From Pirellulales bacterium (GTDB taxonomy: Bacteria; Planctomycetota; Planctomycetia; Pirellulales; JALHPA01), in the NCBI GenBank assembly GCA_033762255.1, contig JANRLT010000041.1:1-64000 (forward strand): 64,000 bases of DNA, in the 5' to 3' direction. The stretch's first letter is position 1. The number at the start of each line of letters is the position of its first letter. Shown here one piece after another: positions 1-64,000 of the stretch. A program made the translations under genes and the position numbers. The notes below the pieces were generated by a model, which worked only from the letters and a program-made list of their open reading frames with translations, ran no database searches and was not told the origin of the DNA.

Positions 1-659
1 AATGATTTTGGGGCGGCCGGCATTAAGGTTGAAGGCGCAACAAGGCGAACTTCTGCCCCCATCTTCTTAAGCAATATAATATTAGAGCGAGCAACCCTGC
101 TGTGCAAAACATCGCCACATATCGCAATCACAAGTCCATCAATTCTTTTCTTGGCGTGACGAATTGTGAGCGCATCAAGCAAGGCTTGCGTGGGGTGTTC
201 ATGCGCTCCGTCCCCTGCATTTATTACGTGAGCCGATACGTGAGCCGCAACCAACTCTGCAGAACCGCTATCCGCATGCCTGATAACTATAGCATCAGAG
301 CTCATTGCATTTAAGGTTTTCACCGTATCAATAAGAGACTCCCCCTTAGAGCTTGAGGAGGTGGAAGCAGAAATATTTATCACGTCCATTCCAAGCCTTT
401 TGCCGGCTATCTCAAATGAAGTGCGGGTGCGGGTGGAATTTTCAAAAAAGAGGTTGGCGACCGTTTTGCCGGTGAGAAGGGGCAATTTTTGGCGGCAATT
501 GTGGGTGGCCCCCTTAAGCGCCGCGGCCAAATCCAACAAATGCGTCAACTCCGCCGCGGAGAGACTTTCCAGGTCCAGTAAATGCCGGTGGGACCAGCTG
601 CCGTGAAAGCGGGGTAAATCAGGCATGGCCGGGTGTTGTGCCAGCGTGTCACTGCTCAC
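1..659 (-). CDS. pyrB: Aspartate carbamoyltransferase, catalytic subunit (5' part; 3' end outside window)
   Basis: Catalyses carbamoyl phosphate + aspartate to carbamoyl-aspartate, the committed step of pyrimidine synthesis, in the cytoplasm. About 219 codons are visible of a usual ~310. The carbamoyl-phosphate loop [11 protein letters not shown] lies near residues 70-80 and [10 protein letters not shown] near 150-160, both diagnostic of the family. I chose GTG at 659 because AGGAG sits 9 nt upstream; an in-frame ATG at 626 is the alternative. The 5' third uses GC-rich codons like the neighbouring genes. From about position 420 leftward, ATA, AGG, AGA and TCT codons become common and GC falls, which is unusual within one gene (see findings). 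The identity is clear; only the start is uncertain. Confidence 0.93.
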
Positions 660-923
660 AATAGTTCGCTCCTGCGGGATAACATGTTGGCAATTGGTCC
701 ACCGCGAGGCCAGTGCCAGTGACCAATAAGGAGAAACGGGAATAACTGACGGATACAAAAGTTAAACTGGGTAGGATTGTACCAGCTAGCAAGTGGCACG
801 CCTAGCCACGGTTGCTCGCTGTCAGCTCCTCTTGTTGTAAATTCCGCTGGACTTTATGATTTGCGGCCTTTCATTGCTCCAGAGAATAGCTCTTCCCGAC
901 GTATTTTTGGGAAAGGTATTTGC

Positions 924-2597
924 GTGTCGGATTTTCGCCCCCGTCCCCCGCGGTTTGCGCAATTGCCCTGTCGGCTTGGCTGGCGGTTGTTGCTGCTGGC
1001 GTTTTTTGCGCCATTCTGGGGGTGCGCTCCGCTGCGCAGCGATACTTCGGCAGAGCTAGCGGCGTTTCCGTATGCGGGCGGCAGGGAAAAAATCAGCGAT
1101 GGCCCTAACCAACAACCCCGCCCCCGTGTGGAAGTGATCGCCGAAGACCCTCCGCAACAGCGCGCTGGGGATGATGCGGCCCCCTTGCGGGCAACACCAA
1201 TAACGGAAAACGAACGCGCGGTCGAGCGGATTGACACCCTCCCCGACAGCAGTGGTTCTAGCAGAAGTTCGCGTGTCCCGGCCCGGAATACAGTCAACGA
1301 CAATCCCATCGAGGCCGTTACTTCTTCGCCCACCGGCCAGAACGCCCACACGCCATTATCCGCCGCGGCGCAGGCGGAATATTTGCGGGCCTTGGACAAG
1401 GCGGGGATCAGCGATCCGGGCGAACGAGCGGATTTATTATCGGCGATCGAAGCGACCGACCCGGCGTATCGGGCGATCTATTTACGAACCTTAACCGCGC
1501 GGCGGGAGCCAGCCGTCCCCCGCGCTCCCTCCCGTGCTCCCCGGGCCACGGCGGAAGAAATATCGCAACAAACCAACCTTCCCACCCAGGATGAAAGTCA
1601 CATTGCCGCGGACCGACAACCACAAGTTACCGCGGTTAGCGCAAATGCCCCTTTCGCCAATCCCGCAGCCGCCCCTACCCCTCCCGTCAACACCGCCGCT
1701 CCCCTCCAGTCCGTTAATAGCGCGGCAACCTTGGCGCTCAACGTGCCGGCGGAGTTACCCGACCCTGAAAGCACCCATGTTTCCCCCCGGACTATACCCG
1801 CCGCCACGGTCGCCGCGGCGTCCCCCCCGGATTCGCCCGAGGCCGCGCTCTTGGCGGCGCTATCCGCGCTCGAGACCGGTATTCAGCGGGGACAAGGTAA
1901 TCTGTCCGGCGCGCCCAATCAGCGCGAGCTGATGCGCGTGCGGTTGCTCCAGGCCTTGGCCGGTCAGACCGACGCCGCGCTCGAGCCGATCACGGGGCTA
2001 AACCCGCAGCAGCAGGAATTTCTCAATCTGCAAGTCAGCGGATTGGCGGCGCTTTTGGCCCAACAGCCCCAGGCCAGCGCCCCGCGGAGGTTGTCGCTGG
2101 CGGCGGAGCACCTCCGCAACGCCGCCGAGCAACTTGGCCAAAGCGCGGGCCTGATCGTCCGCAATTTGCAGTTTTGCACCGAGATCAAGGGCTTTGGCAC
2201 GTTCACGCGGTTTGCCAAAGAGGTCTTTAAACCGGGGCAAGATTTGCTGCTGTATGCGGAGCTGGATCATTTTACCACCAGCGAGCACGAGCGGGGCTTT
2301 CACACCAAATTCGCCGCCAAGTACCAGGTGTTAGATGGCGTGGGGCAGCGCGTGGTCGAACGGGATCTCATCTTGGCAGAGGAAATCTGCCAAAATCGCC
2401 GCCGCGACTATTTTGTGTCGTACTTTATCAAATTGCCGGAAAATCTAAATCCCGGCGAATACTCGCTCAAACTGATTGTGACGGACCAGTTTAGTGGACA
2501 ATTTGGCGAAAGCGCCCTGAAGTTTTCGATTGCCGAACAACAAACGAAAGCCGCGGCGTTGTCCCCGGAAAGCGCGGTCCCCCTGGCGGGCCGCTAA
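924..2597 (+). CDS. Putative lipoprotein with Pro/Ala-rich linker and conserved C-terminal domain
   Basis: Function unknown. GTG at 924 has GGAAAGG 7 nt upstream and gives an N-terminus with Arg/Pro residues, a hydrophobic stretch (RLLLLAFFAPFWG) and Cys34, an imperfect lipobox. The open frame continues upstream to 777, but that extension would place the signal internally. Residues ~50-370 are low-complexity Ala/Pro/Thr/Ser sequence, probably a disordered spacer. A folded C-terminal domain (~400-540) contains FGTFTRFAKEVFKPGQDLLLYAELDHF and ends in a beta-rich segment (NPGEYSLKLIVTDQ). I recall this C-terminal type as a planctomycete conserved hypothetical but cannot name a family. Its TAA overlaps the TAG of the convergent ATPase gene. 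Confidence 0.75.
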   Translation: MSDFRPRPPRFAQLPCRLGWRLLLLAFFAPFWGCAPLRSDTSAELAAFPYAGGREKISDGPNQQPRPRVEVIAEDPPQQRAGDDAAPLRATPITENERAVERIDTLPDSSGSSRSSRVPARNTVNDNPIEAVTSSPTGQNAHTPLSAAAQAEYLRALDKAGISDPGERADLLSAIEATDPAYRAIYLRTLTARREPAVPRAPSRAPRATAEEISQQTNLPTQDESHIAADRQPQVTAVSANAPFANPAAAPTPPVNTAAPLQSVNSAATLALNVPAELPDPESTHVSPRTIPAATVAAASPPDSPEAALLAALSALETGIQRGQGNLSGAPNQRELMRVRLLQALAGQTDAALEPITGLNPQQQEFLNLQVSGLAALLAQQPQASAPRRLSLAAEHLRNAAEQLGQSAGLIVRNLQFCTEIKGFGTFTRFAKEVFKPGQDLLLYAELDHFTTSEHERGFHTKFAAKYQVLDGVGQRVVERDLILAEEICQNRRRDYFVSYFIKLPENLNPGEYSLKLIVTDQFSGQFGESALKFSIAEQQTKAAALSPESAVPLAGR

Positions 2598-5500
2598 AGG
2601 GAATCTGCGTCGTTGCCGGTGGAAATAATCTCGTCCAGCCACTCGGCGCGGGGCCAGGCATAAGGGCGGAATTTTTCTAGTTGGCCGGTCTCTTCATGGG
2701 AAAAGAGGGCAAAGTGCCGACCGAGCTTGCTGGCGGCGGGGCTGTCGACCAATTGGCTGCTATCGCTGGGATTCATTTGAAAGAGCACCCGCAGGTCAAA
2801 TTCGCGCAGGGTGGCCCGGTCCACGGAACGGAGCACATTGGCCAGGGTGTCGCACCAGACTAGCGTATGCACGCCGACGGCGGGCCCTTCACGGAGAATT
2901 TTGGCCCAGTTTTTGTCCGGCGAGACCGCCGCGGCCTCGCTCCCAAAGGAATAACCGTAATCATTTTCGTCCCGCCGCAGATCGCGAAAACGGCTGAGGT
3001 TGTAAATCACTAGCACTATCGCCGGCGCGCTATCGTCATGCTGAGTGGCACGGCGTTCTACTTCCGCCGCCAAAGCGCCGAGCCGCTCCGCCAGATCGCG
3101 CTTGCCCAGGATGACCGTGGGTAGCCGCAATTGCCGGGCGAGCTGCGCCAATGTGGGTTCATCCGGATGCGCAAACGCAGTCTCGTTGGCGCGCCCCTCG
3201 AGAATCCATACCCCGCCGGGGAGTGGCGCAGAAGCTGGAGTAGCGGAAAAATCCCCCGCGTCGCCTGCGTCGAGTTTGGCACTGGTGGAGTCTTTGTCAC
3301 TGGTTAATGCGTCATCCGCGCTTAATTCGGGGGTCACCGCGGGCCCTGCGTAAAATCCCCGCGCCGCCAGACTGACCAGCACCGCCGCCAAGAGATCGGC
3401 CGAACGGTCCGCTTCTTGGCCCAAGAGCAGCATATTCCCCCCCGCCTGTCGCCGGAGGGGGGCGGTGGTGGGATCCTTGATGCTGACCGGATCTCCCAGG
3501 AATAACTCAATTTCCCGCTGGAGTGGGGTTGCAACTGGGTTAGCGGTAGCGGGCTGATTTAAACCGCGAATCGCCAGCGCGCGGGCCAGTAGGCGGTTTT
3601 CCTCGAGATTGGCAGGCGCGCTTCCCTCAAAAATCACTTGTCGCCGCGTTGGCCAATCAGCCACGGCATACTGGTCGCGCCCGGCGCTCTCCGCGGGAGG
3701 GGCGGAAGCGGGGGAGGTTAAAGATTTCTCGGCTAGCGCGGCATCAGCCATTTCGCGCAATTGTCGCAGATAATCCTCGCGCTCGACCTCGCTGAGCCAG
3801 GCCACCTGAAATGGGCTGTTCCCTTCGAGCCGGCCATTCGCGTCATTGTAAATTGCCTCGCCGGGACGATTGAGCAGCCGCGCGGCGGAGTTGTCGTCGC
3901 TGAGGATCAAGTCGGCGTCGCTCTCGCTGCATTGCAAGGCGATCCGCACTCCCATCTGGCTGATCGTGCTGCGGGCGAGTGTAAACGCCCCCCCCAGTGT
4001 TTGCGAACCCAACAGCAAATGGATGCCAAACGCCCGCCCTTGCCGCACCAGCCGGTCGAGGAGCAATGTCGCCTGTTGCGATACGCGGTCATCCTCGGTA
4101 AAGAATTCTTGAAATTCGTCAATCAATAACAAAATACGCGGCAGGGCGGGCTGGTCGGGGAGCCCGCGGTAACCCTGAATGTCCTGTTTGCCATATTTGC
4201 GAAATAGTTCCCCCCGGGCCTGCATCTCGGCATCTAGCCGCGCTAGCGCGCTCAGGCCAAACTCCCGCTCGCTTTCGATGGCGACCACCCGCGCGTGCGG
4301 CAAGCGGTATTGGGCGTAATCTTTGAACTCGACCCCTTTTTTAAAGTCAATCAGGTAAACCTCCAACTCGTCGGGAGAAAACGTCAAACAGGCATTGACG
4401 ATGATTGCGTGCAACAAGGTTGATTTGCCGGAGCCGGTCTTGCCCGCCATGAGCACATGCTGCGAGGTGCCGGAACCCAGCTTGAGGGCCTGGCGTTTGC
4501 GCGCGCCTGCGCGTCCCAAGGGAATCTCGATCCCGCCCCGCGTGCTTCCCCGCCAAAATTGCTCGGCGGGGGGTGCGATCATATGGAACGGGACCTCCAC
4601 CCGCCGCCCATCGCGCGCGGCATGCCCGGCGGCGTGGACCAGGCGGGTGATCATTTCCTCCGGGGGCAAGTCCAGCGGTGCAAGCGCGAATTGGCCAAAA
4701 TCGCGGTCGGCGTAATGAAACTCTCCATCCTTCCAAACCAGTGTTTCCGCCACCGCCGCCAAATCCTCCAATTGAAAACCGCTAGGCAAGTTTTGCCGCG
4801 TATCGGCCAGAAGCAGCACAAACACGCCGCAGCGCGGACCGCTGGCGGCGATGCTTTGCAGCCGCCGCGCGGCGGCTTCGGTAAAGTTACGCGGAAAATT
4901 GGCCACCACCAAAAATCGAAACGGTTCGGCCACTTCCCCCGCCGCCAGATTGTAGGCGTCGATGCTGGCAAATTCGTTGCGGAGGTATTTTTGAATGATG
5001 GTTTCGATCTGCTCGCTCAGGTCGGTCAGCCGCTGCTCAATATGCAGGGGTTCGGTCCAAATGCGATTGGTGACCAGCGTGTCATCATAATCAGCCAGAT
5101 GCATCATGCCGGCAAAGTTCTTGCCCAGGCCCACGGGGTCGATAATGGTAAACCGCGATTTAGCCGGGGGAATACTGAGTAGCAGACGAAGCATCAACGC
5201 CTGCAAGAGTTGCAAACCGGCGTCGCGCCCTTCGTCCTGGGCTAGAATAACCAGCGAACTGCGGCGGGGAAAATCCAGCACCGCGGGTATGGTCCAGCGG
5301 TCGGGCCAAGGCTGGGTGAGGTTTTGGCCGGACGATGGGGCCGCAGCATCGGCGGGGAGTGTCGCGGAACCGGCCACCGAGTCATGTTCGATGGTCAGTT
5401 GGCCAAAGGGAACGCCGCGCGGCGCAACGGTCGAGGGGAGCCACTGTTCCCAGCAGGGATCGTCCCAATCAGGGTACAGCCGGGCGTCATGCGCGCGCCA

Positions 5501-7099
5501 AGCCGCCTCCGCGGCGCGTAATTCAGCCACTTCCGCCGTCCACCGTTCCGCCAGCATTTGCTGGACTTGTCGGCGACGAGCGCGGTTCTCCGCCAATTCT
5601 GTCTGAAAAGCTTGGGCGGTCGTGGCTTGGTCGCGCTCGGCGGCGCGCTGGATCGCCGCGAACACCGGCTGAAACTTTTTGTTAATCTCTTCCCGCCGTT
5701 CCTGAAAATCTTGCGATAATTCCCCATATTTATCAGAGTAAGTTTGGGTCAATTGCCGTGTCTGCGCTAACTGCCGGGCCTGCAATTCCATGCTTCGCTG
5801 GCGAAATTTTTCCTCGCAGCCGTGCAAGTCGCGAGCCAGTTTTTCCCGCAAGTTGCGCTTTTCTCGCTGCATCAAACGCAGCGCATGCTGGGCTAATTCC
5901 GTCGCCGCGTCCAGTTCCCGCGCGCGCAAACTTTTCCAGGCGGAAATTTCCGTGGACAGTTGGCCGCGCACCCGCAGCTTGTGCCAAATGGTTCCCGCCA
6001 AGCCCGCGGCCAGGCCAATCCCCAGGGAAATCGCCAGGGGAGTCGCGGCGGCTAGCGTGGCGGGCTGGCCCATCCACCACCAGGTGCAGGCCGCCAGTAG
6101 CACTCCCGGCAAGAGGGTGAACAGGATGGGCCATGGTCCCTGCAGTAGTTTGATTCTCCAATCAGCACGCAGCTTTTGGCCCGCGGTCAAGGTGCCGGAC
6201 AAGGCCGCGCGAAAGGCTTCCTGGCATTCGGCGACAGAGCGGGGGGGAGTGGCTGGCTCGGCGGCATTATCGTTAACAGCGGGATGATCGGGCGGGGCGT
6301 GCTCGGCATCGCTTTCAGCGAGAATTTGTTCCACCGGCGCGGCCGGGTCGTTGGGGGACGATTGCCGCGCGGCTGATTCCAGTTCACCTGCCCACGCGTG
6401 CAATCCCGCGGCTTGCAAGTAGCGCGCGGCCTGGTCAAAGAGCGCTCCCTGTTGCTGAACCTGGGCTTCGATCTGTCCCAGGGCCTGATGATAGCGAATC
6501 CGCGGCGTGGGAGAGGTCCCCTCGTAAATGGAGCGAACTTCCCAAGTGTCATGCTGCAGTCGGCGCTCCGAATCATTAACCGCCAACTGCTGTTCGCTGC
6601 GCAAATCCTCCTCGGCATGACGGCGCTCTTGATCCAGTTTTTGGCGTAAGCGCGATTCCTCTTGAGCCAATAGTTGCAGTTGTTCGGCCTGTTGCCGCTG
6701 GCTGGAATCAAGTTGTTGCCGCAACTGCTCTTGGCCGCGGCGGGTGGCCGTGGCATAGTCCCGTTCCAGGGTCTCTATTTTGGCGGATAGTTCGGCCAGC
6801 AATCGTTCATCGGCCCGTCGCTGATTCCACGCCGCGCGAAACGCCCGCCACCAGTGGCGAAGCGCCGTGCCCGCCAGGGGACTTGCGGGATCGGGAGAAT
6901 CCAAAAGCTCCCATTGCTGTCCAAAGTTGGATAAAAGCCCGCCTAGGGCCAGGGAATCTTCTTGATCGACGTCCGCGGCCAAAACTTTTAACATTGGCTC
7001 GGCCGGCAAAGGCGTCCGTGGGTCTATTGTGGGCGGCGTGCCACTACTCGAGTGTGTCCCGGCGGTTTGCCGATCACTGGTGAGTGGTCGATACGACAT
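2594..7099 (-). CDS. Membrane-anchored three-module FtsK/SpoIIIE ATPase (EccC/EssC-like)
   Basis: Probable motor of a type VII/ESX-like export system. The 1501-residue protein has an N-terminal coiled coil (~90-200), two hydrophobic segments (~318-346 and ~350-375), a second coiled coil (~395-520) and three RecA-like modules. Module 1 (~610-780) lacks a recognisable P-loop. Module 2 (~870-1080) carries Walker A GKTGSGKST (~885) and Walker B LLLIDEFQEFF (~988), with the FtsK-type segment RQGRAFGIHLLLGSQT. Module 3 (~1215-1480) has LLLGQEADRSADLL in the P-loop position and is degenerate. Three tandem modules after paired membrane segments recall EccC/EssC rather than FtsK, and no DNA-binding gamma domain is seen. 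It lies 319 nt downstream of a WXG100-like gene on the same strand. The export role is inferred; the ATPase family is clear. Confidence 0.88.
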   Translation of the reverse strand: MSYRPLTSDRQTAGTHSSSGTPPTIDPRTPLPAEPMLKVLAADVDQEDSLALGGLLSNFGQQWELLDSPDPASPLAGTALRHWWRAFRAAWNQRRADERLLAELSAKIETLERDYATATRRGQEQLRQQLDSSQRQQAEQLQLLAQEESRLRQKLDQERRHAEEDLRSEQQLAVNDSERRLQHDTWEVRSIYEGTSPTPRIRYHQALGQIEAQVQQQGALFDQAARYLQAAGLHAWAGELESAARQSSPNDPAAPVEQILAESDAEHAPPDHPAVNDNAAEPATPPRSVAECQEAFRAALSGTLTAGQKLRADWRIKLLQGPWPILFTLLPGVLLAACTWWWMGQPATLAAATPLAISLGIGLAAGLAGTIWHKLRVRGQLSTEISAWKSLRARELDAATELAQHALRLMQREKRNLREKLARDLHGCEEKFRQRSMELQARQLAQTRQLTQTYSDKYGELSQDFQERREEINKKFQPVFAAIQRAAERDQATTAQAFQTELAENRARRRQVQQMLAERWTAEVAELRAAEAAWRAHDARLYPDWDDPCWEQWLPSTVAPRGVPFGQLTIEHDSVAGSATLPADAAAPSSGQNLTQPWPDRWTIPAVLDFPRRSSLVILAQDEGRDAGLQLLQALMLRLLLSIPPAKSRFTIIDPVGLGKNFAGMMHLADYDDTLVTNRIWTEPLHIEQRLTDLSEQIETIIQKYLRNEFASIDAYNLAAGEVAEPFRFLVVANFPRNFTEAAARRLQSIAASGPRCGVFVLLLADTRQNLPSGFQLEDLAAVAETLVWKDGEFHYADRDFGQFALAPLDLPPEEMITRLVHAAGHAARDGRRVEVPFHMIAPPAEQFWRGSTRGGIEIPLGRAGARKRQALKLGSGTSQHVLMAGKTGSGKSTLLHAIIVNACLTFSPDELEVYLIDFKKGVEFKDYAQYRLPHARVVAIESEREFGLSALARLDAEMQARGELFRKYGKQDIQGYRGLPDQPALPRILLLIDEFQEFFTEDDRVSQQATLLLDRLVRQGRAFGIHLLLGSQTLGGAFTLARSTISQMGVRIALQCSESDADLILSDDNSAARLLNRPGEAIYNDANGRLEGNSPFQVAWLSEVEREDYLRQLREMADAALAEKSLTSPASAPPAESAGRDQYAVADWPTRRQVIFEGSAPANLEENRLLARALAIRGLNQPATANPVATPLQREIELFLGDPVSIKDPTTAPLRRQAGGNMLLLGQEADRSADLLAAVLVSLAARGFYAGPAVTPELSADDALTSDKDSTSAKLDAGDAGDFSATPASAPLPGGVWILEGRANETAFAHPDEPTLAQLARQLRLPTVILGKRDLAERLGALAAEVERRATQHDDSAPAIVLVIYNLSRFRDLRRDENDYGYSFGSEAAAVSPDKNWAKILREGPAVGVHTLVWCDTLANVLRSVDRATLREFDLRVLFQMNPSDSSQLVDSPAASKLGRHFALFSHEETGQLEKFRPYAWPRAEWLDEIISTGNDADSL

Positions 7100-7233
7100 A
7101 ATGGGGCGTGGGGGTAAAATGTACTCCGCTCACTCCGTGGGCGGAATGTGTGGAAGCAACGTTATCAAAAAATCAAAAGTGTTGCATCAATCGACTCATG
7201 CTTTGTCAACGATTCGTTTTAGGATGAGCCGTA

Positions 7234-7330
7234 GGGCGCTAGCCCACGGTTGGAGCGGCAAAAACCGTGGACTAGAGCCCAGCGGCTGATTGGCTTAACT
7301 CAAATCTTTAACTGTGACAAAGCTCTAACT
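7234..7330. repeat. Dispersed hairpin-plus-tail element, copy 1
   Basis: A 16-bp imperfect inverted repeat (GGGCGCTAGCCCACGG at 7234-7249 against 7265-7280, two mismatches) is followed by an AT-richer tail containing AACTCAAATCTTT and CTGTGACAAAGC. The same stem and tail recur at 32641-32735. It lies in the 319-bp gap upstream of the ATPase gene. Confidence 0.75.
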
Positions 7331-7333
7331 TAC

Positions 7334-7420
7334 ATCTCACGGAGTGAGCTGGGTACTTTTAGCAACTCACGGAGTGCGATGAGTACTTTAAATATCTCAC
7401 GGAGTGAGCTGAGTACCGTT
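7334..7420. repeat. Three copies of a 27-bp unit with exact 30-bp period
   Basis: Units start at 7334, 7364 and 7394. Each is of the form ATCTCACGGAGTGAGCT followed by (G/A)(G/A)GTAC; copy 2 is degenerate. Each holds the small palindrome CTCAC-GGA-GTGAG, which is also the core of the terminator hairpins at 59477-59670. The array fills the end of the gap between the WXG100-like gene and the ATPase gene and touches the stop codon at 7419. No T-run follows, so terminator function here is doubtful. Confidence 0.8.
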
Positions 7421-7640
7421 ATTGGCAATCTTGCTCCGCACGTTGAAGTAATACAGCCAATCGCTGCGTGGTATCCAAAAATGTTTGTATTTTCAGCGGC
7501 AATGCCGCCAAATGTTCCTCCGCATAGCGGGCCGCGGCGGCATCCCGCCACGTTTCCTGGCAAACTTGCCATTTGACCTGCAAATTTTCCAGGGCGTGGG
7601 CGAGTAAACTACCGCCAGTATGAAAATCGGATTGGGGCAT
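7419..7640 (-). CDS. Small WXG100-like protein (second copy of locus)
   Basis: A 73-residue, predominantly helical protein with Trp-Arg-Asp at residues 31-33 in the context ETWRDAAAARYAEEH. This places a W-x-D turn between two helices, as in WXG100/Esx proteins, where the turn is W-x-G. It parallels the TTWRDQEQQKFAAEF turn of the 90-residue protein at 8372-8644. The frame stays open upstream, but the ATG at 7640 is the first start after the end of the preceding gene (26 nt gap) and gives the normal Esx-like geometry. No good Shine-Dalgarno is visible, so it may be translated by coupling. Family assignment rests on size, the turn and context. Confidence 0.7.
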   Translation of the reverse strand: MPQSDFHTGGSLLAHALENLQVKWQVCQETWRDAAAARYAEEHLAALPLKIQTFLDTTQRLAVLLQRAEQDCQ

Positions 7641-7666
7641 AAAACGGCGGAGGAACAACGCTTGCT

Positions 7667-8293
7667 TTAGGAATTGGAAGATTCCGCGGCGACAGGCTCG
7701 CGGGAGGATTGGTCGGCTGGCACTTGTGTAATCGCGGATGAAGTCGCTGGTGGCGGGGGAATTTGCGCATCCTGGCTGGCATCCACCGCCGCCACGGGGG
7801 GGATGTCCGGCGCGCGGACCGCCAGGTAATCCTCCACCTGGGCGATGATTTTTTGCAACTGCGCGATTGCCCGGGGCAAGTCTCCATCCAGTAGCGATAT
7901 TGTCTGGGCAAACCGGGCCTGAAATTCGTTCCAGGCGTGCTGCGCCTCCCGACCCCAGTGCTGCACCGCGGCTAACTTTTGTTCGGTGGTCTTTAACCGT
8001 TGTTCCGCGCGGGCCAGGGCTTTTTTTTCGTCGGTGCAGTCGGGAATATGGTCGGACAGTTGCCGCTGAATGCGGGCCTGCCGCAGGTTGTCCTTGGCCA
8101 CGCCCAGGCCGTCCCAGGCCTTGCGGTTTTCGCTTTTCCAGCGTCGGGGTTGTTCCTTGCAAATCCAATCGACCCCTTGCCGCGCTTCAGTTTCTAGCAT
8201 TTCCAACGCCTGCCGCGCGGTGGATTGAAAGATGATGAGCGCCGCGCGAAATTCGTGCAGGGCGTCCAGCGATTGTACTTGGGCGGTGGACAT
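7667..8293 (-). CDS. Helical protein of the WXG100/ATPase locus
   Basis: 208 residues with no signal peptide and no membrane segment. Residues ~1-165 are Gln/Ala/Glu/Arg-rich helix with heptad-like stretches (AEQRLKTTEQKLAAV; LPRAIAQLQKIIAQVEDYL), suggesting a helical bundle or coiled coil. Residues ~165-208 are a Pro/Ala/Ser-rich tail (PPVAAVDASQ; IPPPPATSS). It sits 78 nt after the WXG100 gene and 26 nt before the second WXG100-like gene on the same strand. It could be a substrate, an adaptor or a chaperone of the putative export ATPase. I do not recognise a named family. Confidence 0.75.
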   Translation of the reverse strand: MSTAQVQSLDALHEFRAALIIFQSTARQALEMLETEARQGVDWICKEQPRRWKSENRKAWDGLGVAKDNLRQARIQRQLSDHIPDCTDEKKALARAEQRLKTTEQKLAAVQHWGREAQHAWNEFQARFAQTISLLDGDLPRAIAQLQKIIAQVEDYLAVRAPDIPPVAAVDASQDAQIPPPPATSSAITQVPADQSSREPVAAESSNS

Positions 8294-8371
8294 GGGGATC
8301 GCGTCAAAACCTTTAGAAGTAGAGTATACCCGCGTGATCCATGGCGGGATTTAAGCGACGGCAGGTCCCCC

Positions 8372-8644
8372 CTAGCGCTGATTCAAATACTCCTCGATCC
8401 GTTCCGCCTTGCGCATCAAAAACGGCACATAGAGTTCGCTATGCTGGGCAAAGCGATTAAAGGTCTGCATGAGCTGCGTGAATTCGGCGGCGAATTTTTG
8501 TTGTTCCTGGTCGCGCCAGGTTGTTCCCAACGCCTGAAATTGCTTGTTGAGGCCCGATAGTTGGGTCAACAATTCTGTGTTAAAATGCCGCAGTTGGCCC
8601 GCAAAACGGCGCACATCGCCGGGATCGACAATTGCTTGGGACAT
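8372..8644 (-). CDS. WXG100-family protein
   Basis: A 90-residue protein that is almost entirely helical apart from a central turn with Trp43-Arg44-Asp45 (TTWRDQEQQKFAAEF). This matches the size and helix-turn-helix plan of ESAT-6/WXG100 proteins, with Asp replacing the usual Gly. I see no C-terminal YxxxD/E export motif, which ESX substrates in Actinobacteria often carry. I chose ATG at 8644; a longer in-frame extension to 8734 is low-complexity and would spoil the family length. It is the first gene of the small-protein set leading to the ATPase at 2594-7099. It is likely a secreted or machine-associated helical hairpin. Confidence 0.82.
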   Translation of the reverse strand: MSQAIVDPGDVRRFAGQLRHFNTELLTQLSGLNKQFQALGTTWRDQEQQKFAAEFTQLMQTFNRFAQHSELYVPFLMRKAERIEEYLNQR

Positions 8645-8769
8645 AAGACAGTTCCGTGGGAAAAAGCTAGGTGTTGGGACCGCGCTGCCTGGCATTTTCT
8701 TCTTTTGTGCTACCACATCGCGGCTGGTCCCCACCTACGGTGTTTTTACTTTGTGTTGCGAAGGCGAGA

Positions 8770-10116
8770 TCATTTTGGTTGCTCCGCGCGTAGCTCTTGG
8801 GCGGTGATGGCCCGCAGCTCGACCGCGTCAAAATCGATCGTGCCGGTCGCTCCGAACATCCCCACATGCACCAGGGCCTCGCGCGCTTGTGCGGGAACGG
8901 GGATTCGCAGGCGCTCTTTCTTCCAGGCAAAGCTACCGCTAAACGGACCAATCCAATTGTATCCCACCCGCGCGCGATTTTCGTCAAAAAAGGTGATAGT
9001 AACGCACGCTTTTTCATCTTTATTCGCTCCCGCGACTACATTTTCGGCTTGGACATGGCAAGACAACTCGAGCGCGTCGACCTTGCGGCCATCCACGGCC
9101 AACCCCTGCATCATCCGCGTCCCCCGTCCGGGAACATCATTGCTAAACCGGATAAATCGCTTTCCCGCGGGAGCTTGGGGATTCTCCATGACGCTCATTT
9201 GCCGCGCATAGTACCAGGCCACTGGTTCCTGGCTGTCCCCCGCCAATTCCTCAAAACTGCTGTTTTGAATCTCTGGTTTGGCCGGATCGGGCAGGACTTT
9301 GCGTTCATTTTCCGCTTTACCCGTCATCGGCACAAAAAGCGTCGGGCGGAGCAGCTTTTGCTCCAGCTTGCCATCTTTTTTTTGCATCAAATACAGCACC
9401 TGCTGGTAGCGCTCACCCACCGGAACCACCATCAAGCCCCCTTCCTTGAGCTGTTCCACCAGCGGCACGGGGACTTCCTCGGGCGAACAGGTGACAATGA
9501 TCTTGTCAAAGGGGGCATGCTCCGCCCAACCCTGAAAACCATCGCCGATCTTTGTGTGGACATTTTTGTATTTCAACCGATCCAACACTCGTTGAGCCCC
9601 CTGGCCCAGGCTTTCGACAATTTCGATGGTGTAGACGTCTTTGACCAAGGGGCTAAGGATAGCTGCCTGGAATCCGCTTCCCGTGCCGATCTCCAACACT
9701 TTATCCGTGGGCTGGGGATCGAGTTGTTCGGTCATATAGGCCACCACAAAGGGGGCCGAGATGGTCTGCGATTTGCCAATGGGAATCGCCATGTCAAAAT
9801 AAGCGAATTGTCGTTGGTTGCCGGCGACAAATTCGTGCCGCGGCGTATCGCGAAAAGCCTGCAACACCCGTTCGTTTTGGATTCCCTGTCCCGCCAGATC
9901 TTCCTCGACCATGCGCGCGCGCAGCGCGGTATAATCCGGCTTGCTCCCCGGCCCCGCCGCTTGGGCCAAGCATTTTGGCGCGGCGTTTCCCCCCGCGAGC
10001 AAGCCGAGCAGGATCAACCAGCGAGTTGTGAAACTATTCACAAATCTCAGAACTGCCGCGTAACTCCTAGCGTTAGAAGTAGCGCCACGGAACTTTGTTT
10101 TTTGGTGGGGGTTCAT
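8770..10116 (-). CDS. pcm: Exported protein-L-isoaspartate O-methyltransferase with C-terminal beta domain
   Basis: Methylates L-isoaspartyl residues of damaged proteins using SAM. After ATG 10116 (GGAG upstream) comes a signal-like hydrophobic segment (~27-40, WLILLGLLAGGNAAP), so the enzyme is probably exported. The PCMT domain spans ~55-260: DTPRHEFVAGNQ, IPIGKSQTISAPFVVAYM and SAM motif I VLEIGTGSGFQAAIL. The C-terminal ~150 residues (from NSSFEEL through VDALELSCHVQAENV) look like a carbohydrate-binding-module-type jelly roll, an unusual addition to the family. It lies 13 nt after the FKBP gene and ~125 nt before the WXG100 gene, all on one strand. An exported enzyme needs an extracytoplasmic SAM supply, which is unexplained. 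Confidence 0.88.
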   Translation of the reverse strand: MNPHQKTKFRGATSNARSYAAVLRFVNSFTTRWLILLGLLAGGNAAPKCLAQAAGPGSKPDYTALRARMVEEDLAGQGIQNERVLQAFRDTPRHEFVAGNQRQFAYFDMAIPIGKSQTISAPFVVAYMTEQLDPQPTDKVLEIGTGSGFQAAILSPLVKDVYTIEIVESLGQGAQRVLDRLKYKNVHTKIGDGFQGWAEHAPFDKIIVTCSPEEVPVPLVEQLKEGGLMVVPVGERYQQVLYLMQKKDGKLEQKLLRPTLFVPMTGKAENERKVLPDPAKPEIQNSSFEELAGDSQEPVAWYYARQMSVMENPQAPAGKRFIRFSNDVPGRGTRMMQGLAVDGRKVDALELSCHVQAENVVAGANKDEKACVTITFFDENRARVGYNWIGPFSGSFAWKKERLRIPVPAQAREALVHVGMFGATGTIDFDAVELRAITAQELRAEQPK

Positions 10117-10129
10117 GCGTTTGCTCCGG

Positions 10130-11185
10130 CTATTCTTTGACTTCCTTTTCAATTTCCAACAATTCAACTTCGTAAATGACCAATTCATTGGGACCGACAT
10201 CGGGCAGGCCGGGAAGGGCCGCCTGGCTTCCCTTGGACCCAAAGGCCAGATCCGGGGGAATGTAGACGATCCATTTATCCCCTTTTTTCATGTTGAGTAG
10301 CGCCTCCCGCAGTCCGCGTAGCACGCGTCCCACAATCAAGGTAGAGGGCTGGCTCGCGCTGTAGGTATTGATAAATTGCTGGCCCGAGAGAAGCTTGCCG
10401 ACCAAGTGCAGTTGCACGCTATCCGTCGCCGTGGGGGCAGGTCCATCGCCGGTTTTAAGAACTTTATACTGCAAACCGCTGGAAAGCGCGACCACGCCTT
10501 CCTGCTTGCCATTTTCGGCTAAAAACTTTTCCGCCGCTTTTTGATTTTCCTCGCTTTGACGCTTGTGCTTTTCCTCCGCTTTATATTGGGCCTCGGCCAT
10601 GATCGCCAGCATTAGTTCGGCGTATTCTTGCTCGGTAACCGTTGGTTTAGAATCCTTGGCCAGGCCATCGGTTAGCCCCTTGATCAGCGAGGGGAGGTCA
10701 AATTCCATTTCATCCGCCTTGATTCCGCGGGCAATGTCCAACCCATACACATAGCTTTTTTTGGTGTGGTACTCTTCGTCCGTGTACTTGGGCTTGGTTT
10801 CGGGGGAGGCGGGAGAATTGGCGGGAGGCGATCCCGCGGAATCAGCGGGCGGCTTGTCGGGCGCGGCTTTGGCGGCGGCATCACCGTTGGGATCGACCTG
10901 TGGTTGTTCAGGCTTGGCGGCTTCGGCTTTGGTGGTGTCCGTCTTTGCGCTTCCGCTTTTGCTATTTGTCCCCATGGCCGCAGCGGATTTTCCCGGCGGC
11001 ACGCGCTTGGAATTGCGAGCCCCCGCGCGGGGTTCTTGGGCATGACCCAGGGTCATACCGACCAGAAAGACGAGTATCCAAAGCGCTGGCAACCGACCCA
11101 TCCAAGCCAGCCCAACTGGCAGCCTCTGGCGTAAATCTAGGGATGGAAAGTTACGGTTACTGTGTTGATACAATGTGGATGGCAT
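10130..11185 (-). CDS. Exported FKBP-type peptidyl-prolyl cis-trans isomerase
   Basis: Speeds proline isomerisation during folding of exported proteins. ATG 11185 has GGGAG close upstream; a GTG at 11209 is an alternative. A signal peptide (~20-48, LPALWILVFLVGMTLGHAQ) is followed by a Lys/Ala/Pro-rich disordered spacer (~50-135), an FKBP N-terminal dimerisation-type helical region (~140-225, with KKSYVYGLDIARGIK) and a C-terminal FKBP domain (~235-345: GLQYKVLKTGDG, LLSGQQF, GLREALLNMKKGDKW, IPPDLAFGS). Domain order matches the FkpA/Mip group. It is 13 nt upstream of the exported PCMT, so folding and repair functions are likely co-transcribed. Confidence 0.92.
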   Translation of the reverse strand: MPSTLYQHSNRNFPSLDLRQRLPVGLAWMGRLPALWILVFLVGMTLGHAQEPRAGARNSKRVPPGKSAAAMGTNSKSGSAKTDTTKAEAAKPEQPQVDPNGDAAAKAAPDKPPADSAGSPPANSPASPETKPKYTDEEYHTKKSYVYGLDIARGIKADEMEFDLPSLIKGLTDGLAKDSKPTVTEQEYAELMLAIMAEAQYKAEEKHKRQSEENQKAAEKFLAENGKQEGVVALSSGLQYKVLKTGDGPAPTATDSVQLHLVGKLLSGQQFINTYSASQPSTLIVGRVLRGLREALLNMKKGDKWIVYIPPDLAFGSKGSQAALPGLPDVGPNELVIYEVELLEIEKEVKE

Positions 11186-11360
11186 ATCAGCTCCCTCGAC
11201 CGATGACACGGCGTATTTGGCAAATTGTAATTTTCATTGTACTGTAAGGGGCGGGGCGGGGGGGAGGGATTTTGCCAAGCCGCGGCAATTGTGCCAAATT
11301 CTGGTAGCTCCCCGCGAGATTTTAACCCGTAATCGCCCGCCTCATTAACAAATTTTCCCC

Positions 11361-12158
11361 ATGCGCACCAATCCCGTCAAACACAAATTACAAAACCGGG
11401 AGCCGACCTATGGAACCTGGCTCTCCCTCGGGGATTGGTTCGCCGCGCGGGTCTTGGCCCTGCAGGGCTGGGACTGGTTGACCTTGGATTTAGAGCATCA
11501 GCCAATTGACTGGCAGGGGGCGGCGCAGGTGTTTGCCACGGTGGCGGACGCCGGTTGCGTCCCCTTGTGCCGCGTTCCCGAAGGGACGCATTTTTACATC
11601 AAGCGCGCCCTGGATGCCGGCGCCTGGGGGATCGTGGTGCCGATGGTTAACACCGTCGAGCAAGCCCGAACCGCGATCGCCGCGGCAAAGTATCCCCCGC
11701 AAGGAAATCGCAGCGTGGGGGGCGGATTGCATGCGCTCAACTGGAACGCCCCTCCGGCGGAATATTTTGCCCGCGCTAATGAAGAGATTCTGGTGATCTT
11801 GCAAACAGAAAGTCCCGCTGGCGTGCGCCAAGCCGCTGAGATCTATGCCTTGCCCGGTTGTGACGCGATTTTTGTCGGACCAAACGACCTGCGCGCGCAA
11901 ATGCACGGCGAGGCGGGGCACCCCCCCTCCAACGAAGAATTTGAAGCGACCCTCGCGCGGATCATCAAGTTGGGTGAACAAGCGGGCGTGCCGACCGGCA
12001 TGCATGTGACGTCCGCCACGGCCGCGCTCGCCCGCGCCGAGCAGGGGATGAGGTTTCTCGCGGTGGGAAGCGACTTGCAAATGTTAGCGCGACAGTCGCA
12101 ACAAGTGTTAAGCGAGTTATTTCCCCAGCGGGAGGTGGAGGCCGTGGTCAGATACTAA
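11361..12158 (+). CDS. HpcH/HpaI family class II aldolase
   Basis: A 265-residue member of the pyruvate-dependent, metal-requiring aldolases (2-dehydro-3-deoxyglucarate or 4-hydroxy-2-oxovalerate aldolase type), cytoplasmic. Visible family signatures are YGTWLSLGD near the start, LTLDLEHQPID (~40), the catalytic-region RVPEG..IKRALDAGAWGIVVPMV (~70-100), metal ligands in LQTESP (~150) and FVGPNDL (~175), and Arg/Gly-rich PPQGNRSVGGG. Length fits the family. It stands alone between divergent and unrelated genes, so the substrate cannot be deduced from context. The start follows a GC-rich 150-bp gap; no strong ribosome-binding site is visible. Confidence 0.9.
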   Translation: MRTNPVKHKLQNREPTYGTWLSLGDWFAARVLALQGWDWLTLDLEHQPIDWQGAAQVFATVADAGCVPLCRVPEGTHFYIKRALDAGAWGIVVPMVNTVEQARTAIAAAKYPPQGNRSVGGGLHALNWNAPPAEYFARANEEILVILQTESPAGVRQAAEIYALPGCDAIFVGPNDLRAQMHGEAGHPPSNEEFEATLARIIKLGEQAGVPTGMHVTSATAALARAEQGMRFLAVGSDLQMLARQSQQVLSELFPQREVEAVVRY

Positions 12159-12291
12159 AGTTGCGCAAATTGATTCGTGCCGTTTGGAACGTGCCATGTG
12201 ACACCCCGGGCAACCGCCAAATTACCCATCTAACATCAAATGGATGCTACCCACCGCGAATTCCTGACCAAGGGTAAATCCGGCCCACCCC

Positions 12292-12320
12292 TTGACAGTG
12301 AACAAAATTATAGATATAAT
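12292..12320 (+). promoter_or_regulatory. Consensus sigma-70 promoter
   Basis: TTGACA at 12292-12297 and TATAAT at 12315-12320 are separated by exactly 17 bp, a perfect match to the housekeeping consensus and strikingly AT-rich for this genome. It points at the envelope cluster starting at 12431 and predicts a leader of about 100 nt. Confidence 0.85.
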
Positions 12321-12430
12321 ACACTGGCTAGCGAACAGTTTTTTCTGGCAGGAGTTCCTGGTTTTCACCTAAAATAGTTGATGTAACCGACATGTAATTT
12401 TTTCTTGTTGCCTATTCGTTGTACCACGCC

Positions 12431-15400
12431 ATGAATTTGCTGGATCACATCCGCGACCTGGGCCAAGCGGCAACCCTGCTCCGCCGCCAGCAGATTTTGG
12501 TGTTGGGGGGGACCACCCTGGTTGGTTTGTGGGGACTGCTGGCCGCGGGTGATGCCGTGGTCCAGCCGCGGGACGCGGGACTGCGCTGGATTCTTTTTTT
12601 CTTAGCCTTGTTGGCGGCGGGCATGGTCGGTTCTTGGGGAGTACGGGCCTGGAGGCAACTGGGGGCCGATCCATTGTTGCTTGCGCGGCTGATTGAAAAA
12701 AAGTATCCCAAGTATCGCGACCGGTTGACCAGCGCGGTGGAATTTTTATTGGCGGATGAGACTGCAGAGCAGGGGAGTTCCCCCGCCTTGCGGAGGCATG
12801 TTGTCTTAAATACCGCGGCGGAATTGCAAGATTTTCAGTGGAAAAGCCTGCTAGATTATCGTCCCTTGCGCCGGGCCATGGCGGGATGTTGCGCGCTGTT
12901 CACCTTATTGGGGTTAATCAGTTGGCGGTGGCCGACGGAAACGCGATTAGCCACAGAGCGATTGCTGGCTCCCTGGTCCGCGCTCGATTGGCCCCGAGCG
13001 CATCGCTTGGCCTTGCGTCAACCGGTCAATCAGGTGGTGCGTGGTTCGGCATTTGAAGTGGACATTTATAATCAAGAAGGGGATTTGCCGGATGACCTGC
13101 AAATTGTGTATCGCTGGAGAACTCCGCGCGGCCAGATGCGTTCCGAGACGCAGTCGATTCCCTGGCGCCCCGGCAGCGCGCTGGTGCGGCGCGAACAAGT
13201 TTTGGTGCCGTTTGAATTTCGCGTGTTTGGGGGGGATGACGACACCATGCCCTGGCAATCGGTCCGCGTGATCGACCCCGCCCGGGTTACAGATTTTACC
13301 ATCATCGTGCATCCACCCGCCTATACCGGTTGGCCCGCTTATCCTTCGGGTCCGCAAGTGGTGGCTTTGGCCGGTTCGGCACTCACAATCCAAGGACGAG
13401 CCGACCAACCGCTCCTTTCCGCCGTGGTGGTAACCGGGGATGCGCGTATCCCCTTGCGTCTCGGCTCATCCAAGTTGGATTTTTTTGGTCCTGAGCTCCC
13501 CCCCGCCACCCAGCAAATTCCCGGGTCCCCCATTACCCCGGTACCTGGCCCCTCTTCTCCGCCGGAAGGTGAAAAATCCGCCCCGCCAGTTCCGCCAGCG
13601 GAGGATGCCCCCGCCACAGAGGATGCGCCCGATACCATCATGGCCGGGCAGCTTCCCGCGACCACTTTGGAAAACATTGCGGACTCTCGGGGCATGCGGA
13701 TTCAACCAGCCTCGCGGACGATCTTGGGTATGAATTCCAATCCGTGGTCCGGGGGTTACGCCCCTGGATTACGGTTTGTTTCCCGGCAAGGCCCCGCCTT
13801 GCCACCGACTAAATTACCAGAGGCCCGGCACTGGCTACTAACGGCAAATGCTGATTATCAGGTCACGCTGACGGATAGCCATCGACTAACCAGTCAGGGA
13901 ACAAATCTATGGAAAGCCCGGGCGGTGGTGGATCAACCCCCGGTGATCGAATGGACCGCCCCTCAAACGGGAATGTTGGTCATTCCCCAAGCCCGCCTGA
14001 AATTGCGCGGGACATTGCGCGACGACCTGCGGCTTGCCGGTTGGGGGATTTATTTTCAACGATCATTAAGCGCGGGAGCCGCCACCGAATGGAGGGAGTT
14101 TTTTGCCGGGCCGGCAGTCCCCGCCCCTCCCACCACGGATGAATTGGCGCTCATCGCACGGGGCGAATTTCCAGCGGAACTGCGTCCCCTGGAGGAAGAG
14201 TGGGATTTGACGCCGTTGCGGCTCCACCCTGGATATCAATTTGAATTTTCCCTGGCCGCCCGCGACTATGCCAATCAAGAAACGCGGTCAACACCGCGAA
14301 TCCTGAATGTCGTCACTCCCCAGCAATACGCGCAGCGCCTGGCACAGCGCCTGACGGGACTGTTGGCGGAACTGTCGCGCGTCCGTCAATTGCAGGAGCA
14401 GGTTCATCGCCAAAGCCAAGATATCGCCTCGGCGTGGCAAGGGACCGCGCTTGCCAACGATGCACCCCAGCCCGCCACCACCCCCATCACTCCCGCGCAA
14501 ATTGCGGGATTGGCGGCTGCCAGCCAACTGCAAACTCAAATCACGCGCAGTCTGGTGGGGGAGTCGGAAGGCGTGGCGGCGCAGCTTAGATCCCTGCTGG
14601 AAGAGTTATATATCAATCGGCAAGAATCCGAACCGAGCGCCCGTCAGGCCGAATCTCTCCTAGCGGCCATTACGCTGTTGCACGAGCGCGACTTGCCCAC
14701 GGTGGAGCGCGAGTTAGCCCTGGTGGCCAAATCCGCCGGAGAGCTTGCGCCCGCGGGGGGACAACCTAATCCACCTCCCACCGTAAGTAGTTCACCCCAA
14801 CTCTTGGATAGTCTGCTGGCGTGCGCGCAGGGTCAGCAGAGAATTATCGCCACGCTGGAGGATTTGCTGCTCAATTGGACCGAGGCCACATCCCTGGCGA
14901 TGGTAAAAGCCGAGTTACAACAGATTTTGGCCGAACAGCAGGAATTATCCACATTGGTCCAGGCCCAAACAGCGGCGGCACTGGGAAAATTGTGGGAAGA
15001 ACTTTTGCCGGACCAACGGGCGGCCTTGGCCGATTTGCAGCAACGGCAATCAGGTTTGGCGGCGCGTCTGGAAAAATTGCTCCCCCGGCTGCGCTTGTTA
15101 GAAACCAAGGAAGACCGCCAGTCGCAACAGGCGGTGCAATACGCCCTGCGGCTGTGGTCCAGGCAAAATCCCAGCGTGCTCCTCCAAACCGCGGCCACCG
15201 CCATAGGAGAAAATCGTTTGGGTCCCGCCGCTTCCCGGCAATTGACCGCCACGCAGGTCTTGACCCAACTCATCGAGGCATTGCAACTGCGATACCGCGA
15301 TCCTCCCGCCGGTCAGGCGAATCAGGCGGGCAATTCCGCAGCCGCCGCAGCCGCCGCCGCACAGCAGGAAATTCAAGAACTGTTGCGGCTAGTCACGGAC

Positions 15401-16030
15401 ATTCTCCAACGGCAAACCGAAGCGCAATTAGGCAGCGAACAGTTATTAGTGCGGGCCAATGCCGGAACCTGGAATTCCGCCACGCAGGATGCGCTGGCAC
15501 AGCTTGCCAATCGGCAAAATTCCCTCGCCCAAGAAACCTTGGTTCTGGCTTTGTCGCTAAAGGCCCAACCGGTTTTGCATTATTCCCTGACCGGGGCGCA
15601 CGGGGCGATGCAGGGGGCTAGCCGTGAATTAGGTCAATCCACCACACTTACTGCGGCGGTTTCCTTGCAATCCGAGGCGATCGCCAAGTTAAAAATTCTG
15701 CAGCAGGGATTAACAGCGGCGGCAAAGTCCCCCCCCGCCGCGCCTCCTTCTAATGCAGCGTCCGCTCCCCCGGGCGCGGACCCACTTCCCCCCGCTCAGC
15801 AACTGTTGCAAGCTTTGCGGCTCAAGGAATTGCAGGTTTTGCGTCTGTTGCAGGCCGACCTTAACCGCCGCACGATGGAGCTGGAGGTAAATCGGGTCCC
15901 GGGCGAAAATTTGACTCCGGCTCAACAAACTCTGTATGCTAAATTAGCGGCGGAACAAAGTCGCCTCCGTGAACTTTTACGAAAAATGCTGGCTGAGTTG
16001 GGCCAGCCAGAACCGGAAAATCCCGAATAG
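12431..16030 (+). CDS. Large membrane protein, DUF4175-like
   Basis: About 1199 residues. Two N-terminal membrane segments (~20-42, ~48-68) and a third (~140-160) precede a large region that is probably extracytoplasmic. YPKYRDRLTSAVEFL (~90-105) resembles the DUF4175 group of bacterial membrane proteins. Beta-rich domains (~170-620) contain Pro-rich inserts; the remainder (~640-1199) is a Gln/Leu/Ala-rich helical region with many coiled-coil-like heptads (LQEQVHRQSQDIA; LADLQQRQSGLAARL). ATG at 12431 was preferred over the in-frame TTG at 12419. It is the first gene behind the promoter at 12292-12320. Function is unknown; a scaffold role in the envelope is a guess. Confidence 0.8.
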   Translation: MNLLDHIRDLGQAATLLRRQQILVLGGTTLVGLWGLLAAGDAVVQPRDAGLRWILFFLALLAAGMVGSWGVRAWRQLGADPLLLARLIEKKYPKYRDRLTSAVEFLLADETAEQGSSPALRRHVVLNTAAELQDFQWKSLLDYRPLRRAMAGCCALFTLLGLISWRWPTETRLATERLLAPWSALDWPRAHRLALRQPVNQVVRGSAFEVDIYNQEGDLPDDLQIVYRWRTPRGQMRSETQSIPWRPGSALVRREQVLVPFEFRVFGGDDDTMPWQSVRVIDPARVTDFTIIVHPPAYTGWPAYPSGPQVVALAGSALTIQGRADQPLLSAVVVTGDARIPLRLGSSKLDFFGPELPPATQQIPGSPITPVPGPSSPPEGEKSAPPVPPAEDAPATEDAPDTIMAGQLPATTLENIADSRGMRIQPASRTILGMNSNPWSGGYAPGLRFVSRQGPALPPTKLPEARHWLLTANADYQVTLTDSHRLTSQGTNLWKARAVVDQPPVIEWTAPQTGMLVIPQARLKLRGTLRDDLRLAGWGIYFQRSLSAGAATEWREFFAGPAVPAPPTTDELALIARGEFPAELRPLEEEWDLTPLRLHPGYQFEFSLAARDYANQETRSTPRILNVVTPQQYAQRLAQRLTGLLAELSRVRQLQEQVHRQSQDIASAWQGTALANDAPQPATTPITPAQIAGLAAASQLQTQITRSLVGESEGVAAQLRSLLEELYINRQESEPSARQAESLLAAITLLHERDLPTVERELALVAKSAGELAPAGGQPNPPPTVSSSPQLLDSLLACAQGQQRIIATLEDLLLNWTEATSLAMVKAELQQILAEQQELSTLVQAQTAAALGKLWEELLPDQRAALADLQQRQSGLAARLEKLLPRLRLLETKEDRQSQQAVQYALRLWSRQNPSVLLQTAATAIGENRLGPAASRQLTATQVLTQLIEALQLRYRDPPAGQANQAGNSAAAAAAAAQQEIQELLRLVTDILQRQTEAQLGSEQLLVRANAGTWNSATQDALAQLANRQNSLAQETLVLALSLKAQPVLHYSLTGAHGAMQGASRELGQSTTLTAAVSLQSEAIAKLKILQQGLTAAAKSPPAAPPSNAASAPPGADPLPPAQQLLQALRLKELQVLRLLQADLNRRTMELEVNRVPGENLTPAQQTLYAKLAAEQSRLRELLRKMLAELGQPEPENPE

Positions 16031-16069
16031 CCATTTGCTGTGGCATTAATTTATCCCCCTTGGATTCCC

Positions 16070-16846
16070 ATGCGATTATACCTATTGCCACGGCGGATTG
16101 TGGTTAGCACATTCTTTGGCGCGTTCCTTTTGGCAGGAGGGGGTGAACGCGCGTGGATTTGCCGGGCAGCTCCCGTTCTGTCCGAATCCGCAGAGTCGGG
16201 GGGGACAGTCAATTTAGACCAACAACTGTTAGAGGAGCCGCCGACAACCACCCCCCCCGCGCCGGTTATTGGCCAGGGAGGCCCGTTGCCCGATCCATCC
16301 CGGCCATTAGCGCCCGGCGACCTGACGCGTCCCCCGTTGACGCCGCTCCCCCCCGTTCCCCCCGATCAAAACCCCTTGTTGCCAATTATGCGGAAAATGG
16401 AGGCCGCGGAACAACTGGTGTCGCGGGAGCAATCGGACACCGCCACGCAAAAAATCCAGGCGGACATTTTGAAACAAATCGACGCGCTGATCAACAATTG
16501 CCGTCAATGCCAAAACTGCCAGTCCCCCGGCGGGTCGGCGGGGTCACCCTCCGCTAGCCGTCAACCATCACAGCCGCGCCCGGGGAAAAACCCTGCGGGA
16601 GGGAGCGCTGGCGAGGCTCCCGCCTTTTCGGGAAGCGAAAAATTGGTGGATCGGAACGCCAAATCCCCCCCAGCGCCAGCGGCACAAAGCCCGCGGGATT
16701 TATTGCAATCCAGTTGGGGGCAGTTACCGGAACGCTGGCGGGCGGAAATGTTAGAAGGGCCCGGCGACGAATTTTTGCCTCATTTTGAACCCCAGTTACG
16801 CGAGTACTTTCGCAAATTGATGCAAAACCCCGCTGCGCCCCGTTAA
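16070..16846 (+). CDS. Exported Pro-rich hypothetical protein
   Basis: About 258 residues. A signal peptide (RIVVSTFFGAFLLAGG, ~8-25) leads into a Pro-rich linker (PPTTTPPAP; PPLTPLPPVPP), a short helical part (~95-145) containing CRQCQNC (three Cys), another disordered stretch, and a conserved-looking C-terminus (LLQSSWGQLPERWRAEMLEGPGDEFLPHFE) that is probably the functional part. ATG 16070 was chosen; GTG at 16040 is possible. It lies 39 nt after the DUF4175-like gene. I recognise no named family. The C-terminal motif recurs in planctomycete hypotheticals near squalene-cyclase-repeat proteins, from memory only. Confidence 0.72.
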   Translation: MRLYLLPRRIVVSTFFGAFLLAGGGERAWICRAAPVLSESAESGGTVNLDQQLLEEPPTTTPPAPVIGQGGPLPDPSRPLAPGDLTRPPLTPLPPVPPDQNPLLPIMRKMEAAEQLVSREQSDTATQKIQADILKQIDALINNCRQCQNCQSPGGSAGSPSASRQPSQPRPGKNPAGGSAGEAPAFSGSEKLVDRNAKSPPAPAAQSPRDLLQSSWGQLPERWRAEMLEGPGDEFLPHFEPQLREYFRKLMQNPAAPR

Positions 16847-17001
16847 GTGGCGGCCAAATTTGGTCACACCCCGGTAACAATGTTTTGGGGGGGCCGCCAA
16901 CCTGTGTTATAGTAAAGCGCCGTGACCAGCGCGGATCGGCATCAGTGATTCGTGATTCCGCTGTTGAATGATTTCAACATTTTTTACCTAAGCGTGGTGG
17001 C

Positions 17002-18090
17002 ATGATGATCCCCGGAACTCGACGAAGCTTCTTACGCGCGGCCCTGACATCCGGATTAACCGCCTGGGGGGCCTCGCAGTTGGGAGGATCGCGGGCTTGG
17101 GCTGGCCCCGAGCCTGACGCGGCCTCACTCTCCGCGACCGGCGACGACATCCTCTTTATCACGCCCAAAACGCAGGACGCAATTGACCGGGGCCTCAAGT
17201 TTTTGGCCCAACGCCAGCAGGACGACGGCGCTTTTGGCACGAGTGGTTATAGCCGCAATGTCGGCGTGTGCGCCTTGGCCGGGATGGCGTTTTTGTCCGC
17301 GGGGAGCATGCCCGGACGGGGACCTTTTGGCGGGCAAATCGACCGCTGTCTGGACTTTCTGCTGGAACATACCGAGGAAAGCGGTTTCATCACCATTCCC
17401 GATATGCTGACCCACGGACCGATGTATGGTCATGGATTTGCCACGCTGTTTTTGGCGGAGTGTTTTGGCATGACGCGGCGGGGGGATTTACGTCCCAAGT
17501 TGGCCAAAGCGGTCGAACTTATTGTGCAGACCCAAAACAACGACGGCGGCTGGCGGTACCAGCCCCAACGGGAAGATGCCGACATTTCGGTCACTATCTG
17601 TCAGATTATGGCGTTGCGGGCGGCGCGTAATTCCGGGTTGCATGTCCCGCCCGAGACGGTCCGTCGTTGTGTCGATTATGTTAAACGCTGCCAGCAACCG
17701 GATGGCGGTTTTGTCTATATGCTGCAAACCGGCGGAACCAGCGCGTTTGCGCGCTCCGCCGCTGGCGTGGTGGCCCTGCAAAGCGCGGGTATCTACGAAG
17801 GTCCCGAAATCGAAAAAGGTTTGGCGTATTTAATGACCCATTTGCCCAAAGGGGACAATTACCAAAAAGATTCGCATTATTTTTATGGGCATTATTATGC
17901 CGTACAAGCGATGTGGCAGGCCGGGGGAGAGTCCTGGGAGCGCTGGTTTCCCGCGATCCGCGATGGCCTATTGCATCGCCAGCAGCAAAATGGCTCTTGG
18001 CTCGATCCCATTTGCGCCGAGTATGGCACCGCCATGGCGTGCATCATCTTGCAAATGCCCAACAACTATTTGCCCATTTTTCAACGCTAA
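17002..18090 (+). CDS. Exported prenyltransferase/squalene-cyclase-repeat protein
   Basis: 362 residues with a Tat-like signal (TRRSFLRAALTSG, ~6-18) and Ala-rich cleavage region. The rest is alpha/alpha-toroid repeats of the terpene cyclase/prenyltransferase superfamily: GLKFLAQRQQDDGAFG, QTQNNDGGWRYQP, CQQPDGGFVYML and RQQQNGSWLDP are QW-like motifs spaced 50-110 residues apart. The catalytic DxDD of squalene-hopene cyclases is not evident, so this is more likely a binding or non-terpenoid toroid protein than a true cyclase. Two ATGs are adjacent at the start. It is 155 nt downstream of the Pro-rich gene and 6 nt upstream of the NPCBM-like gene, implying a shared transcript. Confidence 0.85.
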   Translation: MMIPGTRRSFLRAALTSGLTAWGASQLGGSRAWAGPEPDAASLSATGDDILFITPKTQDAIDRGLKFLAQRQQDDGAFGTSGYSRNVGVCALAGMAFLSAGSMPGRGPFGGQIDRCLDFLLEHTEESGFITIPDMLTHGPMYGHGFATLFLAECFGMTRRGDLRPKLAKAVELIVQTQNNDGGWRYQPQREDADISVTICQIMALRAARNSGLHVPPETVRRCVDYVKRCQQPDGGFVYMLQTGGTSAFARSAAGVVALQSAGIYEGPEIEKGLAYLMTHLPKGDNYQKDSHYFYGHYYAVQAMWQAGGESWERWFPAIRDGLLHRQQQNGSWLDPICAEYGTAMACIILQMPNNYLPIFQR

Positions 18091-18096
18091 ACGCCG

Positions 18097-19530
18097 ATGC
18101 GCGGGGGATCGCTTTTATTGACACTGTTAGTCGCGGGCTATTGGCTTTGCGCCGGGGCTATGGCGGACGATTCCACCCCCCCGCGTCCCGCCGGTTGGTT
18201 ATGGACCTGCGATGGCCAAACGCGCTTTGTGCGGTTGCGGGCAATTTCCGAGGCAGGGGAGTTTGCTTTTCAATCCGCGACACTTGACGCGGCATCCGGG
18301 CCATCTCCCCGCGCCCTCGCGCCGCTGTCCATGGACAACAACGCCAGCGCTGCGCCCGCGGAGTCATTCACGTTACCGCTGGAAGAGTTGGACCGCTGGG
18401 GAAGTTGGCCCCGCGCCGCCGCGGGATTGCAGGTAGAACTGCGCGCTGGGGGCAGAATCATCGGCAGCTTAGTTAAGTGGACGGATCAGCGGGTGCGGAT
18501 GGACTTGGCGGCGGATGGCGGGGAAATTAACTTGCCACAAAGCGCCATTGCCCGGTTTATCTGGCAGCCGGACGTCTGGAATACCTGGCAACGACATCAT
18601 CCCACCTTGCGTGTTCCAGATACCGCCGCGGCATTCTCATCTTCCTCCGCCGAACCTGGCGGTGACGCCGCTACCGCGCCGGATGACATAACCTCCAAAA
18701 CCAGTGATTCGGTCTTGGTGGCAAATAAGCCAATAGAACAGGATCAGGTGTGGTTTATCAATGGTGATGTGCAGTCCGGCACGGTCACCGACTGGCGGGA
18801 TCGTACGATTTTTTTGCAGACAGCCGCTGGAGAACTTGCGCTCGAAACGGTCAATTTGGTCGCGGTGGAATTTGCCCCGTCCCGATTTGCCGCTCCGGCG
18901 GCGGACCTGGCGGAAATCCCGCCGGGAACGAAATTTTGGATCGGCTTGACGGATGGCACGCGGGTTTTGGCGGGATTGCCGCGGGCCACCCCGGCGGGCT
19001 TTGAACTGCCGCTGGAGCAGGGCGGCTTTATGAGTGCGTCGGCCGCGGCGCTTTGTGCCATTCAGCCCCTGCATCCCCGGGTGCGGTATCTTAGCGATTT
19101 GCCCGGCAGTTATAAACATGTCCCCTGGCTCACCCAGTCTTGGGATTACCAGCGTGACCGCAACGTGTTGGGTGGGTCGTTGCTCTCCGGCGGAGTAGCG
19201 GCGGTCAAGGGGCTAGGTTTGCACAGCGCGGCGCGTTTGACGTATGTGCTTCCCGATCATTGCCTGGCTTTTGCCGCCGAAGTGGGGATTGACGACGCGA
19301 CGGCTGGCGGCGGCGAGGTGATATGCCGCATCTATGGCGACGCGGGGACGGGGGAATGGCGGTTGCTGCGGGTAACGCCGATTGTGCGTGGTGGGGATGC
19401 CCCTTTGCCCGTGCGGGTGGATTTGACCGGACAAAAACGACTAAGCCTGCTGGTGGATTATGGGCGAGAGGGAGGGGCTCTTGATCACGCCGATTGGCTG
19501 AATGCGCGGGTCATTGTCGCCGCGCCTTGA
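18097..19530 (+). CDS. Exported NPCBM/NEW2-like domain protein
   Basis: 477 residues with a signal peptide (LLLTLLVAGYWLCAGAMA). The middle holds two beta-rich SH3-like segments (LRAGGRIIGSLVKWTDQRV; VWFINGDVQSGTVTDW) interrupted by Ser/Thr/Asp-rich linker. The C-terminal ~150 residues resemble NPCBM/NEW2 carbohydrate-binding domains: LGGSLLSGGVAAVKGLGLHSAARLTY, EVGIDDATAGGGEVICRIYGDA, LSLLVDYGREGGALDHADW. It starts 6 nt after the squalene-cyclase-repeat gene, so it is translated from the same mRNA. A glycan-binding role at the cell surface follows from the domain only. Confidence 0.82.
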   Translation: MRGGSLLLTLLVAGYWLCAGAMADDSTPPRPAGWLWTCDGQTRFVRLRAISEAGEFAFQSATLDAASGPSPRALAPLSMDNNASAAPAESFTLPLEELDRWGSWPRAAAGLQVELRAGGRIIGSLVKWTDQRVRMDLAADGGEINLPQSAIARFIWQPDVWNTWQRHHPTLRVPDTAAAFSSSSAEPGGDAATAPDDITSKTSDSVLVANKPIEQDQVWFINGDVQSGTVTDWRDRTIFLQTAAGELALETVNLVAVEFAPSRFAAPAADLAEIPPGTKFWIGLTDGTRVLAGLPRATPAGFELPLEQGGFMSASAAALCAIQPLHPRVRYLSDLPGSYKHVPWLTQSWDYQRDRNVLGGSLLSGGVAAVKGLGLHSAARLTYVLPDHCLAFAAEVGIDDATAGGGEVICRIYGDAGTGEWRLLRVTPIVRGGDAPLPVRVDLTGQKRLSLLVDYGREGGALDHADWLNARVIVAAP

Positions 19531-19720
19531 TCCCCCCTCGCGGATGGCAGGTTCTCGGTTGCGCGGTCCCTCTTTTTATGCTAGCACATTTGCTCTCGCG
19601 GGAATGACCGGCGGATGTCACGATTGTCCGCTGTGAAGGACTGCCCACCCCCTGGCCGGGTCGTCCAACGGCGGTTATTTTTCCGCCGGTGCTTGTTTGC
19701 CATCTTCCCCGGGTACCCCT

Positions 19721-21025
19721 GTGAGTAGCGCGACTGCGGCCACCTTATCAAGTCTGAGGCAACCAACCATCCCTTGCGGGACCACCGCCAGCTCTCGGCG
19801 CTGGCAACTGTTAGCGCTCTGCGCCTGGGGCTTGGTGGGCATGGTTCTGGGCGCGCGACTGGGAATGTTGCCGTATGAGCGCAGCGTGCTCGACGAGTAT
19901 GCGTTCGGTCCGGCAAGTTGGTGGAGCGATGACGTTTTTGTCTACGAGACCACGATCCATTATTTATACACGCCGACATTCACTGTTTGTTACTCGCTCA
20001 TCTGGATGTGGCCACCGGGCGTGGCCGCCATCTTGTGGACTATGCTCAACCTGTGCAGCCTGTACGCTGGCCTGCGCGCGCTCAACCAGCGCCTCTTGCC
20101 GGTTGTGTTTGCCGGTTGGGGCCCGCGCGAACAGGCATGTTTGCAACTTTTGGCGTTGTGGGGGTGCTTTCGCGGGATGTGGTCCGGCCAGGCCAATGCC
20201 CTGGTGGCGGGGCTGGCGTGCCTGGCCGCGGTCGCGATTTACCAGCGACAATGGTGGCGTGCGGCGTTGTGGCTGACTTTGCCCGTCTTTATCAAAATTT
20301 GGCCTGTCGCATTACTTTTGTTGTTTGTCGCGGCGTTTCCCCGACAGTTGGCATGGCGGCTAGCGGCGCTTTTTGCCGCCTTCGCTGCGTTGCCGTGGTT
20401 CACGCGTGATTGGGCTTTTGTCATGCGACAGCATGTCGGCTATGTCGACATGCTCCTCCACCGCCGCCAACAGATCCGCCTGCACGGCTATCGCGATTTT
20501 TGGACAATCTGGGAACAATTTGCCACACCCGTGCCAGCGGCCTATCAGGTGTTGCAAATCGCCTCGGGCCTGGGATTAGCCTATGCCGCGCTCCACTGGG
20601 CCAAGCGGGCCAATGACCCCGTCAACCGCGCCAGCATGGTACTACGCGTCACCGCGCTGTGGGCGTGTTGGCAACTGCTGTTGGGACCTGGATCGGAACG
20701 ACTGACACTGGGGATCTGCGCGCCGTTTGCGGCGGTGGCCTTGATCGCGGGTTGGGGGAGGGGAGTAGCGAGCTGGTCGTACGGAGTGGCCTTGGCCGCG
20801 TGGTGCGGCCTGTTTGTGTTGGGGCTAGGAGAGATAGAACGCGCCCTGGCGCGCGTGACACACCCCGCCGTACAGGCCATCGCCCCCGGCGGAGTGATCT
20901 TGCTCGCGCTGTGGTGGCTATTTTGGAATCTCCCGGGGGATCAGCCCCGCCCCGCCAGTCTAAAACAGCTCCCGGATCGGACTGCCGCTGTCGATCAAGG
21001 GAATCGGACGCCCGCTGTGGTTTAA
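19721..21025 (+). CDS. Glycosyltransferase family 87-type membrane protein
   Basis: About 434 residues with roughly ten hydrophobic segments. Family-87 features are the segment FRGMWSGQANALVAGLACLA (~150-170) followed by LPVFIKIWPVALLLLFV (~190-205), the GQ..N...A and K..P pattern of polyprenyl-phosphate-mannose-dependent mannosyltransferases. An acidic loop after the first membrane segment (ERSVLDEYAF) could hold the catalytic Asp. It probably transfers a sugar from a lipid carrier on the outer face of the cytoplasmic membrane. GTG 19721 was chosen; TTG 19697 is possible. Its last 66 bp overlap the convergent DUF1501 gene. Confidence 0.78.
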   Translation: MSSATAATLSSLRQPTIPCGTTASSRRWQLLALCAWGLVGMVLGARLGMLPYERSVLDEYAFGPASWWSDDVFVYETTIHYLYTPTFTVCYSLIWMWPPGVAAILWTMLNLCSLYAGLRALNQRLLPVVFAGWGPREQACLQLLALWGCFRGMWSGQANALVAGLACLAAVAIYQRQWWRAALWLTLPVFIKIWPVALLLLFVAAFPRQLAWRLAALFAAFAALPWFTRDWAFVMRQHVGYVDMLLHRRQQIRLHGYRDFWTIWEQFATPVPAAYQVLQIASGLGLAYAALHWAKRANDPVNRASMVLRVTALWACWQLLLGPGSERLTLGICAPFAAVALIAGWGRGVASWSYGVALAAWCGLFVLGLGEIERALARVTHPAVQAIAPGGVILLALWWLFWNLPGDQPRPASLKQLPDRTAAVDQGNRTPAVV

Positions 21026-22378
21026 AAAGTTGATCGTGGGGTCGATGCCCAGGACCTGAAAGATTGTCGCGTGCAGGTCTCCCGGCGTGACGGGCCGATC
21101 GATCGGGTGCTCGCCGCGGGAGTTGGTGGCGCCGATGATTCGGCCTCCTTGCACGCCGCCCCCTCCCGCCAGGCAAAACATGGCATTCCCCCAGTGATCC
21201 CGCCCCGGCGAACCCATGCTGCCAGGCGCGCCCCCATTTCCGCCATCGTTCATCTTGGGCGTGCGGCTGAATTCGCCGCACAGCAGCACCAGGGTTTTTT
21301 CCCATAACCCGCGTTGGGCAAGATCCTCTAGCAACGCGGCAAAAGACCGATCCACCGCGGGAATCATCCGTTCATATGCGGGCTTGATGTCCCAGTGATG
21401 GTCCCAGCCCCCGGAATGGATGCTGACAACGGTCACCCCCGCCTCGACCAGCCGCCGCGCCAGCAAGGCCGACTGACCCAGCGTGTCGCGGCCGTAACGT
21501 TCGCGGACGGCGTCCGGCTCGGCGGCAATGTCAAAGGCCGCGCGGGCGGCGGGACTGGTAACCAGGTCGAACGCCCGCTGTTGAAATTTATCGAGCGCGG
21601 CTTGCGGGTTTGACTTGCCCGTGGATTCCCGAGCGGCGATGTTGGCCGACGCATCCGCCGCGCGGCGCATCTCGTCAATTGATTTGCGCAGGTGCTCGCG
21701 GTCTTGCAGGCGGGCGATGGTGACATCGGGCAGGACGGAAAGGTTGGGGACTTGGTAACCGTCGGGGTTGGGATCTCCCGCGGTAAAGGGCTGGTGTTCG
21801 GGGCCGAGGTAGCTCGATCCAAAGTAGCCGGGATTGAGGCCCACGCTAGCGGCATGGGGGACGCCGACATGCGCGGGGAGTCCCGCCGTGCGCGGGCCAA
21901 TCAGTTTTGAAGCCGCGGCGCCAAAGTAAGGATTGCGCGGGGCGGTCTCTAGGCCGTTCGCTCCGAATCGACCCGTCAAAATGGCGTGCGCGGCGGCAAA
22001 GTGGTCGCCATTATCATGATACAGGCTGCGGATAATCGAAAATTTGTCGGCCACTTTGGCTTGCTCGGGAAGCAACTCGCTAATTTCAAATCCCGGCACG
22101 TTGGTCTTTTGCGGCAGCCAAATGCCCCGATACTCGGACGGGGCCTGAGGCTTCATATCGTACAAATCCAGATGGCTAGGTCCGCCATCCAGCCAAAACA
22201 GAATCACGCGGGTGTCCTTATTCACAGTCGTCGGGCCGGCGGCGGATTCCTGGGCGCGCAGGATGGCCGGCAAGCCCAGGCTAGCCAGGCCGGTAAAGCC
22301 GATTTGCAAGAAGCTGCGGCGGGAAACGCCATCACAATAGCGGCGGGAACGGGCGGAGGAAAAAGGAATTTGCAACAT
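20960..22378 (-). CDS. DUF1501 family exported protein (1)
   Basis: 472 residues of the sulfatase-like DUF1501 family common in Planctomycetes. A Tat signal (SRRSFLQIGFTGLASLGLPAIL, ~18-40) is followed by VILFWLDGGPSHLDLYDMKP (~60-80, metal-site Asp), HAILTGRFG, VVSIHSGGWDHHWDI and VLLCGEFSRTPKMND, with WGNAMFCLAGGGV near the end. These are typical alkaline-phosphatase-fold signatures. It is the third gene of the PSD1-DUF1501-DUF1501 block on the minus strand, 117 nt after the other DUF1501 gene. Substrate unknown; the partner cytochrome suggests polysaccharide or sulfated-glycan use, which is inference. Confidence 0.92.
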   Translation of the reverse strand: MLQIPFSSARSRRYCDGVSRRSFLQIGFTGLASLGLPAILRAQESAAGPTTVNKDTRVILFWLDGGPSHLDLYDMKPQAPSEYRGIWLPQKTNVPGFEISELLPEQAKVADKFSIIRSLYHDNGDHFAAAHAILTGRFGANGLETAPRNPYFGAAASKLIGPRTAGLPAHVGVPHAASVGLNPGYFGSSYLGPEHQPFTAGDPNPDGYQVPNLSVLPDVTIARLQDREHLRKSIDEMRRAADASANIAARESTGKSNPQAALDKFQQRAFDLVTSPAARAAFDIAAEPDAVRERYGRDTLGQSALLARRLVEAGVTVVSIHSGGWDHHWDIKPAYERMIPAVDRSFAALLEDLAQRGLWEKTLVLLCGEFSRTPKMNDGGNGGAPGSMGSPGRDHWGNAMFCLAGGGGVQGGRIIGATNSRGEHPIDRPVTPGDLHATIFQVLGIDPTINFLNHSGRPIPLIDSGSPIRELF

Positions 22379-22495
22379 ACGCGTGGCTCCTGGGGTGAGG
22401 GAAAGTTCAGGAGGGAAGGGAAAAGCGAGGTGAACAATCGGTTGGGGATTTGAATGATTCCGGATACATGTTCATTTACAATATTTATAAATGAT

Positions 22496-23959
22496 TTACG
22501 CGATCAAATCCCGGACGACGCGGCCATGCACATCGGTCAGGCGAAAATCACGACCGGCGTAGCGGTAGGTGAATTTTTCATGGTCAAACCCTAGTAAATG
22601 CAAGAGCGTGGCGTGCAGATCGTGGATATGGACTTTATTTTCGACGGCGGCAAAGCCGAATTCATCGGTCGCGCCGTAGACATAGCCTTTTTTCACGCCG
22701 CCACCGGCCAAGAGCATGGTAAAGCCGTAATGATTGTGGTCGCGGCCGTTTACCTTGCCCGCGTTTTGGCCGGGAGTGGGGAGTTCCACGGTCGGGGTGC
22801 GGCCAAATTCGCCGCTAATCATGACCAAGGTGCTGTCCAGCAGGCCGCTGCTTTTTAGGTCGGTAATGAGCGCCGCGATCCCGCCATCCACCTCGCCCGC
22901 TAAGCGGCGGTGGTTGACTTCGATATCGTCATGGTTGTCCCAGGGTTGCCCCTCGCCATGCCAAACCTGCACAAATCGCACGCCCCGCTCGATCAAGCGG
23001 CGGGCGATCAGCAGTTGCCTTCCCTGCGTCGACTGGCCATAAGCCTCGAGAATATTTGCCGGTTCGCGACTGGTGTCAAAGGCGTCGGCCGCTTCGGCCT
23101 GCATCCGGTAAGCCAGTTCAAAGCTGTGAATCCGCGCATCCAACTGCGCGTCGCCGGGACGGGCGGTTTTGTGCAAACCGTTAAGCTCTTGTACCAGATC
23201 CAACTGGCGGCGCTGGTCCTCGCGGGATTGATGCTTGGTGCGGATATGTTCGATCAGCTTTTCCAGGTCGGTATGCTGGGTGTTGATATATGTTCCCTGG
23301 TAGATCCCGGGTAAAAAGCCCGCTTGCCAGTTTTGAGTTTCTTGAATGGGATACCCCCCCGGGCACATGGCGATAAACGCGGGGAGGTTCTCATTTTCGG
23401 TCCCCAGGCCATAAGTCAGCCAAGAGCCCATGCTGGGGCGCACCAGCCGCGGCTCGCCGCAGTTCATCAATAACAGCGAAGGCTCGTGATTGGGGACATC
23501 GGCATGGAGCGAACGCAGGACGGTGAATTCGTCGATCACGCTTCCCACTTTTGCAAATATTTCGCTGACTTCGATCCCGCTTTGTCCGTACTTTTGAAAT
23601 TTATACGGACTGGGTAACGCCGCGCCGGTCTTGCGCTCGGTCGGACGGTTGTTGGGAATGGGTTTCCCGGCGTATTTTTCCAGCAGGGGCTTAGGGTCAA
23701 AGGTGTCCACATGCGAACACCCCCCATTTAAAAAGATATGAATAACACGTTGCGCCTTGGGGGCAAAGTGGGGCGCCTTTGCGCTGAGCGGGGAAGTGTC
23801 CGTGGGGGAGGCAGGGGCTACGCCCGGGGACGCGGCGGATGGCTCGAGAGCGCGGGCGTTTCGACTTAGCAAACCGCTTTGCTCTAGCAGTTTCCCCAGG
23901 GCCACGGCTCCAAAGCCCAAGCCGCTACGGGTCAGCAGATCACGTCGATTGATGAACAT
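22496..23959 (-). CDS. DUF1501 family exported protein (2)
   Basis: 487 residues. The Tat-like N-terminus (MFINRRDLLTRSGLGFGAVALG) is followed by IFLNGGCSHVDTFDPKP (~95-112), FQVWHGEGQPWDNHDDIEVN-like metal-binding residues, TLVMISGEFGRTPTVE and HYGFTMLLAGGGVKKG. It belongs to the longer subgroup of DUF1501 proteins that usually follow PSD1-type cytochromes. It lies 144 nt downstream of the PSD1 gene. It is only distantly similar to the neighbouring DUF1501 protein, so the pair is probably not a recent duplication. Confidence 0.93.
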   Translation of the reverse strand: MFINRRDLLTRSGLGFGAVALGKLLEQSGLLSRNARALEPSAASPGVAPASPTDTSPLSAKAPHFAPKAQRVIHIFLNGGCSHVDTFDPKPLLEKYAGKPIPNNRPTERKTGAALPSPYKFQKYGQSGIEVSEIFAKVGSVIDEFTVLRSLHADVPNHEPSLLLMNCGEPRLVRPSMGSWLTYGLGTENENLPAFIAMCPGGYPIQETQNWQAGFLPGIYQGTYINTQHTDLEKLIEHIRTKHQSREDQRRQLDLVQELNGLHKTARPGDAQLDARIHSFELAYRMQAEAADAFDTSREPANILEAYGQSTQGRQLLIARRLIERGVRFVQVWHGEGQPWDNHDDIEVNHRRLAGEVDGGIAALITDLKSSGLLDSTLVMISGEFGRTPTVELPTPGQNAGKVNGRDHNHYGFTMLLAGGGVKKGYVYGATDEFGFAAVENKVHIHDLHATLLHLLGFDHEKFTYRYAGRDFRLTDVHGRVVRDLIA

Positions 23960-24033
23960 GGAAGTTCTATCTCTGGTTGTTTGTCCGCAAACTTAGAGTT
24001 ATTGGCTGAATAACGCTAAATCCGAATAATTGA

Positions 24034-24096
24034 ATCGGGCCGTTGGGCCTTTACATGGGGTACTTCTCTTAACCGAGGGGAGCGCCGCGCTTGTCT
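24034..24096. repeat. GGGCCGTTGGCCC dispersed element, degenerate copy
   Basis: ATCGGGCCGTTGGGCCTT followed by ACCGAGGGGAGCGCCGCGCTTG resembles the fuller copies at 59879-59991 and 63878-63978. It sits in the 144-bp gap between the PSD1 and DUF1501 genes. Confidence 0.55.
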
Positions 24097-24103
24097 TATC
24101 CAC

Positions 24104-27064
24104 CTAATCCACAAACACAAATTCATTCGTCATGAGGAGCGCCTGGGCCAGTTGCCTCCAGGCATGCTCCGCCGGAGAGGTGGCCACCCCGTCCGCGGGG
24201 GTCGGTTTCTCCACAAATTTCAAAGCCAGGCTTTCTTCTTCCGGGGTGGCGCTGCGGCCTAGCACGCACTGATACAGTGCCTGGATTTTGGCGGCGGGAT
24301 TATCCGCTTTGGCGACGCTCTGTCGTTCAAGGACCCCCTCCGCCATTTCCACCACAAAGGGGCTATTTAAAAAGAATAGTGCCTGCTGGGGAACCGTTGT
24401 GTTAAACCGCTGCGGCGTATGGGTGTCGGGGCTGGCAAAATCAAACGTGCGAAAAAAACCGGGTAGGTTTTGCCGTTCGATATGACCATAAATGCTGCGG
24501 CGATTGCTATGTTGTTCGACCATTTCGACCGCCTTACCCCCCAGCGTCAAATCTAGCTTGCCGCTTGCGGCCAAGAGCGAATCACGCAATGCCTCGAGGT
24601 CCAGCCGCCGCCGGTTTGCTCGCCAATAGTAATCGTTTTCGGGATCGATACTCCGGGCCGCAGGTCGGTCGGCGGAAGATTGCTGATAAACGCTGCTCAA
24701 GACTATCTGGCGGTGCAAATGCTTGAGCGACCAGCCGTGCTGGATAAAATCAGCCGCTAAAAAATCCAACAGCTCTCGCTGCGGCGGCGAAACAGTTCGC
24801 ACGCCAAAATCGCTGGCTGTGGGGACTAGTCCCGTTCCAAAATGATGCTGCCAGACTCGATTGACAATTACCCGCGCGGTCAGGGGATTATCTGCCGAGG
24901 CAATCTCGCGGGCTAATTCTAATCGACCACTGCCGTTTTTGTACGAGGGACGCTCGGGCCCGGTAATGATGCTGACAAATCGCCGCGGCACATGCGGGCC
25001 CGCCCGGTCGGGATTGCCGCGCAACAGAATCGGCGTAGTTTCGGCAATTTGGGGGGCATCCCGCAGGATCAGGGCCTGTGCGGGAGCCTCGGGTGATTTT
25101 GCAAGCTGGCCCACTTCATCCCGCAGCTTTTTTAGTTCATCTTTGACGGGCTTGGAAAACGCCCGATCGAGTTGTTCGGGTCGAATATGAAATGGGGAAT
25201 TTTCTCCGGCGATGATTTGCCGCAACTCCTCCGCAGCGGGATCGTCCAAGGCTGTGGGAACGGGAAGATTGGCCGCTTGGGCCGCGGCGGTTCGCTCGTT
25301 AAATTCCCGTTCCGCGGCGGTCAGCAGTCGGGCAAAGGCGATGGTGAACTGCCGGAGATTGGCGGAGGGGGCTTCCGTAAAGAGTTGGGCGACGCGAGGA
25401 TTGATTTTTGCGGGTTTTTCCGCCGTCGGGCGGTATTTTTCCCAAATTGGGCCGGCTTGCGCGGCAAAATCCGCCTCCGTGAGCTGGACTAACTCTAAAT
25501 AAGGGGACCAGATGGGACTATGATCCTTACCCGCTTGCTCTAGCAGTTTTTTCCAGCGCTCGATGATGGGTTTGCTAAATTGCAACTTTCCCAATTCCTG
25601 GCTTAGTTGCGGATGCTGGTCGTTGCTGTTGCCCAGTTTGGCCACGAGCAGGTATTCGGCCAGATGGTCGCGCCAACTTTGGCGTAGAGCGGTCTCTTGC
25701 TCAGCCCGGTAGTCGGTCAGCTTTTTCTCGACGGCCGCCAGACGGTCCTGATAGGCGGGACTGGGGGGGGAAATGGGAACTAGCTCTTCAACGCAGGCGT
25801 CAAATATGCCAAACAACGAGTAATAATCGGCCGTGGGGATGGGATCAAACTTGTGATCATGGCAGCGGGCGCAAGATACCGTCAGCCCCTGGGTGGTTCG
25901 CATAAGCACATCAATGCGATCGTCAATAATGTCGAATTTGTTATTGAGGAATCGCCGCCCGAGGGTCAAAAATCCCAACGCCGCCAAGTCCGGCCGCGGT
26001 TGATCAGACTGTAGCGGCAATAAATCCGCCGCCAGTTGCTTTATCAAGAACTGATCATAGGGAAGATCATTATTCAGCGCATTGACCACCCAATCGCGAT
26101 AGACATACGCGAAGGGATAGGCGCGATCCTCCGTAAAGACATAACCTTTGGTGTCGGCATAGCGGGAGAGATCAAGCCAATACCGGGCCCAACGCTCGCC
26201 GTAATGGGGCGACGCCAAGAGCCGCTCGACCACTTCGGCGTAGGCCTGCGGGGTGGGATTTTTACAAAACTCATCCACCTCCGTGGCCGTGGGGGGTAGC
26301 CCCGTCAAGTCATAATACACCCGGCGAATCAAGCTGCGGGGATCCGCCGGTGGAGCAGGTGTTAAGTTTTTATCTCGCAACTTTGCCAAGATAAATTCAT
26401 CAATGGGGCTTTTTACCCAATCCGCGGGAATTCCCCCCGCGGCTAGTTCCTCGGGATTATGCCGCGGCACAGCGGGCATCGTTACTTTTTGAAACGCCCA
26501 ATGGTTTTTGCCCAATTCAGCCGGAGTGCTCTTAGCCTGGGCTTCGGGCTCTTCCGGCCAGGGAGCTCCTTGCTCGATCCAAGAGCGGAGCAATTGCAAG
26601 TCTGTATCTGGCAATTTGGCTTCGGGGGGCATCTTGATTTCCCCCTCATGGCGGATCACGGCCAAAATTTTGCTGTTGGCGGGCTGGGCGGGATCAAAAA
26701 TCGGCCCATCGTCTCCTCCCGCCATGAATCCCTGTTTTTTGTCTAATCGCAGGCCATATTCTTGCTTTTTTGAACCATGACACGCGGAGCAATGGGTGTG
26801 CAAGAGGGGACGGATTTTGGATTCAAAATGCTCGATCTGCTCCGGTGTGGGTACCGGTGGGGAAGTGAGTGACTGTTCGGGAATGGCCGGTGGAGGTTGT
26901 TCGGCGGCAGTCATCCCTGGCAAAGGGAGCATGCCCAATCCCAACATGGCGACATACCCGAGCCAAGAAGCAATCCTTGGGGGGTGAGCGCAGCGCAGTC
27001 TACCAGTGGAAGCATTAACTCCCCGGCCAGCGGAGTCGTAACGGTGCGCGAGCTGAAAAAACAT
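24104..27064 (-). CDS. PSD1-type cytochrome c (PSCyt1-DUF1549-DUF1553)
   Basis: 986 residues with a signal peptide near residues 35-55. Domain order: PSCyt1 with haem motif CSACH (~93) and conserved LRLDKKQGFMAGGDDGP; DUF1549/PSCyt2 (~215-430; DEFILAKLRDKNL, RVYYDLTGLPPT, HYGERWARYWLDLSRYADT) with a second CxxCH in CARCHDHKFDPI (~400); a helical spacer; DUF1553 (~725-960; RVIVNRVWQHHFG, SDFGVRTVSPPQRELLDFLA). Two CxxCH motifs predict a di-haem periplasmic protein. It heads a minus-strand block with two DUF1501 genes, the usual planctomycete arrangement. Haem attachment would depend on the ResB-CcsA protein encoded at 32729-36604. Confidence 0.95.
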   Translation of the reverse strand: MFFQLAHRYDSAGRGVNASTGRLRCAHPPRIASWLGYVAMLGLGMLPLPGMTAAEQPPPAIPEQSLTSPPVPTPEQIEHFESKIRPLLHTHCSACHGSKKQEYGLRLDKKQGFMAGGDDGPIFDPAQPANSKILAVIRHEGEIKMPPEAKLPDTDLQLLRSWIEQGAPWPEEPEAQAKSTPAELGKNHWAFQKVTMPAVPRHNPEELAAGGIPADWVKSPIDEFILAKLRDKNLTPAPPADPRSLIRRVYYDLTGLPPTATEVDEFCKNPTPQAYAEVVERLLASPHYGERWARYWLDLSRYADTKGYVFTEDRAYPFAYVYRDWVVNALNNDLPYDQFLIKQLAADLLPLQSDQPRPDLAALGFLTLGRRFLNNKFDIIDDRIDVLMRTTQGLTVSCARCHDHKFDPIPTADYYSLFGIFDACVEELVPISPPSPAYQDRLAAVEKKLTDYRAEQETALRQSWRDHLAEYLLVAKLGNSNDQHPQLSQELGKLQFSKPIIERWKKLLEQAGKDHSPIWSPYLELVQLTEADFAAQAGPIWEKYRPTAEKPAKINPRVAQLFTEAPSANLRQFTIAFARLLTAAEREFNERTAAAQAANLPVPTALDDPAAEELRQIIAGENSPFHIRPEQLDRAFSKPVKDELKKLRDEVGQLAKSPEAPAQALILRDAPQIAETTPILLRGNPDRAGPHVPRRFVSIITGPERPSYKNGSGRLELAREIASADNPLTARVIVNRVWQHHFGTGLVPTASDFGVRTVSPPQRELLDFLAADFIQHGWSLKHLHRQIVLSSVYQQSSADRPAARSIDPENDYYWRANRRRLDLEALRDSLLAASGKLDLTLGGKAVEMVEQHSNRRSIYGHIERQNLPGFFRTFDFASPDTHTPQRFNTTVPQQALFFLNSPFVVEMAEGVLERQSVAKADNPAAKIQALYQCVLGRSATPEEESLALKFVEKPTPADGVATSPAEHAWRQLAQALLMTNEFVFVD

Positions 27065-27726
27065 GCAAAACTACGGGTAAAATGAAAGATTTACCAAGGC
27101 GGTCGCGGGTGCGCGACCTGCAAACCCGCGACGGGGTCACAGGGACATTTCGCGGGGAAGGAACTGACAAAAATCAAGCACAGGCGGGGATGCCGCCAGG
27201 AAATCGTCGGTGCGATTCCCCGGAGCAACGGTGCTTAAAATATAGGTGGCCCTGACCAAATTTAGTTCGATCCGGACCAAGGTCATTATCACCTTTGCCA
27301 AGGTGGTTGCCAAGCAAATTTTTGGGGTGGTGCGCTGTTTTTTTGGCTGGTGGACCGCTCCCCGGAGGTGGCATGGGGAGGAAATAGAAAATTCGGGGGA
27401 AAACCCGCTGATTGTTTGACAATTCGCGCATACTCAAATAGCATGCAGAGAGAGGAAAAAGGAGTGGAAGATGGCAAATTCCATTCTTTCCGGCAAGAGA
27501 AAGAGGCGTCACAGAGGGATTCTCGCGCTGGCCGGATTTTCTGAGGCGATTATCAGGACAATTGCCGCAAGGTTAGATACAGGTCTGATCCCTGGCGGTT
27601 TTTTAGTGATGTGTGCCGGGACTTGTCATGATGGGGTTCCCCTCATTATTTCGGCATAACCGCAATCCCAGGTGTCAGCGACCGCTCCGGTTTTGTGCGC
27701 ACCCGTTTTATTTTTGAGTGAATTCC
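27065..27726. other. Intergenic region between divergent genes
   Basis: About 660 bp between the divergently transcribed PSD1 gene and the beta-repeat surface protein gene. A 9-bp perfect inverted repeat (GTCGCGGGT at 27102-27110, ACCCGCGAC at 27124-27132) lies in the presumed leader of the PSD1 gene. I see no convincing coding frame and no consensus promoter. Confidence 0.5.
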
Positions 27727-29805
27727 ATGCCACAGCGTCGCAAGGTTTCCCGTCAACGAATCTGCCAGCTTGAACGTTTGGAGTCCCGCTATAACTTGGC
27801 CGGGGTGGTCACGATCACTTATGACCCCGCCACGGGCGACCTCATGGCCACTGGGGATGCCGCCGGAAATGAGTTTACCGTCACGGATAATGGCGGCGGC
27901 TGGACCCTCACGGGACTTAATGGGACGCAGTTCCTGATGGAAGACGATATGGGGGGTGGCATGGGCATGCCCATGCCGGTGGACTCGCTCATGATCGGTT
28001 CGGTCGGGACCGCCACGCTGATGCTGGAGGACGGGGCGGATCTGGTAACCCTCGATGGCGTACAGATTGGCGCCGATCTGATTTTTGAAGGGGGATTGGG
28101 GAATGATGAACTGTTATTGACCAATGCCGTTTTTATCGGCGGCAATGGCAACATCAACATGGGTGACGGTAGCAATAAGCTGACAATCGAGTTGGATGTA
28201 TTCATCCAAGAGCAGCTAAACATTACCGGAGGGAGCGGCACCGACGACATTCTGATATCGGACTTGACTGTCACGGAGTTGATGACGATCTCGCCCAATG
28301 GAAATACCAACAACACGACGATTGTCAATGTCATTGTGGGAGAAACGTTTACCTATAACGGCGGGTCGCTGGTGGATAATGTGAATATCACGGATCTGTC
28401 AGTGTTGACGGCGGTGACCATTAATTTAGGAAATGGCATCAATGAATTGAATATAGGCGGGTTGGAAACCCTCGAATCCGAGCCAGGAGCGGGATTGGAC
28501 GTGTTCGGCGGGACCGGAGCGGATACCATCAATATCGATTCCGCGGAATTGTCCCTGGATTTGCTGATTAACGCGGGTAATGGCTTAAATAGCGTGACCG
28601 TGACCAACACCACGACGTTGGGACCGGCGAACATCACCACCGGCAATGGCGCGGATTTGATCTTTATTCAGGACTGCGAATTTTTCCGGGATGAAGTGGT
28701 CAACGACGTCGACGGAAATTTAAATATCTCCACCGGGAACGGCGCGAACGATATCACGGCCTATGGCGTGGAAGTCTGGGGCGATATCAATATCATCGGC
28801 GGCACAGGATTAGAAAAAGTGCTGATCTTTTCGGCGGTGACGGATGACGGCGACGGCGACGCCGACGATCATTTGATTATCAATGTCGGCAATGGCGGTT
28901 CGGACATGCGAATTACCAACGCCCTGATCAACGGCAACATTCAGATCACTGCCGCCAACGGGATCGATCAGATCCAAATGGGGCTGTATTTCTCCGTGGC
29001 CGAACCACCTCCTTTGACCGGCGATCTGGATGGCGACGGCGATGTGGACGGCGGTATGGTGGTGGTCGCGGGCTTTATGACCATCGACACCGGCAACGGG
29101 GCCGACGCCCTGGACATTGCCCTGGTGAATGTCTTTGAGGAAGTGTACATCGTAACCGGCGGATCCGCCGATAATATCCAAATCTACAACGTGGTCTGGA
29201 GCGGTGACTCTATCACGATTGACACCTCCACCACGATTGTCGACGATGTGGCCCTGGACAACGATTTGTTGAATATTGGCTATCTTTACTCGCCCATCAC
29301 TTTGCTAAACATCAATACCGGCGATTTTAGCGATCTGGTCAGTTTTTATGCCAGTGCGATCGGACGCACCCGCATCAATACCGGGGCCCTCCACGACACC
29401 GTGGCCATGTTTATCCACAACATCTTTGATGACCTGTTTATCGAGACCGGCACCGGCAGCGATACCGTCCGCATGGACAACTGCCTTTCTAATCTAAATT
29501 TCGGCATCCTGTATTACATCGATGCCAATAACGGTTATGACACGGTCCAGGTGAATGGCTCGATCATGGGCGAGCTAAGAATCCTGACCAGCACCGAAAA
29601 CGACCGCGTCACGATCACCGGCAATATTATGAAGGATTTCTTTGCGGAATTGGGCGAGGGAGAGCTGGACGAACTCTATATGGAATTGAATCAGATCGGC
29701 GGGTCGGGTCTGGCTAATGGTGGATCAGGCCGGACGGATCGCCTGGTCCAAGTCAACAACGCCTTTGGCGTCCGCAATACTATTGTTGGCTGGGAATTGC
29801 TATAA
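27727..29805 (+). CDS. Surface protein with LEPR-like N-terminus and beta-repeat body
   Basis: About 692 residues. The N-terminus (RRKVSRQRICQLERLESRYNLAG) resembles the planctomycete LEPRxLL-type extracellular anchor or sorting motif rather than a standard signal peptide. The body is made of short repeats of ~20-40 residues rich in Gly/Asn/Asp, such as INVGNGGSDM, ITGGSGTDDILI, NINTGDFSDLVSFY and IETGTGSDTVRMD, which suggest a right-handed parallel beta-helix with Ca-binding Asp turns (DGDGDADD, DLDGDGDVDGG). GTG at 27718 is an alternative start. It is monocistronic and followed by a hairpin at 29909. An adhesin or S-layer-like role is inference. Confidence 0.82.
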   Translation: MPQRRKVSRQRICQLERLESRYNLAGVVTITYDPATGDLMATGDAAGNEFTVTDNGGGWTLTGLNGTQFLMEDDMGGGMGMPMPVDSLMIGSVGTATLMLEDGADLVTLDGVQIGADLIFEGGLGNDELLLTNAVFIGGNGNINMGDGSNKLTIELDVFIQEQLNITGGSGTDDILISDLTVTELMTISPNGNTNNTTIVNVIVGETFTYNGGSLVDNVNITDLSVLTAVTINLGNGINELNIGGLETLESEPGAGLDVFGGTGADTINIDSAELSLDLLINAGNGLNSVTVTNTTTLGPANITTGNGADLIFIQDCEFFRDEVVNDVDGNLNISTGNGANDITAYGVEVWGDINIIGGTGLEKVLIFSAVTDDGDGDADDHLIINVGNGGSDMRITNALINGNIQITAANGIDQIQMGLYFSVAEPPPLTGDLDGDGDVDGGMVVVAGFMTIDTGNGADALDIALVNVFEEVYIVTGGSADNIQIYNVVWSGDSITIDTSTTIVDDVALDNDLLNIGYLYSPITLLNINTGDFSDLVSFYASAIGRTRINTGALHDTVAMFIHNIFDDLFIETGTGSDTVRMDNCLSNLNFGILYYIDANNGYDTVQVNGSIMGELRILTSTENDRVTITGNIMKDFFAELGEGELDELYMELNQIGGSGLANGGSGRTDRLVQVNNAFGVRNTIVGWELL

Positions 29806-29908
29806 GTTGTTTGGCAAGCGGCTGTCATTTATCACTATTGCGCCGCAGAATTAGACTCTCCCGCGCGCCGGTTCCGCTCCGGCAGGCCATGCTGTTCGTA
29901 CGCTTCTT

Positions 29909-29950
29909 GGGCCGGGTGGTGGATCATCCCCCGGCCCGCTATCATTTTTT
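29909..29950 (+). terminator. Terminator-like hairpin after beta-repeat gene
   Basis: Perfect 8-bp stem GGGCCGGG/CCCGGCCC with a 13-nt loop, followed by GCTATCATTTTTT. The T-run begins several bases after the stem, so efficiency is uncertain. The rest of the 335-bp gap to aroC shows no gene. Confidence 0.5.
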
Positions 29951-30140
29951 CGCGATCAACCAGGCCGCGTCGCGCGGGGGCAATTCAGTCTTTCCGAGTC
30001 CTGTTTGGCCTCAATGGATGTCTGCTAGCATGGCCTGACACGCTCTAGCCGCCCTATCGTGAATTCGGGGCCACCGTTAAAATAAATATCGATTTTCAGC
30101 CGCGCGGCGCGGGCTTCCTCTCTTTGCTATTTTGCCACTT

Positions 30141-31280
30141 ATGCTTCGTTATTGGACCGCCGGCGAATCCCACGGACAAGCCATGATCGCGCTTGTGGAC
30201 GGATTTCCAGCCGGCGTCACTCTCGATACCGCCCTTATCAATGATGAACTCCGCCGCCGTCAGGGGGGATATGGGCGTGGCGGCCGCCAGCGAATTGAAA
30301 CCGACACCGTGCAAATTTTGACCGGTGTGTGGCAGGGGACCTCCCTAGGGAGTCCCATTGCCCTGCAGGTTATCAACAAAGATTACAAACTGGAAAAGCT
30401 GGGCGACCTAGAGCGTCCTCGTCCCGGACATGGCGATTTGACCGGGGCGATAAAGTATTTAGGTTCGATTCGGGGAGTCTTGGAGCGGGCCAGTGCCCGG
30501 GAAACCGCCATGCGGGTGGCGGCTGGCGCGTTGGCTAAACTGCTTTTGCAAAATTTTGGCGTCACCGTTTTTGGCTATGTCGTGCAATTGGGCGAAATTG
30601 CCCTGCCGCCGCTGGCTGGCACTCCCGCGGAATTAGCGGCGCTGCGCGACAGCAGCGAAATCTATTCCCTTAACCCACCGCTTGATGAATCGGCAAAGGA
30701 ACTGATCGACAAAGTCGGCAAGGAGGGGGACACCCTGGGAGGAATCGTCGAAACGCGGGTAACCGGACTCCCCTTTGGCCTGGGAACGCACGCCCAATGG
30801 GATCGCAAGTTGGATGGTCGGCTGGCGCAGGCGGTGATGGCAGTGCAGGCGATCAAGGGGGTGGAGATAGGGCTAGGATTTGCCGCGGCGCGGCTGCGGG
30901 GTTCGCAGGTGCATGATCCGATCCAGTACGACGCGGCACAGGCCGATCAGCCGCACCTAGGATATGTGCGGCCGACGAATAACGCGGGCGGGTTGGAGGC
31001 GGGCATGACCAACGGGCAGCCGCTGGTGGTGCGGGCGGCGATGAAGCCGATCAGCACGCTGCGCAAGCCGTTGGATTCGATCAATCTGGCGACCAAAGAG
31101 CCGGAGGCCGCCGCCTACGAGCGGAGCGATGTCTGCGCTCTGTCGGCGGCGAGCGTCATCGTGGAAAACGTGATCGCCTTTGAGGTGGCCGCCGCCTTTG
31201 TGGAAAAATTTGGCGGTGACAGCCTGGTGGAAATGCTGGCCCGCCGCGATCTATTTATGCGGATGGCGCGGGATCGCTAG
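30141..31280 (+). CDS. aroC: Chorismate synthase
   Basis: Converts 5-enolpyruvylshikimate-3-phosphate to chorismate, the last step of the common aromatic pathway, in the cytoplasm with reduced FMN. 379 residues, normal for the family. Signatures: MLRYWTAGESHGQAM at the start, RRQGGYGRGGRQRIETD (~38-55), RPRPGHGDLTGAIKY (~95), GVLERASARETAMRVAAG (~117-134) and SDVCALSAASVIVENV near the C-terminus. ATG 30141 was chosen because the GESHG motif must be near the N-terminus; the TTG at 30132 only adds three residues. No neighbouring aromatic genes are present. Confidence 0.97.
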   Translation: MLRYWTAGESHGQAMIALVDGFPAGVTLDTALINDELRRRQGGYGRGGRQRIETDTVQILTGVWQGTSLGSPIALQVINKDYKLEKLGDLERPRPGHGDLTGAIKYLGSIRGVLERASARETAMRVAAGALAKLLLQNFGVTVFGYVVQLGEIALPPLAGTPAELAALRDSSEIYSLNPPLDESAKELIDKVGKEGDTLGGIVETRVTGLPFGLGTHAQWDRKLDGRLAQAVMAVQAIKGVEIGLGFAAARLRGSQVHDPIQYDAAQADQPHLGYVRPTNNAGGLEAGMTNGQPLVVRAAMKPISTLRKPLDSINLATKEPEAAAYERSDVCALSAASVIVENVIAFEVAAAFVEKFGGDSLVEMLARRDLFMRMARDR

Positions 31281-31325
31281 GGGGTTAGTGGACAAATCGC
31301 ATTTTTTAGGCACGGAATAACACGG

Positions 31326-32582
31326 ATGTTGCTCCTGCAAGAAGACACTCGTCGCTGGATGTGCCGCTGGAGCTGGCTGCTGCTGGGGTTGCTCCCCACC
31401 TGCGTGACCTTGGCCTACAGTTTGCAAAATCTTACCGGTCTTTCTCGGAACGCCGCCGCGGGGGAATTAACCGCGCTTTTAGGTTGGCAGACCACTTGCC
31501 GGGAAGTGCGAAGATTGCTGCCCGACAAGGCCGAATACCTGGACGTGCGCTGCATTGATCCCGAATCGGGGATTTGCGTGGCGGAGATCTCGCGCTTAAC
31601 CCTGCATAAGGCGGGCAATCTGTGGCTGGCAAACATTCCCCGGGCCACGCTGCGATGGCATGCAACAGCGGATTGGCGCGTGTTGCTTTTCGACGGTCCG
31701 CCACGCACAAAAACTTTATCAAGCCGGGTGATCCTGGCCATCGACAATTTAACCATTCAAAACGCGGGAAAACGCGAGTTGAATTTAGAGCAGGTGCTCA
31801 TTCGGCAGGAACAAACAAGCGATGGCGGCCTGTGGCATTTGACAACAGGGACCGGGCCGACACGGACGCCGGGGGTGGATATCGCCCTCAGGCAACCCGT
31901 CCGCGCCACGGCGGAAAATACCGGAGATCAGGCCCTGACCCGCGAAAGGGAACTAACGGCAAATTCCTCTCGGTTGCCGCTGCCGCTATCATTGTGCGGC
32001 TCGGAGCTGGCGGAAATGCTAGGCCCCGCGGCCACCTTTACCGGCAAAGTCGAGTTGCGGCATGGCCGGGATGGTTGGAGCGGCACCATCCGGGGGAGCC
32101 TGGAGGAGATCGATTTAGCAACGGCGGTGGGGGAGCCTTTTGCCCAGCGATTGACCGGACGGGCGACGCTGCTGCTGGACGAACTGCGCTTAGAACGGGG
32201 AAGGATCCAATCCGCGAGTTTGGGCGTGCGGGCCAGCATCGAGCAAATGCATAGCCAGCTAGCCGCGTCGCTAGCGGCCACGCTGCATGGGTCGCTAGCG
32301 CGGGGGGCGGATCCAGGGCGGGTGATTCTGGAAAACGTCATTTGTGATGCGCAGATTCGGCTGCGTCCGGGAAGATTGCAAGTACGGGGTATGCTACCCC
32401 GGGGGGGAATTCTGGCGGACGCGAACGGGCAAATTTTGGCAGAACCAGCGGGTCCCTTGGCCGAGCCGGGATTGTTAATCAAAGCGCTGGCGCCGCCGGA
32501 TATGCCACTTGTCCCAATCTTACCCGCCACCGCCGCTTGGCTGGCCCGCTTGCCCCAGGCGGCTCAAGAGACACGGCAATAA
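31326..32582 (+). CDS. Membrane-anchored hypothetical protein
   Basis: 418 residues with one N-terminal membrane segment (WSWLLLGLLPTCVTLAYSL, ~15-33) and a large, beta-rich periplasmic part. Repeating amphipathic strands (VAEISRLTLHKAGNLWLANI; LAIDNLTIQNAGKRELNLEQVLI) resemble AsmA/DUF748-like proteins that span the envelope, but the match is by feel only. It starts 45 nt after aroC with no visible terminator between, so it may be co-transcribed. No catalytic motif is seen. Confidence 0.7.
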   Translation: MLLLQEDTRRWMCRWSWLLLGLLPTCVTLAYSLQNLTGLSRNAAAGELTALLGWQTTCREVRRLLPDKAEYLDVRCIDPESGICVAEISRLTLHKAGNLWLANIPRATLRWHATADWRVLLFDGPPRTKTLSSRVILAIDNLTIQNAGKRELNLEQVLIRQEQTSDGGLWHLTTGTGPTRTPGVDIALRQPVRATAENTGDQALTRERELTANSSRLPLPLSLCGSELAEMLGPAATFTGKVELRHGRDGWSGTIRGSLEEIDLATAVGEPFAQRLTGRATLLLDELRLERGRIQSASLGVRASIEQMHSQLAASLAATLHGSLARGADPGRVILENVICDAQIRLRPGRLQVRGMLPRGGILADANGQILAEPAGPLAEPGLLIKALAPPDMPLVPILPATAAWLARLPQAAQETRQ

Positions 32583-32640
32583 AACAGCTGTAAGCCGTAA
32601 GTGCTTTCTCAAGGCATCGTTGGCGAATTAGCCACTTATC

Positions 32641-32735
32641 GCTAACCCACGGTAAGGGCCACAAAAAACCGTGGGCTAGCGCCCAGTGGTTGATTTGTAT
32701 AACTCAAATCTTTGGCTGTGACAAAGCACTAGGCT
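32641..32735. repeat. Dispersed hairpin-plus-tail element, copy 2
   Basis: GCTAACCCACGG (32641-32652) and CCGTGGGCTAGCGCCC (32669-32684) form the stem, followed by a tail with AACTCAAATCTTT and CTGTGACAAAGC. The right stem arm is the exact complement of the left arm of copy 1 at 7234. It lies between convergent genes. Confidence 0.75.
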
Positions 32736-35700
32736 GACGCCACACGCGACCGCACACTCCACCACAGTGACCGGGGTAGTGTCCCCAGGAGTATGATCCC
32801 CATGAGCGCCGCGTCAAAAATAAGCATCTTAAGCAATACCCCCTCGGTAAAGCCGTAGCTATGCAGCCCGACTCCTAGTTCGTTGGTGCCAAAGTACGAC
32901 CAAGCGGTCACCACCCCGCCAAAAATTGACAGTAGGGCCACGCCCCGATCCTGGACCATTCCTCCCCAGCGGGCATGCAGCACGATAGCGTTCCACAGCA
33001 CGATAATAAACGCGCCGTTTTCCTTGGGATCCCACCCCCAAAAGCGGCCCCACGAGTCATCCGCCCACAGTCCACCCAGCACGGTACCGATAAAGCTGAA
33101 AAGGATCGCAAAGCAAAGGGTGCCATAGATCATCTGGCTGAGCTTCTTTTCTTGTGATTCCTTTAGCAGTGGGGTGCAAATGCCCGCCAAGACAAAGACC
33201 GCGCCAAACGCCCCGGCCAACCCGGTAGCCGCGTAGCCCAGGGCGACGGTGGTGACATGCGTCGCCAGCCAAAAGTTAGTGTCCAAGACCGCCTGCATGA
33301 CGCCCATGGTGTCGCCCCCTGTTTTGGACCAATCGGCAATATCGCCATACAGCCCCGTGGAAATCAAAATGGTAAAAAAGCCCATCAGCGCGGCGACAAA
33401 ATTCCCCAGGTGCGTGCGGGAAAACCATTCCAGGGCCAGGGCCAGGATCACACAGCCGCAGCCGATAAAAATCGCGGAGGAATACAAATTAGTCACCGGC
33501 GGTCGGCCGGATAGATACACCCGGATGGACAGCCCGATCAAATGCATGGTTAACACGCCGAGGAGAAACCAGAATACGCCGGATTGCAGGCCCTTGCCCC
33601 AGGTGGTGTCGGCGAATAAGAATCCAGCCAGGGCCAGCACGCCGCCGATCAAATACAGGATCATGGCGGTGGAGAAGGGATTCCAGTGGTTGTACCAGGC
33701 TTCGGTTTCGAGCGCGGCGGGGTCGTAGTTGGCGGAGTTGAACCTGTGCCCGGCCAACATTTGCCGATAATCGGCGACCGCCTGGTTAAAGGCGGCGGGT
33801 TGGTTGGCCGCATACGCCGCCAGAATGGACTGGAACTTCTTGGCAAAGGGATTTTCCCCGCCAGCGGGACGCAGAACTTTGCGCATTTCTTCCAATTCCT
33901 GGACCACCGCTAGCGGCAGCAGTTCCTGCTCAAACAAGTCGGTCGTGGGAAGATACCCATCTGTTTTTAACAGCACATTGAGCGCGCTGGCGGTCAATTT
34001 TTGTTGCTCGCTGATTTTTTTCAGGTTTTCCGCCCCGAATTCCGCTGGAATTTCATAAGGAATGAATTGCGGCTTTTGCAGGCTGATATCTTGCAGGTTG
34101 TTAAAGTGCATCAACAGGCCAACATCCCCCACCATCTTGGGCGGTATCGCTTGGCGCAGTTGGGCCAGATCGATCTCCCGCGGCGGGATCACTCCCGACT
34201 TTAACGCGTTGACCACGCCCAACCGCACGTTCAATTCCATCGCTTTGCGTTCGGTGGTGGTATAGTCGCGCAGGTCCTTGCCCTGGGCGCTGTGGGTGTA
34301 TTTATCCAGGTTGGCCAGGTTTTTAAAGACTTCGGCCAGGGAGTAAAAATGTTTTTCGCGCCGTTCGAGCTTTAGTTCGTCCAAAATTTGATCGTTTTCG
34401 ATATAGATAAAGCGTTGATCGGCAAAATCATGGGAGCCAGTGTAGAGGTCCAAGAGCCAGCGTATCGCCGGCTGGGTTTTGTCATTGGTGTCTTTGAAAT
34501 TTTCCCGCCGCGAGATAATCGTCAGGGCGTTCCGTGCCAAGGAGTCAAAGGGCTTCATCCGCCCCATGAACACCGCGGGAAGCTTGCCAAATTCGCGCAG
34601 GTTCATTTCTTGGGCGGTATCCACCGCTGGTTGCCGCGAGATAACTAGCGATAACCCCATCACCGCCAGGGCCAACGCGCCCCCCGCCACCCCTGACCAG
34701 AATGTCAGCGGCGAAAACCACGCGCGGGGTCGGACTGCCGCGACGGGGGCTTCTTGCCGATGCAGGTAACGCAACAGCGTCACCAAAAAGTGAAACATCA
34801 ACCCCGTTCCCACGATCATGCAGGCCAGATAGGGGATCATCCAGGAGGTATTTTCCACGATTTGCAGGCTGGTGAATTCCGCCCCGTAAATGGGGTCGCG
34901 GGTATAGCCCGATTGATAAAAAGTTTCTCCCGCGTGCCGCAGGGGATCGTTCATCTTGATATGCTTGGCCCGTATCGGCTGGCCGACAGGATCAAACATT
35001 TCAATGTCCGAGGAATAATTGCGAGCGGTTTTGCTGCCTAAGTAATTATCCCCCCGCACTTCCGAGACGTACAGCGCATAAGGTTTGTAATCCCGGGCAA
35101 ATTGCAGGTTAAGATCGTAGGGCTTGCCGTCAAGCTCCACGCGCCGCGGCGTAAACGGGGAGGACTCGCCGCGCCCCAGGTTTTCGTAGGGAGTGGCATA
35201 ATACTGGCTGGCCCGCAGCGCCTGCCAATACGTCCCCAGCGGCGTCGTGGCGCCCGGCGCAAACAGCCGCACTTTGACCGCGGGCGTGTTGACCTCTCCC
35301 CCGCCGGTCCCTGTCACGGCGGGGACTTGCTGCGGTTTCACGTACAGCGTTTCGCGGCCATTAATAAACTGCAGGCCGCTGGCGGCGTCACCGGGCTGCC
35401 GCATGTCCACGGTGGCATTGACGAAAAATTCCTCGACTTCGATTTCCAGGGGCAGGTTCGGGTCTTGAATTCGCGATTTGTTGTTGTAGGCCGCCTGCAA
35501 GCGACTGGCGGGGACGCGGATCACTTCAAACTTTTCCGGGTTTTGCGGATCCACATGCGTCAGGGTCAGTTCCGTTTTATTCAAATTATAGGCCACATAG
35601 TTATAGCCCCCTTCCGCGATATCCATTTTCCATTCGGTGTGAAACGCATACACAATCAATTCATTCACCAGCAGCAGCATCAGCCCCGAATGCAACAACA

Positions 35701-36604
35701 CCACCCCCGCGCGCTTGCTAAATAAAAACCAGCAGCCCGAAAGCAAAATTCCCCCCGCGATTGTCGCCTTGATCAGTTGCCACAAAATACGGGAAGAGTT
35801 GTCGTTCACCGGCGGATCACCGATGGCCACCAGCCAGCAAAACAGCGCAAAGGTCAACACCCCCGCCCCGCCAATCAAACACTTTTCGATGAATTGCCGC
35901 TTGTCCAAAGCCACCACCAAATAGCCCGCCATCGCCCACAGCGCCGCCAGCCCAATCTTGATCCCCAGCCATAATACTCGATACGGCTGTCCCCCGGCGT
36001 CGTCGATATAGCTATCCACGTGGGTGACAATGACCATCAGGCTAAATACCGTCCCTAGGGCGATCAGGCCCAACCCGGCCCCCAATTTCCAGCCACGGGC
36101 CTGCGTGCGAAATTTTAACCCATGCGCGGCCAGCAGATTGAGGGCCATCAGCACGCCCAGCGTCATCCCGCCCGGAAAGGGAAAGGCAAAGCCATCGGCG
36201 AAAGTATTGCGCCACCATTCCAGCGGAACCAGGTCCCGCCAACTGTCGCGGGTCGCTTTTTCCCAGTCCTCCACTTGCTTGGTCAGGTTAAATTCTTGCC
36301 CAAAGAGCTGGGTCTTGGCAAAAAATGACTCCGGGACCAGATCGCCCAACTGCACCCAGGCGATCGGCGTGCGAAAGTACTGTCCCACCGCGACAAAAGT
36401 TTCTTTGCGCCATTGGGCCAGTGTTCCCAAAAAGACCAGGATCACGGTAAGGCTCAAGAGCACCACGGTCAGCCGCAACGAGGCCAGACCCTGCAAACTC
36501 GCCAGCCAAAATGGGGTGGCCGCAGTCCGTGTGCGAATAGGGGTCGCCACTTCGACGGCGGGCTGGGACTTGAGGGCGGTTAAGGGGAGGGCTTGGGTGG
36601 CCAT
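32729..36604 (-). CDS. Fused ResB-CcsA cytochrome c biogenesis protein
   Basis: System II haem export and ligation to apocytochromes c, in the cytoplasmic membrane. The 1291-residue protein joins a ResB half (membrane segments near 38-60, 142-162, 178-200 and 230-300; periplasmic domain ~330-600) to a CcsA half. The join has a further membrane segment (~665-690) and a ~270-residue extracytoplasmic insert. The C-terminal CcsA part carries the tryptophan-rich haem-handling motif WADDSWGRFWGWDPKENG (~1178-1195) and a flanking histidine in WLATHVTTVALGYAATG. It would mature the di-haem PSD1 protein in this window. The large middle insert is longer than in plastid-type CcsA. Identity is clear from the WWD motif. 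Confidence 0.93.
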   Translation of the reverse strand: MATQALPLTALKSQPAVEVATPIRTRTAATPFWLASLQGLASLRLTVVLLSLTVILVFLGTLAQWRKETFVAVGQYFRTPIAWVQLGDLVPESFFAKTQLFGQEFNLTKQVEDWEKATRDSWRDLVPLEWWRNTFADGFAFPFPGGMTLGVLMALNLLAAHGLKFRTQARGWKLGAGLGLIALGTVFSLMVIVTHVDSYIDDAGGQPYRVLWLGIKIGLAALWAMAGYLVVALDKRQFIEKCLIGGAGVLTFALFCWLVAIGDPPVNDNSSRILWQLIKATIAGGILLSGCWFLFSKRAGVVLLHSGLMLLLVNELIVYAFHTEWKMDIAEGGYNYVAYNLNKTELTLTHVDPQNPEKFEVIRVPASRLQAAYNNKSRIQDPNLPLEIEVEEFFVNATVDMRQPGDAASGLQFINGRETLYVKPQQVPAVTGTGGGEVNTPAVKVRLFAPGATTPLGTYWQALRASQYYATPYENLGRGESSPFTPRRVELDGKPYDLNLQFARDYKPYALYVSEVRGDNYLGSKTARNYSSDIEMFDPVGQPIRAKHIKMNDPLRHAGETFYQSGYTRDPIYGAEFTSLQIVENTSWMIPYLACMIVGTGLMFHFLVTLLRYLHRQEAPVAAVRPRAWFSPLTFWSGVAGGALALAVMGLSLVISRQPAVDTAQEMNLREFGKLPAVFMGRMKPFDSLARNALTIISRRENFKDTNDKTQPAIRWLLDLYTGSHDFADQRFIYIENDQILDELKLERREKHFYSLAEVFKNLANLDKYTHSAQGKDLRDYTTTERKAMELNVRLGVVNALKSGVIPPREIDLAQLRQAIPPKMVGDVGLLMHFNNLQDISLQKPQFIPYEIPAEFGAENLKKISEQQKLTASALNVLLKTDGYLPTTDLFEQELLPLAVVQELEEMRKVLRPAGGENPFAKKFQSILAAYAANQPAAFNQAVADYRQMLAGHRFNSANYDPAALETEAWYNHWNPFSTAMILYLIGGVLALAGFLFADTTWGKGLQSGVFWFLLGVLTMHLIGLSIRVYLSGRPPVTNLYSSAIFIGCGCVILALALEWFSRTHLGNFVAALMGFFTILISTGLYGDIADWSKTGGDTMGVMQAVLDTNFWLATHVTTVALGYAATGLAGAFGAVFVLAGICTPLLKESQEKKLSQMIYGTLCFAILFSFIGTVLGGLWADDSWGRFWGWDPKENGAFIIVLWNAIVLHARWGGMVQDRGVALLSIFGGVVTAWSYFGTNELGVGLHSYGFTEGVLLKMLIFDAALMGIILLGTLPRSLWWSVRSRVASA

Positions 36605-36678
36605 AGCAATGGTATTGTTAAGGATCGATTCAAATTGAAAATGCCAGGCACGGGGTATAAATCTAGATCAACGACGGC

Positions 36679-37467
36679 TTAGGGATTGCTGACCGGCGCG
36701 GGGTTACTGGGCGGATTCAAACCAGCGGGACGGCGCCCGGTAAACTTTCCCGCTTGATCAAAGAGGGTGACCGTGGCGCTGGGTGATTTTATGATGATGG
36801 AATTTTGGGGAAGTTCCGCGGAGGTAAGGGGTGGTTGTTGAAACTGGCTCCGCCAGCGGTTGATGTTTTGGAGCGTGGCCTCGTTCCAATCGCCGGTATA
36901 GGAAAGCTCCGATACGGCAATTTCCAGCGGTTGGCTGCCGATTTGCCAGCGGATCTTGGCCACCCCGCCAAAACCATCCTCATACGGTTCTACGTTCCAA
37001 CCCGCGGGAAGTTTCCACGCGGGCAGGTTGTTGCTAATTTGCCCCGGATCCACGCTTTTCAAAAAATCCTGAAATGTCTCCGTGGCTTGGGCCACTATTT
37101 CCGGCGGTCCCAGCAATTTAAAACTGTAATAGCGGGGTTTTTCGGGGACGGGGACCAGAGCCGCCAACATTCGTAAAGGGGCCGCGGATGCCGCGGCTGA
37201 TGGTGCTTCTTTGCCCGGTTCACCCAGGAATGACTGCACTCCCTGGATAAATTGCTGATCTTGGGCTCGTCGTTTTTGGTTCAGCTCTTGCTGAATTGCC
37301 TTGGCCCGCGCGGGGGCCGGGACCATGACGACTTCGCGGGTAATCGGTTCTTCGCCACAGCCATTACAGACCAGACAGGCCGCCAAACACCACCACAACC
37401 CCGCCAAAGGTAGCCGGGGAGTCATGCTTAATAGCGGGCCGATCATCGGGCGTGGCGGGGATCGCAT
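36679..37467 (-). CDS. Putative lipoprotein near cytochrome maturation gene
   Basis: About 262 residues with an N-terminal hydrophobic stretch (LAGLWWCLAACLVCNGCGEE) containing lipobox-like Cys residues. A Lys/Arg/Gln-rich helical linker (~50-85) precedes a single folded domain (~110-245; RYYSFKLLGPPEIVAQATETF, VEPYEDGFGGVAKIRWQIG, ISELSYTGDW-like strand, INRWRSQFQ). Several in-frame starts exist (ATG 37467, 37446, 37425; GTG 37500) and none has a clear ribosome-binding site. It lies directly upstream of the ResB-CcsA gene (74 nt), so a role with exported redox proteins is possible. Function unknown. Confidence 0.72.
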   Translation of the reverse strand: MRSPPRPMIGPLLSMTPRLPLAGLWWCLAACLVCNGCGEEPITREVVMVPAPARAKAIQQELNQKRRAQDQQFIQGVQSFLGEPGKEAPSAAASAAPLRMLAALVPVPEKPRYYSFKLLGPPEIVAQATETFQDFLKSVDPGQISNNLPAWKLPAGWNVEPYEDGFGGVAKIRWQIGSQPLEIAVSELSYTGDWNEATLQNINRWRSQFQQPPLTSAELPQNSIIIKSPSATVTLFDQAGKFTGRRPAGLNPPSNPAPVSNP

Positions 37468-37800
37468 GGAGAGTGCGGCGGTGGTTAGGGATCGATACAC
37501 GAAAAAGTACTCCCCCCCGAGGGCATGTCAGCGGGACTGGCATCTTGAGCGGGGGCCAGGGCCTGCCGCCACGCGAATGTCGCGGCAAACCATATCAGCG
37601 CGTCGGGCAAATAAAGGCGGGTCCCGGAATTGCCTTAGGCTAAACAGTAGTTATGCGCTATGGCGGCCTCCCCCACAACGATTCCAGGAAGGAGTGATCT
37701 CCTATCCTGATTATAAGACAACTCTCGAAAGAGACCTAGTCACCCGCGGGAAAATCAATTTCGCGGGAAAAAAACGCCCAAGAGAGAGCCTGGGCCTGAA
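37468..37800. other. Intergenic region, nothing recognised
   Basis: About 330 bp between two minus-strand lipoprotein genes. No convincing coding frame, terminator or promoter was found by eye. Confidence 0.4.
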
Positions 37801-38073
37801 TTAGCGGCGAATGGTGTCCAGGCGGGCGTGAATTTCGGCTAACTCGATCTCCGCCTGCTTTAATTTGGAGGCCAGTTGCTCTTCGCGGGTGCGATATTTG
37901 GCTAATTCCTCGGTCTGGATGCGATTTTGCTCCAGCAAAAGGCGATTTTGGGTTTCGAGGACCCCCGTTTCGCCGCGATACGACAAACCGCAGCCCGTGG
38001 CACAACCCAACAGGAACAAGAGGAGCGCGCCGCCCCTGATCAAGCTCGGTAAAGACCTATGATTTCCCCGCAT
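37801..38073 (-). CDS. Small coiled-coil lipoprotein
   Basis: 90 residues. Signal peptide with lipobox near LLFLLGC (Cys24; Cys28 in ATGC is an alternative), then an uninterrupted Glu/Leu/Gln/Lys-rich helix from ~38 to the end (ETQNRLLLEQNRIQTEEL; LASKLKQAEIELAEIHARL) with heptad spacing, predicting a coiled coil. The design recalls Lpp-like outer-membrane lipoproteins, but no C-terminal Lys anchor is seen (ends RR). It is separated from its neighbours by repeat-bearing gaps, so it is probably its own transcription unit. Confidence 0.75.
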   Translation of the reverse strand: MRGNHRSLPSLIRGGALLLFLLGCATGCGLSYRGETGVLETQNRLLLEQNRIQTEELAKYRTREEQLASKLKQAEIELAEIHARLDTIRR

Positions 38074-38171
38074 TCACAATCCTTTGCGAAGCAATTTGGC
38101 TTAATAATAAGCTATGCCAGAATTCCTGTTTATTCGGACTGTTTGCATTTCTGCTGCTGACGATGATCCAG

Positions 38172-38327
38172 GGGGGGCTCGCCGAGGCTCGACCCCCGCC
38201 ACCCCATCAAATGCAGAATGCAGAAGTATGAATGCAGAATTGAGTGTAGTCATTCTGCCTTCTTCATGCTTCGTTCTTACTTCTAACTTCCTACGGGGGG
38301 CTCGCCGAGGCTCGACCCCCGCCACCC
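38172..38327. repeat. Pair of exact 33-bp direct repeats flanking a palindromic core
   Basis: Copies at 38172-38204 and 38295-38327 begin GGGGGGCTCGCCGAGG and end CCGCCACCC. Between them is a 90-bp stretch with ATGCAGAATGCAG on one side and CATTCTGCCTTC on the other, giving a loose inverted repeat. The whole block lies between two minus-strand genes and looks like one non-coding element. Confidence 0.7.
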
Positions 38328-38355
38328 TCCCTTTACCATCCTCCCGTCTCCCCCA

Positions 38356-39663
38356 TTACTTACCCTCAAACATCCCCAGCAGCGAATCCATGATGGCACT
38401 ATTGTAGGCGGTGGTCCCGTGCCAACTCCAAATGCTTTGGCTCAGGTCGTACACCATGATCCCGCCCAAGAGTAAAAACACGATGCAGGCGAGGAGGCTA
38501 AGGATATTCCAGACGGAATAGGGAGCTTCGGGGATGCTGGCGACCGGCATCATGGCGACGCCCGCAGCGGGCATGGCGCCACCGGCCAGCGCGTCGGGCA
38601 TTCCCAAGGGGGATTCCGTGAGTAAATTATCCCCCGAGGAAAACATCGCGCCGCTTGCGGAAAGGTCTTCCTCCGAGTCCAGGGCGATGACTTGCGATCC
38701 GCTGTCGGAATCGTCATCGTCCATACCGCCGGGGGTCAGGGCAAAGTCCTCATCCGCGCGGAGTTGCGTCGCCCCCTCGACATCGACATCATCCTCTAGC
38801 GTGATCATGTCATCTTCGCCGATGACCAGGTTGTCCTTGTTCTTGCCGCTAGAACCCAGCGTCAAGGGTTGTTCCAGGGACAAGCCGCTATCCGCGGGAT
38901 CGACCAGCATGATGCCGCTGTCGGCGGCGTTCAGGGTCAGGTCGCTGCCGCTCCCTCCCAGAACCAATTCGTCATCATCGCTCAGCATCAGGCCGGAATC
39001 CCCCTTGGTGGTGTCAAATTCCGGATTTTTACGGGCCCGGTCGGAAGGCGAATCCCCCAGCGAAATTTCGTCATCGCTGGATAATTTTAGCTCTCCCGAG
39101 CCTAGCGGCGCGCTGCTTCCCAGGGCGTCCACATTCAGTTCGTCGGCAAAGATATTGCTGCCAATGCCGCTCCCTGTCCCCATGCTAATTTTGGAATCAT
39201 CCGCCAGCGATAAGCCGCTGAGGCCGCTCAGATCGCCGCCGCTTCCCAGCAATTCGATGTCACTGGCCTGGCCCCCCGTGGGACCGTCCGCCCCCTGCAA
39301 CCGTAAATCGCTATCCCCGGCCAGGCGAATGTCGCTGTCGGCCGCGGCCTGGGCGTTCTTTTGCTTGCCAATGATGGTGCTTTTGGTCGTCTCGGCCGAT
39401 TCCCCCAATTCCGCCTCGCTTAGCAAAATGGAATCCGGCTCGTTTTCGTCGATCAACTGGATGTCGTTAAGATCGGTTTCCCAACTGCTGGCGCTGTCGT
39501 CCTGGTCCCGTTTATAACGTTCCAGTTCGTCGGTGTCGTATTTCCACTCACCGCCGTCGCGCTTGGGAAACAGCTTGCTGCGGTCGCGCAGCGAGTTAAT
39601 TTCCTCGACGGATTTTCCCAGGATGCGGGCGGCTTCTTCGGTATCAACAAGACGTTTGGCCAT
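38356..39663 (-). CDS. HTH protein with acidic Ser/Asp repeats and C-terminal membrane segment
   Basis: 435 residues. An N-terminal MerR/excisionase-type helix-turn-helix (~4-55; LVDTEEAARILGKSVEEINSL, then WKYDTDELERY) is followed by ~280 residues of acidic low-complexity sequence built from a loose S/G-D-S-D-x-x-L motif (DSDIRLAGDSDLRL, SSDDEISLG, DSGLMLSDDDELVLG, ADSGIMLVDPADSGLSL). The C-terminus has a hydrophobic segment (~380-405, WNILSLLACIVFLLLGGIMV). This order predicts a membrane-tethered DNA- or protein-binding factor. The type recurs in Planctomycetes as an unnamed protein, to my memory. It is 33 nt downstream of the gene at 39697. Confidence 0.82.
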   Translation of the reverse strand: MAKRLVDTEEAARILGKSVEEINSLRDRSKLFPKRDGGEWKYDTDELERYKRDQDDSASSWETDLNDIQLIDENEPDSILLSEAELGESAETTKSTIIGKQKNAQAAADSDIRLAGDSDLRLQGADGPTGGQASDIELLGSGGDLSGLSGLSLADDSKISMGTGSGIGSNIFADELNVDALGSSAPLGSGELKLSSDDEISLGDSPSDRARKNPEFDTTKGDSGLMLSDDDELVLGGSGSDLTLNAADSGIMLVDPADSGLSLEQPLTLGSSGKNKDNLVIGEDDMITLEDDVDVEGATQLRADEDFALTPGGMDDDDSDSGSQVIALDSEEDLSASGAMFSSGDNLLTESPLGMPDALAGGAMPAAGVAMMPVASIPEAPYSVWNILSLLACIVFLLLGGIMVYDLSQSIWSWHGTTAYNSAIMDSLLGMFEGK

Positions 39664-39696
39664 GACAAGAACTTGGGTAAAAAAATCTGAACGTTG

Positions 39697-40029
39697 TTAT
39701 TTCTGTTCTAAAAGTGTGCGAATTTCCCGCGGCAGGGGATTAGCGCTGTTGTATTCCAGCAGTTGCATGTCCCAGGTTAAATTTCGCGCGCTTTTAAGTG
39801 TGATGACGCCCGTCGCCAATTCCACCTGGTACACGCATAACGCCCGTCGCCGTGGATCCAACACGGTCAACAGTTGAAATTTTTCCGTTACCGCGGTGTG
39901 TGTGATTAGTTCGCAGCCAATCTGTGCTTCGTGCGCGGACTGGGCGGTGACATTCCAGGGTATGCACAGCGCCCCGCCCAAACAGACAAGCGCAAAGCCC
40001 AAGACCCCCCCGAGGACGGTGTGTCGCAT
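39697..40029 (-). CDS. Small exported hypothetical protein
   Basis: 110 residues with a signal peptide (VLGGVLGFALVCLGGALCIP, ~5-24) and one compact beta-rich domain (FQLLTVLDPRRRALCVYQVELATGVITLKSARNL). The pattern of a strand pair ending in VYQV resembles small periplasmic proteins that planctomycetes encode beside regulators, but I cannot name it. It is 33 nt upstream of the HTH-acidic-repeat gene and on the same strand, so the two probably share a transcript. Confidence 0.7.
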   Translation of the reverse strand: MRHTVLGGVLGFALVCLGGALCIPWNVTAQSAHEAQIGCELITHTAVTEKFQLLTVLDPRRRALCVYQVELATGVITLKSARNLTWDMQLLEYNSANPLPREIRTLLEQK

Positions 40030-40574
40030 GCCAAAGCTCCTACGAAAAGTTACTGAGGTGCCGTGTCAGGCGGGCAACACACCTAAAATTCATTGTAAAT
40101 GGCCAAGTTTGCCATACAAGAGTTGCCCGCGGATGAATCCCCAAAACGGGGTGAATTCTTAGCGAAAACAACGATTGTGCCAAGCACAACCGGCGTAAAC
40201 GGACTTTGATCCCCGGGTATCCCATTTTTTATCCTCTGGTCAAATCTGTCACGTTCCGCGCAGCATGATCAGGAAGACCACGAGAGACACCGGGAAAAGT
40301 CCCCGTAATTTAATGCTAACTCTAATTCCGACAATAGTTTAGCAAGAATTTGAGGTTTGCGGCAAGGGCGCTTTTCGGCCTGCATCAACCAGCTTGCGGC
40401 AATCAGGTCCAGCCGTTCTTCGCCGCTCCCCCGTGTGGCGACCCCACTCGTCCGTTATTCCCCGGGGGAATAAAATGACATTGTCCTAATTCAGGGGAAT
40501 GGTTGGTGGTGAATCGTAAGCTGCCCCCTTGTCACCGATTTTTTTTGGTATTTTGCCGGGAAAGTTGAATTCGC
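40030..40574. other. Divergent intergenic region with palindromic site
   Basis: About 545 bp between the minus-strand small exported gene and the plus-strand queC-like gene. The only clear structure is the perfect palindrome at 40455-40473. No coding frame or RNA gene is supported. Confidence 0.5.
40455..40473. promoter_or_regulatory. Perfect 19-bp palindrome upstream of queC-like gene
   Basis: TTATTCCCC, one G, GGGGAATAA: nine base pairs on each side of a single central base. It lies 102 bp upstream of the ATG at 40575 and could be an operator for the queC-like/queD-like pair. No regulator in the window is linked to it. Confidence 0.5.
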
Positions 40575-41267
40575 ATGTCGCTACCGCCACCGCGGGGGCC
40601 CCTGGGTGTACTTGTCAGCGGGGGACTGGATAGCTCTATTTTGCTGGCAAATTATTTAACAAATGGAATTGCGGTCCAGCCGTTATATATTCGCACGGGG
40701 ACAGTGTGGCAAGCGGCTGAGTTGGCCCATTTGCGGCGTTTTTTGCAACGAATAGCGGATCCCCGGCTGGCCCCGCTGGTCTGTTTTGAAATGCCGTTGG
40801 CCGATGTGTATGGCGGGCATTGGAGCATGACGGGGGAGGCGGTCCCGGGCGCCGAGACTTCGGATGAAGCGGTTTATTTGCCGGGTAGAAATGCTTTGCT
40901 CCTGTTAAAGGCCAGCGTCTGGTGCCAACTAAACGGGATACAACAATTGGCCTTAGCTCCTCTAGCGGGCAATCCCTTTGCCGATGCCACACCGGAATTT
41001 TTTGCGGCGTTTCAGGCAATGATCAATCTGTCCGCCAGCCCGCCGCTCTCCATTTTGCGCCCCTTTGCCACCCTGGATAAAGTGCAAGTGATGCGTCTAG
41101 GACGAAATTTCCCCCTCGAAGAGACATTTTCGTGCATCGCGCCCGTACGGGGAAACCATTGCGGCCAGTGCAATAAATGCGCCGAGCGCCGTCTGGCTTT
41201 TTTATCCGCGGACTTGCCCGATCCCACCCGTTACGCCGGAACATCGCGGCTGGCTCAAATTCGCTAA
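40575..41267 (+). CDS. queC: QueC-like 7-cyano-7-deazaguanine synthase
   Basis: Predicted to make preQ0 from 7-carboxy-7-deazaguanine with ATP and ammonia, in the cytoplasm. 230 residues, normal for QueC. The PP-loop SGGLDSS (~15-21) and PGRNALLLLKAS (~112) are present, and the zinc site reads C-x8-C-x2-C-x2-C in SCIAPVRGNHCGQCNKCAERR. The usual DYSGYPDC substrate segment is replaced by AGNPFADATPEFFAAF, so this is a divergent member and might act on another substrate. The next gene is a QueD homologue 52 nt downstream, supporting a deazapurine pathway. QueE and FolE are not in the window. Confidence 0.82.
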   Translation: MSLPPPRGPLGVLVSGGLDSSILLANYLTNGIAVQPLYIRTGTVWQAAELAHLRRFLQRIADPRLAPLVCFEMPLADVYGGHWSMTGEAVPGAETSDEAVYLPGRNALLLLKASVWCQLNGIQQLALAPLAGNPFADATPEFFAAFQAMINLSASPPLSILRPFATLDKVQVMRLGRNFPLEETFSCIAPVRGNHCGQCNKCAERRLAFLSADLPDPTRYAGTSRLAQIR

Positions 41268-41319
41268 GGCGGAACCTAGAGATTTTTCCGAACTTTTTAC
41301 ACACCCAAGGGTGCCAGAC

Positions 41320-41724
41320 ATGTATCGCGTTTCACGGCAAATCGACTTTTGTTATGGGCATCGGTTGTTAAATTACGATGGCAAATGCCGCTATTTGCAC
41401 GGGCATAATGGCCGGGCGATCATCACGATCGAGGCGGCACAACTAGACGCTAGGGGCATGGTGCTGGACTTTACGGATATTAAGCGGGTGGTTAGCGAAT
41501 GGATCGACCGCGAGTTGGATCATCGGATGCTGCTGCACCAGGATGATCCTTATGTCCCGGTATTGCGGCAAATGGGGGAACCGGTGAAGTTATTGGATGT
41601 TAATCCCACGGCGGAAAACATTGCCCGCCTGATCCATGAATTTGCCGTGTCGCAGGGTTTTCCCGTGGTCGAGACGAACTTGTGGGAAACACAAAACTGC
41701 TATGCCACGTACCGGTCGGCGTAG
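41320..41724 (+). CDS. queD: 6-pyruvoyl-tetrahydropterin synthase/QueD-family enzyme
   Basis: Family makes 6-carboxy-tetrahydropterin (QueD) or pyruvoyl-tetrahydropterin from dihydroneopterin triphosphate. 134 residues, standard size. Zinc ligands are seen as FCYGHRL, then CRYLHGHNG; catalytic and binding residues include VLDFTDIK, ELDHRMLL (Asp-His), NPTAENIARLIHE and NLWETQNCYA (Glu). ATG 41320 was chosen over GTG 41311. It pairs with the QueC-like gene, which favours QueD over a folate or biopterin role. A possible hairpin follows at 41779-41813. Confidence 0.9.
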   Translation: MYRVSRQIDFCYGHRLLNYDGKCRYLHGHNGRAIITIEAAQLDARGMVLDFTDIKRVVSEWIDRELDHRMLLHQDDPYVPVLRQMGEPVKLLDVNPTAENIARLIHEFAVSQGFPVVETNLWETQNCYATYRSA

Positions 41725-42270
41725 ATTCTCTTCCTCTTTGTTGCCAACGCGCTCCGAGAATTGCGCGATAAAATAAACAGTCCGGCGCGAACCACTCCCG
41801 ATTCGGCCGGACTGAGTTTCCCCCCCTGGGATATTGGATTCTCGCTCGTGGCTTGCTGGCACGCTCCGAGAATTGACTGGCAGTAGGTATTATCGTCCCT
41901 CCGCGGGTCGAACTTTGGTAAACTTTGCGGGTTACCCAAACCTGCGCGGTTAAGCGCGCGGCCCGCCGCATGGGATAAGTCTTTCTAGCGAGGGCCATGG
42001 TGTGATCTCTTGCTTTGTCACCACCGCCGCGCGCAGCGGGGGCCAACTGACCTAAAAATTTTTTCAGCGCTAAATATCTGATAAGCGGCGTAAGCTTTGC
42101 CGATTATGTAAAAGAACCGGGTGTTTTCGCGCCCGCGTCGCTTCCCTCTCCGTGCTAGCAGCTAGCACTTCGGGAATGAGGTCGACACAATCCGCGCTTT
42201 TGTGTATTTCCCTAGGGCGTTACGCGGCATTAATCACGGTCAATTATTGTCTTCTTGCAAGGTTTGTCCC
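41725..42270. other. Intergenic region with hairpin and perfect palindrome
   Basis: About 545 bp. Contains AGTCCGGC (41779-41786) and GCCGGACT (41806-41813) as a possible transcript-end hairpin without a strong T-run, a 14-bp direct repeat CGCTCCGAGAATTG (near 41750 and 41862) and the palindrome at 42152-42168. I see no coding frame. Confidence 0.5.
42152..42168. promoter_or_regulatory. Perfect 17-bp palindrome upstream of ExbB-like operon
   Basis: GTGCTAGC, one A, GCTAGCAC: eight base pairs each side of a single central base, 102 bp before the ATG at 42271. Position and symmetry suit an operator for the three-gene ExbB/TolR-like operon. Confidence 0.5.
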
Positions 42271-43614
42271 ATGACCCGCATGCTTTCAGCGATTTGGCGC
42301 TCTCCCCTGTTGTGGGCCGCGGTCTTGAGCGTGTTGTTTTATTCCAGTCTGGAAATCGAGGCGCTCCGGCATCCCCTGGTTTTGCGCTATTTTGCCGGAC
42401 ACTGGGTCGAGTATGTCGAAACCGCCGCGTTCTTTTTGGGCTTGTGCGTGCTGTATGTCAAATGGCAGGACATCGTGCGGCAAAAGCAGGCCAGCGAACA
42501 GACGTTGTTGCCGATGACTCCGCCCGGGGGCCAGTTGGTCGCGGATTGCCCCAAATTGCTGGCACATTTGCGGGAAAAGAGCGGTGAAACCGCCGATGAT
42601 TATTTGCCCCGGCGGCTGCGCGACGCCCTGGAGGCGATCTTTCGCCGCGGCACCCCCGACAAATTGGATGATGAGTTAAAATATCTTAGCGACCTCGATG
42701 CCGCCCGTTCGCAACAAAGCTATTCGCTATTGCGGATCATCATTTGGGCGATCCCGATCCTGGGCTTTCTGGGGACGGTCATCGGCATTACCGAGGCTAT
42801 CGCCAATCTCTCGCCGCAACAGTTGGAGGAATCCCTGCCCGAGGTCACCTCCGGTCTGGGCGTGGCGTTTGACACCACGGCCATCGCGCTGGCGTTTTCG
42901 ATGGTGCTGATGTTTCTGCAGCATTATGTCAACCAAATCGAGGAAACTCTGCTAGCCCGGGTGGATAGCCAGGCCACGCTGGAACTGGGCGGACGATTTC
43001 CCCAGCAGCTTTCACTGGACGATCCCTTGCATCAGGCCGTGCAGCGGCTGGTGGGGGCGATCCTACCCGCGCAAGAGCAACTGTTGCGGCAGCAAGTGCA
43101 ACTGTGGCAGACCTCCCTGGCCGAGGCCAACGAGCATTGGCAGTCCGTCACCACCAGCGGCGGGGCGCAACTGACCCAGGCCATCGGCGGCGCGCTAGAG
43201 GAAAGCCTGTCCCGGCATGGAGCGCGATTGCAAGAAATCGAAACCGCGCAGCAAACGCGACTGCGGGAAATCGCCGATGCGCAAGCCGCGCGCCAGGAAA
43301 CACAATCCACGAACTGGCTGGCGGGTCTGGACCGCGCCACCGATAAACTGGCCAAGCAACAGCACGAACTGGCCCGCCAGGGGGAACTGCTAATCAAGAT
43401 CGTGGACGCCACCCAGCATGTGGGTGAATTGGAAACCAAGCTCAACGACAACCTAACCACCCTGGCCACCACGCAGCAATTGCAGGAGACTTTGTTAAGC
43501 CTGAGCGCTACCCTGCAACTGTTGGTCGCGCGGATGAATCCCTTGTCCGGGGAAGCGGCTCAAGTGGAACTCCCCCGCGGTGGCGTCAAAAAATCACGAG
43601 GTCAAGCGGCATGA
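42271..43614 (+). CDS. MotA/TolQ/ExbB-family proton channel protein
   Basis: 447 residues. Four hydrophobic segments (~12-27, ~45-65, ~153-175, ~198-222). The last two carry the family signature: IPILGFLGTVIGITEAI and SGLGVAFDTTAIALAFSMVLMFLQ, which line the ion path in TolQ/ExbB. A long C-terminal Gln/Ala/Glu-rich helix (~270-430) could extend into the cytoplasm as a coiled coil. ATG 42271 has AAGG 9 nt upstream; GTG 42202 is an alternative. Its stop overlaps the next start (ATGA), so the TolR-like partner is translationally coupled. It probably converts proton flow into movement of the two partners. Confidence 0.88.
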   Translation: MTRMLSAIWRSPLLWAAVLSVLFYSSLEIEALRHPLVLRYFAGHWVEYVETAAFFLGLCVLYVKWQDIVRQKQASEQTLLPMTPPGGQLVADCPKLLAHLREKSGETADDYLPRRLRDALEAIFRRGTPDKLDDELKYLSDLDAARSQQSYSLLRIIIWAIPILGFLGTVIGITEAIANLSPQQLEESLPEVTSGLGVAFDTTAIALAFSMVLMFLQHYVNQIEETLLARVDSQATLELGGRFPQQLSLDDPLHQAVQRLVGAILPAQEQLLRQQVQLWQTSLAEANEHWQSVTTSGGAQLTQAIGGALEESLSRHGARLQEIETAQQTRLREIADAQAARQETQSTNWLAGLDRATDKLAKQQHELARQGELLIKIVDATQHVGELETKLNDNLTTLATTQQLQETLLSLSATLQLLVARMNPLSGEAAQVELPRGGVKKSRGQAA

Positions 43615-46109
43615 AGCGTGCCACCGCGCCGCAACAGGGAATCTCGCTCTTTCCCTTTTTAGCCGTGTTGCTTTGCACCATGGGGGCCTTGATTGTGCTT
43701 TTAGTGGTGATCAATCGCAACTCGCGGCGGCAGGGGCTGGCTTCGCGCGCGCAGGCCCTGGCCAAACAGAACAGTTCACCGGCGGAAAGCGTCCAGCCGT
43801 CTCCCGCACCAATCCCCGCGCTATCCTCCAGCGCTGCCGCTGGTGACAAAGCCACATTACAGCGGGATTTAGCCAAACTGGACACCCAGCTAGAAGCGGC
43901 CCGCGACGCCGTGGAGACGCTCAATTGGCGGGTTGGCCATTTACAGACCACGCGCGATAAATCCGCGGAAGATGTCCGCCAAGAGCGTTTGCGCCTAGGA
44001 TCCGCCGAAGAGTTGTTGCGCGCCGCCGAACAGCAAACGCGGGAGCTTTCGCGGGCATTGCGGGAACTCACCCCGCAAGCGGCCAGTCGCCAGTTAAATC
44101 GCCAAGAGTTGTCCGCGCAATTGACCGCCGCGCAGCGCGAGTTCCAATTATTACGAGAAAAAATAGCCGCCAAACAGCAACAGGCCGCCGCCGCCACCCC
44201 TAAATTTTCGGTTGTCCCCTATGACGGGCCAAATCGGACCAATCGTCGGCCGATTTACATCGAATGCACCGCGGAACGGATTATTCTGCAGCCGGAAGGG
44301 ATCACCCTAACGGCGCGGGATTTTGTGGGTCCGCTGGGTCCGGGAAATCCGCTGGCCGCGACGGTCCGCGCGATTCGTGATGAATTAGTCGCTCAGGCCC
44401 CCCCCAATCAGCCCGCGACCGAACCTTATCCGCTGTTTTTGATTCGGCCGGACGGCATTGCCGCGTATTATTTAGCCCGCGAAGCGATGTCCAGTTACGC
44501 GCATGAGATCGGCTATCAAGCGGTTGACCAGGAATGGGAATTAGCCTATCCCCCCGCGGATGCCGCGGTACAACAACGCGCGACCCAGGCCCTGGCCACC
44601 GCCCGCAATTTATACCAGCAGTATGTCCAGGCCCATCCGGGCCAAGCCGCCGACCAAGCCAAGGTCGCTTATCGTGTGTCCCCTGTTACCGGTGGTTTGG
44701 TCCCCGCGCAAGGGGGGCTCGGCGAAACGCTGCGTCCCCGAGCTACGCGCCCCACAGGGGGTGGTCCCGGTGGCGGAGGGAATACTGGTCTGGTGGGCAA
44801 TAACGGGGGAAATTCTGTCAATGGCGTGAGTGATGCTGGCGGTGGGATTAATGCGCCATTAACGCGTCTCAGTCCCACCAACCCCGGACAGCAGTTATTG
44901 GGGACGCACCCCGCGCTAGCGGGGGCCAGTGGTGTTGACTCGACGACCCCCGAACCCTGGCGGATTACCCGTGGCGAGGGGAATGCCAATCGCGGTGGGA
45001 CCGGCATGAGTGCTGGCAGCGGCCTGAATGCGGGCAGCGGCACTGGGCCTGGAAGTGGCAATGGCCTGAGCGGCACGGGCAACGGCGCCAATGGCGCGAA
45101 TGGACTCAGGGGGACTGGCAATGAACCAGGAGAGCCGGGGGCGAATAATGGCGGTTCAGGGCTTCTTGCAAATACCAACAATTTCACAGGCAGCGCACAG
45201 CCTGGCCAAAATCCCGCGAATCTAACCGTAAACTCCAGCACGGGTAGTAACAGCCCGCCGGGAACAACTGCGGGCAATCAACCAGCCGGCAATATCACAT
45301 CCAACAGTGCTGCTTCGTCCAGACAGAATAACTCCCCAGGAGGCGGAAACTTACCTTATGGAAATGCGGTGGCCGACGCCGGTCAAGCTACCGCGACAAA
45401 TCGCGCGTCCCCAAATGGATCGAATGGCACTGGAAGGAATGGCAGTGCGGCAAAGGGGAGTGGAACGACTACCAACGGAGCGACGGGGGATACCGCCAAC
45501 GCTTCAGCCAATGGCGGTTCCGCGGGGAGCGGCGCGGATGGCCCCCCGTCCGGCGGGACCAGTTTTGAATCGCTAGCGGGAATTTCCACTAGTGGTGGCG
45601 GCACGCCCAACGCTCCCAGCGAACAACCGTTTCGCCGGACTGCCGATCGCGAGCGGCAAAATGCCAAGCCAAACCAAGAAACCCGCAGCCTGGCCGATAC
45701 GCGCGGCAACAACTGGGGGTTAAAGCATGCGCGGCAGGACGCGCAGCCCCTCATACGTCCCTTGGGCGTGCAAATCACGGACAAGCAATTGATTTTGGCT
45801 GCTGATCCCGCGGCGGATGATCCGCAAAAAGTGATTCCAATGGTTGGAGCAACGGATGAAAGCATACGCGAATTTACTGCGGCTGTGGAGCAGCGCATCA
45901 AAAAATGGGGCCTGGCCGGACACAGGCTGTATTGGAGTCCCGAGCTAAAAGTCACCGTGGACCCCGCCGGCGAAGAGCGCTATGCTGAATTTGTGCGCCT
46001 GCTCGAGCGGAGCGGTTGGGCCATCACGCGTAAAAATCCTACCAATGGAATAAGCATCCCGGCGACCGCGACCGCGCCAGTTACAACGCCCGTTTTCCCG
46101 CAACGTTAA
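43611..46109 (+). CDS. TolR/ExbD-like protein with long Gly/Asn-rich linker
   Basis: 832 residues. The N-terminal membrane segment (FPFLAVLLCTMGALIVLLVVI, ~14-34) is of the TolR/MotB kind. It is followed by a coiled coil (~75-190), a folded domain (~200-365; PIYIECTAERIILQPEGI, FLIRPDGIAAYYLARE), about 310 residues of Gly/Asn/Ser/Thr low complexity (~380-690; GNGLSGTGNGANGANG) and a C-terminal domain (~705-805). The low-complexity segment probably spans the periplasm or wall. Start overlaps the ExbB-like stop by 4 bp. The family TM and coupling to the channel are clear; the folded domains are unnamed. Confidence 0.83.
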   Translation: MKRATAPQQGISLFPFLAVLLCTMGALIVLLVVINRNSRRQGLASRAQALAKQNSSPAESVQPSPAPIPALSSSAAAGDKATLQRDLAKLDTQLEAARDAVETLNWRVGHLQTTRDKSAEDVRQERLRLGSAEELLRAAEQQTRELSRALRELTPQAASRQLNRQELSAQLTAAQREFQLLREKIAAKQQQAAAATPKFSVVPYDGPNRTNRRPIYIECTAERIILQPEGITLTARDFVGPLGPGNPLAATVRAIRDELVAQAPPNQPATEPYPLFLIRPDGIAAYYLAREAMSSYAHEIGYQAVDQEWELAYPPADAAVQQRATQALATARNLYQQYVQAHPGQAADQAKVAYRVSPVTGGLVPAQGGLGETLRPRATRPTGGGPGGGGNTGLVGNNGGNSVNGVSDAGGGINAPLTRLSPTNPGQQLLGTHPALAGASGVDSTTPEPWRITRGEGNANRGGTGMSAGSGLNAGSGTGPGSGNGLSGTGNGANGANGLRGTGNEPGEPGANNGGSGLLANTNNFTGSAQPGQNPANLTVNSSTGSNSPPGTTAGNQPAGNITSNSAASSRQNNSPGGGNLPYGNAVADAGQATATNRASPNGSNGTGRNGSAAKGSGTTTNGATGDTANASANGGSAGSGADGPPSGGTSFESLAGISTSGGGTPNAPSEQPFRRTADRERQNAKPNQETRSLADTRGNNWGLKHARQDAQPLIRPLGVQITDKQLILAADPAADDPQKVIPMVGATDESIREFTAAVEQRIKKWGLAGHRLYWSPELKVTVDPAGEERYAEFVRLLERSGWAITRKNPTNGISIPATATAPVTTPVFPQR

Positions 46110-46150
46110 AAAAAGGCTGTCACAACGGCGCTCCGCCACACAGACACTTC

Positions 46151-47272
46151 ATGCCACGCAAACCTGAAGAAATCGAAGCGGTTGGCCAGGATTCCTTTTT
46201 GGACGTGATCACCAACGTCGTGGGGATCATGATTATTCTGGTTGTGATCACCGGCATTCGGGCGGGCAAGGCTCCCCCCGCGGCGGAATCCACCGCTGTT
46301 GTCCACCCCTCGGTACCACCCGCGGCGGCTAAATATCCCACCGCTAATAATGTGGTGGATCCCACAGAGCTAGAAAAATTGCGGTCCAAGCAAGCCGCGG
46401 CCCGGCGGGAGCTGGAGGCATTGAATGCGGAATTGCGGACCGCCGGGCGGAACAATCGCGCGCTGGAGGAAGAAGTACAAAAACTCGACCAAACCACGGC
46501 GCAGCTTAAGCAACAGTTTGAAATCACCCTGGCCCGCCGCTCGCAATTTACCAGTCTGCTGGCCGAGGGAGAATTAAAACTGCAAAGCGAGCGGGCCCGC
46601 CTGAGCGCGGAAGAACAACGGGATTTTGATTTGCAGCGGCAATTGGCGGCCGCGCGGTCCGAGGTGGCCGCCGCGACCGCCGCGCTCTCGCAGCCTGTCC
46701 CGACGGCCGCGCCCCCGGCGGTGGAGATCGCCGCCTATGCCACGCCGCTGGCAAAGGTGGTGGATGGCGAGGAGGCGCATTTTCAGATTAAAAATGGTCG
46801 GATCGCCTATGTGCCGATGGATGAATTGATTGAATTGGCTAAGAAGGAGTTGAAGCCGCAAATCGACCGGGCCAATAGCATCACGCTGCTGCAGGAATTG
46901 ACCGGCGAGGAATTTCGCTGCGGTCCGCGACGCGGTTTTGAGCTGCGGTACTCCCTGGATATCTTGTTGGACCGCGAACAATCCCGCGTCAAAGTGGCCT
47001 TGCGGCGGTTCGAATTGGTCCCGGACCAAGAAAACCTGGGCGAGACGCTGGAGGAAGCCCGCCTACCGAATTCGCAATTTCAGCGGGATATTCGGGAATT
47101 TAGCCCGCGCAATGTCACGATCACGCTTTGGACGCATCCCGATAGCTTTGCCGCGTACCGCGCGGCGCAAACACTTTTGCAAAACCAAGGCTATGCCACG
47201 GCGGGACGCTTTTTGCCGCCGGGAACTTATATCGCCGGTTCGCCCAATGGCAAAAAGTCGTTAACGCAATAG
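46151..47272 (+). CDS. Second TolR/ExbD-like protein of the channel operon
   Basis: 373 residues. Asp-containing membrane segment (DSFLDVITNVVGIMIILVVI, ~14-33) typical of ExbD/TolR, where one Asp carries the proton. A coiled coil (~70-180) and a C-terminal domain follow (~205-340; FQIKNGRIAYVPMDELIELA, FELRYSLDILLD, VTITLWTHPDSFAAYRAAQTLL). The HPDSFAAYR segment resembles the matching region of the 832-residue neighbour. It starts 41 nt after that gene and completes a three-gene unit: channel plus two different TolR-like rotors or stators. Confidence 0.85.
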   Translation: MPRKPEEIEAVGQDSFLDVITNVVGIMIILVVITGIRAGKAPPAAESTAVVHPSVPPAAAKYPTANNVVDPTELEKLRSKQAAARRELEALNAELRTAGRNNRALEEEVQKLDQTTAQLKQQFEITLARRSQFTSLLAEGELKLQSERARLSAEEQRDFDLQRQLAAARSEVAAATAALSQPVPTAAPPAVEIAAYATPLAKVVDGEEAHFQIKNGRIAYVPMDELIELAKKELKPQIDRANSITLLQELTGEEFRCGPRRGFELRYSLDILLDREQSRVKVALRRFELVPDQENLGETLEEARLPNSQFQRDIREFSPRNVTITLWTHPDSFAAYRAAQTLLQNQGYATAGRFLPPGTYIAGSPNGKKSLTQ

Positions 47273-47291
47273 CGGTAATAATTTTCAGAAA

Positions 47292-47367
47292 TAGCCACGG
47301 ATGAACACGGATATTCGCGGATAAAATCCGAATAAATCTGTGTTCCGTCAGTGAACATCCGTGGCTA
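47292..47367. repeat. CACGGAT element with terminal inverted repeats, left of bioA
   Basis: TAGCCACGGATG (47292-47303) and CATCCGTGGCTA (47356-47367) are perfect 12-bp inverted repeats enclosing further CACGGAT-like words. A related element lies at 48765-48844 on the other side of bioA. Confidence 0.75.
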
Positions 47368-47379
47368 AAAATCTGATAT

Positions 47380-48744
47380 TCATTCTAATCCTTCCCTGGC
47401 AAACTCTTCCTGAATCGACTCCTCGACCGCGGCGCAGATTTGATCTAGCTCCGCCAGCGTGGTCGTCAGCGGCGGAAAGATCACCACCACATTTCCCAGT
47501 GGTCGCAGCCAGACCCCTTTTTCCAAGGCCCGCTGGCACACCCGCCAGCCCCGGCGTTCCGTCCAGGCAAACGACTCACGCGTTGTCTTATCGCGCACTA
47601 GCTCGATCCCGACGATCATTCCCCGCTGGCGGATATCGCCCACGTGGCCATGCCGCCCGATGCGGTCCAGGCGTGCACGCAGACGGTCGATTCGGGGAGG
47701 AAGATTTTCCAGGATCTGTTGAGTTTCCAGATATTCCAGCGTGGCCAGGGCCGCCGCCGCCCCCAGGGGGTTGCCGCCGTAAGTGTGGCCGTGAAAAAAT
47801 GTCCTCCCCGCCGCAAAGTCCCCCAAAAATGCTTGGTAAATCTGTTTGCTGGCCAGCGTGGCCGCCAAAGGCAAATATCCGCCGGTTAGCCCCTTGGCCA
47901 GGCACAGCAAATCCGGCGCGACCTGTTCCTGTTGGCAGGCAAACAGCGTCCCGGTCCTGCCGCAGCCGACCGCCACCTCGTCAGCGATAAGGAGCACATC
48001 GTAGCGCTGTGTCAGCTCGCGCACTTTTTGCAAATATCCCACTGGATGGGCCAGCATCCCCGCCGCGCACTGCATGAGCGGTTCGATAATCATGGCCGCA
48101 ATCGTGGCGTGATGCTCCGCCAGCAGTTGCTCCAGCTGGGCCGTATAATAATCGCGGGCCTGCTCGGCGGTGACGCCCGGCGGCAGGCGGTACAGGTCGG
48201 GCGCGGGGAGCCGTCGCACGGGAAACAGCAGCGGATCAAACAAAGCGTGAAAACGGGCCACCCCCCCCACGCTGACAGCTCCTAAGGTATCGCCATGATA
48301 CGCGTCGGTCAGGGCAATGTATTCGGTCTTGGCGGGACGGGGATCGGGCCGTTGCCGCTGATATTGAAAGGCAAGCTTGAGCGCGACCTCCACGGCGGAG
48401 GCCCCGGAATCCGAAAAAAACACGTGTTCCATCCCCGCCGGAGCCAGTTCCGCTAGTTTGCGCGCCAGTCGCGCCGTCGTGGGGTGCCCCATGCCTAGGA
48501 GCGTTACATGCGCGACCTGGTCAAGCTGTTCACGAATCGCTTTGTCAAGCTCTGGCACGCGATGCCCCAGCAGGTTGCACCACAAACTGCTGACACCGTC
48601 GAGATACGTTTTTCCATGAATATCCACCAGCGTCCGCCCCTGCGCGCTGGCGATCAGAAACGGCTGGTACTCGGCCATTTGGGTAAACGCGTGCCACACA
48701 TGGTCGCGGTCCCAGTCGGCCAGTTGCTGGGGCGAAGAAATCAT
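47380..48744 (-). CDS. bioA: Adenosylmethionine-8-amino-7-oxononanoate aminotransferase
   Basis: Biotin synthesis: transfers an amino group from SAM to 8-amino-7-oxononanoate, cytoplasmic, PLP-dependent. 454 residues, typical length. Signatures: WHAFTQMAEY near the N-terminus, GVSSLWCNLLGH (~50), FFSDSGASAVEVALK (~108-122), AYHGDTLGAVSVGG (~148), ADEVAVGCGRTG (~242; family usually has TGFGRTG), the PLP lysine in CLAKGLTGGYLPLAAT (~270) and GHTYGGNPLGAA (~308). No other bio genes are adjacent. The gene is flanked by two related inverted-repeat elements. Identity is secure. Confidence 0.96.
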   Translation of the reverse strand: MISSPQQLADWDRDHVWHAFTQMAEYQPFLIASAQGRTLVDIHGKTYLDGVSSLWCNLLGHRVPELDKAIREQLDQVAHVTLLGMGHPTTARLARKLAELAPAGMEHVFFSDSGASAVEVALKLAFQYQRQRPDPRPAKTEYIALTDAYHGDTLGAVSVGGVARFHALFDPLLFPVRRLPAPDLYRLPPGVTAEQARDYYTAQLEQLLAEHHATIAAMIIEPLMQCAAGMLAHPVGYLQKVRELTQRYDVLLIADEVAVGCGRTGTLFACQQEQVAPDLLCLAKGLTGGYLPLAATLASKQIYQAFLGDFAAGRTFFHGHTYGGNPLGAAAALATLEYLETQQILENLPPRIDRLRARLDRIGRHGHVGDIRQRGMIVGIELVRDKTTRESFAWTERRGWRVCQRALEKGVWLRPLGNVVVIFPPLTTTLAELDQICAAVEESIQEEFAREGLE

Positions 48745-48764
48745 GAAATCAAGCGACAGGTAAG

Positions 48765-48844
48765 TTTAGCCACGGATGAGCACGGATTTTCACGGATGAA
48801 TTCAGGAAATATCCGTGTTACATCAGTGAAAATCCGTGGCTAAA
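48765..48844. repeat. CACGGAT element with terminal inverted repeats, right of bioA
   Basis: TTTAGCCACGGAT (48765-48777) and ATCCGTGGCTAAA (48832-48844) are perfect 13-bp inverted repeats. A third partial arm (ATCCGTGGCTAAAATCTC) occurs at 48961. Between 48885 and 48950, words such as CTCAAATTT and TCTGAAATCTCAAATT repeat several times. Confidence 0.75.
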
Positions 48845-49008
48845 AATTGGTTTTATGATTGAGCGAGCCACTGCAAATCAATCCAAATCTGAAATCTCAA
48901 ATTTGATAATCTCAAATTTCAAATCAAATAATCTGAAATCTCAAATTAGCAATTCTTGAAATCCGTGGCTAAAATCTCTCTTCCCCCTCGTGGCACTTAA
49001 ACACCGAT

Positions 49009-50493
49009 CTACGATCCCATTTTGGCAATCAGCTCCAGGCACAGTTCGCGCACGCGGGCGGGGTTGACATTGGGATTGAGCTTTTTGGCCTGGCCCACAA
49101 ATCCCCCCGCCGCTTGCAGTTTGCCCGCTTTGACATCCGCCACAATCCGGGGATTATCGGCCAGTAATTTTTCGCACAGGGCCACGAGTTCGCTCTCGTC
49201 CACCCGCGTGATGCCCAGTTTGGCAATGGCGTCCGCGACGGACAAGTCCTGTGCGAGCATGGCCTCGAACACTTCGCGGGCCTTGCTGGTGTTGAATTCC
49301 CCCGCTTGGACGCGTTGGATAAGCTCCGCCAGCGCCGGCGGACGGATGGGAAATTCGGCCAATGGCACCTGGCGCTCATTCAGGGTTCGGGCCAGATCCT
49401 GCGTCACCCAGTTGACGGCGGTTTTGCCATCGCCGATGAGTCCGGCCAATTCCAAAAAGTACGCGACCATGGGTTTACCCGAACTTACCAGCACTTCGCA
49501 ATCGTAGGGTGTCAGGCCAAACTGTGCCTCAAACCGCGCTCGCAGGGCGGGGGGGGGCTCGGGCAGTTGGTCCCGCACCGCCGCAATTTGCTCGCGGGTG
49601 ACGGTCACAGGGGTAAGATCGGGATCGGGAAAGTAACGGTAGTCGGCGGATTCCTCTTTTTCCCGTTGGGGACGCGTCACGCCCGCGGTGTCATCCCAGC
49701 CACGGGTGGTTTTGTGCCCGCCGGGCTGGCCCAATTCGATCTGGCGTTCCCGCCACAGATCGTATTGACGGTCGGCCTCGTAGGCAATGGCCCGCTCGAC
49801 GGCGCGAAAGCTGTTCATGTTTTTGATTTCGACGATTGGCGTTTTGGCCAGGCGTTCGCCGGGAGCGTCGATATGCAGATTGACATTGGCATCGACCCGC
49901 AAAGAGCCTTCCTGCATATTGCAGTCGGATACTTCCAGGTATTCCAAGAGCAGCTTGAGTTCGGTGAGATAAGCTTTGGCCTCGAGCGCGGAGCGCAAAT
50001 CCGGCTGGCTCACGATTTCCAGCAAGGGAGTGCCGCAGCGATTGAGGTCGATTCGGCTATCGGCCCGGCCGGTCGCCTCATCATGCATGCTTTTGCCGGC
50101 GTCTTCCTCCAGATGCGCCCGAATAATGCCGACTTTTTTAGCCGGAAAGCGCTCCTTGGGATCGCTGATCGCCAGCCACCCGTCAAACGAAAACGGCAGA
50201 TCGTATTGGCTGATTTGATACCCCTTGGGCAGGTCGGGATAAAAATATTGCTTGCGGTCCCATTTGGTATAAGGGGCAATCTCGCAATTGAGGGCCAGCG
50301 CCGTCCGCAGGGCCAGTTCAAACGCGCGGCCATTCATCACGGGAAGCACCCCCGGCATGCCAATGCAGACCGGGCACGTCTGGGTGTTGGGCGCGCCGCC
50401 AAAGCGCGTGCCGCACCCGCAAAAGAGCTTGGTCGCCGTGCTCAATTGCACGTGCACTTCCAGCCCGATGATCGTGGTGTAGGGAACGCTCAT
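49009..50493 (-). CDS. gatB: Asp-tRNA(Asn)/Glu-tRNA(Gln) amidotransferase subunit B
   Basis: Subunit of GatCAB that activates mischarged Glu-tRNA(Gln)/Asp-tRNA(Asn) with ATP before amidation. 494 residues, standard. Signatures: IGLEVHVQLSTATKLFCGC (~8-26, zinc Cys pair), TCPVCIGMPGVLP (~39-51, second Cys pair), GYQISQYDLPF (~95), HLEEDAGKSMHDE (~130), RVDANVNL and the helical YqeY-like tail ending near VRELCLELIAKM. It starts 9 nt after gatA, in the order gatC-gatA-gatB on the minus strand. Confidence 0.97.
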   Translation of the reverse strand: MSVPYTTIIGLEVHVQLSTATKLFCGCGTRFGGAPNTQTCPVCIGMPGVLPVMNGRAFELALRTALALNCEIAPYTKWDRKQYFYPDLPKGYQISQYDLPFSFDGWLAISDPKERFPAKKVGIIRAHLEEDAGKSMHDEATGRADSRIDLNRCGTPLLEIVSQPDLRSALEAKAYLTELKLLLEYLEVSDCNMQEGSLRVDANVNLHIDAPGERLAKTPIVEIKNMNSFRAVERAIAYEADRQYDLWRERQIELGQPGGHKTTRGWDDTAGVTRPQREKEESADYRYFPDPDLTPVTVTREQIAAVRDQLPEPPPALRARFEAQFGLTPYDCEVLVSSGKPMVAYFLELAGLIGDGKTAVNWVTQDLARTLNERQVPLAEFPIRPPALAELIQRVQAGEFNTSKAREVFEAMLAQDLSVADAIAKLGITRVDESELVALCEKLLADNPRIVADVKAGKLQAAGGFVGQAKKLNPNVNPARVRELCLELIAKMGS

Positions 50494-50502
50494 GGAGGTA
50501 GC

Positions 50503-52041
50503 TTACATTTTTGGCCGGCGGGTGTGCCAGTCGGTCGCGGTTTGGAACATGTGCGCCGCGCGCAGCAGGCGGTCTTCTTGGAACGGGGGGGCGGTCAATT
50601 GCAGGCCAATCGGCAGGCCCGCCGCGCTCATACCGCAGGGAATGGCAATCCCCCCAATCCCCGCCAGATTCGCGCTCACGGTGTAAAGGTCGTCCAAATA
50701 CATCGCCAGCGGATCGTTGGCTTTTTGACCAATGGGAAACGCGGTGGTGGGGCTGACGGGCCCGACGATCAAATCGACATGCTCAAACGCCCGGTCGTAA
50801 TCCTGGCGGATCAGCCGCCGCACCTTGAGCGCTTTGACATAGTATGCGTCATAGTACCCGGCGGAGAGGGCGTACGCCCCGATCATGATGCGCCGCTTCA
50901 CCTCCGTCCCAAAGCCCTCGGCCCGGCTCTGACGGTACATGCGCACCAAATTATTATCCACTTTGGCGGCGTCCGCCGCGCGCCCCGCCGCCAATAGCTC
51001 TTTCCTTTCGGCGGCTAGCTCCGCGGTCAATGGTCCCATCTCCGCCCGGCGGCCATAATGCACGCCGTCATAACGGGCTAAGTTGCTCGAGGCCTCGCAC
51101 GGGGCAATGATGTAATAAGTGGCCACCGCATATTGGGCGTGTGGCAGTTCGACCTCGCGCACGCTGGCGCCTAGTGTCTCGTACACGTTAATCGCGGATT
51201 TCACGGCGGCGGCCACTTCGCCATCCAGGCCGGCGGCAAAGTGCTCGGGCACGATCCCCAACCGCAGTCCCGCCAAAGGCTGGGTCACCGTTTGCGAATA
51301 TGGGGGCACCGCCGCATTTACGCTGGTGCTATCGCGCGGGTCGTGTCCGGCGATAACCTGTAGTAAAAGGGCCGCGTCCCGCGCGGTGTGCGCCAGCGGA
51401 CCAATCTGGTCCAAGCTGCTGGCAAACGCCACCAGCCCATAGCGGCTGACACGCCCATAGGTTGGTTTCAGCCCGGTTACGCCGCACAAGCCGGCTGGCT
51501 GGCGAATAGAGCCGCCGGTGTCGGTGCCAATGGAGAGCGGGGCAAAGTCGGCGGCGATGGCCGCCGCCGCGCCGCCACTGGATCCGCCGGGGATACAGGC
51601 GGTATTCCAGGGATTGCGACAGGGAAAATAAGCGGAGTTTTCGTTGCTCCCCCCCATCGCAAACTCGTCCATATTTGTCCGGCCCAAGAGCACCGCGTCG
51701 GCCGCTGTCAGTCGCTCAATAATACCCGCGTCATAGGGAGAGCGAAAGTTTTCCAGCATCCGCGACCCGCAGGTCAGCAATTCGCCCCGCTGCGCGATCA
51801 CATCTTTCACCGCCACCGGCAAGCCACCGAGTAGGCCCACGGGTTGTCCCGCTTGGCGCTTGGCGTCAATCGCGCGGGCCTGGGCCAGCGAGGAATCGGC
51901 ATCCACCCGCAAGAACGCCCCAATCCGCGCATCATGGGTGGCAATCCGGTCCAAATAATGCCGTGTTAGCTCCACGGATGTCAATTGGCCCGTGCCGAGA
52001 AGCTCTAACAGTGAGCTGGCGGTGGATTGGGTAAGGTCCAT
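50503..52041 (-). CDS. gatA: Asp-tRNA(Asn)/Glu-tRNA(Gln) amidotransferase subunit A
   Basis: Amidase subunit that frees ammonia from glutamine for GatB. 512 residues from ATG 52041; the GTG at 52059 is an alternative. The Ser-cisSer-Lys triad is visible in VAVKDVI (Lys ~77), PGGSSGGAAAAIA (~150) and SIGTDTGGSIRQPA (~172). Also seen: GLKPTYGRVSRYGLVAFASSLDQIGP and the C-terminal LPIGLQLTAPPFQEDRLLR. Lies between gatC (87 nt upstream) and gatB (9 nt downstream). Confidence 0.97.
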   Translation of the reverse strand: MDLTQSTASSLLELLGTGQLTSVELTRHYLDRIATHDARIGAFLRVDADSSLAQARAIDAKRQAGQPVGLLGGLPVAVKDVIAQRGELLTCGSRMLENFRSPYDAGIIERLTAADAVLLGRTNMDEFAMGGSNENSAYFPCRNPWNTACIPGGSSGGAAAAIAADFAPLSIGTDTGGSIRQPAGLCGVTGLKPTYGRVSRYGLVAFASSLDQIGPLAHTARDAALLLQVIAGHDPRDSTSVNAAVPPYSQTVTQPLAGLRLGIVPEHFAAGLDGEVAAAVKSAINVYETLGASVREVELPHAQYAVATYYIIAPCEASSNLARYDGVHYGRRAEMGPLTAELAAERKELLAAGRAADAAKVDNNLVRMYRQSRAEGFGTEVKRRIMIGAYALSAGYYDAYYVKALKVRRLIRQDYDRAFEHVDLIVGPVSPTTAFPIGQKANDPLAMYLDDLYTVSANLAGIGGIAIPCGMSAAGLPIGLQLTAPPFQEDRLLRAAHMFQTATDWHTRRPKM

Positions 52042-52128
52042 AAAATTAGCCAACCCCACGGCGGCACAGAGCGCCGAAATAATCTAACGCCGTGGAATAA
52101 GCCAAACCGGGGTCGCCGCGCCGCATGG

Positions 52129-52419
52129 TCATTCTCCTAGAACGGCGGGGACCAGGTAGCATTCGCCATCGGCCCGGGGGGCATTGACCAACGCGGCTTC
52201 CCGTGGCAACGACGGAATCAATTCATCAGCGCGAAAGACATTTGTCAGTTCGACCGCGTGGGCCATGGGACTGACATCGGTGGTGTCCAATCGGCCTAGC
52301 TGTTCGACATAATCCAGGATCGCACCGAGTTGCGGCGTGAACAGATCAATTTCGGCGGGAGTCAGCCGCAACCGAGCCAGCAGCGAGACTTTTTCGACAT
52401 CGGCCCGGGTCAGGGACAT
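52129..52419 (-). CDS. gatC: Asp-tRNA(Asn)/Glu-tRNA(Gln) amidotransferase subunit C
   Basis: Small stabilising subunit of GatCAB. 96 residues, normal. LTRADVEKVSLLARLRLT at the N-terminus, a middle LGAILDYVEQLGRLDTTDVSP and the FRADELIPSLPREAALVNAP tail are diagnostic. It is the first of the three gat genes, 56 nt downstream of rpmB on the same strand. Confidence 0.95.
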   Translation of the reverse strand: MSLTRADVEKVSLLARLRLTPAEIDLFTPQLGAILDYVEQLGRLDTTDVSPMAHAVELTNVFRADELIPSLPREAALVNAPRADGECYLVPAVLGE

Positions 52420-52475
52420 GGGAATTGGCCTGGGTGCGCAAGAATATCCAGCGGCAAAAACAACGGCAAAGATTA

Positions 52476-52748
52476 CTAAACTTTGGCGGCTTTGGGGTCC
52501 AGGCGAAACGGCTTACGCTTCACTGTTTTCACAATGCGGCCGCTTTTGATGCACTGGGTGCAGACCAACTTGGTGGAGTTGGTGCCATTGACCGTTACCC
52601 GCACGCGCTGCAAATTAGGCAAAAACTGCCGCCGCGTGATGCCGGTAATTTTGGTACCGACCCCGCCCAGGTACTTGGCCTTGCCACGGATGGTCACTTG
52701 ATTGCCAACCTGGGGGCCTTTGCTGCAAATTTCACAAATGCGTGCCAT
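52476..52748 (-). CDS. rpmB: 50S ribosomal protein L28
   Basis: Ribosomal large-subunit protein. 90 residues from ATG 52748; an upstream in-frame extension to 52784 is rejected because MARICEICSKGPQVGNQV is the expected N-terminus. Two CxxC pairs (CEIC ~5-8 and CTQC ~62-65) mark the zinc-binding form. FLPNLQRVRV and the Lys-rich tail also fit L28. It heads the gatCAB genes on the minus strand with short gaps, so ribosome and amidotransferase genes may share a transcript. Confidence 0.96.
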   Translation of the reverse strand: MARICEICSKGPQVGNQVTIRGKAKYLGGVGTKITGITRRQFLPNLQRVRVTVNGTNSTKLVCTQCIKSGRIVKTVKRKPFRLDPKAAKV

Positions 52749-53059
52749 GGAACTGCCTAATGTGCTTAAATGTCTATTTGTCACCCGCTACCCAGAGCGG
52801 ATTTAACAGAATCTTAGATTGTAGCGGAAACGAATTGTACCGCAAGTGGGCGTTTTACCGCGTTGTGCCAAAAATAACCCGCGAAATGCGGTGGCGCGGG
52901 GCCTCCCGGGGAACGTAGTCATGCAAGGTGCCCCTGGGTTACCGCGCGGCGGTAAGCCAGGGGTTATGACGGCGACGGATACTACCGCCACCGTGGAAGT
53001 TCACATCGTGGAAGCTAACACCGTGGAAGTTCACACCGTGGAAGTTCACACCGTGGAAG
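52749..53059. other. Intergenic region with long hairpin and tandem repeats
   Basis: About 310 bp between the stop of the disordered-protein gene and rpmB. It contains the 15-bp-stem hairpin at 52931-52963 and most of the five-unit array at 52990-53064. A plus-strand open frame here only reads through the repeats and is not supported. Confidence 0.55.
52931..52963. repeat. Hairpin with 15-bp stem
   Basis: CCCCTGGGTTACCGC and GCGGTAAGCCAGGGG pair with one mismatch around a GCG loop. It could end transcription from 53060 leftward, but no T-run follows on that strand, so a REP-type element or RNA-stabilising structure is equally likely. Confidence 0.7.
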
Positions 53060-53064
53060 CTAAA
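52990..53064. repeat. Five tandem copies of a 15-bp unit
   Basis: Units begin at 52990, 53005, 53020, 53035 and 53050. Three read ACCGTGGAAGTTCAC; units 2 and 5 end in AAGCTAAC/AAGCTAAA. The last unit contains the stop codon (TAG, 53060-53062) of the minus-strand gene, so the array begins exactly at the gene's 3' end. Confidence 0.9.
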
Positions 53065-54538
53065 CCTCATCGGTATGATAACTGGCGGGGTGGGCGGCGG
53101 AGATGTGCTCGTATTCGCGCAGGACGGTCGAAAACCCCTCGGGATAATCGGGGTTGCCGGGAATTTGTCGCAAAAACGGCGATAACAGCGCCCGCAACTC
53201 TGAATCTGTCACCGGCAGACCGCCATTGATTGCGTCATCCACGGCGTGCGCGATCGCCTGCCATTGGTCCCGCTTTTGGTCCTCGCCCAGGGTTGCCAGA
53301 TCGCGCACCAGGGGGCGGACCTTGCTCAGGTGTTTGGCCCGGTCCCTATCTTTTTTACGGGTGATGCCAAGTTCTTTGTCCAGTTGGACAATCCGGTCGC
53401 GCAGTTCGTTGTATTTGGTGGGGTTGGCCGTGTCATCGGCGCGCATGTAACGTTGGATAAAAATTTGCAAGGCCGAGGCGGTCCGTTTTAGCCAATGAAA
53501 AACCGCGTTTTGGTCGTTGTCATTGGGACCGTCGATCCGGTACACCGCGGAGCGCAGGGCGGATTGGGCCTCGGCGGCTAGCTCCATCGCGCGGTTGAAG
53601 AGATCGGGAAAGACTTCGGCATCGGGAAGCATTTCGCGCAGCAGGGCCGCGGTCTCGCCCAAGACCTCAAAGCAGCCAGCCAGATCATCAAACATGTTCA
53701 AATTCGCCGGCGAGGGCCCGCTGGGATGATTCATCCACAAGAAGCATTCGGGAATTTGCTTGGCCAGGGCGATGATTTCGCGGTCCTTGGGATCGATTTC
53801 CAGGCGGAAATCCGCGCCCGAGTTGATCATGCGCCGCCGCTCCGCCGCCCAGCGGGCTCCTTTGGCCTTGAGTTTGCAGCGGTCCTCAATGAGGGTGAGT
53901 TCCATTTTATCGCTGGTGATATTGCGGGGGTCCCAGCCTCCACCATTACTGCGGCCGGGGTCATCATACCCGCGGGGCGTCTCGTAGGATCCGCGCGGCG
54001 CGGGTCCCCGTTCAAAATTTCCCCCTCGTTCGTAACTTGGCCCGCGATCGTAGTTCGCGCCCCTTTCGTAGTTTCCCCCCCGGTCAAACGAGGGACGCTC
54101 ATAAGTATTGCCGCGGGATTCGTAAGGGGGACGTTCGTAGCCGGTCGAGCGGTTAGAGTCGTATCCCCGCGGCGAAGGGGCGTCAAATTTGCGGGACGGG
54201 GGTTCATAGGATCCCGGACGGCCATACTCCGACCGATTAGCCGGATAATAGCGATTGCTATCATTATAGTTGGATTGTTCGTAGCGCGATCGGCGGTAAT
54301 CTCCCTCGTAGCCCCCTTCCCGCTCGCCCGCCTGCTGTTGGTCTTGTCCCCCCAGGTTTTCCTCTGCCTCGCGATCTTCTTCGTGATTGTTTTTGTCGTC
54401 GGACATTTCCTCCAACTCGTCCAAAAAGTCATTGGCAAAGTTGACCAGATCTTCGCGTAATTTGACATCTTGACGGGCAAGCTGGATCAGACGCTCGGCA
54501 ACGGAAAGGAGGTTTTCGCTCAATTGACGATTCAACAT
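53060..54538 (-). CDS. Protein with Tyr/Arg/Gly-rich disordered segment and helical domain
   Basis: About 492 residues from ATG 54538; the GTG at 54550 adds four. A short helical N-terminus (~1-45; LLSVAERLIQLARQDVKLREDLVNFANDFLDELEE) and an acidic stretch are followed by ~130 residues of low complexity (~75-210) dominated by Tyr, Arg, Gly, Asn, with repeated words YERP, YERG, YDRGPSYERGGNFERG. This resembles RGG/YG-type RNA-binding or condensate-forming segments. The C-terminal ~270 residues are helical (DRCKLKAKGARWAAERRRM; AMELAAEAQSALRSAVYRI). No named domain is recognised. The gene has a ~600-bp AT-rich upstream region and a tandem repeat at its stop. Confidence 0.8.
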   Translation of the reverse strand: MLNRQLSENLLSVAERLIQLARQDVKLREDLVNFANDFLDELEEMSDDKNNHEEDREAEENLGGQDQQQAGEREGGYEGDYRRSRYEQSNYNDSNRYYPANRSEYGRPGSYEPPSRKFDAPSPRGYDSNRSTGYERPPYESRGNTYERPSFDRGGNYERGANYDRGPSYERGGNFERGPAPRGSYETPRGYDDPGRSNGGGWDPRNITSDKMELTLIEDRCKLKAKGARWAAERRRMINSGADFRLEIDPKDREIIALAKQIPECFLWMNHPSGPSPANLNMFDDLAGCFEVLGETAALLREMLPDAEVFPDLFNRAMELAAEAQSALRSAVYRIDGPNDNDQNAVFHWLKRTASALQIFIQRYMRADDTANPTKYNELRDRIVQLDKELGITRKKDRDRAKHLSKVRPLVRDLATLGEDQKRDQWQAIAHAVDDAINGGLPVTDSELRALLSPFLRQIPGNPDYPEGFSTVLREYEHISAAHPASYHTDEV

Positions 54539-55139
54539 TTTTTTGCACACACCAGAAAAAGTTTGTTAATAATACGGACACTAAAAGCGTTAAACAAAAA
54601 CAAAAAACTACTATGTTTGCCCCCGCCGCGCATGCCTTTTGGTTAATTCAATTACGTTTAAGGATGAATCACCGTTTGCTAAAAAAAATTGTTCAGGTAA
54701 CAAAGATTCTAGTTTCGGCTTTTTTCCATATGATGGTTTTTCCCATCCCAGAGGGGGAAATGCCGCACTTAAATCGTTAAATTTTTTCCTTATTCGGTAG
54801 CCGACAATATCATGCGGTTACCGACTTTTTAGGAGTGCCCTAGCTTAACGATGTTGTGTTTGTGTAAATCATATCCAGGAATTTTGTTACCTGAAACTTG
54901 TTTGTGACCCGAAACATGTCGGAACAACAATAAATCGCGGTTATGCACCTTAAATCGCTAGGATCATACGATTTTTATAGCACTTTGACAACGTCAAGGG
55001 AGGCTTTTTTCATTCTAGCAATAATTTTTATGGATGTAAATTTTGATTAGCCAAAACTATTAGTATTTTCACGACAAAGATCACCAAATATCAACAGTCG
55101 AACGAATAACCGGCGTGGCAACTCTTTTGACCGAACGGA
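54539..55139. other. AT-rich leader region with structured repeats
   Basis: About 600 bp without a gene and clearly more AT-rich than its surroundings. Contains a minus-strand promoter (54963-54991), a palindrome TTGAC-AAC-GTCAA (54985-54997), a perfect 13-bp inverted repeat TTCAGGTAACAAA (54692-54704) / TTTGTTACCTGAA (54883-54895), direct repeats CGGTAGCCGAC and CGGTTACCGAC 20 bp apart (54795, 54815), and TTAAATCG words (~54768, ~54949). If the promoter is right, the gene at 53060 has a leader of roughly 420 nt. Confidence 0.6.
54963..54991 (-). promoter_or_regulatory. Sigma-70-like promoter for the disordered-protein gene
   Basis: On the minus strand, TTGTCA (54991-54986) and TATGAT (54968-54963) are 17 bp apart. 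The -35 box lies inside the palindrome TTGAC-AAC-GTCAA (54985-54997), a possible repressor site. Confidence 0.55.
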
Positions 55140-56036
55140 TTAACGTCCTTCGGGAGGCAATCCAATATGCGCTCCGTCCGGGGGAAGGCCTGACGCGCTG
55201 GTGGGGCCATTGGGTCCAATGAGGCCTGGTGTCGTATCAACCGCCGGTGCCGCAAACACCGGCCCAGCGGTATGGGGGGTTAAACGGCCCGCCCGAATGG
55301 CGTCGGTAGTGACGTTAAGTCGTTCGGCGATCCGTAATAACATTTCCTGTTCCAGCGGCTCATCCCGACCCGCGGGGATCCAACCCAATGTGGGGGGGGG
55401 ATTCGCCACGGGCCGGGCGTCATCCCCCACCGCGCGGCCCAACACTGGCTCGGCCTCGGTCCGGCGATCGGGAGATGTGTCATGCCGCAGGGTCGCCGCG
55501 CCGGCGGTGGCATGCGCGGGACGGGGGAGGTCTTCGAGTTCGCGCTGGACGACGACTTCAATTTGAAAACCCTGAATGTCGGGAATGACGCGCACGCTGG
55601 CACGACGGCGATATGACTGCAACGTGCTTAGCCAGCGGTCACTAAGGGTCACACCATCGCTGCGCCACGGTTCAAAGATGGTGGCCGCCGTTTGGGGATA
55701 TGTGTCGATGCGTCCCTCGGTGAGAATCTCGCCCGTTTGGCGCACTCGTTCCTCGCGTTCGATTTTAAAATAATCGTCCACCACATCGACAATCTGATCC
55801 CAGGCAAAGTCCCGATCCGCCACCGGAGCCTGAATGGGATTCGTCACCACGGGCAGGCTTTGCCAGCCAGTCGCGGTAAAAGGCTTTGGCGGCGAGTAAT
55901 AAGGGACGGCGGGTCCGATCCCTACTTGGGGGGGATTGAGCGGCGGCATGGGCGTGCGGGGGCCCCCTTGGCAGCCCGCCAGGAGCGCCAGGGTCATCCA
56001 ACCCAGGTGAGGACCAAGCTTTGCCATGCGTGGCAT
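55140..56036 (-). CDS. Putative lipoprotein
   Basis: 298 residues. Signal peptide with lipobox LALLAGC (Cys22), Pro-rich spacer (~25-70), then a folded region (~75-175; ADRDFAWDQIVDVVDDYFKIE, RWLSTLQSYRRRASVRVI, QGFQIEVVVQREL) and a C-terminal Pro/Gly-rich tail containing a helix (LLRIAERLNVTTDAIRAG). The middle part resembles domains found in other planctomycete lipoproteins of unknown role, from memory. ATG 56036 and ATG 56027 both fit. It is divergent from the exported protein at 56347, sharing a ~310-bp upstream region. Confidence 0.72.
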   Translation of the reverse strand: MPRMAKLGPHLGWMTLALLAGCQGGPRTPMPPLNPPQVGIGPAVPYYSPPKPFTATGWQSLPVVTNPIQAPVADRDFAWDQIVDVVDDYFKIEREERVRQTGEILTEGRIDTYPQTAATIFEPWRSDGVTLSDRWLSTLQSYRRRASVRVIPDIQGFQIEVVVQRELEDLPRPAHATAGAATLRHDTSPDRRTEAEPVLGRAVGDDARPVANPPPTLGWIPAGRDEPLEQEMLLRIAERLNVTTDAIRAGRLTPHTAGPVFAAPAVDTTPGLIGPNGPTSASGLPPDGAHIGLPPEGR

Positions 56037-56346
56037 GAACCAGCGATTCTGTTAATCGGCCATTGGAAAAAACTCGGCCAATAGTGCCAAAGCGGACCAT
56101 TCGACGCAAGGGAATTTTTCAGGAAGGGCACTTTGTAGCCCCCCTAGCACCCCCAATTTTCCCACATTCGCATATTTTCAGGGCGGATTTTATGTGTTGC
56201 TGGTCGCTTGATAAGGGGGCATTTGGGGCTTGTGACAATCGCGTGACGCAATTTTCCCCTGGATATGGGAAACTATTGGACTGTCTCATGCGTCTCAGTT
56301 GTACCTTGGAAACCGTGGCGGCATTTTTTTACCCCCCTGGTGTGTC
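56037..56346. other. Divergent upstream region
   Basis: About 310 bp between divergent genes for exported proteins. Promoters for both are expected here, but I see no consensus pair, palindrome or coding frame that I would defend. Confidence 0.4.
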
Positions 56347-56949
56347 ATGAAACTCGGGCGCGGCATTGCGATCATGTTATTGGCGTGGGTGGGGCTATTT
56401 CCTGTGGCGTCCTTTGCCGTGCCGGTGTTTCCCCCATCCCCTACGGCGGAATTTGTGGAAAAGGCTTCGGAAATTTTAGTGGTGGAATGCTTGAATCCTG
56501 GTTTCGAGCTTGGCCCAAAAGAAGACGGTATGACCCTGATTGAGGTCAAGATTGTGCATGTTATCAAAGGGGACCGCGTCAACGGAAATCGTCCCCTGGG
56601 AAAAACGCGGTTGGCCACGATTGGCCAGCCGATGCAGTCCGGGAAGCGGTATATGTTGGCCAGTTTTGGCGGGGATGCCTTTGGGACGGGATTTGTCGCG
56701 CAAAGCGAGCAGGCGGTGGTGGAGCTACCGGCGGATTTTGACCTGGCCACAGTAACCAAAACAGACAACCAGACAGAACAAGCCACCCCGAGCCATCAGG
56801 CGGCATCGCCGGACAAATCTCCCCGGCCTATGACCGCGGTGGAGCAAGTCAATTCCATTGTGACAGCGCGGCGGACAGAAGTGGAACGACAACTGCGTCT
56901 CCTGGAGCGCGAGCAGCAAACGCTGGGTGGCTTTCAACCTAGGAAATAG
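56347..56949 (+). CDS. Exported hypothetical protein
   Basis: 200 residues from ATG 56347. A signal peptide (GIAIMLLAWVGLFPVASFA, ~6-24) is followed by a compact beta domain (~30-130; KASEILVVECLNPGFELG, LIEVKIVHVIKGDRV, GKRYMLASFGG). It resembles small periplasmic beta-barrel or OB-like proteins in layout only. The C-terminal part (~135-200) is a Gln/Thr linker and a charged helix (VTARRTEVERQLRLLEREQ). 88 nt upstream of the VIT-VWA gene and on the same strand, so probably co-transcribed. No family recognised. Confidence 0.68.
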   Translation: MKLGRGIAIMLLAWVGLFPVASFAVPVFPPSPTAEFVEKASEILVVECLNPGFELGPKEDGMTLIEVKIVHVIKGDRVNGNRPLGKTRLATIGQPMQSGKRYMLASFGGDAFGTGFVAQSEQAVVELPADFDLATVTKTDNQTEQATPSHQAASPDKSPRPMTAVEQVNSIVTARRTEVERQLRLLEREQQTLGGFQPRK

Positions 56950-57037
56950 CGACAGGCGATAAGCGTGAGTTAGCAGGCAAGTTCGAACGAATACAGACAT
57001 GGCGGTAACATCACACACCACTTTTTACAGGTGCCTT

Positions 57038-59446
57038 ATGAATCGGTTGACGCGGGGATGGAAATTTTTGTTAGTTCTTTGTGGATTATTGGCCTGGGGA
57101 GGGAGCCTTTTTCCCGCGGCACTGCTGGCGCAAGGACTCTTGATTCATATTCAGCCAGCGGATCATGTGCCGCTTCCGCGGCCGATAATTATCTATCCGC
57201 CGCATCCCCATCCCCACCCGCGTCCCCGTCCGACGCCCGTGCCGGAAAGCACCTACAAGATCAAAGCGCTCGAGGTCAACGCCCGGATTAACGAGCAAGT
57301 GGCCAGCGTGCAGGTCAGCCAGTCGTTTGTGAACACCGGCAGTCGGCAAATGGAAGTGAGCTTTGTGTTTCCGCTGCCGTATGACGGCGCGATTGACCAA
57401 TTGACGCTCTTGGTGGATGGCAAGGAATATCCGGCCAAGCTGCTGGATGCCAAGGCCGCCCGGTCGCAATACGAGGCGATCGTCCGCAAGAATCAGGATC
57501 CCGCGCTGTTGGAATGGCTGGGGACGGGGATGTTTCAAACCAGCGTGTTTCCGGTTCCTCCGGGGGCGGAACGCAAAGTGACGTTGCGCTACACGCAACT
57601 GTGCCGCAAGCTGGACGGGATGACCGATTTTCTCTTTCCCCTGAGCACGGCCAAATACACCAGCGAGGCGATCGAAGAGATCAAATTTCAACTGCACCTC
57701 GACAGCAAGGTCGAAATCAAAAACATTTATAGTCCCAGCCACGCCATTGATATCCAGCGTCCCGACGGGAAATCCGCGGTGATTAGTTATTCCGCCAAAA
57801 GCACGATTCCCACGGGGGATTTTCGCCTGTTATACGATGTCGGCGCTGGCCAGGTAAACGCCAGCGTGATTGCCTACCGGCCCACGACCGACGAGGAAGG
57901 GTATCTACTGCTGTTAGCCAGTCCGCAAATTGCGGCGGACATGGCCGAGCGGCCCAAAAAGACGGTGCTGTTTGTCGTGGATAAGTCTGGCAGCATGAGC
58001 GGCAAGAAGATGGAGCAGGCCAAAGGCGCGCTGAAATTTGTGCTGAACAACCTGCGCGACGGGGACACGTTTAATGTCATTGCCTACGACGATAAAGTGG
58101 AAAGCTGGAAACCGGAAGTGCAGACCTTTGGCGACGAAACCCGTAAAAGCGCGCTCGGGTATGTCGAGGGGCTGTATGCCGGCGGCAGCACCAACATTAG
58201 CGGCGCGCTCAAAACCGCCCTGGCCCAAATTCAGGATGCTTCGCGTCCCAACTTTGTGATCTTTTTAACTGATGGCCTGCCGACCGCGGGCGAGACCAAC
58301 GAGCAAAAGATCGTCACCCAGACCCGCGAGCTGAACAAGCTCAAGGCCCGGATTTTTGCGTTTGGCGTCGGTTACGACCTGAATAGCCGCCTGCTGGATA
58401 AACTGGTGCGCGAAAACTTTGGCCTGAGCGAATTTGTCCGGCCCAATGAGGATATCGAAGCCCGCGTCAGCGCGCTTTATAATCGCATTGGCGCGCCGGT
58501 CATGAGCGATGTGGCGATCAAATTTGACCTGGATGGCCACAAGACCGAAGATGGTCCGCTGGTCAATCGCCAATACCCCCAGACCATCACCGATCTGTTT
58601 GCCGGCGAACAGCTGGTCATCGTGGGCCGCTATAAAAAGCATGGCGCGGCCAAGGTAACCGTGACCGGCAAGGTCGGGGGAAAAGAGGTCACGCTGGATT
58701 TTCCCGCGAACCTGGTGGAAAAAAGCGCCGACGATAGCAACGGCTTTGTCGAAAAACTCTGGGCGATGCGGCGAATCGGCGAGATCATGGATGACCTGGA
58801 CCTCAAGGGCCGGAACGAGGAATTGGTCAAGGAACTGGTGACGCTTTCGACCAAGCATGGCATTTTGACCCCCTACACCAGTTTTTTGGCTGATGAAAAC
58901 ACAAATTTGCGAGATGTGACCAGCAACCTGCACGAAGCCGACCGGCGGTTGCGGTACTTTGCCGAATCCAACGGAGCGGGAGGCGTGGAGCAGCGGATTT
59001 TAAAGAATGAAATTGCCAAGGCGAATCGCGCCCCCCAAGCCCCGGCGGATAACGCCCAATTGAACCAATTTAGCTTGCAGGCGCCCAGTGCGGCCACGGC
59101 AGGACGGGGAGGATTTGGCGGCGGGGCAAATGCTCCGGCCGGCGCGGCCTCGGCGAGCGGAGCAGTTGCCACTGGCCCGACGGTCACGCTGCAGAAGGAC
59201 GAAAAAGAGTCTCTGGCCGTGACGCAAAACGTCCGCCAGGTGGGTCAAAAGACGTTTTACCTGCGCAACGCCAATTGGGTGGACTCCCTCGCGAACGAAA
59301 AGCAGGAAAAGGAAGCCAAGAAGATCGAGCGATTTAGCATGGAGTACTTTGATCTGATCGACAAGCATGGCAAGGAAGTGGCCAAGTACCTCGCTCAGGA
59401 TGAACCGCTGATTTTGGTCCTGGACGGCGAGGCATACCAGTTTTAG
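57038..59446 (+). CDS. VIT and von Willebrand factor A domain protein
   Basis: About 802 residues, exported (signal peptide ~8-32). A His/Pro-rich linker (YPPHPHPHPRPRP) precedes a VIT domain (~70-200; ALEVNARINEQVASVQVSQ, FPLPYDGAIDQLTLLVDG, AKAARSQYEAIVRKNQDPALLEW), then a VWA domain (~305-490) with an intact MIDAS DKSGSMSG and downstream Thr/Asp (FLTDGLPTAG). A beta-rich domain (~500-640) and a C-terminal Gly/Ala-rich linker with a final helical part follow. This is the bacterial inter-alpha-trypsin-inhibitor-like family, which binds ligands through metal at the MIDAS. ATG 57038 has AGGTG 5 nt upstream. Terminator hairpins follow at 59477. Confidence 0.93.
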   Translation: MNRLTRGWKFLLVLCGLLAWGGSLFPAALLAQGLLIHIQPADHVPLPRPIIIYPPHPHPHPRPRPTPVPESTYKIKALEVNARINEQVASVQVSQSFVNTGSRQMEVSFVFPLPYDGAIDQLTLLVDGKEYPAKLLDAKAARSQYEAIVRKNQDPALLEWLGTGMFQTSVFPVPPGAERKVTLRYTQLCRKLDGMTDFLFPLSTAKYTSEAIEEIKFQLHLDSKVEIKNIYSPSHAIDIQRPDGKSAVISYSAKSTIPTGDFRLLYDVGAGQVNASVIAYRPTTDEEGYLLLLASPQIAADMAERPKKTVLFVVDKSGSMSGKKMEQAKGALKFVLNNLRDGDTFNVIAYDDKVESWKPEVQTFGDETRKSALGYVEGLYAGGSTNISGALKTALAQIQDASRPNFVIFLTDGLPTAGETNEQKIVTQTRELNKLKARIFAFGVGYDLNSRLLDKLVRENFGLSEFVRPNEDIEARVSALYNRIGAPVMSDVAIKFDLDGHKTEDGPLVNRQYPQTITDLFAGEQLVIVGRYKKHGAAKVTVTGKVGGKEVTLDFPANLVEKSADDSNGFVEKLWAMRRIGEIMDDLDLKGRNEELVKELVTLSTKHGILTPYTSFLADENTNLRDVTSNLHEADRRLRYFAESNGAGGVEQRILKNEIAKANRAPQAPADNAQLNQFSLQAPSAATAGRGGFGGGANAPAGAASASGAVATGPTVTLQKDEKESLAVTQNVRQVGQKTFYLRNANWVDSLANEKQEKEAKKIERFSMEYFDLIDKHGKEVAKYLAQDEPLILVLDGEAYQF

Positions 59447-59476
59447 TGGTGTCGCCCTATCACGACAGAATGTATC

Positions 59477-59500
59477 CCTCTCACTCCGTGAGAGGTTTTT
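59477..59500 (+). terminator. Intrinsic terminator 1 after VIT-VWA gene
   Basis: Perfect 8-bp stem CCTCTCAC/GTGAGAGG with loop TCC, followed directly by TTTTT. It is 30 bp after the VIT-VWA stop codon. Confidence 0.8.
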
Positions 59501-59506
59501 CGAGTA

Positions 59507-59536
59507 GCCCTCTTACTTTGTGAGAGGGCATTTTTT
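59507..59536 (+). terminator. Intrinsic terminator 2
   Basis: GCCCTCTTAC/GTGAGAGGGC (10-bp stem, one wobble) with loop TTT, followed by A and six T. Confidence 0.78.
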
Positions 59537-59641
59537 GTGGGTTATGGTTTTTGGTCTGGTTGTTTGCTTTTCTCTGAAACAAATGTCCCCTCATTCGCGC
59601 TGTCTTTTATTTCTCTCACGGAGTGAGAGGAGTACAATGTC

Positions 59642-59670
59642 GCCCTCTCACTCTGTGAGAGGGCTTTTTT
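59642..59670 (+). terminator. Intrinsic terminator 3
   Basis: Perfect 10-bp stem GCCCTCTCAC/GTGAGAGGGC with loop TCT, then TTTTTT. Together with terminator 2 it lies in a ~140-bp approximate direct duplication, both copies being followed by GTGG..TATGGTTTTTGG. Confidence 0.85.
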
Positions 59671-59878
59671 GTGGTATATGGTTTTTGGTTTTTAGTACGT
59701 AGGGTTGGACAAGCGGCTAATGAAGTATTCATCTGTAAGGATTCTACTCCGCGCTGTCCCACCTTCAGAGATAAATCGCAGATGTTGGGACAACGCCGAA
59801 TTACGCGAATGGTGCTAGCTAGGCTATCGGCGGCTGGTCCCAACCTACAGACTATATTACGGTTGGTCAAAGCGGATC

Positions 59879-59991
59879 TATCGGGCCGTTGGCCCTTCCA
59901 TTTCTACTTCCCATGAACCTAGGGCGACGCTACGCTTGACTAGTTAAAAAAACAGCAAGGCTGGGATAGGTTGGGCCTTTGGCCCACAAAA
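59879..59991. repeat. GGGCCGTTGGCCC dispersed element
   Basis: Begins TATCGGGCCGTTGGCCCTT, includes ACCTAGGGCGACGCTACGCTTG and ends GGGCCTTTGGCCCACAAA. The fuller copy at 63878-63978 has the same order of motifs; 24034-24096 is a partial copy. Both ends are short palindromes. Confidence 0.8.
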
Positions 59992-60084
59992 TACAATTGC
60001 GATCCGAGGGGGAGAGCGTCACCTGGATTACCAAAAACCAATCACCAAATACCAAAAACCAGCCACCATTCCTCCAGCCTCCCC

Positions 60085-61446
60085 TTACGGCACCGCGTAA
60101 ATCGCCCCGGCGGTAAAGATCCCTTGCGTGGCCGCACCCCGCAGGCTGAGCGGGAACGGTTCGATCATATACGGCGCGCAGTTGCCGGGTCGGTAATAAC
60201 CCAGGGCATACTGGCATTCGCAGATCGGGTCCACGCCCATGTGATAGGGCAAGAGCGGAATCGTGCCAAAGAAGTGGGCGGATTGCAGGACGGGATCGAG
60301 GACCGGTCCCCAGGAGTGGCCATAGCGCTCGGCCTGCACTTGTTCAAAGTACAGCGGTTTGTGGCACAACGCGGAGGCTTTCCAGGTGTAAGTGATGCAG
60401 CCCCAACTGCGATCGCCATGATAGATGCTGCCGCTTTCGATCGCGCATTCGTAGGGTATTTCCCCTTTGGACGTCGGACTAAGATCCAAGATCCTGGTTC
60501 CCAATGTGATATCCAAAAAATCCTTTTCCGCCGCCTCTTGCTTGTTCTTGCAATCTTCCTGGGTTTGTCCCGATGATTTTGATGGTGCCGCCGCGCCACT
60601 GCCGAGGGGCGCGGGACTGGCGGAGTCAAGCGCGCGATCGCCGGGTAGCGTCGACCGCTGGGGGTCGGGTAACTCGGCCGGGGGCATGGGCGAAGGCTCG
60701 GGCTCGGTCGCCAGGGGATTGTTGATGGCCGGTGGCGTGGCAGAGTTATCCCCGGGGTTGCTAAAGGGATTGCCCGGGGAGGGGGTTTCAGGGGCCGCGC
60801 CGTTTTCCAGGGGATTGGCCTGGTTGGTGTCCGCCGAACTGCCCAGGGGGGCTGTAGCTTGCAGTCGCGCGGTCCGAGCGCCTGTTCTCTCACGGGTGCT
60901 CATGACGGAGGTTCCCGGCAGCGCCTTGACGCCCGCGTTTTCCACCGGTGTTAATTGATGCACGGGCTGGACGTAATCGCTGTGTCCCGACAGTAACTGG
61001 GGCGCGCTGGCGGAGTTGGATTGCGGAGCGACCAGCGCCGGGCCGGTAGTTGGCATTTGCCCCGAAGTTGGTTTGAGCACGCTGGGGGCGGAATCAATCT
61101 CCGCAATCCCCAGGGCGGGTCCGCTGGAGGCGTTATGGCTGCTGGGGCGGACCGCGGGATCGACGCGCTTGCCGGTGGTGCGGGCGGGACGCCATTGCTG
61201 ATTGGTCAGCCGCGTAACCTTTGCCGGTTCGGCGGCGATTATCCGCGGGGAATCAAAAAATTCCGCGCAACAGCCCAGGATCAGGCTGGCGGCGGCGGTG
61301 CGACCGGCGGCCTGCAACAGGCCCAAGAGCCGGGCCCGGGCCAAAATGGGGCGATCCGCGGCCGGTTGGGGCGGGCGGGAATTAGCCTGGGTCGGCGCCG
61401 CGGACGGCGCTGTAGTTTGGTGACTCTTGCGTAATGGCGATGTCAT
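60085..61446 (-). CDS. Hypothetical protein with Cys-rich C-terminal domain
   Basis: About 453 residues from ATG 61446, which has GGGAGAG upstream and lies 65 nt inside guaB. A hydrophobic segment near residues 38-55 ([21 protein letters not shown]) may be a signal or lipobox. Residues ~60-300 are Pro/Ser/Ala/Asn-rich and probably disordered. The C-terminal domain (~305-453) is well formed with six or more Cys/His ([53 protein letters not shown]) and is likely the conserved part. The overlap with guaB implies translational coupling. No family name known to me. Confidence 0.72.
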
Positions 61447-62860
61447 GCGGATGACTCTCCCGTACGCTCGCGGCCGAGACCTGGATAAAGCGGGCATCCT
61501 TGCGCAAGTGTTCGATGTCCTTTGCGCCGCAGTAGCCCATTCCGGCTCGCAATCCCCCCACGAGCTGATAAATGAACGTATTTAACGGTCCCTTAAAGGG
61601 CACGCGCCCTTCGACTCCTTCCGGCACCAGTTTGTCGGGCCCGCGTTCGGACGCTCCCTGGCGGTAGCGTTCGCTCGAGCCTTTGACCATCGCGCCTAAC
61701 GATCCCATGCCGCGGTACGCCTTAAAAGCGCGTCCTTGGTACAGGATTTGTTGGCCGGGACTTTCGGCCACACCGGCCAATAGCCCCCCGATCATCACGG
61801 TATGCGCTCCCGCGGCGATGGCTTTGGTCACATCGCCCGAATAGCGGATGCCGCCATCGGCGATAATGGGTATGCCCGCCCCGCTGGCCGCCCGCGCGGC
61901 TTCCATGATGGCGGTGATTTGCGGCACGCCCACGCCGGAAATGACGCGGGTGGTGCAAATCGATCCCGGTCCGATGCCGACCTTGACCGCGTCGGCTCCG
62001 GCCTGGATCAGGTCGCGGGCGCCGTCAAACGTGGCGACGTTGCCGGCGACCACCTCGATCCGGTGCTGCTGTTTGATCCGTTTGACGGTTTCCAGCACAT
62101 TGGACGAATGCCCATGCGCGCTGTCCACGATCAGCACATCGACCCCTTTGGCGATCAGGCTGCTAGCACGGTCGTAGTCGTGCACGCCGACCGCGGCTCC
62201 GACCCGCAGGCGCCCTTGCGGGTCCTTGCAGGCGCGCGGATAGCGCTTGAGCATGTCGATGTCCTTAATCGTGATCAGTCCCGTCAGTGTGTATTCTTCG
62301 TCAACCAGCAAAAGTTTCTCGACCTTATTTGCCATCAAAATCTTTTCAGCTTCCGCAAGCGTTACAGTCCCCGTGGCCGTTACCAATTTGGTACGCGTCA
62401 TAATGTCCGCAATCGGCAATTCCCCCGTATCGAGAAACCGCAAATCCCGCCGCGTGATAATGCCCAAGAGCTTTTTGCTAGCATCCACGATGGGGACGCC
62501 GCTGACATTGTGCTGGGCCATGATTTCCCGGGCGCGGTCCACGGTGGCCGTGGGGGGCAGGGTGACCGGGTCGGGGATGATTCCATTGGCCGAGCGTTTG
62601 ACCTTGTCCACTTCCTCGGTCTGGCGTTCGATGGACAGGTTTTTGTGAATGACGCCCAAGCCCCCTTCCTGCGCGAGCGCGATCGCCATTTCGGCCTCGG
62701 TCACGGTATCCATGGGGGAGGAGAGGATGGGGATATTGAGTTCGATGTTGGTGGTCAGCCGGGTGCGGACATCGACACTGGCGGGGACGACATCGCTGTA
62801 GCGGGGTTCCAAGAGGACGTCGTCAAAGGTGATCGCCTGCGAGACGATTTTTTCGTACAT
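61382..62860 (-). CDS. guaB: Inosine-5'-monophosphate dehydrogenase
   Basis: Oxidises IMP to XMP with NAD+, the first step of GMP synthesis. 492 residues from ATG 62860, which has GGAGG 6 nt upstream; a longer frame to 62968 is rejected. [15 protein letters not shown] (~8-22) is the family start, tandem CBS domains occupy ~95-205 ([32 protein letters not shown]), and the catalytic Cys lies in [17 protein letters not shown] (~300). Later signatures: [20 protein letters not shown] and RGMGSLGAM. The C-terminal tail after PNYS is eight residues longer than usual and overlaps the next gene. Confidence 0.97.
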
Positions 62861-63272
62861 GGGAACCTCCGGGGCTGGAAATGCAAATCCGCTGGGTGTC
62901 AGCGTCGCCGACATACGGCGGTAGACGGGGATAAGCCCCTCATTATGTCGGATAAGTTCCCTAGGCAAAAGGGGCGCGGGGGTGGCCCGTGGGACAAGAG
63001 GCGTGGGACGCTGGAAGCGGGGAAAATTGATTAGCCGCGACGCGCAGCGGAGCGCGGTATTTATGTAGCGGCGAATTTCACTTGCGGATCTGGCACTTGG
63101 TTGCTGGATTTTAGTGTTTTGATTTAGGACTTCTTACCTCGCAGATGTTGCGGAACTCAGCCCAGGGTCACTGTGTGTTCCCTGGGAAAGCGTAGTCATG
63201 AGTGAGCAGTTGTTATAAAATCATGGCTTATCGCCGTTCTACGTCCAAGGAGGAGTATCCTGGGGAACTAAA
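62861..63272. other. Intergenic region with leader repeat copy 1
   Basis: About 410 bp upstream of guaB (minus) and the orphan gene (plus). The right part is leader-repeat copy 1 (63188-63265). I see no further gene. Confidence 0.5.
63188..63265 (+). repeat. Duplicated leader sequence, copy 1
   Basis: Begins AAGCGTAGTCATGAGTGAGC and includes AAAATCATG, then CCAAGGAGGAGTATCCTGGG. A very similar block is at 63748-63825, period 560 bp. AAGGAGG is a perfect ribosome-binding sequence, but it is about 20 nt before the ATG at 63273, too far for normal use. Confidence 0.8.
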
Positions 63273-63662
63273 ATGCCAAAGCATTTATATTGTAAGTTTG
63301 CATCTCCCGTTGATGTATTCCACGTGGCAACCATGTTGCAAAATGCAATAGGAGGAACTAGCACAGAACCTCAAAGCCGATGGAAGTTAGTGCAAGAAAA
63401 AATAGATAACATGCCAAACCATTCTGATACTGACTCACCTAGGAAAGCCAGCATGCAACGAATTCTTGATGATGACGTCGCCAAAGCTGGTGAATGTCTC
63501 CTGTTTTCATCAACGATGAATGGCAATGAGTGCAATTTCGGTATTTTTAGTAGTCGCATACATGTAAATTTTAGTGACAATTTAGAATTTAAATACATTC
63601 TACAACTATGTGACATAATCCACTCGATAAATGCTACTAAGGAGCTACAGATATTTTTGTAA
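63273..63662 (+). CDS. AT-rich orphan protein
   Basis: 129 residues, no signal peptide or membrane segment. Codon use is AT-rich (AAA, ATA, TTA, AAT) unlike all neighbours, so it may be a recent acquisition. The sequence (LYCKFASPVDVFHVATMLQNAIGG; FSSTMNGNECNFGIFSSRIHVNFS) looks like a mixed alpha/beta domain, but I recognise no family. It is bracketed by two copies of a leader-like repeat, a layout seen with small cassette genes such as immunity proteins, though nothing here proves that role. Confidence 0.6.
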   Translation: MPKHLYCKFASPVDVFHVATMLQNAIGGTSTEPQSRWKLVQEKIDNMPNHSDTDSPRKASMQRILDDDVAKAGECLLFSSTMNGNECNFGIFSSRIHVNFSDNLEFKYILQLCDIIHSINATKELQIFL

Positions 63663-63747
63663 TCTCTTCAATGGCAGTGTAGCGAATAGCCGAGCTATAT
63701 CACCAACTGGCTGGCTCTGGAACTTGTTCCGGTGTGTTAAGCACAAG

Positions 63748-63825
63748 AAGCGTAGTCATGAATGAGCAGTAATTTTAAAATCATGTCTTCCCGCCGCCTC
63801 CGCGACCAAGGAGGGATATCTTGGG
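63748..63825 (+). repeat. Duplicated leader sequence, copy 2
   Basis: Begins AAGCGTAGTCATGAATGAGC and includes AAAATCATG and CCAAGGAGGGATATCTTGGG. It matches copy 1 over about 78 bp with scattered substitutions. Confidence 0.8.
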
Positions 63826-63877
63826 CTATTTGGAATAATCGGGGCATGTCCACTGTAATTTCAAATTGAAGTCTATG

Positions 63878-63978
63878 TATCGGGCCGTTGGTCCTTGCCA
63901 TTTGTGAGGCTTGCTTGACCTAGGGCGACGCTGCGCTTGCCCTAGGCTGGAATAGGCCGGGCCGTTGGCCCGCAAAGA
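63878..63978. repeat. GGGCCGTTGGCCC dispersed element, end-of-window copy
   Basis: TATCGGGCCGTTGGTCCTT, then CCTAGGGCGACGCTGCGCTTG, CCTAGGCTGGAATAGG and GGGCCGTTGGCCCGCAAA, the same order of motifs as at 59879-59991. Confidence 0.8.
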
Positions 63979-64000
63979 ATCGAGTGCCGTAGGCCGACAC

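What the first reader, a model, noticed from the sequence alone, without database searches (positions are those of the whole stretch)
2594..8644. ESX/type VII-like locus with WXG100 proteins in a planctomycete
A three-module FtsK/SpoIIIE ATPase with paired membrane segments is encoded with a 90-residue WXG100 protein, a 73-residue WXG100-like protein and a 208-residue helical protein, all on one strand. No EccB, EccD, EccE or mycosin-like gene is present, so this would be a minimal or differently built export system. The small proteins use W-R-D in place of W-x-G.
Basis: partly seen in the sequence, partly recalled or inferred. Interest (0 to 1): 0.75.

Follow-up and report, generated by a model that had tools for sequence, protein, structure and literature searches.

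The report
Toxin-free minimal type VII-like secretion cassette
Four neighbouring genes in this planctomycete encode a membrane-anchored pump motor and three small helical partner proteins that look like a stripped-down relative of the 'type VII' protein exporter; the set is kept or lost as a unit across planctomycetes, recurs in Verrucomicrobia, and carries no recognisable toxin, which is unusual for such systems.

Summary
In detail: on the minus strand lie a WXG100 protein (90 aa), a long helical hairpin (208 aa), a second WxD hairpin (73 aa) and a 1501-aa FtsK/EccC-like ATPase. It is a conserved four-gene cassette, not chance. Gene order W-H-S-T recurs in 68 of 80 public loci (planctomycetes and verrucomicrobia); in 49 related genomes all four genes occur once each (32) or are all absent (16), even where they are unlinked. 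The ATPase has one active (middle) domain, a degenerate third domain and a conserved membrane-helix pair between coiled coils. It groups with WXG-linked plasmid ATPases, not with FtsK DNA translocases. On plasmids, the helical-protein slot carries a toxin (WHH nuclease plus SUKH immunity in Helicobacter); here the same targeting hairpin lacks a toxin domain. Best reading: a type VII-like export motor acting on a three-protein helical complex, reminiscent of LXG-Lap1-Lap2. The ATPase/WXG pair was noted before (2012, 2016, 2024), so this is a new variant of a known kind. New are the toxin-free, single-copy, largely vertical form and the obligate four-gene unit. It fails several defining features of canonical T7SS (WxG, YxxxD/E, EccD/YukD, EssB). 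Export itself is unproven.

The parts
8372..8644 (-). Gene 1 (W): WXG100 protein, 90 aa, WRD at the hairpin turn, family-specific C-terminus LxRKAxRxxEYxxQR
   Evidence: PF06013 41.3 bits; profile hits HP0062 and EsxB structures; one copy per genome
7667..8293 (-). Gene 2 (H): 208 aa; two antiparallel helices of about 72 residues (9-79, 87-158) plus a disordered tail; cargo slot without toxin domain
   Evidence: model pLDDT about 98 in the helices; profile matches N-terminal part of slot-2 proteins on plasmids; one copy per genome
7419..7640 (-). Gene 3 (S): 73-aa WxD helical hairpin, divergent WXG100-like partner
   Evidence: model pLDDT 87.6, helices 4-30, 34-44 and 47-72; EsxB Z 7.2 over 72 residues, tied with unrelated hairpins; one copy per genome
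2594..7099 (-). Gene 4 (T): 1501-aa ATPase: coiled coil - membrane-helix pair - coiled coil - D1 (degenerate) - D2 (active FtsK/EccC-like) - D3 (degenerate)
   Evidence: searches (PF01580; EccCa TIGR03924 110 bits, cut-off 509)
5999..6127 (-). Membrane-helix pair of the ATPase (residues 325-367), paired peaks in 18 of 20 aligned relatives and in 9 of 9 verrucomicrobial ATPases over 1200 aa
   Evidence: hydropathy
4397..4468 (-). Walker A region of D2 (residues 878-901, contains AGKTGSGKST), invariant core in the family
7117..7421 (.). Intergenic stretch between genes 3 and 4 with three 30-nt tandem repeats and one inverted copy; probably an insertion, not part of the system

Best explanation
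The four genes form one functional unit: a minimal, diderm, type VII-like export module. The ATPase is anchored in the cytoplasmic membrane by a membrane-helix pair set between coiled coils, and (inferred) forms an FtsK/EccC-type hexamer driven only by its middle domain. The three helical proteins (inferred) form a complex: the long hairpin H is bound by the two small hairpins W and S, as an LXG domain is bound by Lap1 and Lap2. This complex is recognised by the ATPase and moved across the cytoplasmic membrane. On plasmids of other phyla H is fused to, or replaced by, a toxin-bearing protein; in planctomycetes and verrucomicrobia the domesticated form moves H itself, or uses H-W-S as a structural or adaptor assembly. 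Shown here: homology, gene order, co-retention, ATPase grouping, hairpin models, absence of a toxin domain. Inferred: complex formation, hexamer, export, direction and destination.
For: WXG100 above the Pfam cut-off with HP0062/EsxB as structural relatives. ATPase D2 is best matched by EccC structures and the EccCa model, and aligns to Streptomyces EccC over about 700 columns (E 4e-18). The D2 tree puts it with WXG-linked plasmid ATPases (100/97) and apart from FtsK translocases (100/99), including the genome's own FtsK. All four genes are present once (32) or absent together (16) in 48 genomes, and partial only in a 73%-complete one, even when scattered over the chromosome (G143: 0.24, 0.71, 1.94 and 2.66 Mb). 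Order W-H-S-T in 68 of 80 public loci. A Helicobacter plasmid with the same order carries a WHH nuclease plus SUKH immunity in the H slot. The H profile matches N-terminal hairpins of the Rhodococcus (E 1.3e-6), Deinococcus (4.8e-5) and Caballeronia (9e-4) slot-2 proteins, while the best of 36 controls reaches 0.036. LXG-Lap precedent: PMC9600955.
Against: No secretion, complex or phenotype is shown. There is no YxxxD/E export motif in 80 of 80 W proteins, no EccD/YukD or EssB in the genome, and no known way across the outer membrane. The ATPase is far below EccC/EssC equivalog cut-offs. Coiled-coil proteins attract false matches; the Helicobacter effector was not matched by the H profile. The fold match of S to EsxB is tied with unrelated hairpins. 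H itself has no informative fold neighbour.
Confidence: 0.62

Rival explanations
1. The cassette is an intracellular or membrane-bound machine that does not export anything: the ATPase works on the hairpin proteins as an assembly or remodelling motor at the membrane, or as part of stress or defence signalling like the TerY-P/CoCoNuT-linked relatives.
For: Relatives sit beside TerY-P triads and CARF proteins and the CoCoNuT paper argues for a different mechanism in TM-less forms. PADLOC models SspH and mad8 match the ATPase domain. There is no export motif and no outer-membrane component.
Against: The planctomycete ATPase has a conserved membrane-helix pair, no defence neighbours are conserved around it, and it has WXG100 proteins, whose known role is type VII transport.
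Confidence: 0.2
2. It is a decayed polymorphic-toxin exporter: an ancestral WXG-toxin module that lost its toxin and persists as an orphan or as immunity to relatives.
For: Toxins are present in the same slot on plasmids; some Phycisphaerales H proteins have a weak Imm33-like tail.
Against: Invariant catalytic residues, 81% mean identity in D2, one copy and joint retention across many families show strong selection; decay would scatter the losses of single genes.
Confidence: 0.1
3. It still exports toxins, encoded elsewhere in the genome with unrecognised targeting domains.
For: From general knowledge, many T7SS substrates are unlinked and poorly conserved; the toxin-bearing relatives on plasmids show that this ATPase class can serve toxins.
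Against: Only one H-type and one WXG100-type sequence was found in each genome searched.
Confidence: 0.08

Closest known systems
[quoted passage not shown] 2012, PMC3482391; named for planctomycetes and verrucomicrobia among others)
   Same: WXG100 protein with this kind of ATPase, in the same phyla; this is the earliest naming found of the pair
   Different: The footnote calls them mobile versions of T7SS; here they are single-copy, chromosomal and largely vertical. The footnote does not mention the H and S partners or the absence of toxin
Helicobacter pylori HP0062/HP0066 'WXG100 secretion system' (PMC4978471, PMC3397514)
   Same: WRD hairpin dimer (HP0062) is the best structural relative of gene 1; FtsK-type ATPase nearby; described as minimal T7SS
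   Different: Cluster comes with an HNH/EndoVII nuclease; the related Helicobacter plasmid ATPase (823 aa) is much shorter at its N-terminus. The chromosomal HP0061-HP0066 genes were not fetched here
CoCoNuT/TerY-P-linked EssC-like ATPase with two WXG100 proteins (PMC11090510)
   Same: Three ATPase domains with only D2 active, N-terminal coiled coil, two WXG100-like proteins, one of them without the motif, and a coiled-coil protein
   Different: There the ATPase lacks membrane helices and the coiled-coil protein is fused to a restriction-type nuclease; here the ATPase has a membrane-helix pair and H has no nuclease
T7SSb LXG-Lap1-Lap2 pre-secretion complex (PMC9600955)
   Same: Helical targeting domain plus two small WXG100-like partners in one operon
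   Different: Lap1 carries FxxxD; here no such motif, no LXG Pfam match, no toxin
T7SSa/T7SSb and T7SSc-T7SSj of Gram-positive bacteria (PMC11217815)
   Same: WXG100 protein and EccC/EssC-type ATPase as the shared core
   Different: No EsaB/EccD-type ubiquitin-like protein found, diderm host, ATPase below EccC/EssC equivalog cut-offs

Membership tests
Type VII secretion system (ESX/Ess) | WXG100 family protein | tested here: met
   PF06013 41.3 bits over cut-off 27.3; EsxB/HP0062 profile hits
Type VII secretion system (ESX/Ess) | W-x-G motif at the hairpin turn | tested here: not met
   WRD 68, WQD 12, WxG 0 of 80
Type VII secretion system (ESX/Ess) | YxxxD/E (or FxxxD) export motif | tested here: not met
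   0 of 80 W proteins in the last 32 residues
Type VII secretion system (ESX/Ess) | EccC/EssC ATPase by curated equivalog models | tested here: not met
   TIGR03924 110 bits against 509; TIGR03928 87 against 778
Type VII secretion system (ESX/Ess) | EccC-like layout: membrane anchor, active FtsK domain, further degenerate ATPase domain | tested here: met
Type VII secretion system (ESX/Ess) | EccD/EsaB(YukD) ubiquitin-like component | tested here: not met
   PF08817 absent from the genome, control B. subtilis rings
Type VII secretion system (ESX/Ess) | EssB/YukC (T7SSb) | tested here: not met
   PF10140 absent, control B. subtilis rings
Type VII secretion system (ESX/Ess) | EccB (T7SSa) | tested here: inconclusive
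   PF05108 no match, but no control genome rang either
Type VII secretion system (ESX/Ess) | EccE and mycosin (T7SSa) | not tested
   no genome search left; no such gene is conserved near the cassette
Type VII secretion system (ESX/Ess) | ATPase-dependent export of the WXG100 protein | not testable with these tools
   needs a wet-lab assay
Solo-WXG / three-domain-ATPase module (Zhang 2012; CoCoNuT-linked) | Only the middle of three ATPase domains active | tested here: met
   P-loop intact only in D2; D3 is degenerate kin of D2; the ATPase nature of D1 itself is not proven (E 0.27)
Solo-WXG / three-domain-ATPase module (Zhang 2012; CoCoNuT-linked) | ATPase groups with WXG-linked ATPases, not FtsK | tested here: met
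   100/97 support, long branches noted
Solo-WXG / three-domain-ATPase module (Zhang 2012; CoCoNuT-linked) | Mobile element | tested here: not met
   one copy per genome; many taxonomic families group together in trees; no mobile genes conserved nearby
Solo-WXG / three-domain-ATPase module (Zhang 2012; CoCoNuT-linked) | Coiled-coil protein fused to nuclease or toxin | tested here: not met
   no toxin domain in 18 H proteins; 208 aa, hairpin plus disordered tail
LXG-Lap1-Lap2 system | LXG domain | tested here: not met
   no LXG match for gene 2 in Pfam at E up to 1
LXG-Lap1-Lap2 system | Long helical protein with two small WXG100-like partners in one operon | tested here: met
FtsK/SpoIIIE DNA translocase | Groups with DNA translocases in a phylogeny | tested here: not met
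   canonical FtsK is a separate gene, G000:C28

The most novel reading that the evidence does not exclude
An old subtype of type VII-like export, native to diderm bacteria of the PVC group and vertically kept, that moves or builds a toxin-free three-hairpin complex (W-H-S) through a membrane-anchored single-engine ATPase, with a housekeeping envelope role instead of toxin delivery.
Probability: 0.35. Interest if true: 0.82.

Novelty: new variant of a known kind. Interest (0 to 1): 0.62.

Why it matters
A 2024 survey still describes type VII secretion as a system of Bacillota and Actinomycetota (PMC11217815), and its best-known cargo outside mycobacteria is toxins. A four-gene, toxin-free, obligately co-retained version in diderm planctomycetes and verrucomicrobia would show the smallest working set of a type VII machine, give a simple system for reconstitution (one motor, three small proteins), and raise the question of what such a motor does when it carries no toxin and how its product passes, or stays within, a two-membrane envelope.

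Tried and rejected
FtsK DNA translocase: rejected by the tree and by a separate canonical FtsK gene. Toxin or immunity hidden in gene 2: Pfam on 18 members found none; an Imm33-like tail in Phycisphaerales is below the cut-off. Other WXG100 or H-type substrates in the genome: none found. Conserved neighbours beyond the four genes: none. Direct profile kinship of S or H with W by hhalign: none, so a common WXG100 origin of S rests on fold and motif only. Fold search for H and S: no discriminating match. PDB profile search for D1 and D3: only weak EccC for D1 (E 0.14) and nothing for D3. Single-sequence scan of genome contigs found nothing; the alignment scan found at least 549 relatives.
Full report
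Observation. The four ORFs exist as stated, all on the minus strand: gene 1 (W) 8372-8644, gene 2 (H) 7667-8293, gene 3 (S) 7419-7640, gene 4 (T) 2594-7099. W passes the Pfam WXG100 cut-off (41.3 against 27.3 bits). T has a strong FtsK_SpoIIIE domain at 857-1034 (97.9 bits). H and S match no curated family. The genome has exactly one WXG100 match and two FtsK-domain genes, one of them a canonical FtsK elsewhere.

More than chance. In the 20 planctomycete loci first fetched, W, H and S lie upstream of T in nearly all; G009 (L035) has T alone there, and G001 is cut by a contig end. A phylum-wide search gave W in 30 of 246 planctomycete genomes. By stop-codon order 68 of these 80 loci read W-H-S-T, 3 W-H-S, 5 W-H and 4 W; some of the short ones end at contig ends, others are unlinked. 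The 80 are the best-scoring ones, so the share is not an unbiased frequency.

One functional unit. Among 49 genomes, W, H, S and T are each present in one copy in the same 32 genomes and all absent from the same 16; the 49th (G001, 73% complete) shows only S and T at a contig end. This holds where the genes are unlinked: in the single-contig genome G143 T, W, S and H sit at about 0.24, 0.71, 1.94 and 2.66 Mb; in G062 W at 2.50, H and S at 4.30 and T at 5.92 Mb. (In fragmented assemblies T is sometimes split over contigs and then counts as more than one piece.) Joint retention of unlinked genes is strong evidence that they work together. No further gene is conserved near the cassette.

The ATPase. 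It has coiled coils on both sides of a membrane-helix pair (325-343, 349-367 in the window protein; paired hydropathy peaks in 18 of 20 aligned relatives and 9 of 9 verrucomicrobial ones over 1200 aa), then D1, D2 and D3. Only D2 has an intact P-loop, and it is the best conserved part (81% mean column identity). D3 is a degenerate copy of the same fold (hhalign 96.6%, E 7e-10). D1 cannot be proven from sequence against D2 (E 0.27), but in the alignment to Streptomyces EccC (E 4e-18) D1 falls on the EccC region before its first ATPase domain, D2 on the first and D3 on the second ATPase domain. In a 69-row tree of D2, planctomycete sequences are one side of a branch (93/81) and join the WXG-linked plasmid ATPases of Helicobacter, Caballeronia, Rhodococcus and Deinococcus with 100/97; FtsK translocases, including the genome's own, are apart (100/99). 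Several long branches are flagged in that tree, so deep placement is not firm. Within planctomycetes many taxonomic families group (f5, f7, f8, f13, f15, f17, f21), and in a second, quick tree 10 of 11 verrucomicrobial sequences form one clade (the eleventh is a broken row): mostly vertical, with a single transfer between phyla not excluded.

The small proteins. W's closest solved relatives are H. pylori HP0062, which also has WRD, and EsxB. All 80 W proteins have WxD (68 WRD, 12 WQD), none WxG and none a YxxxD/E or FxxxD motif near the C-terminus; instead 61 of 80 share LxRKAxRxxEYxxQR. S is predicted as a hairpin with the WRD at the turn (pLDDT 87.6); EsxB is its top structural match (Z 7.2 over 72 residues), but unrelated hairpins are tied. 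H is predicted as two antiparallel helices of about 72 residues (pLDDT about 98) with a disordered tail.

What H is. Relatives of T on plasmids carry the same order with toxin genes in the H slot: Helicobacter sp. NHP19-012 has WXG - WHH/colicin-DNase protein - SUKH immunity - small protein - ATPase; Caballeronia has WXG100 - 436-aa protein with helical N-terminus - 113 aa - 76 aa - ATPase beside a TerY-P triad; Rhodococcus and Deinococcus have analogous sets in another order. A profile of 94 H proteins matches the N-terminal part of the Rhodococcus (E 1.3e-6, 134 columns), the Deinococcus (4.8e-5) and the Caballeronia (9e-4) slot-2 proteins, while the best of 36 coiled-coil, shuffled and reversed controls reached 0.036; these three also share a C-x(n)-C-x-x-E signature, which in the planctomycete H proteins that have it (41 of 76) lies at the hairpin turn. 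The Helicobacter protein was not matched. So H is best read as the targeting hairpin of this effector class without the toxin. No toxin domain was found in 18 planctomycete H proteins.

Mechanism (inferred). Motor T sits in the cytoplasmic membrane, hexamerises and is driven by D2. W, H and S form a pre-export complex, as LXG toxins do with Lap1 and Lap2 (PMC9600955). T recognises this complex, possibly through the conserved W tail, and moves it. What becomes of it beyond the cytoplasmic membrane is unknown.

Prior work. Zhang et al. [quoted passage not shown] HP0062/HP0066 have been called a WXG100 secretion system or minimal T7SS (PMC4978471; PMC3397514). The CoCoNuT paper describes TM-less relatives with two WXG100 proteins and a coiled-coil nuclease (PMC11090510). 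What I did not find described: the W-H-S-T set as an obligate unit in planctomycetes and verrucomicrobia, its toxin-free and single-copy state, and the membrane-anchored ATPase form. The paper library holds open-licence papers only, so earlier descriptions in subscription journals may exist.

Noticed in passing
7117-7421 and 59482-59625: Three 30-nt tandem repeats with a CTCACTCCGTGAG-type palindrome and one inverted copy lie between genes 3 and 4; the core CACTCCGTGAG occurs 5 times in the window (0.01 expected), also as an inverted pair near 59.5 kb. Looks like a small mobile or palindromic repeat element that widened the gap before the ATPase gene.
   Followed up: partly
L083:5611-11569: In a distant planctomycete (G145) the ATPase is split: domains D1-D3 in one ORF and a coiled-coil/membrane part in a separate following ORF.
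   Followed up: no
L178:8352-9437, L194:8327-9364, L174:8283-9308: Some Phycisphaerales H proteins have a C-terminal extension of about 160 aa with a weak Imm33-like match (E 7e-5 for two of them, below the Pfam cut-off): an immunity-like fold in the slot where relatives carry toxins.
   Followed up: partly
G143, G062, G125, G174, G189, G230, G251 (family f21); G009: The genes of the cassette are partly or wholly unlinked on the chromosome in these genomes, yet all four are kept.
   Followed up: yes
window ATPase residues 1-120 and about 1260-1310: The window ATPase (1501 aa) is about 80-200 aa longer than its relatives (about 1300-1420 aa), through N-terminal and D3 insertions.
   Followed up: no
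L065:11417-12361 (Rhodococcus plasmid): The slot-2 protein joins the targeting hairpin to a C-terminal domain that looks ParB-like by eye, without a Pfam match: a possible new effector type.
   Followed up: no
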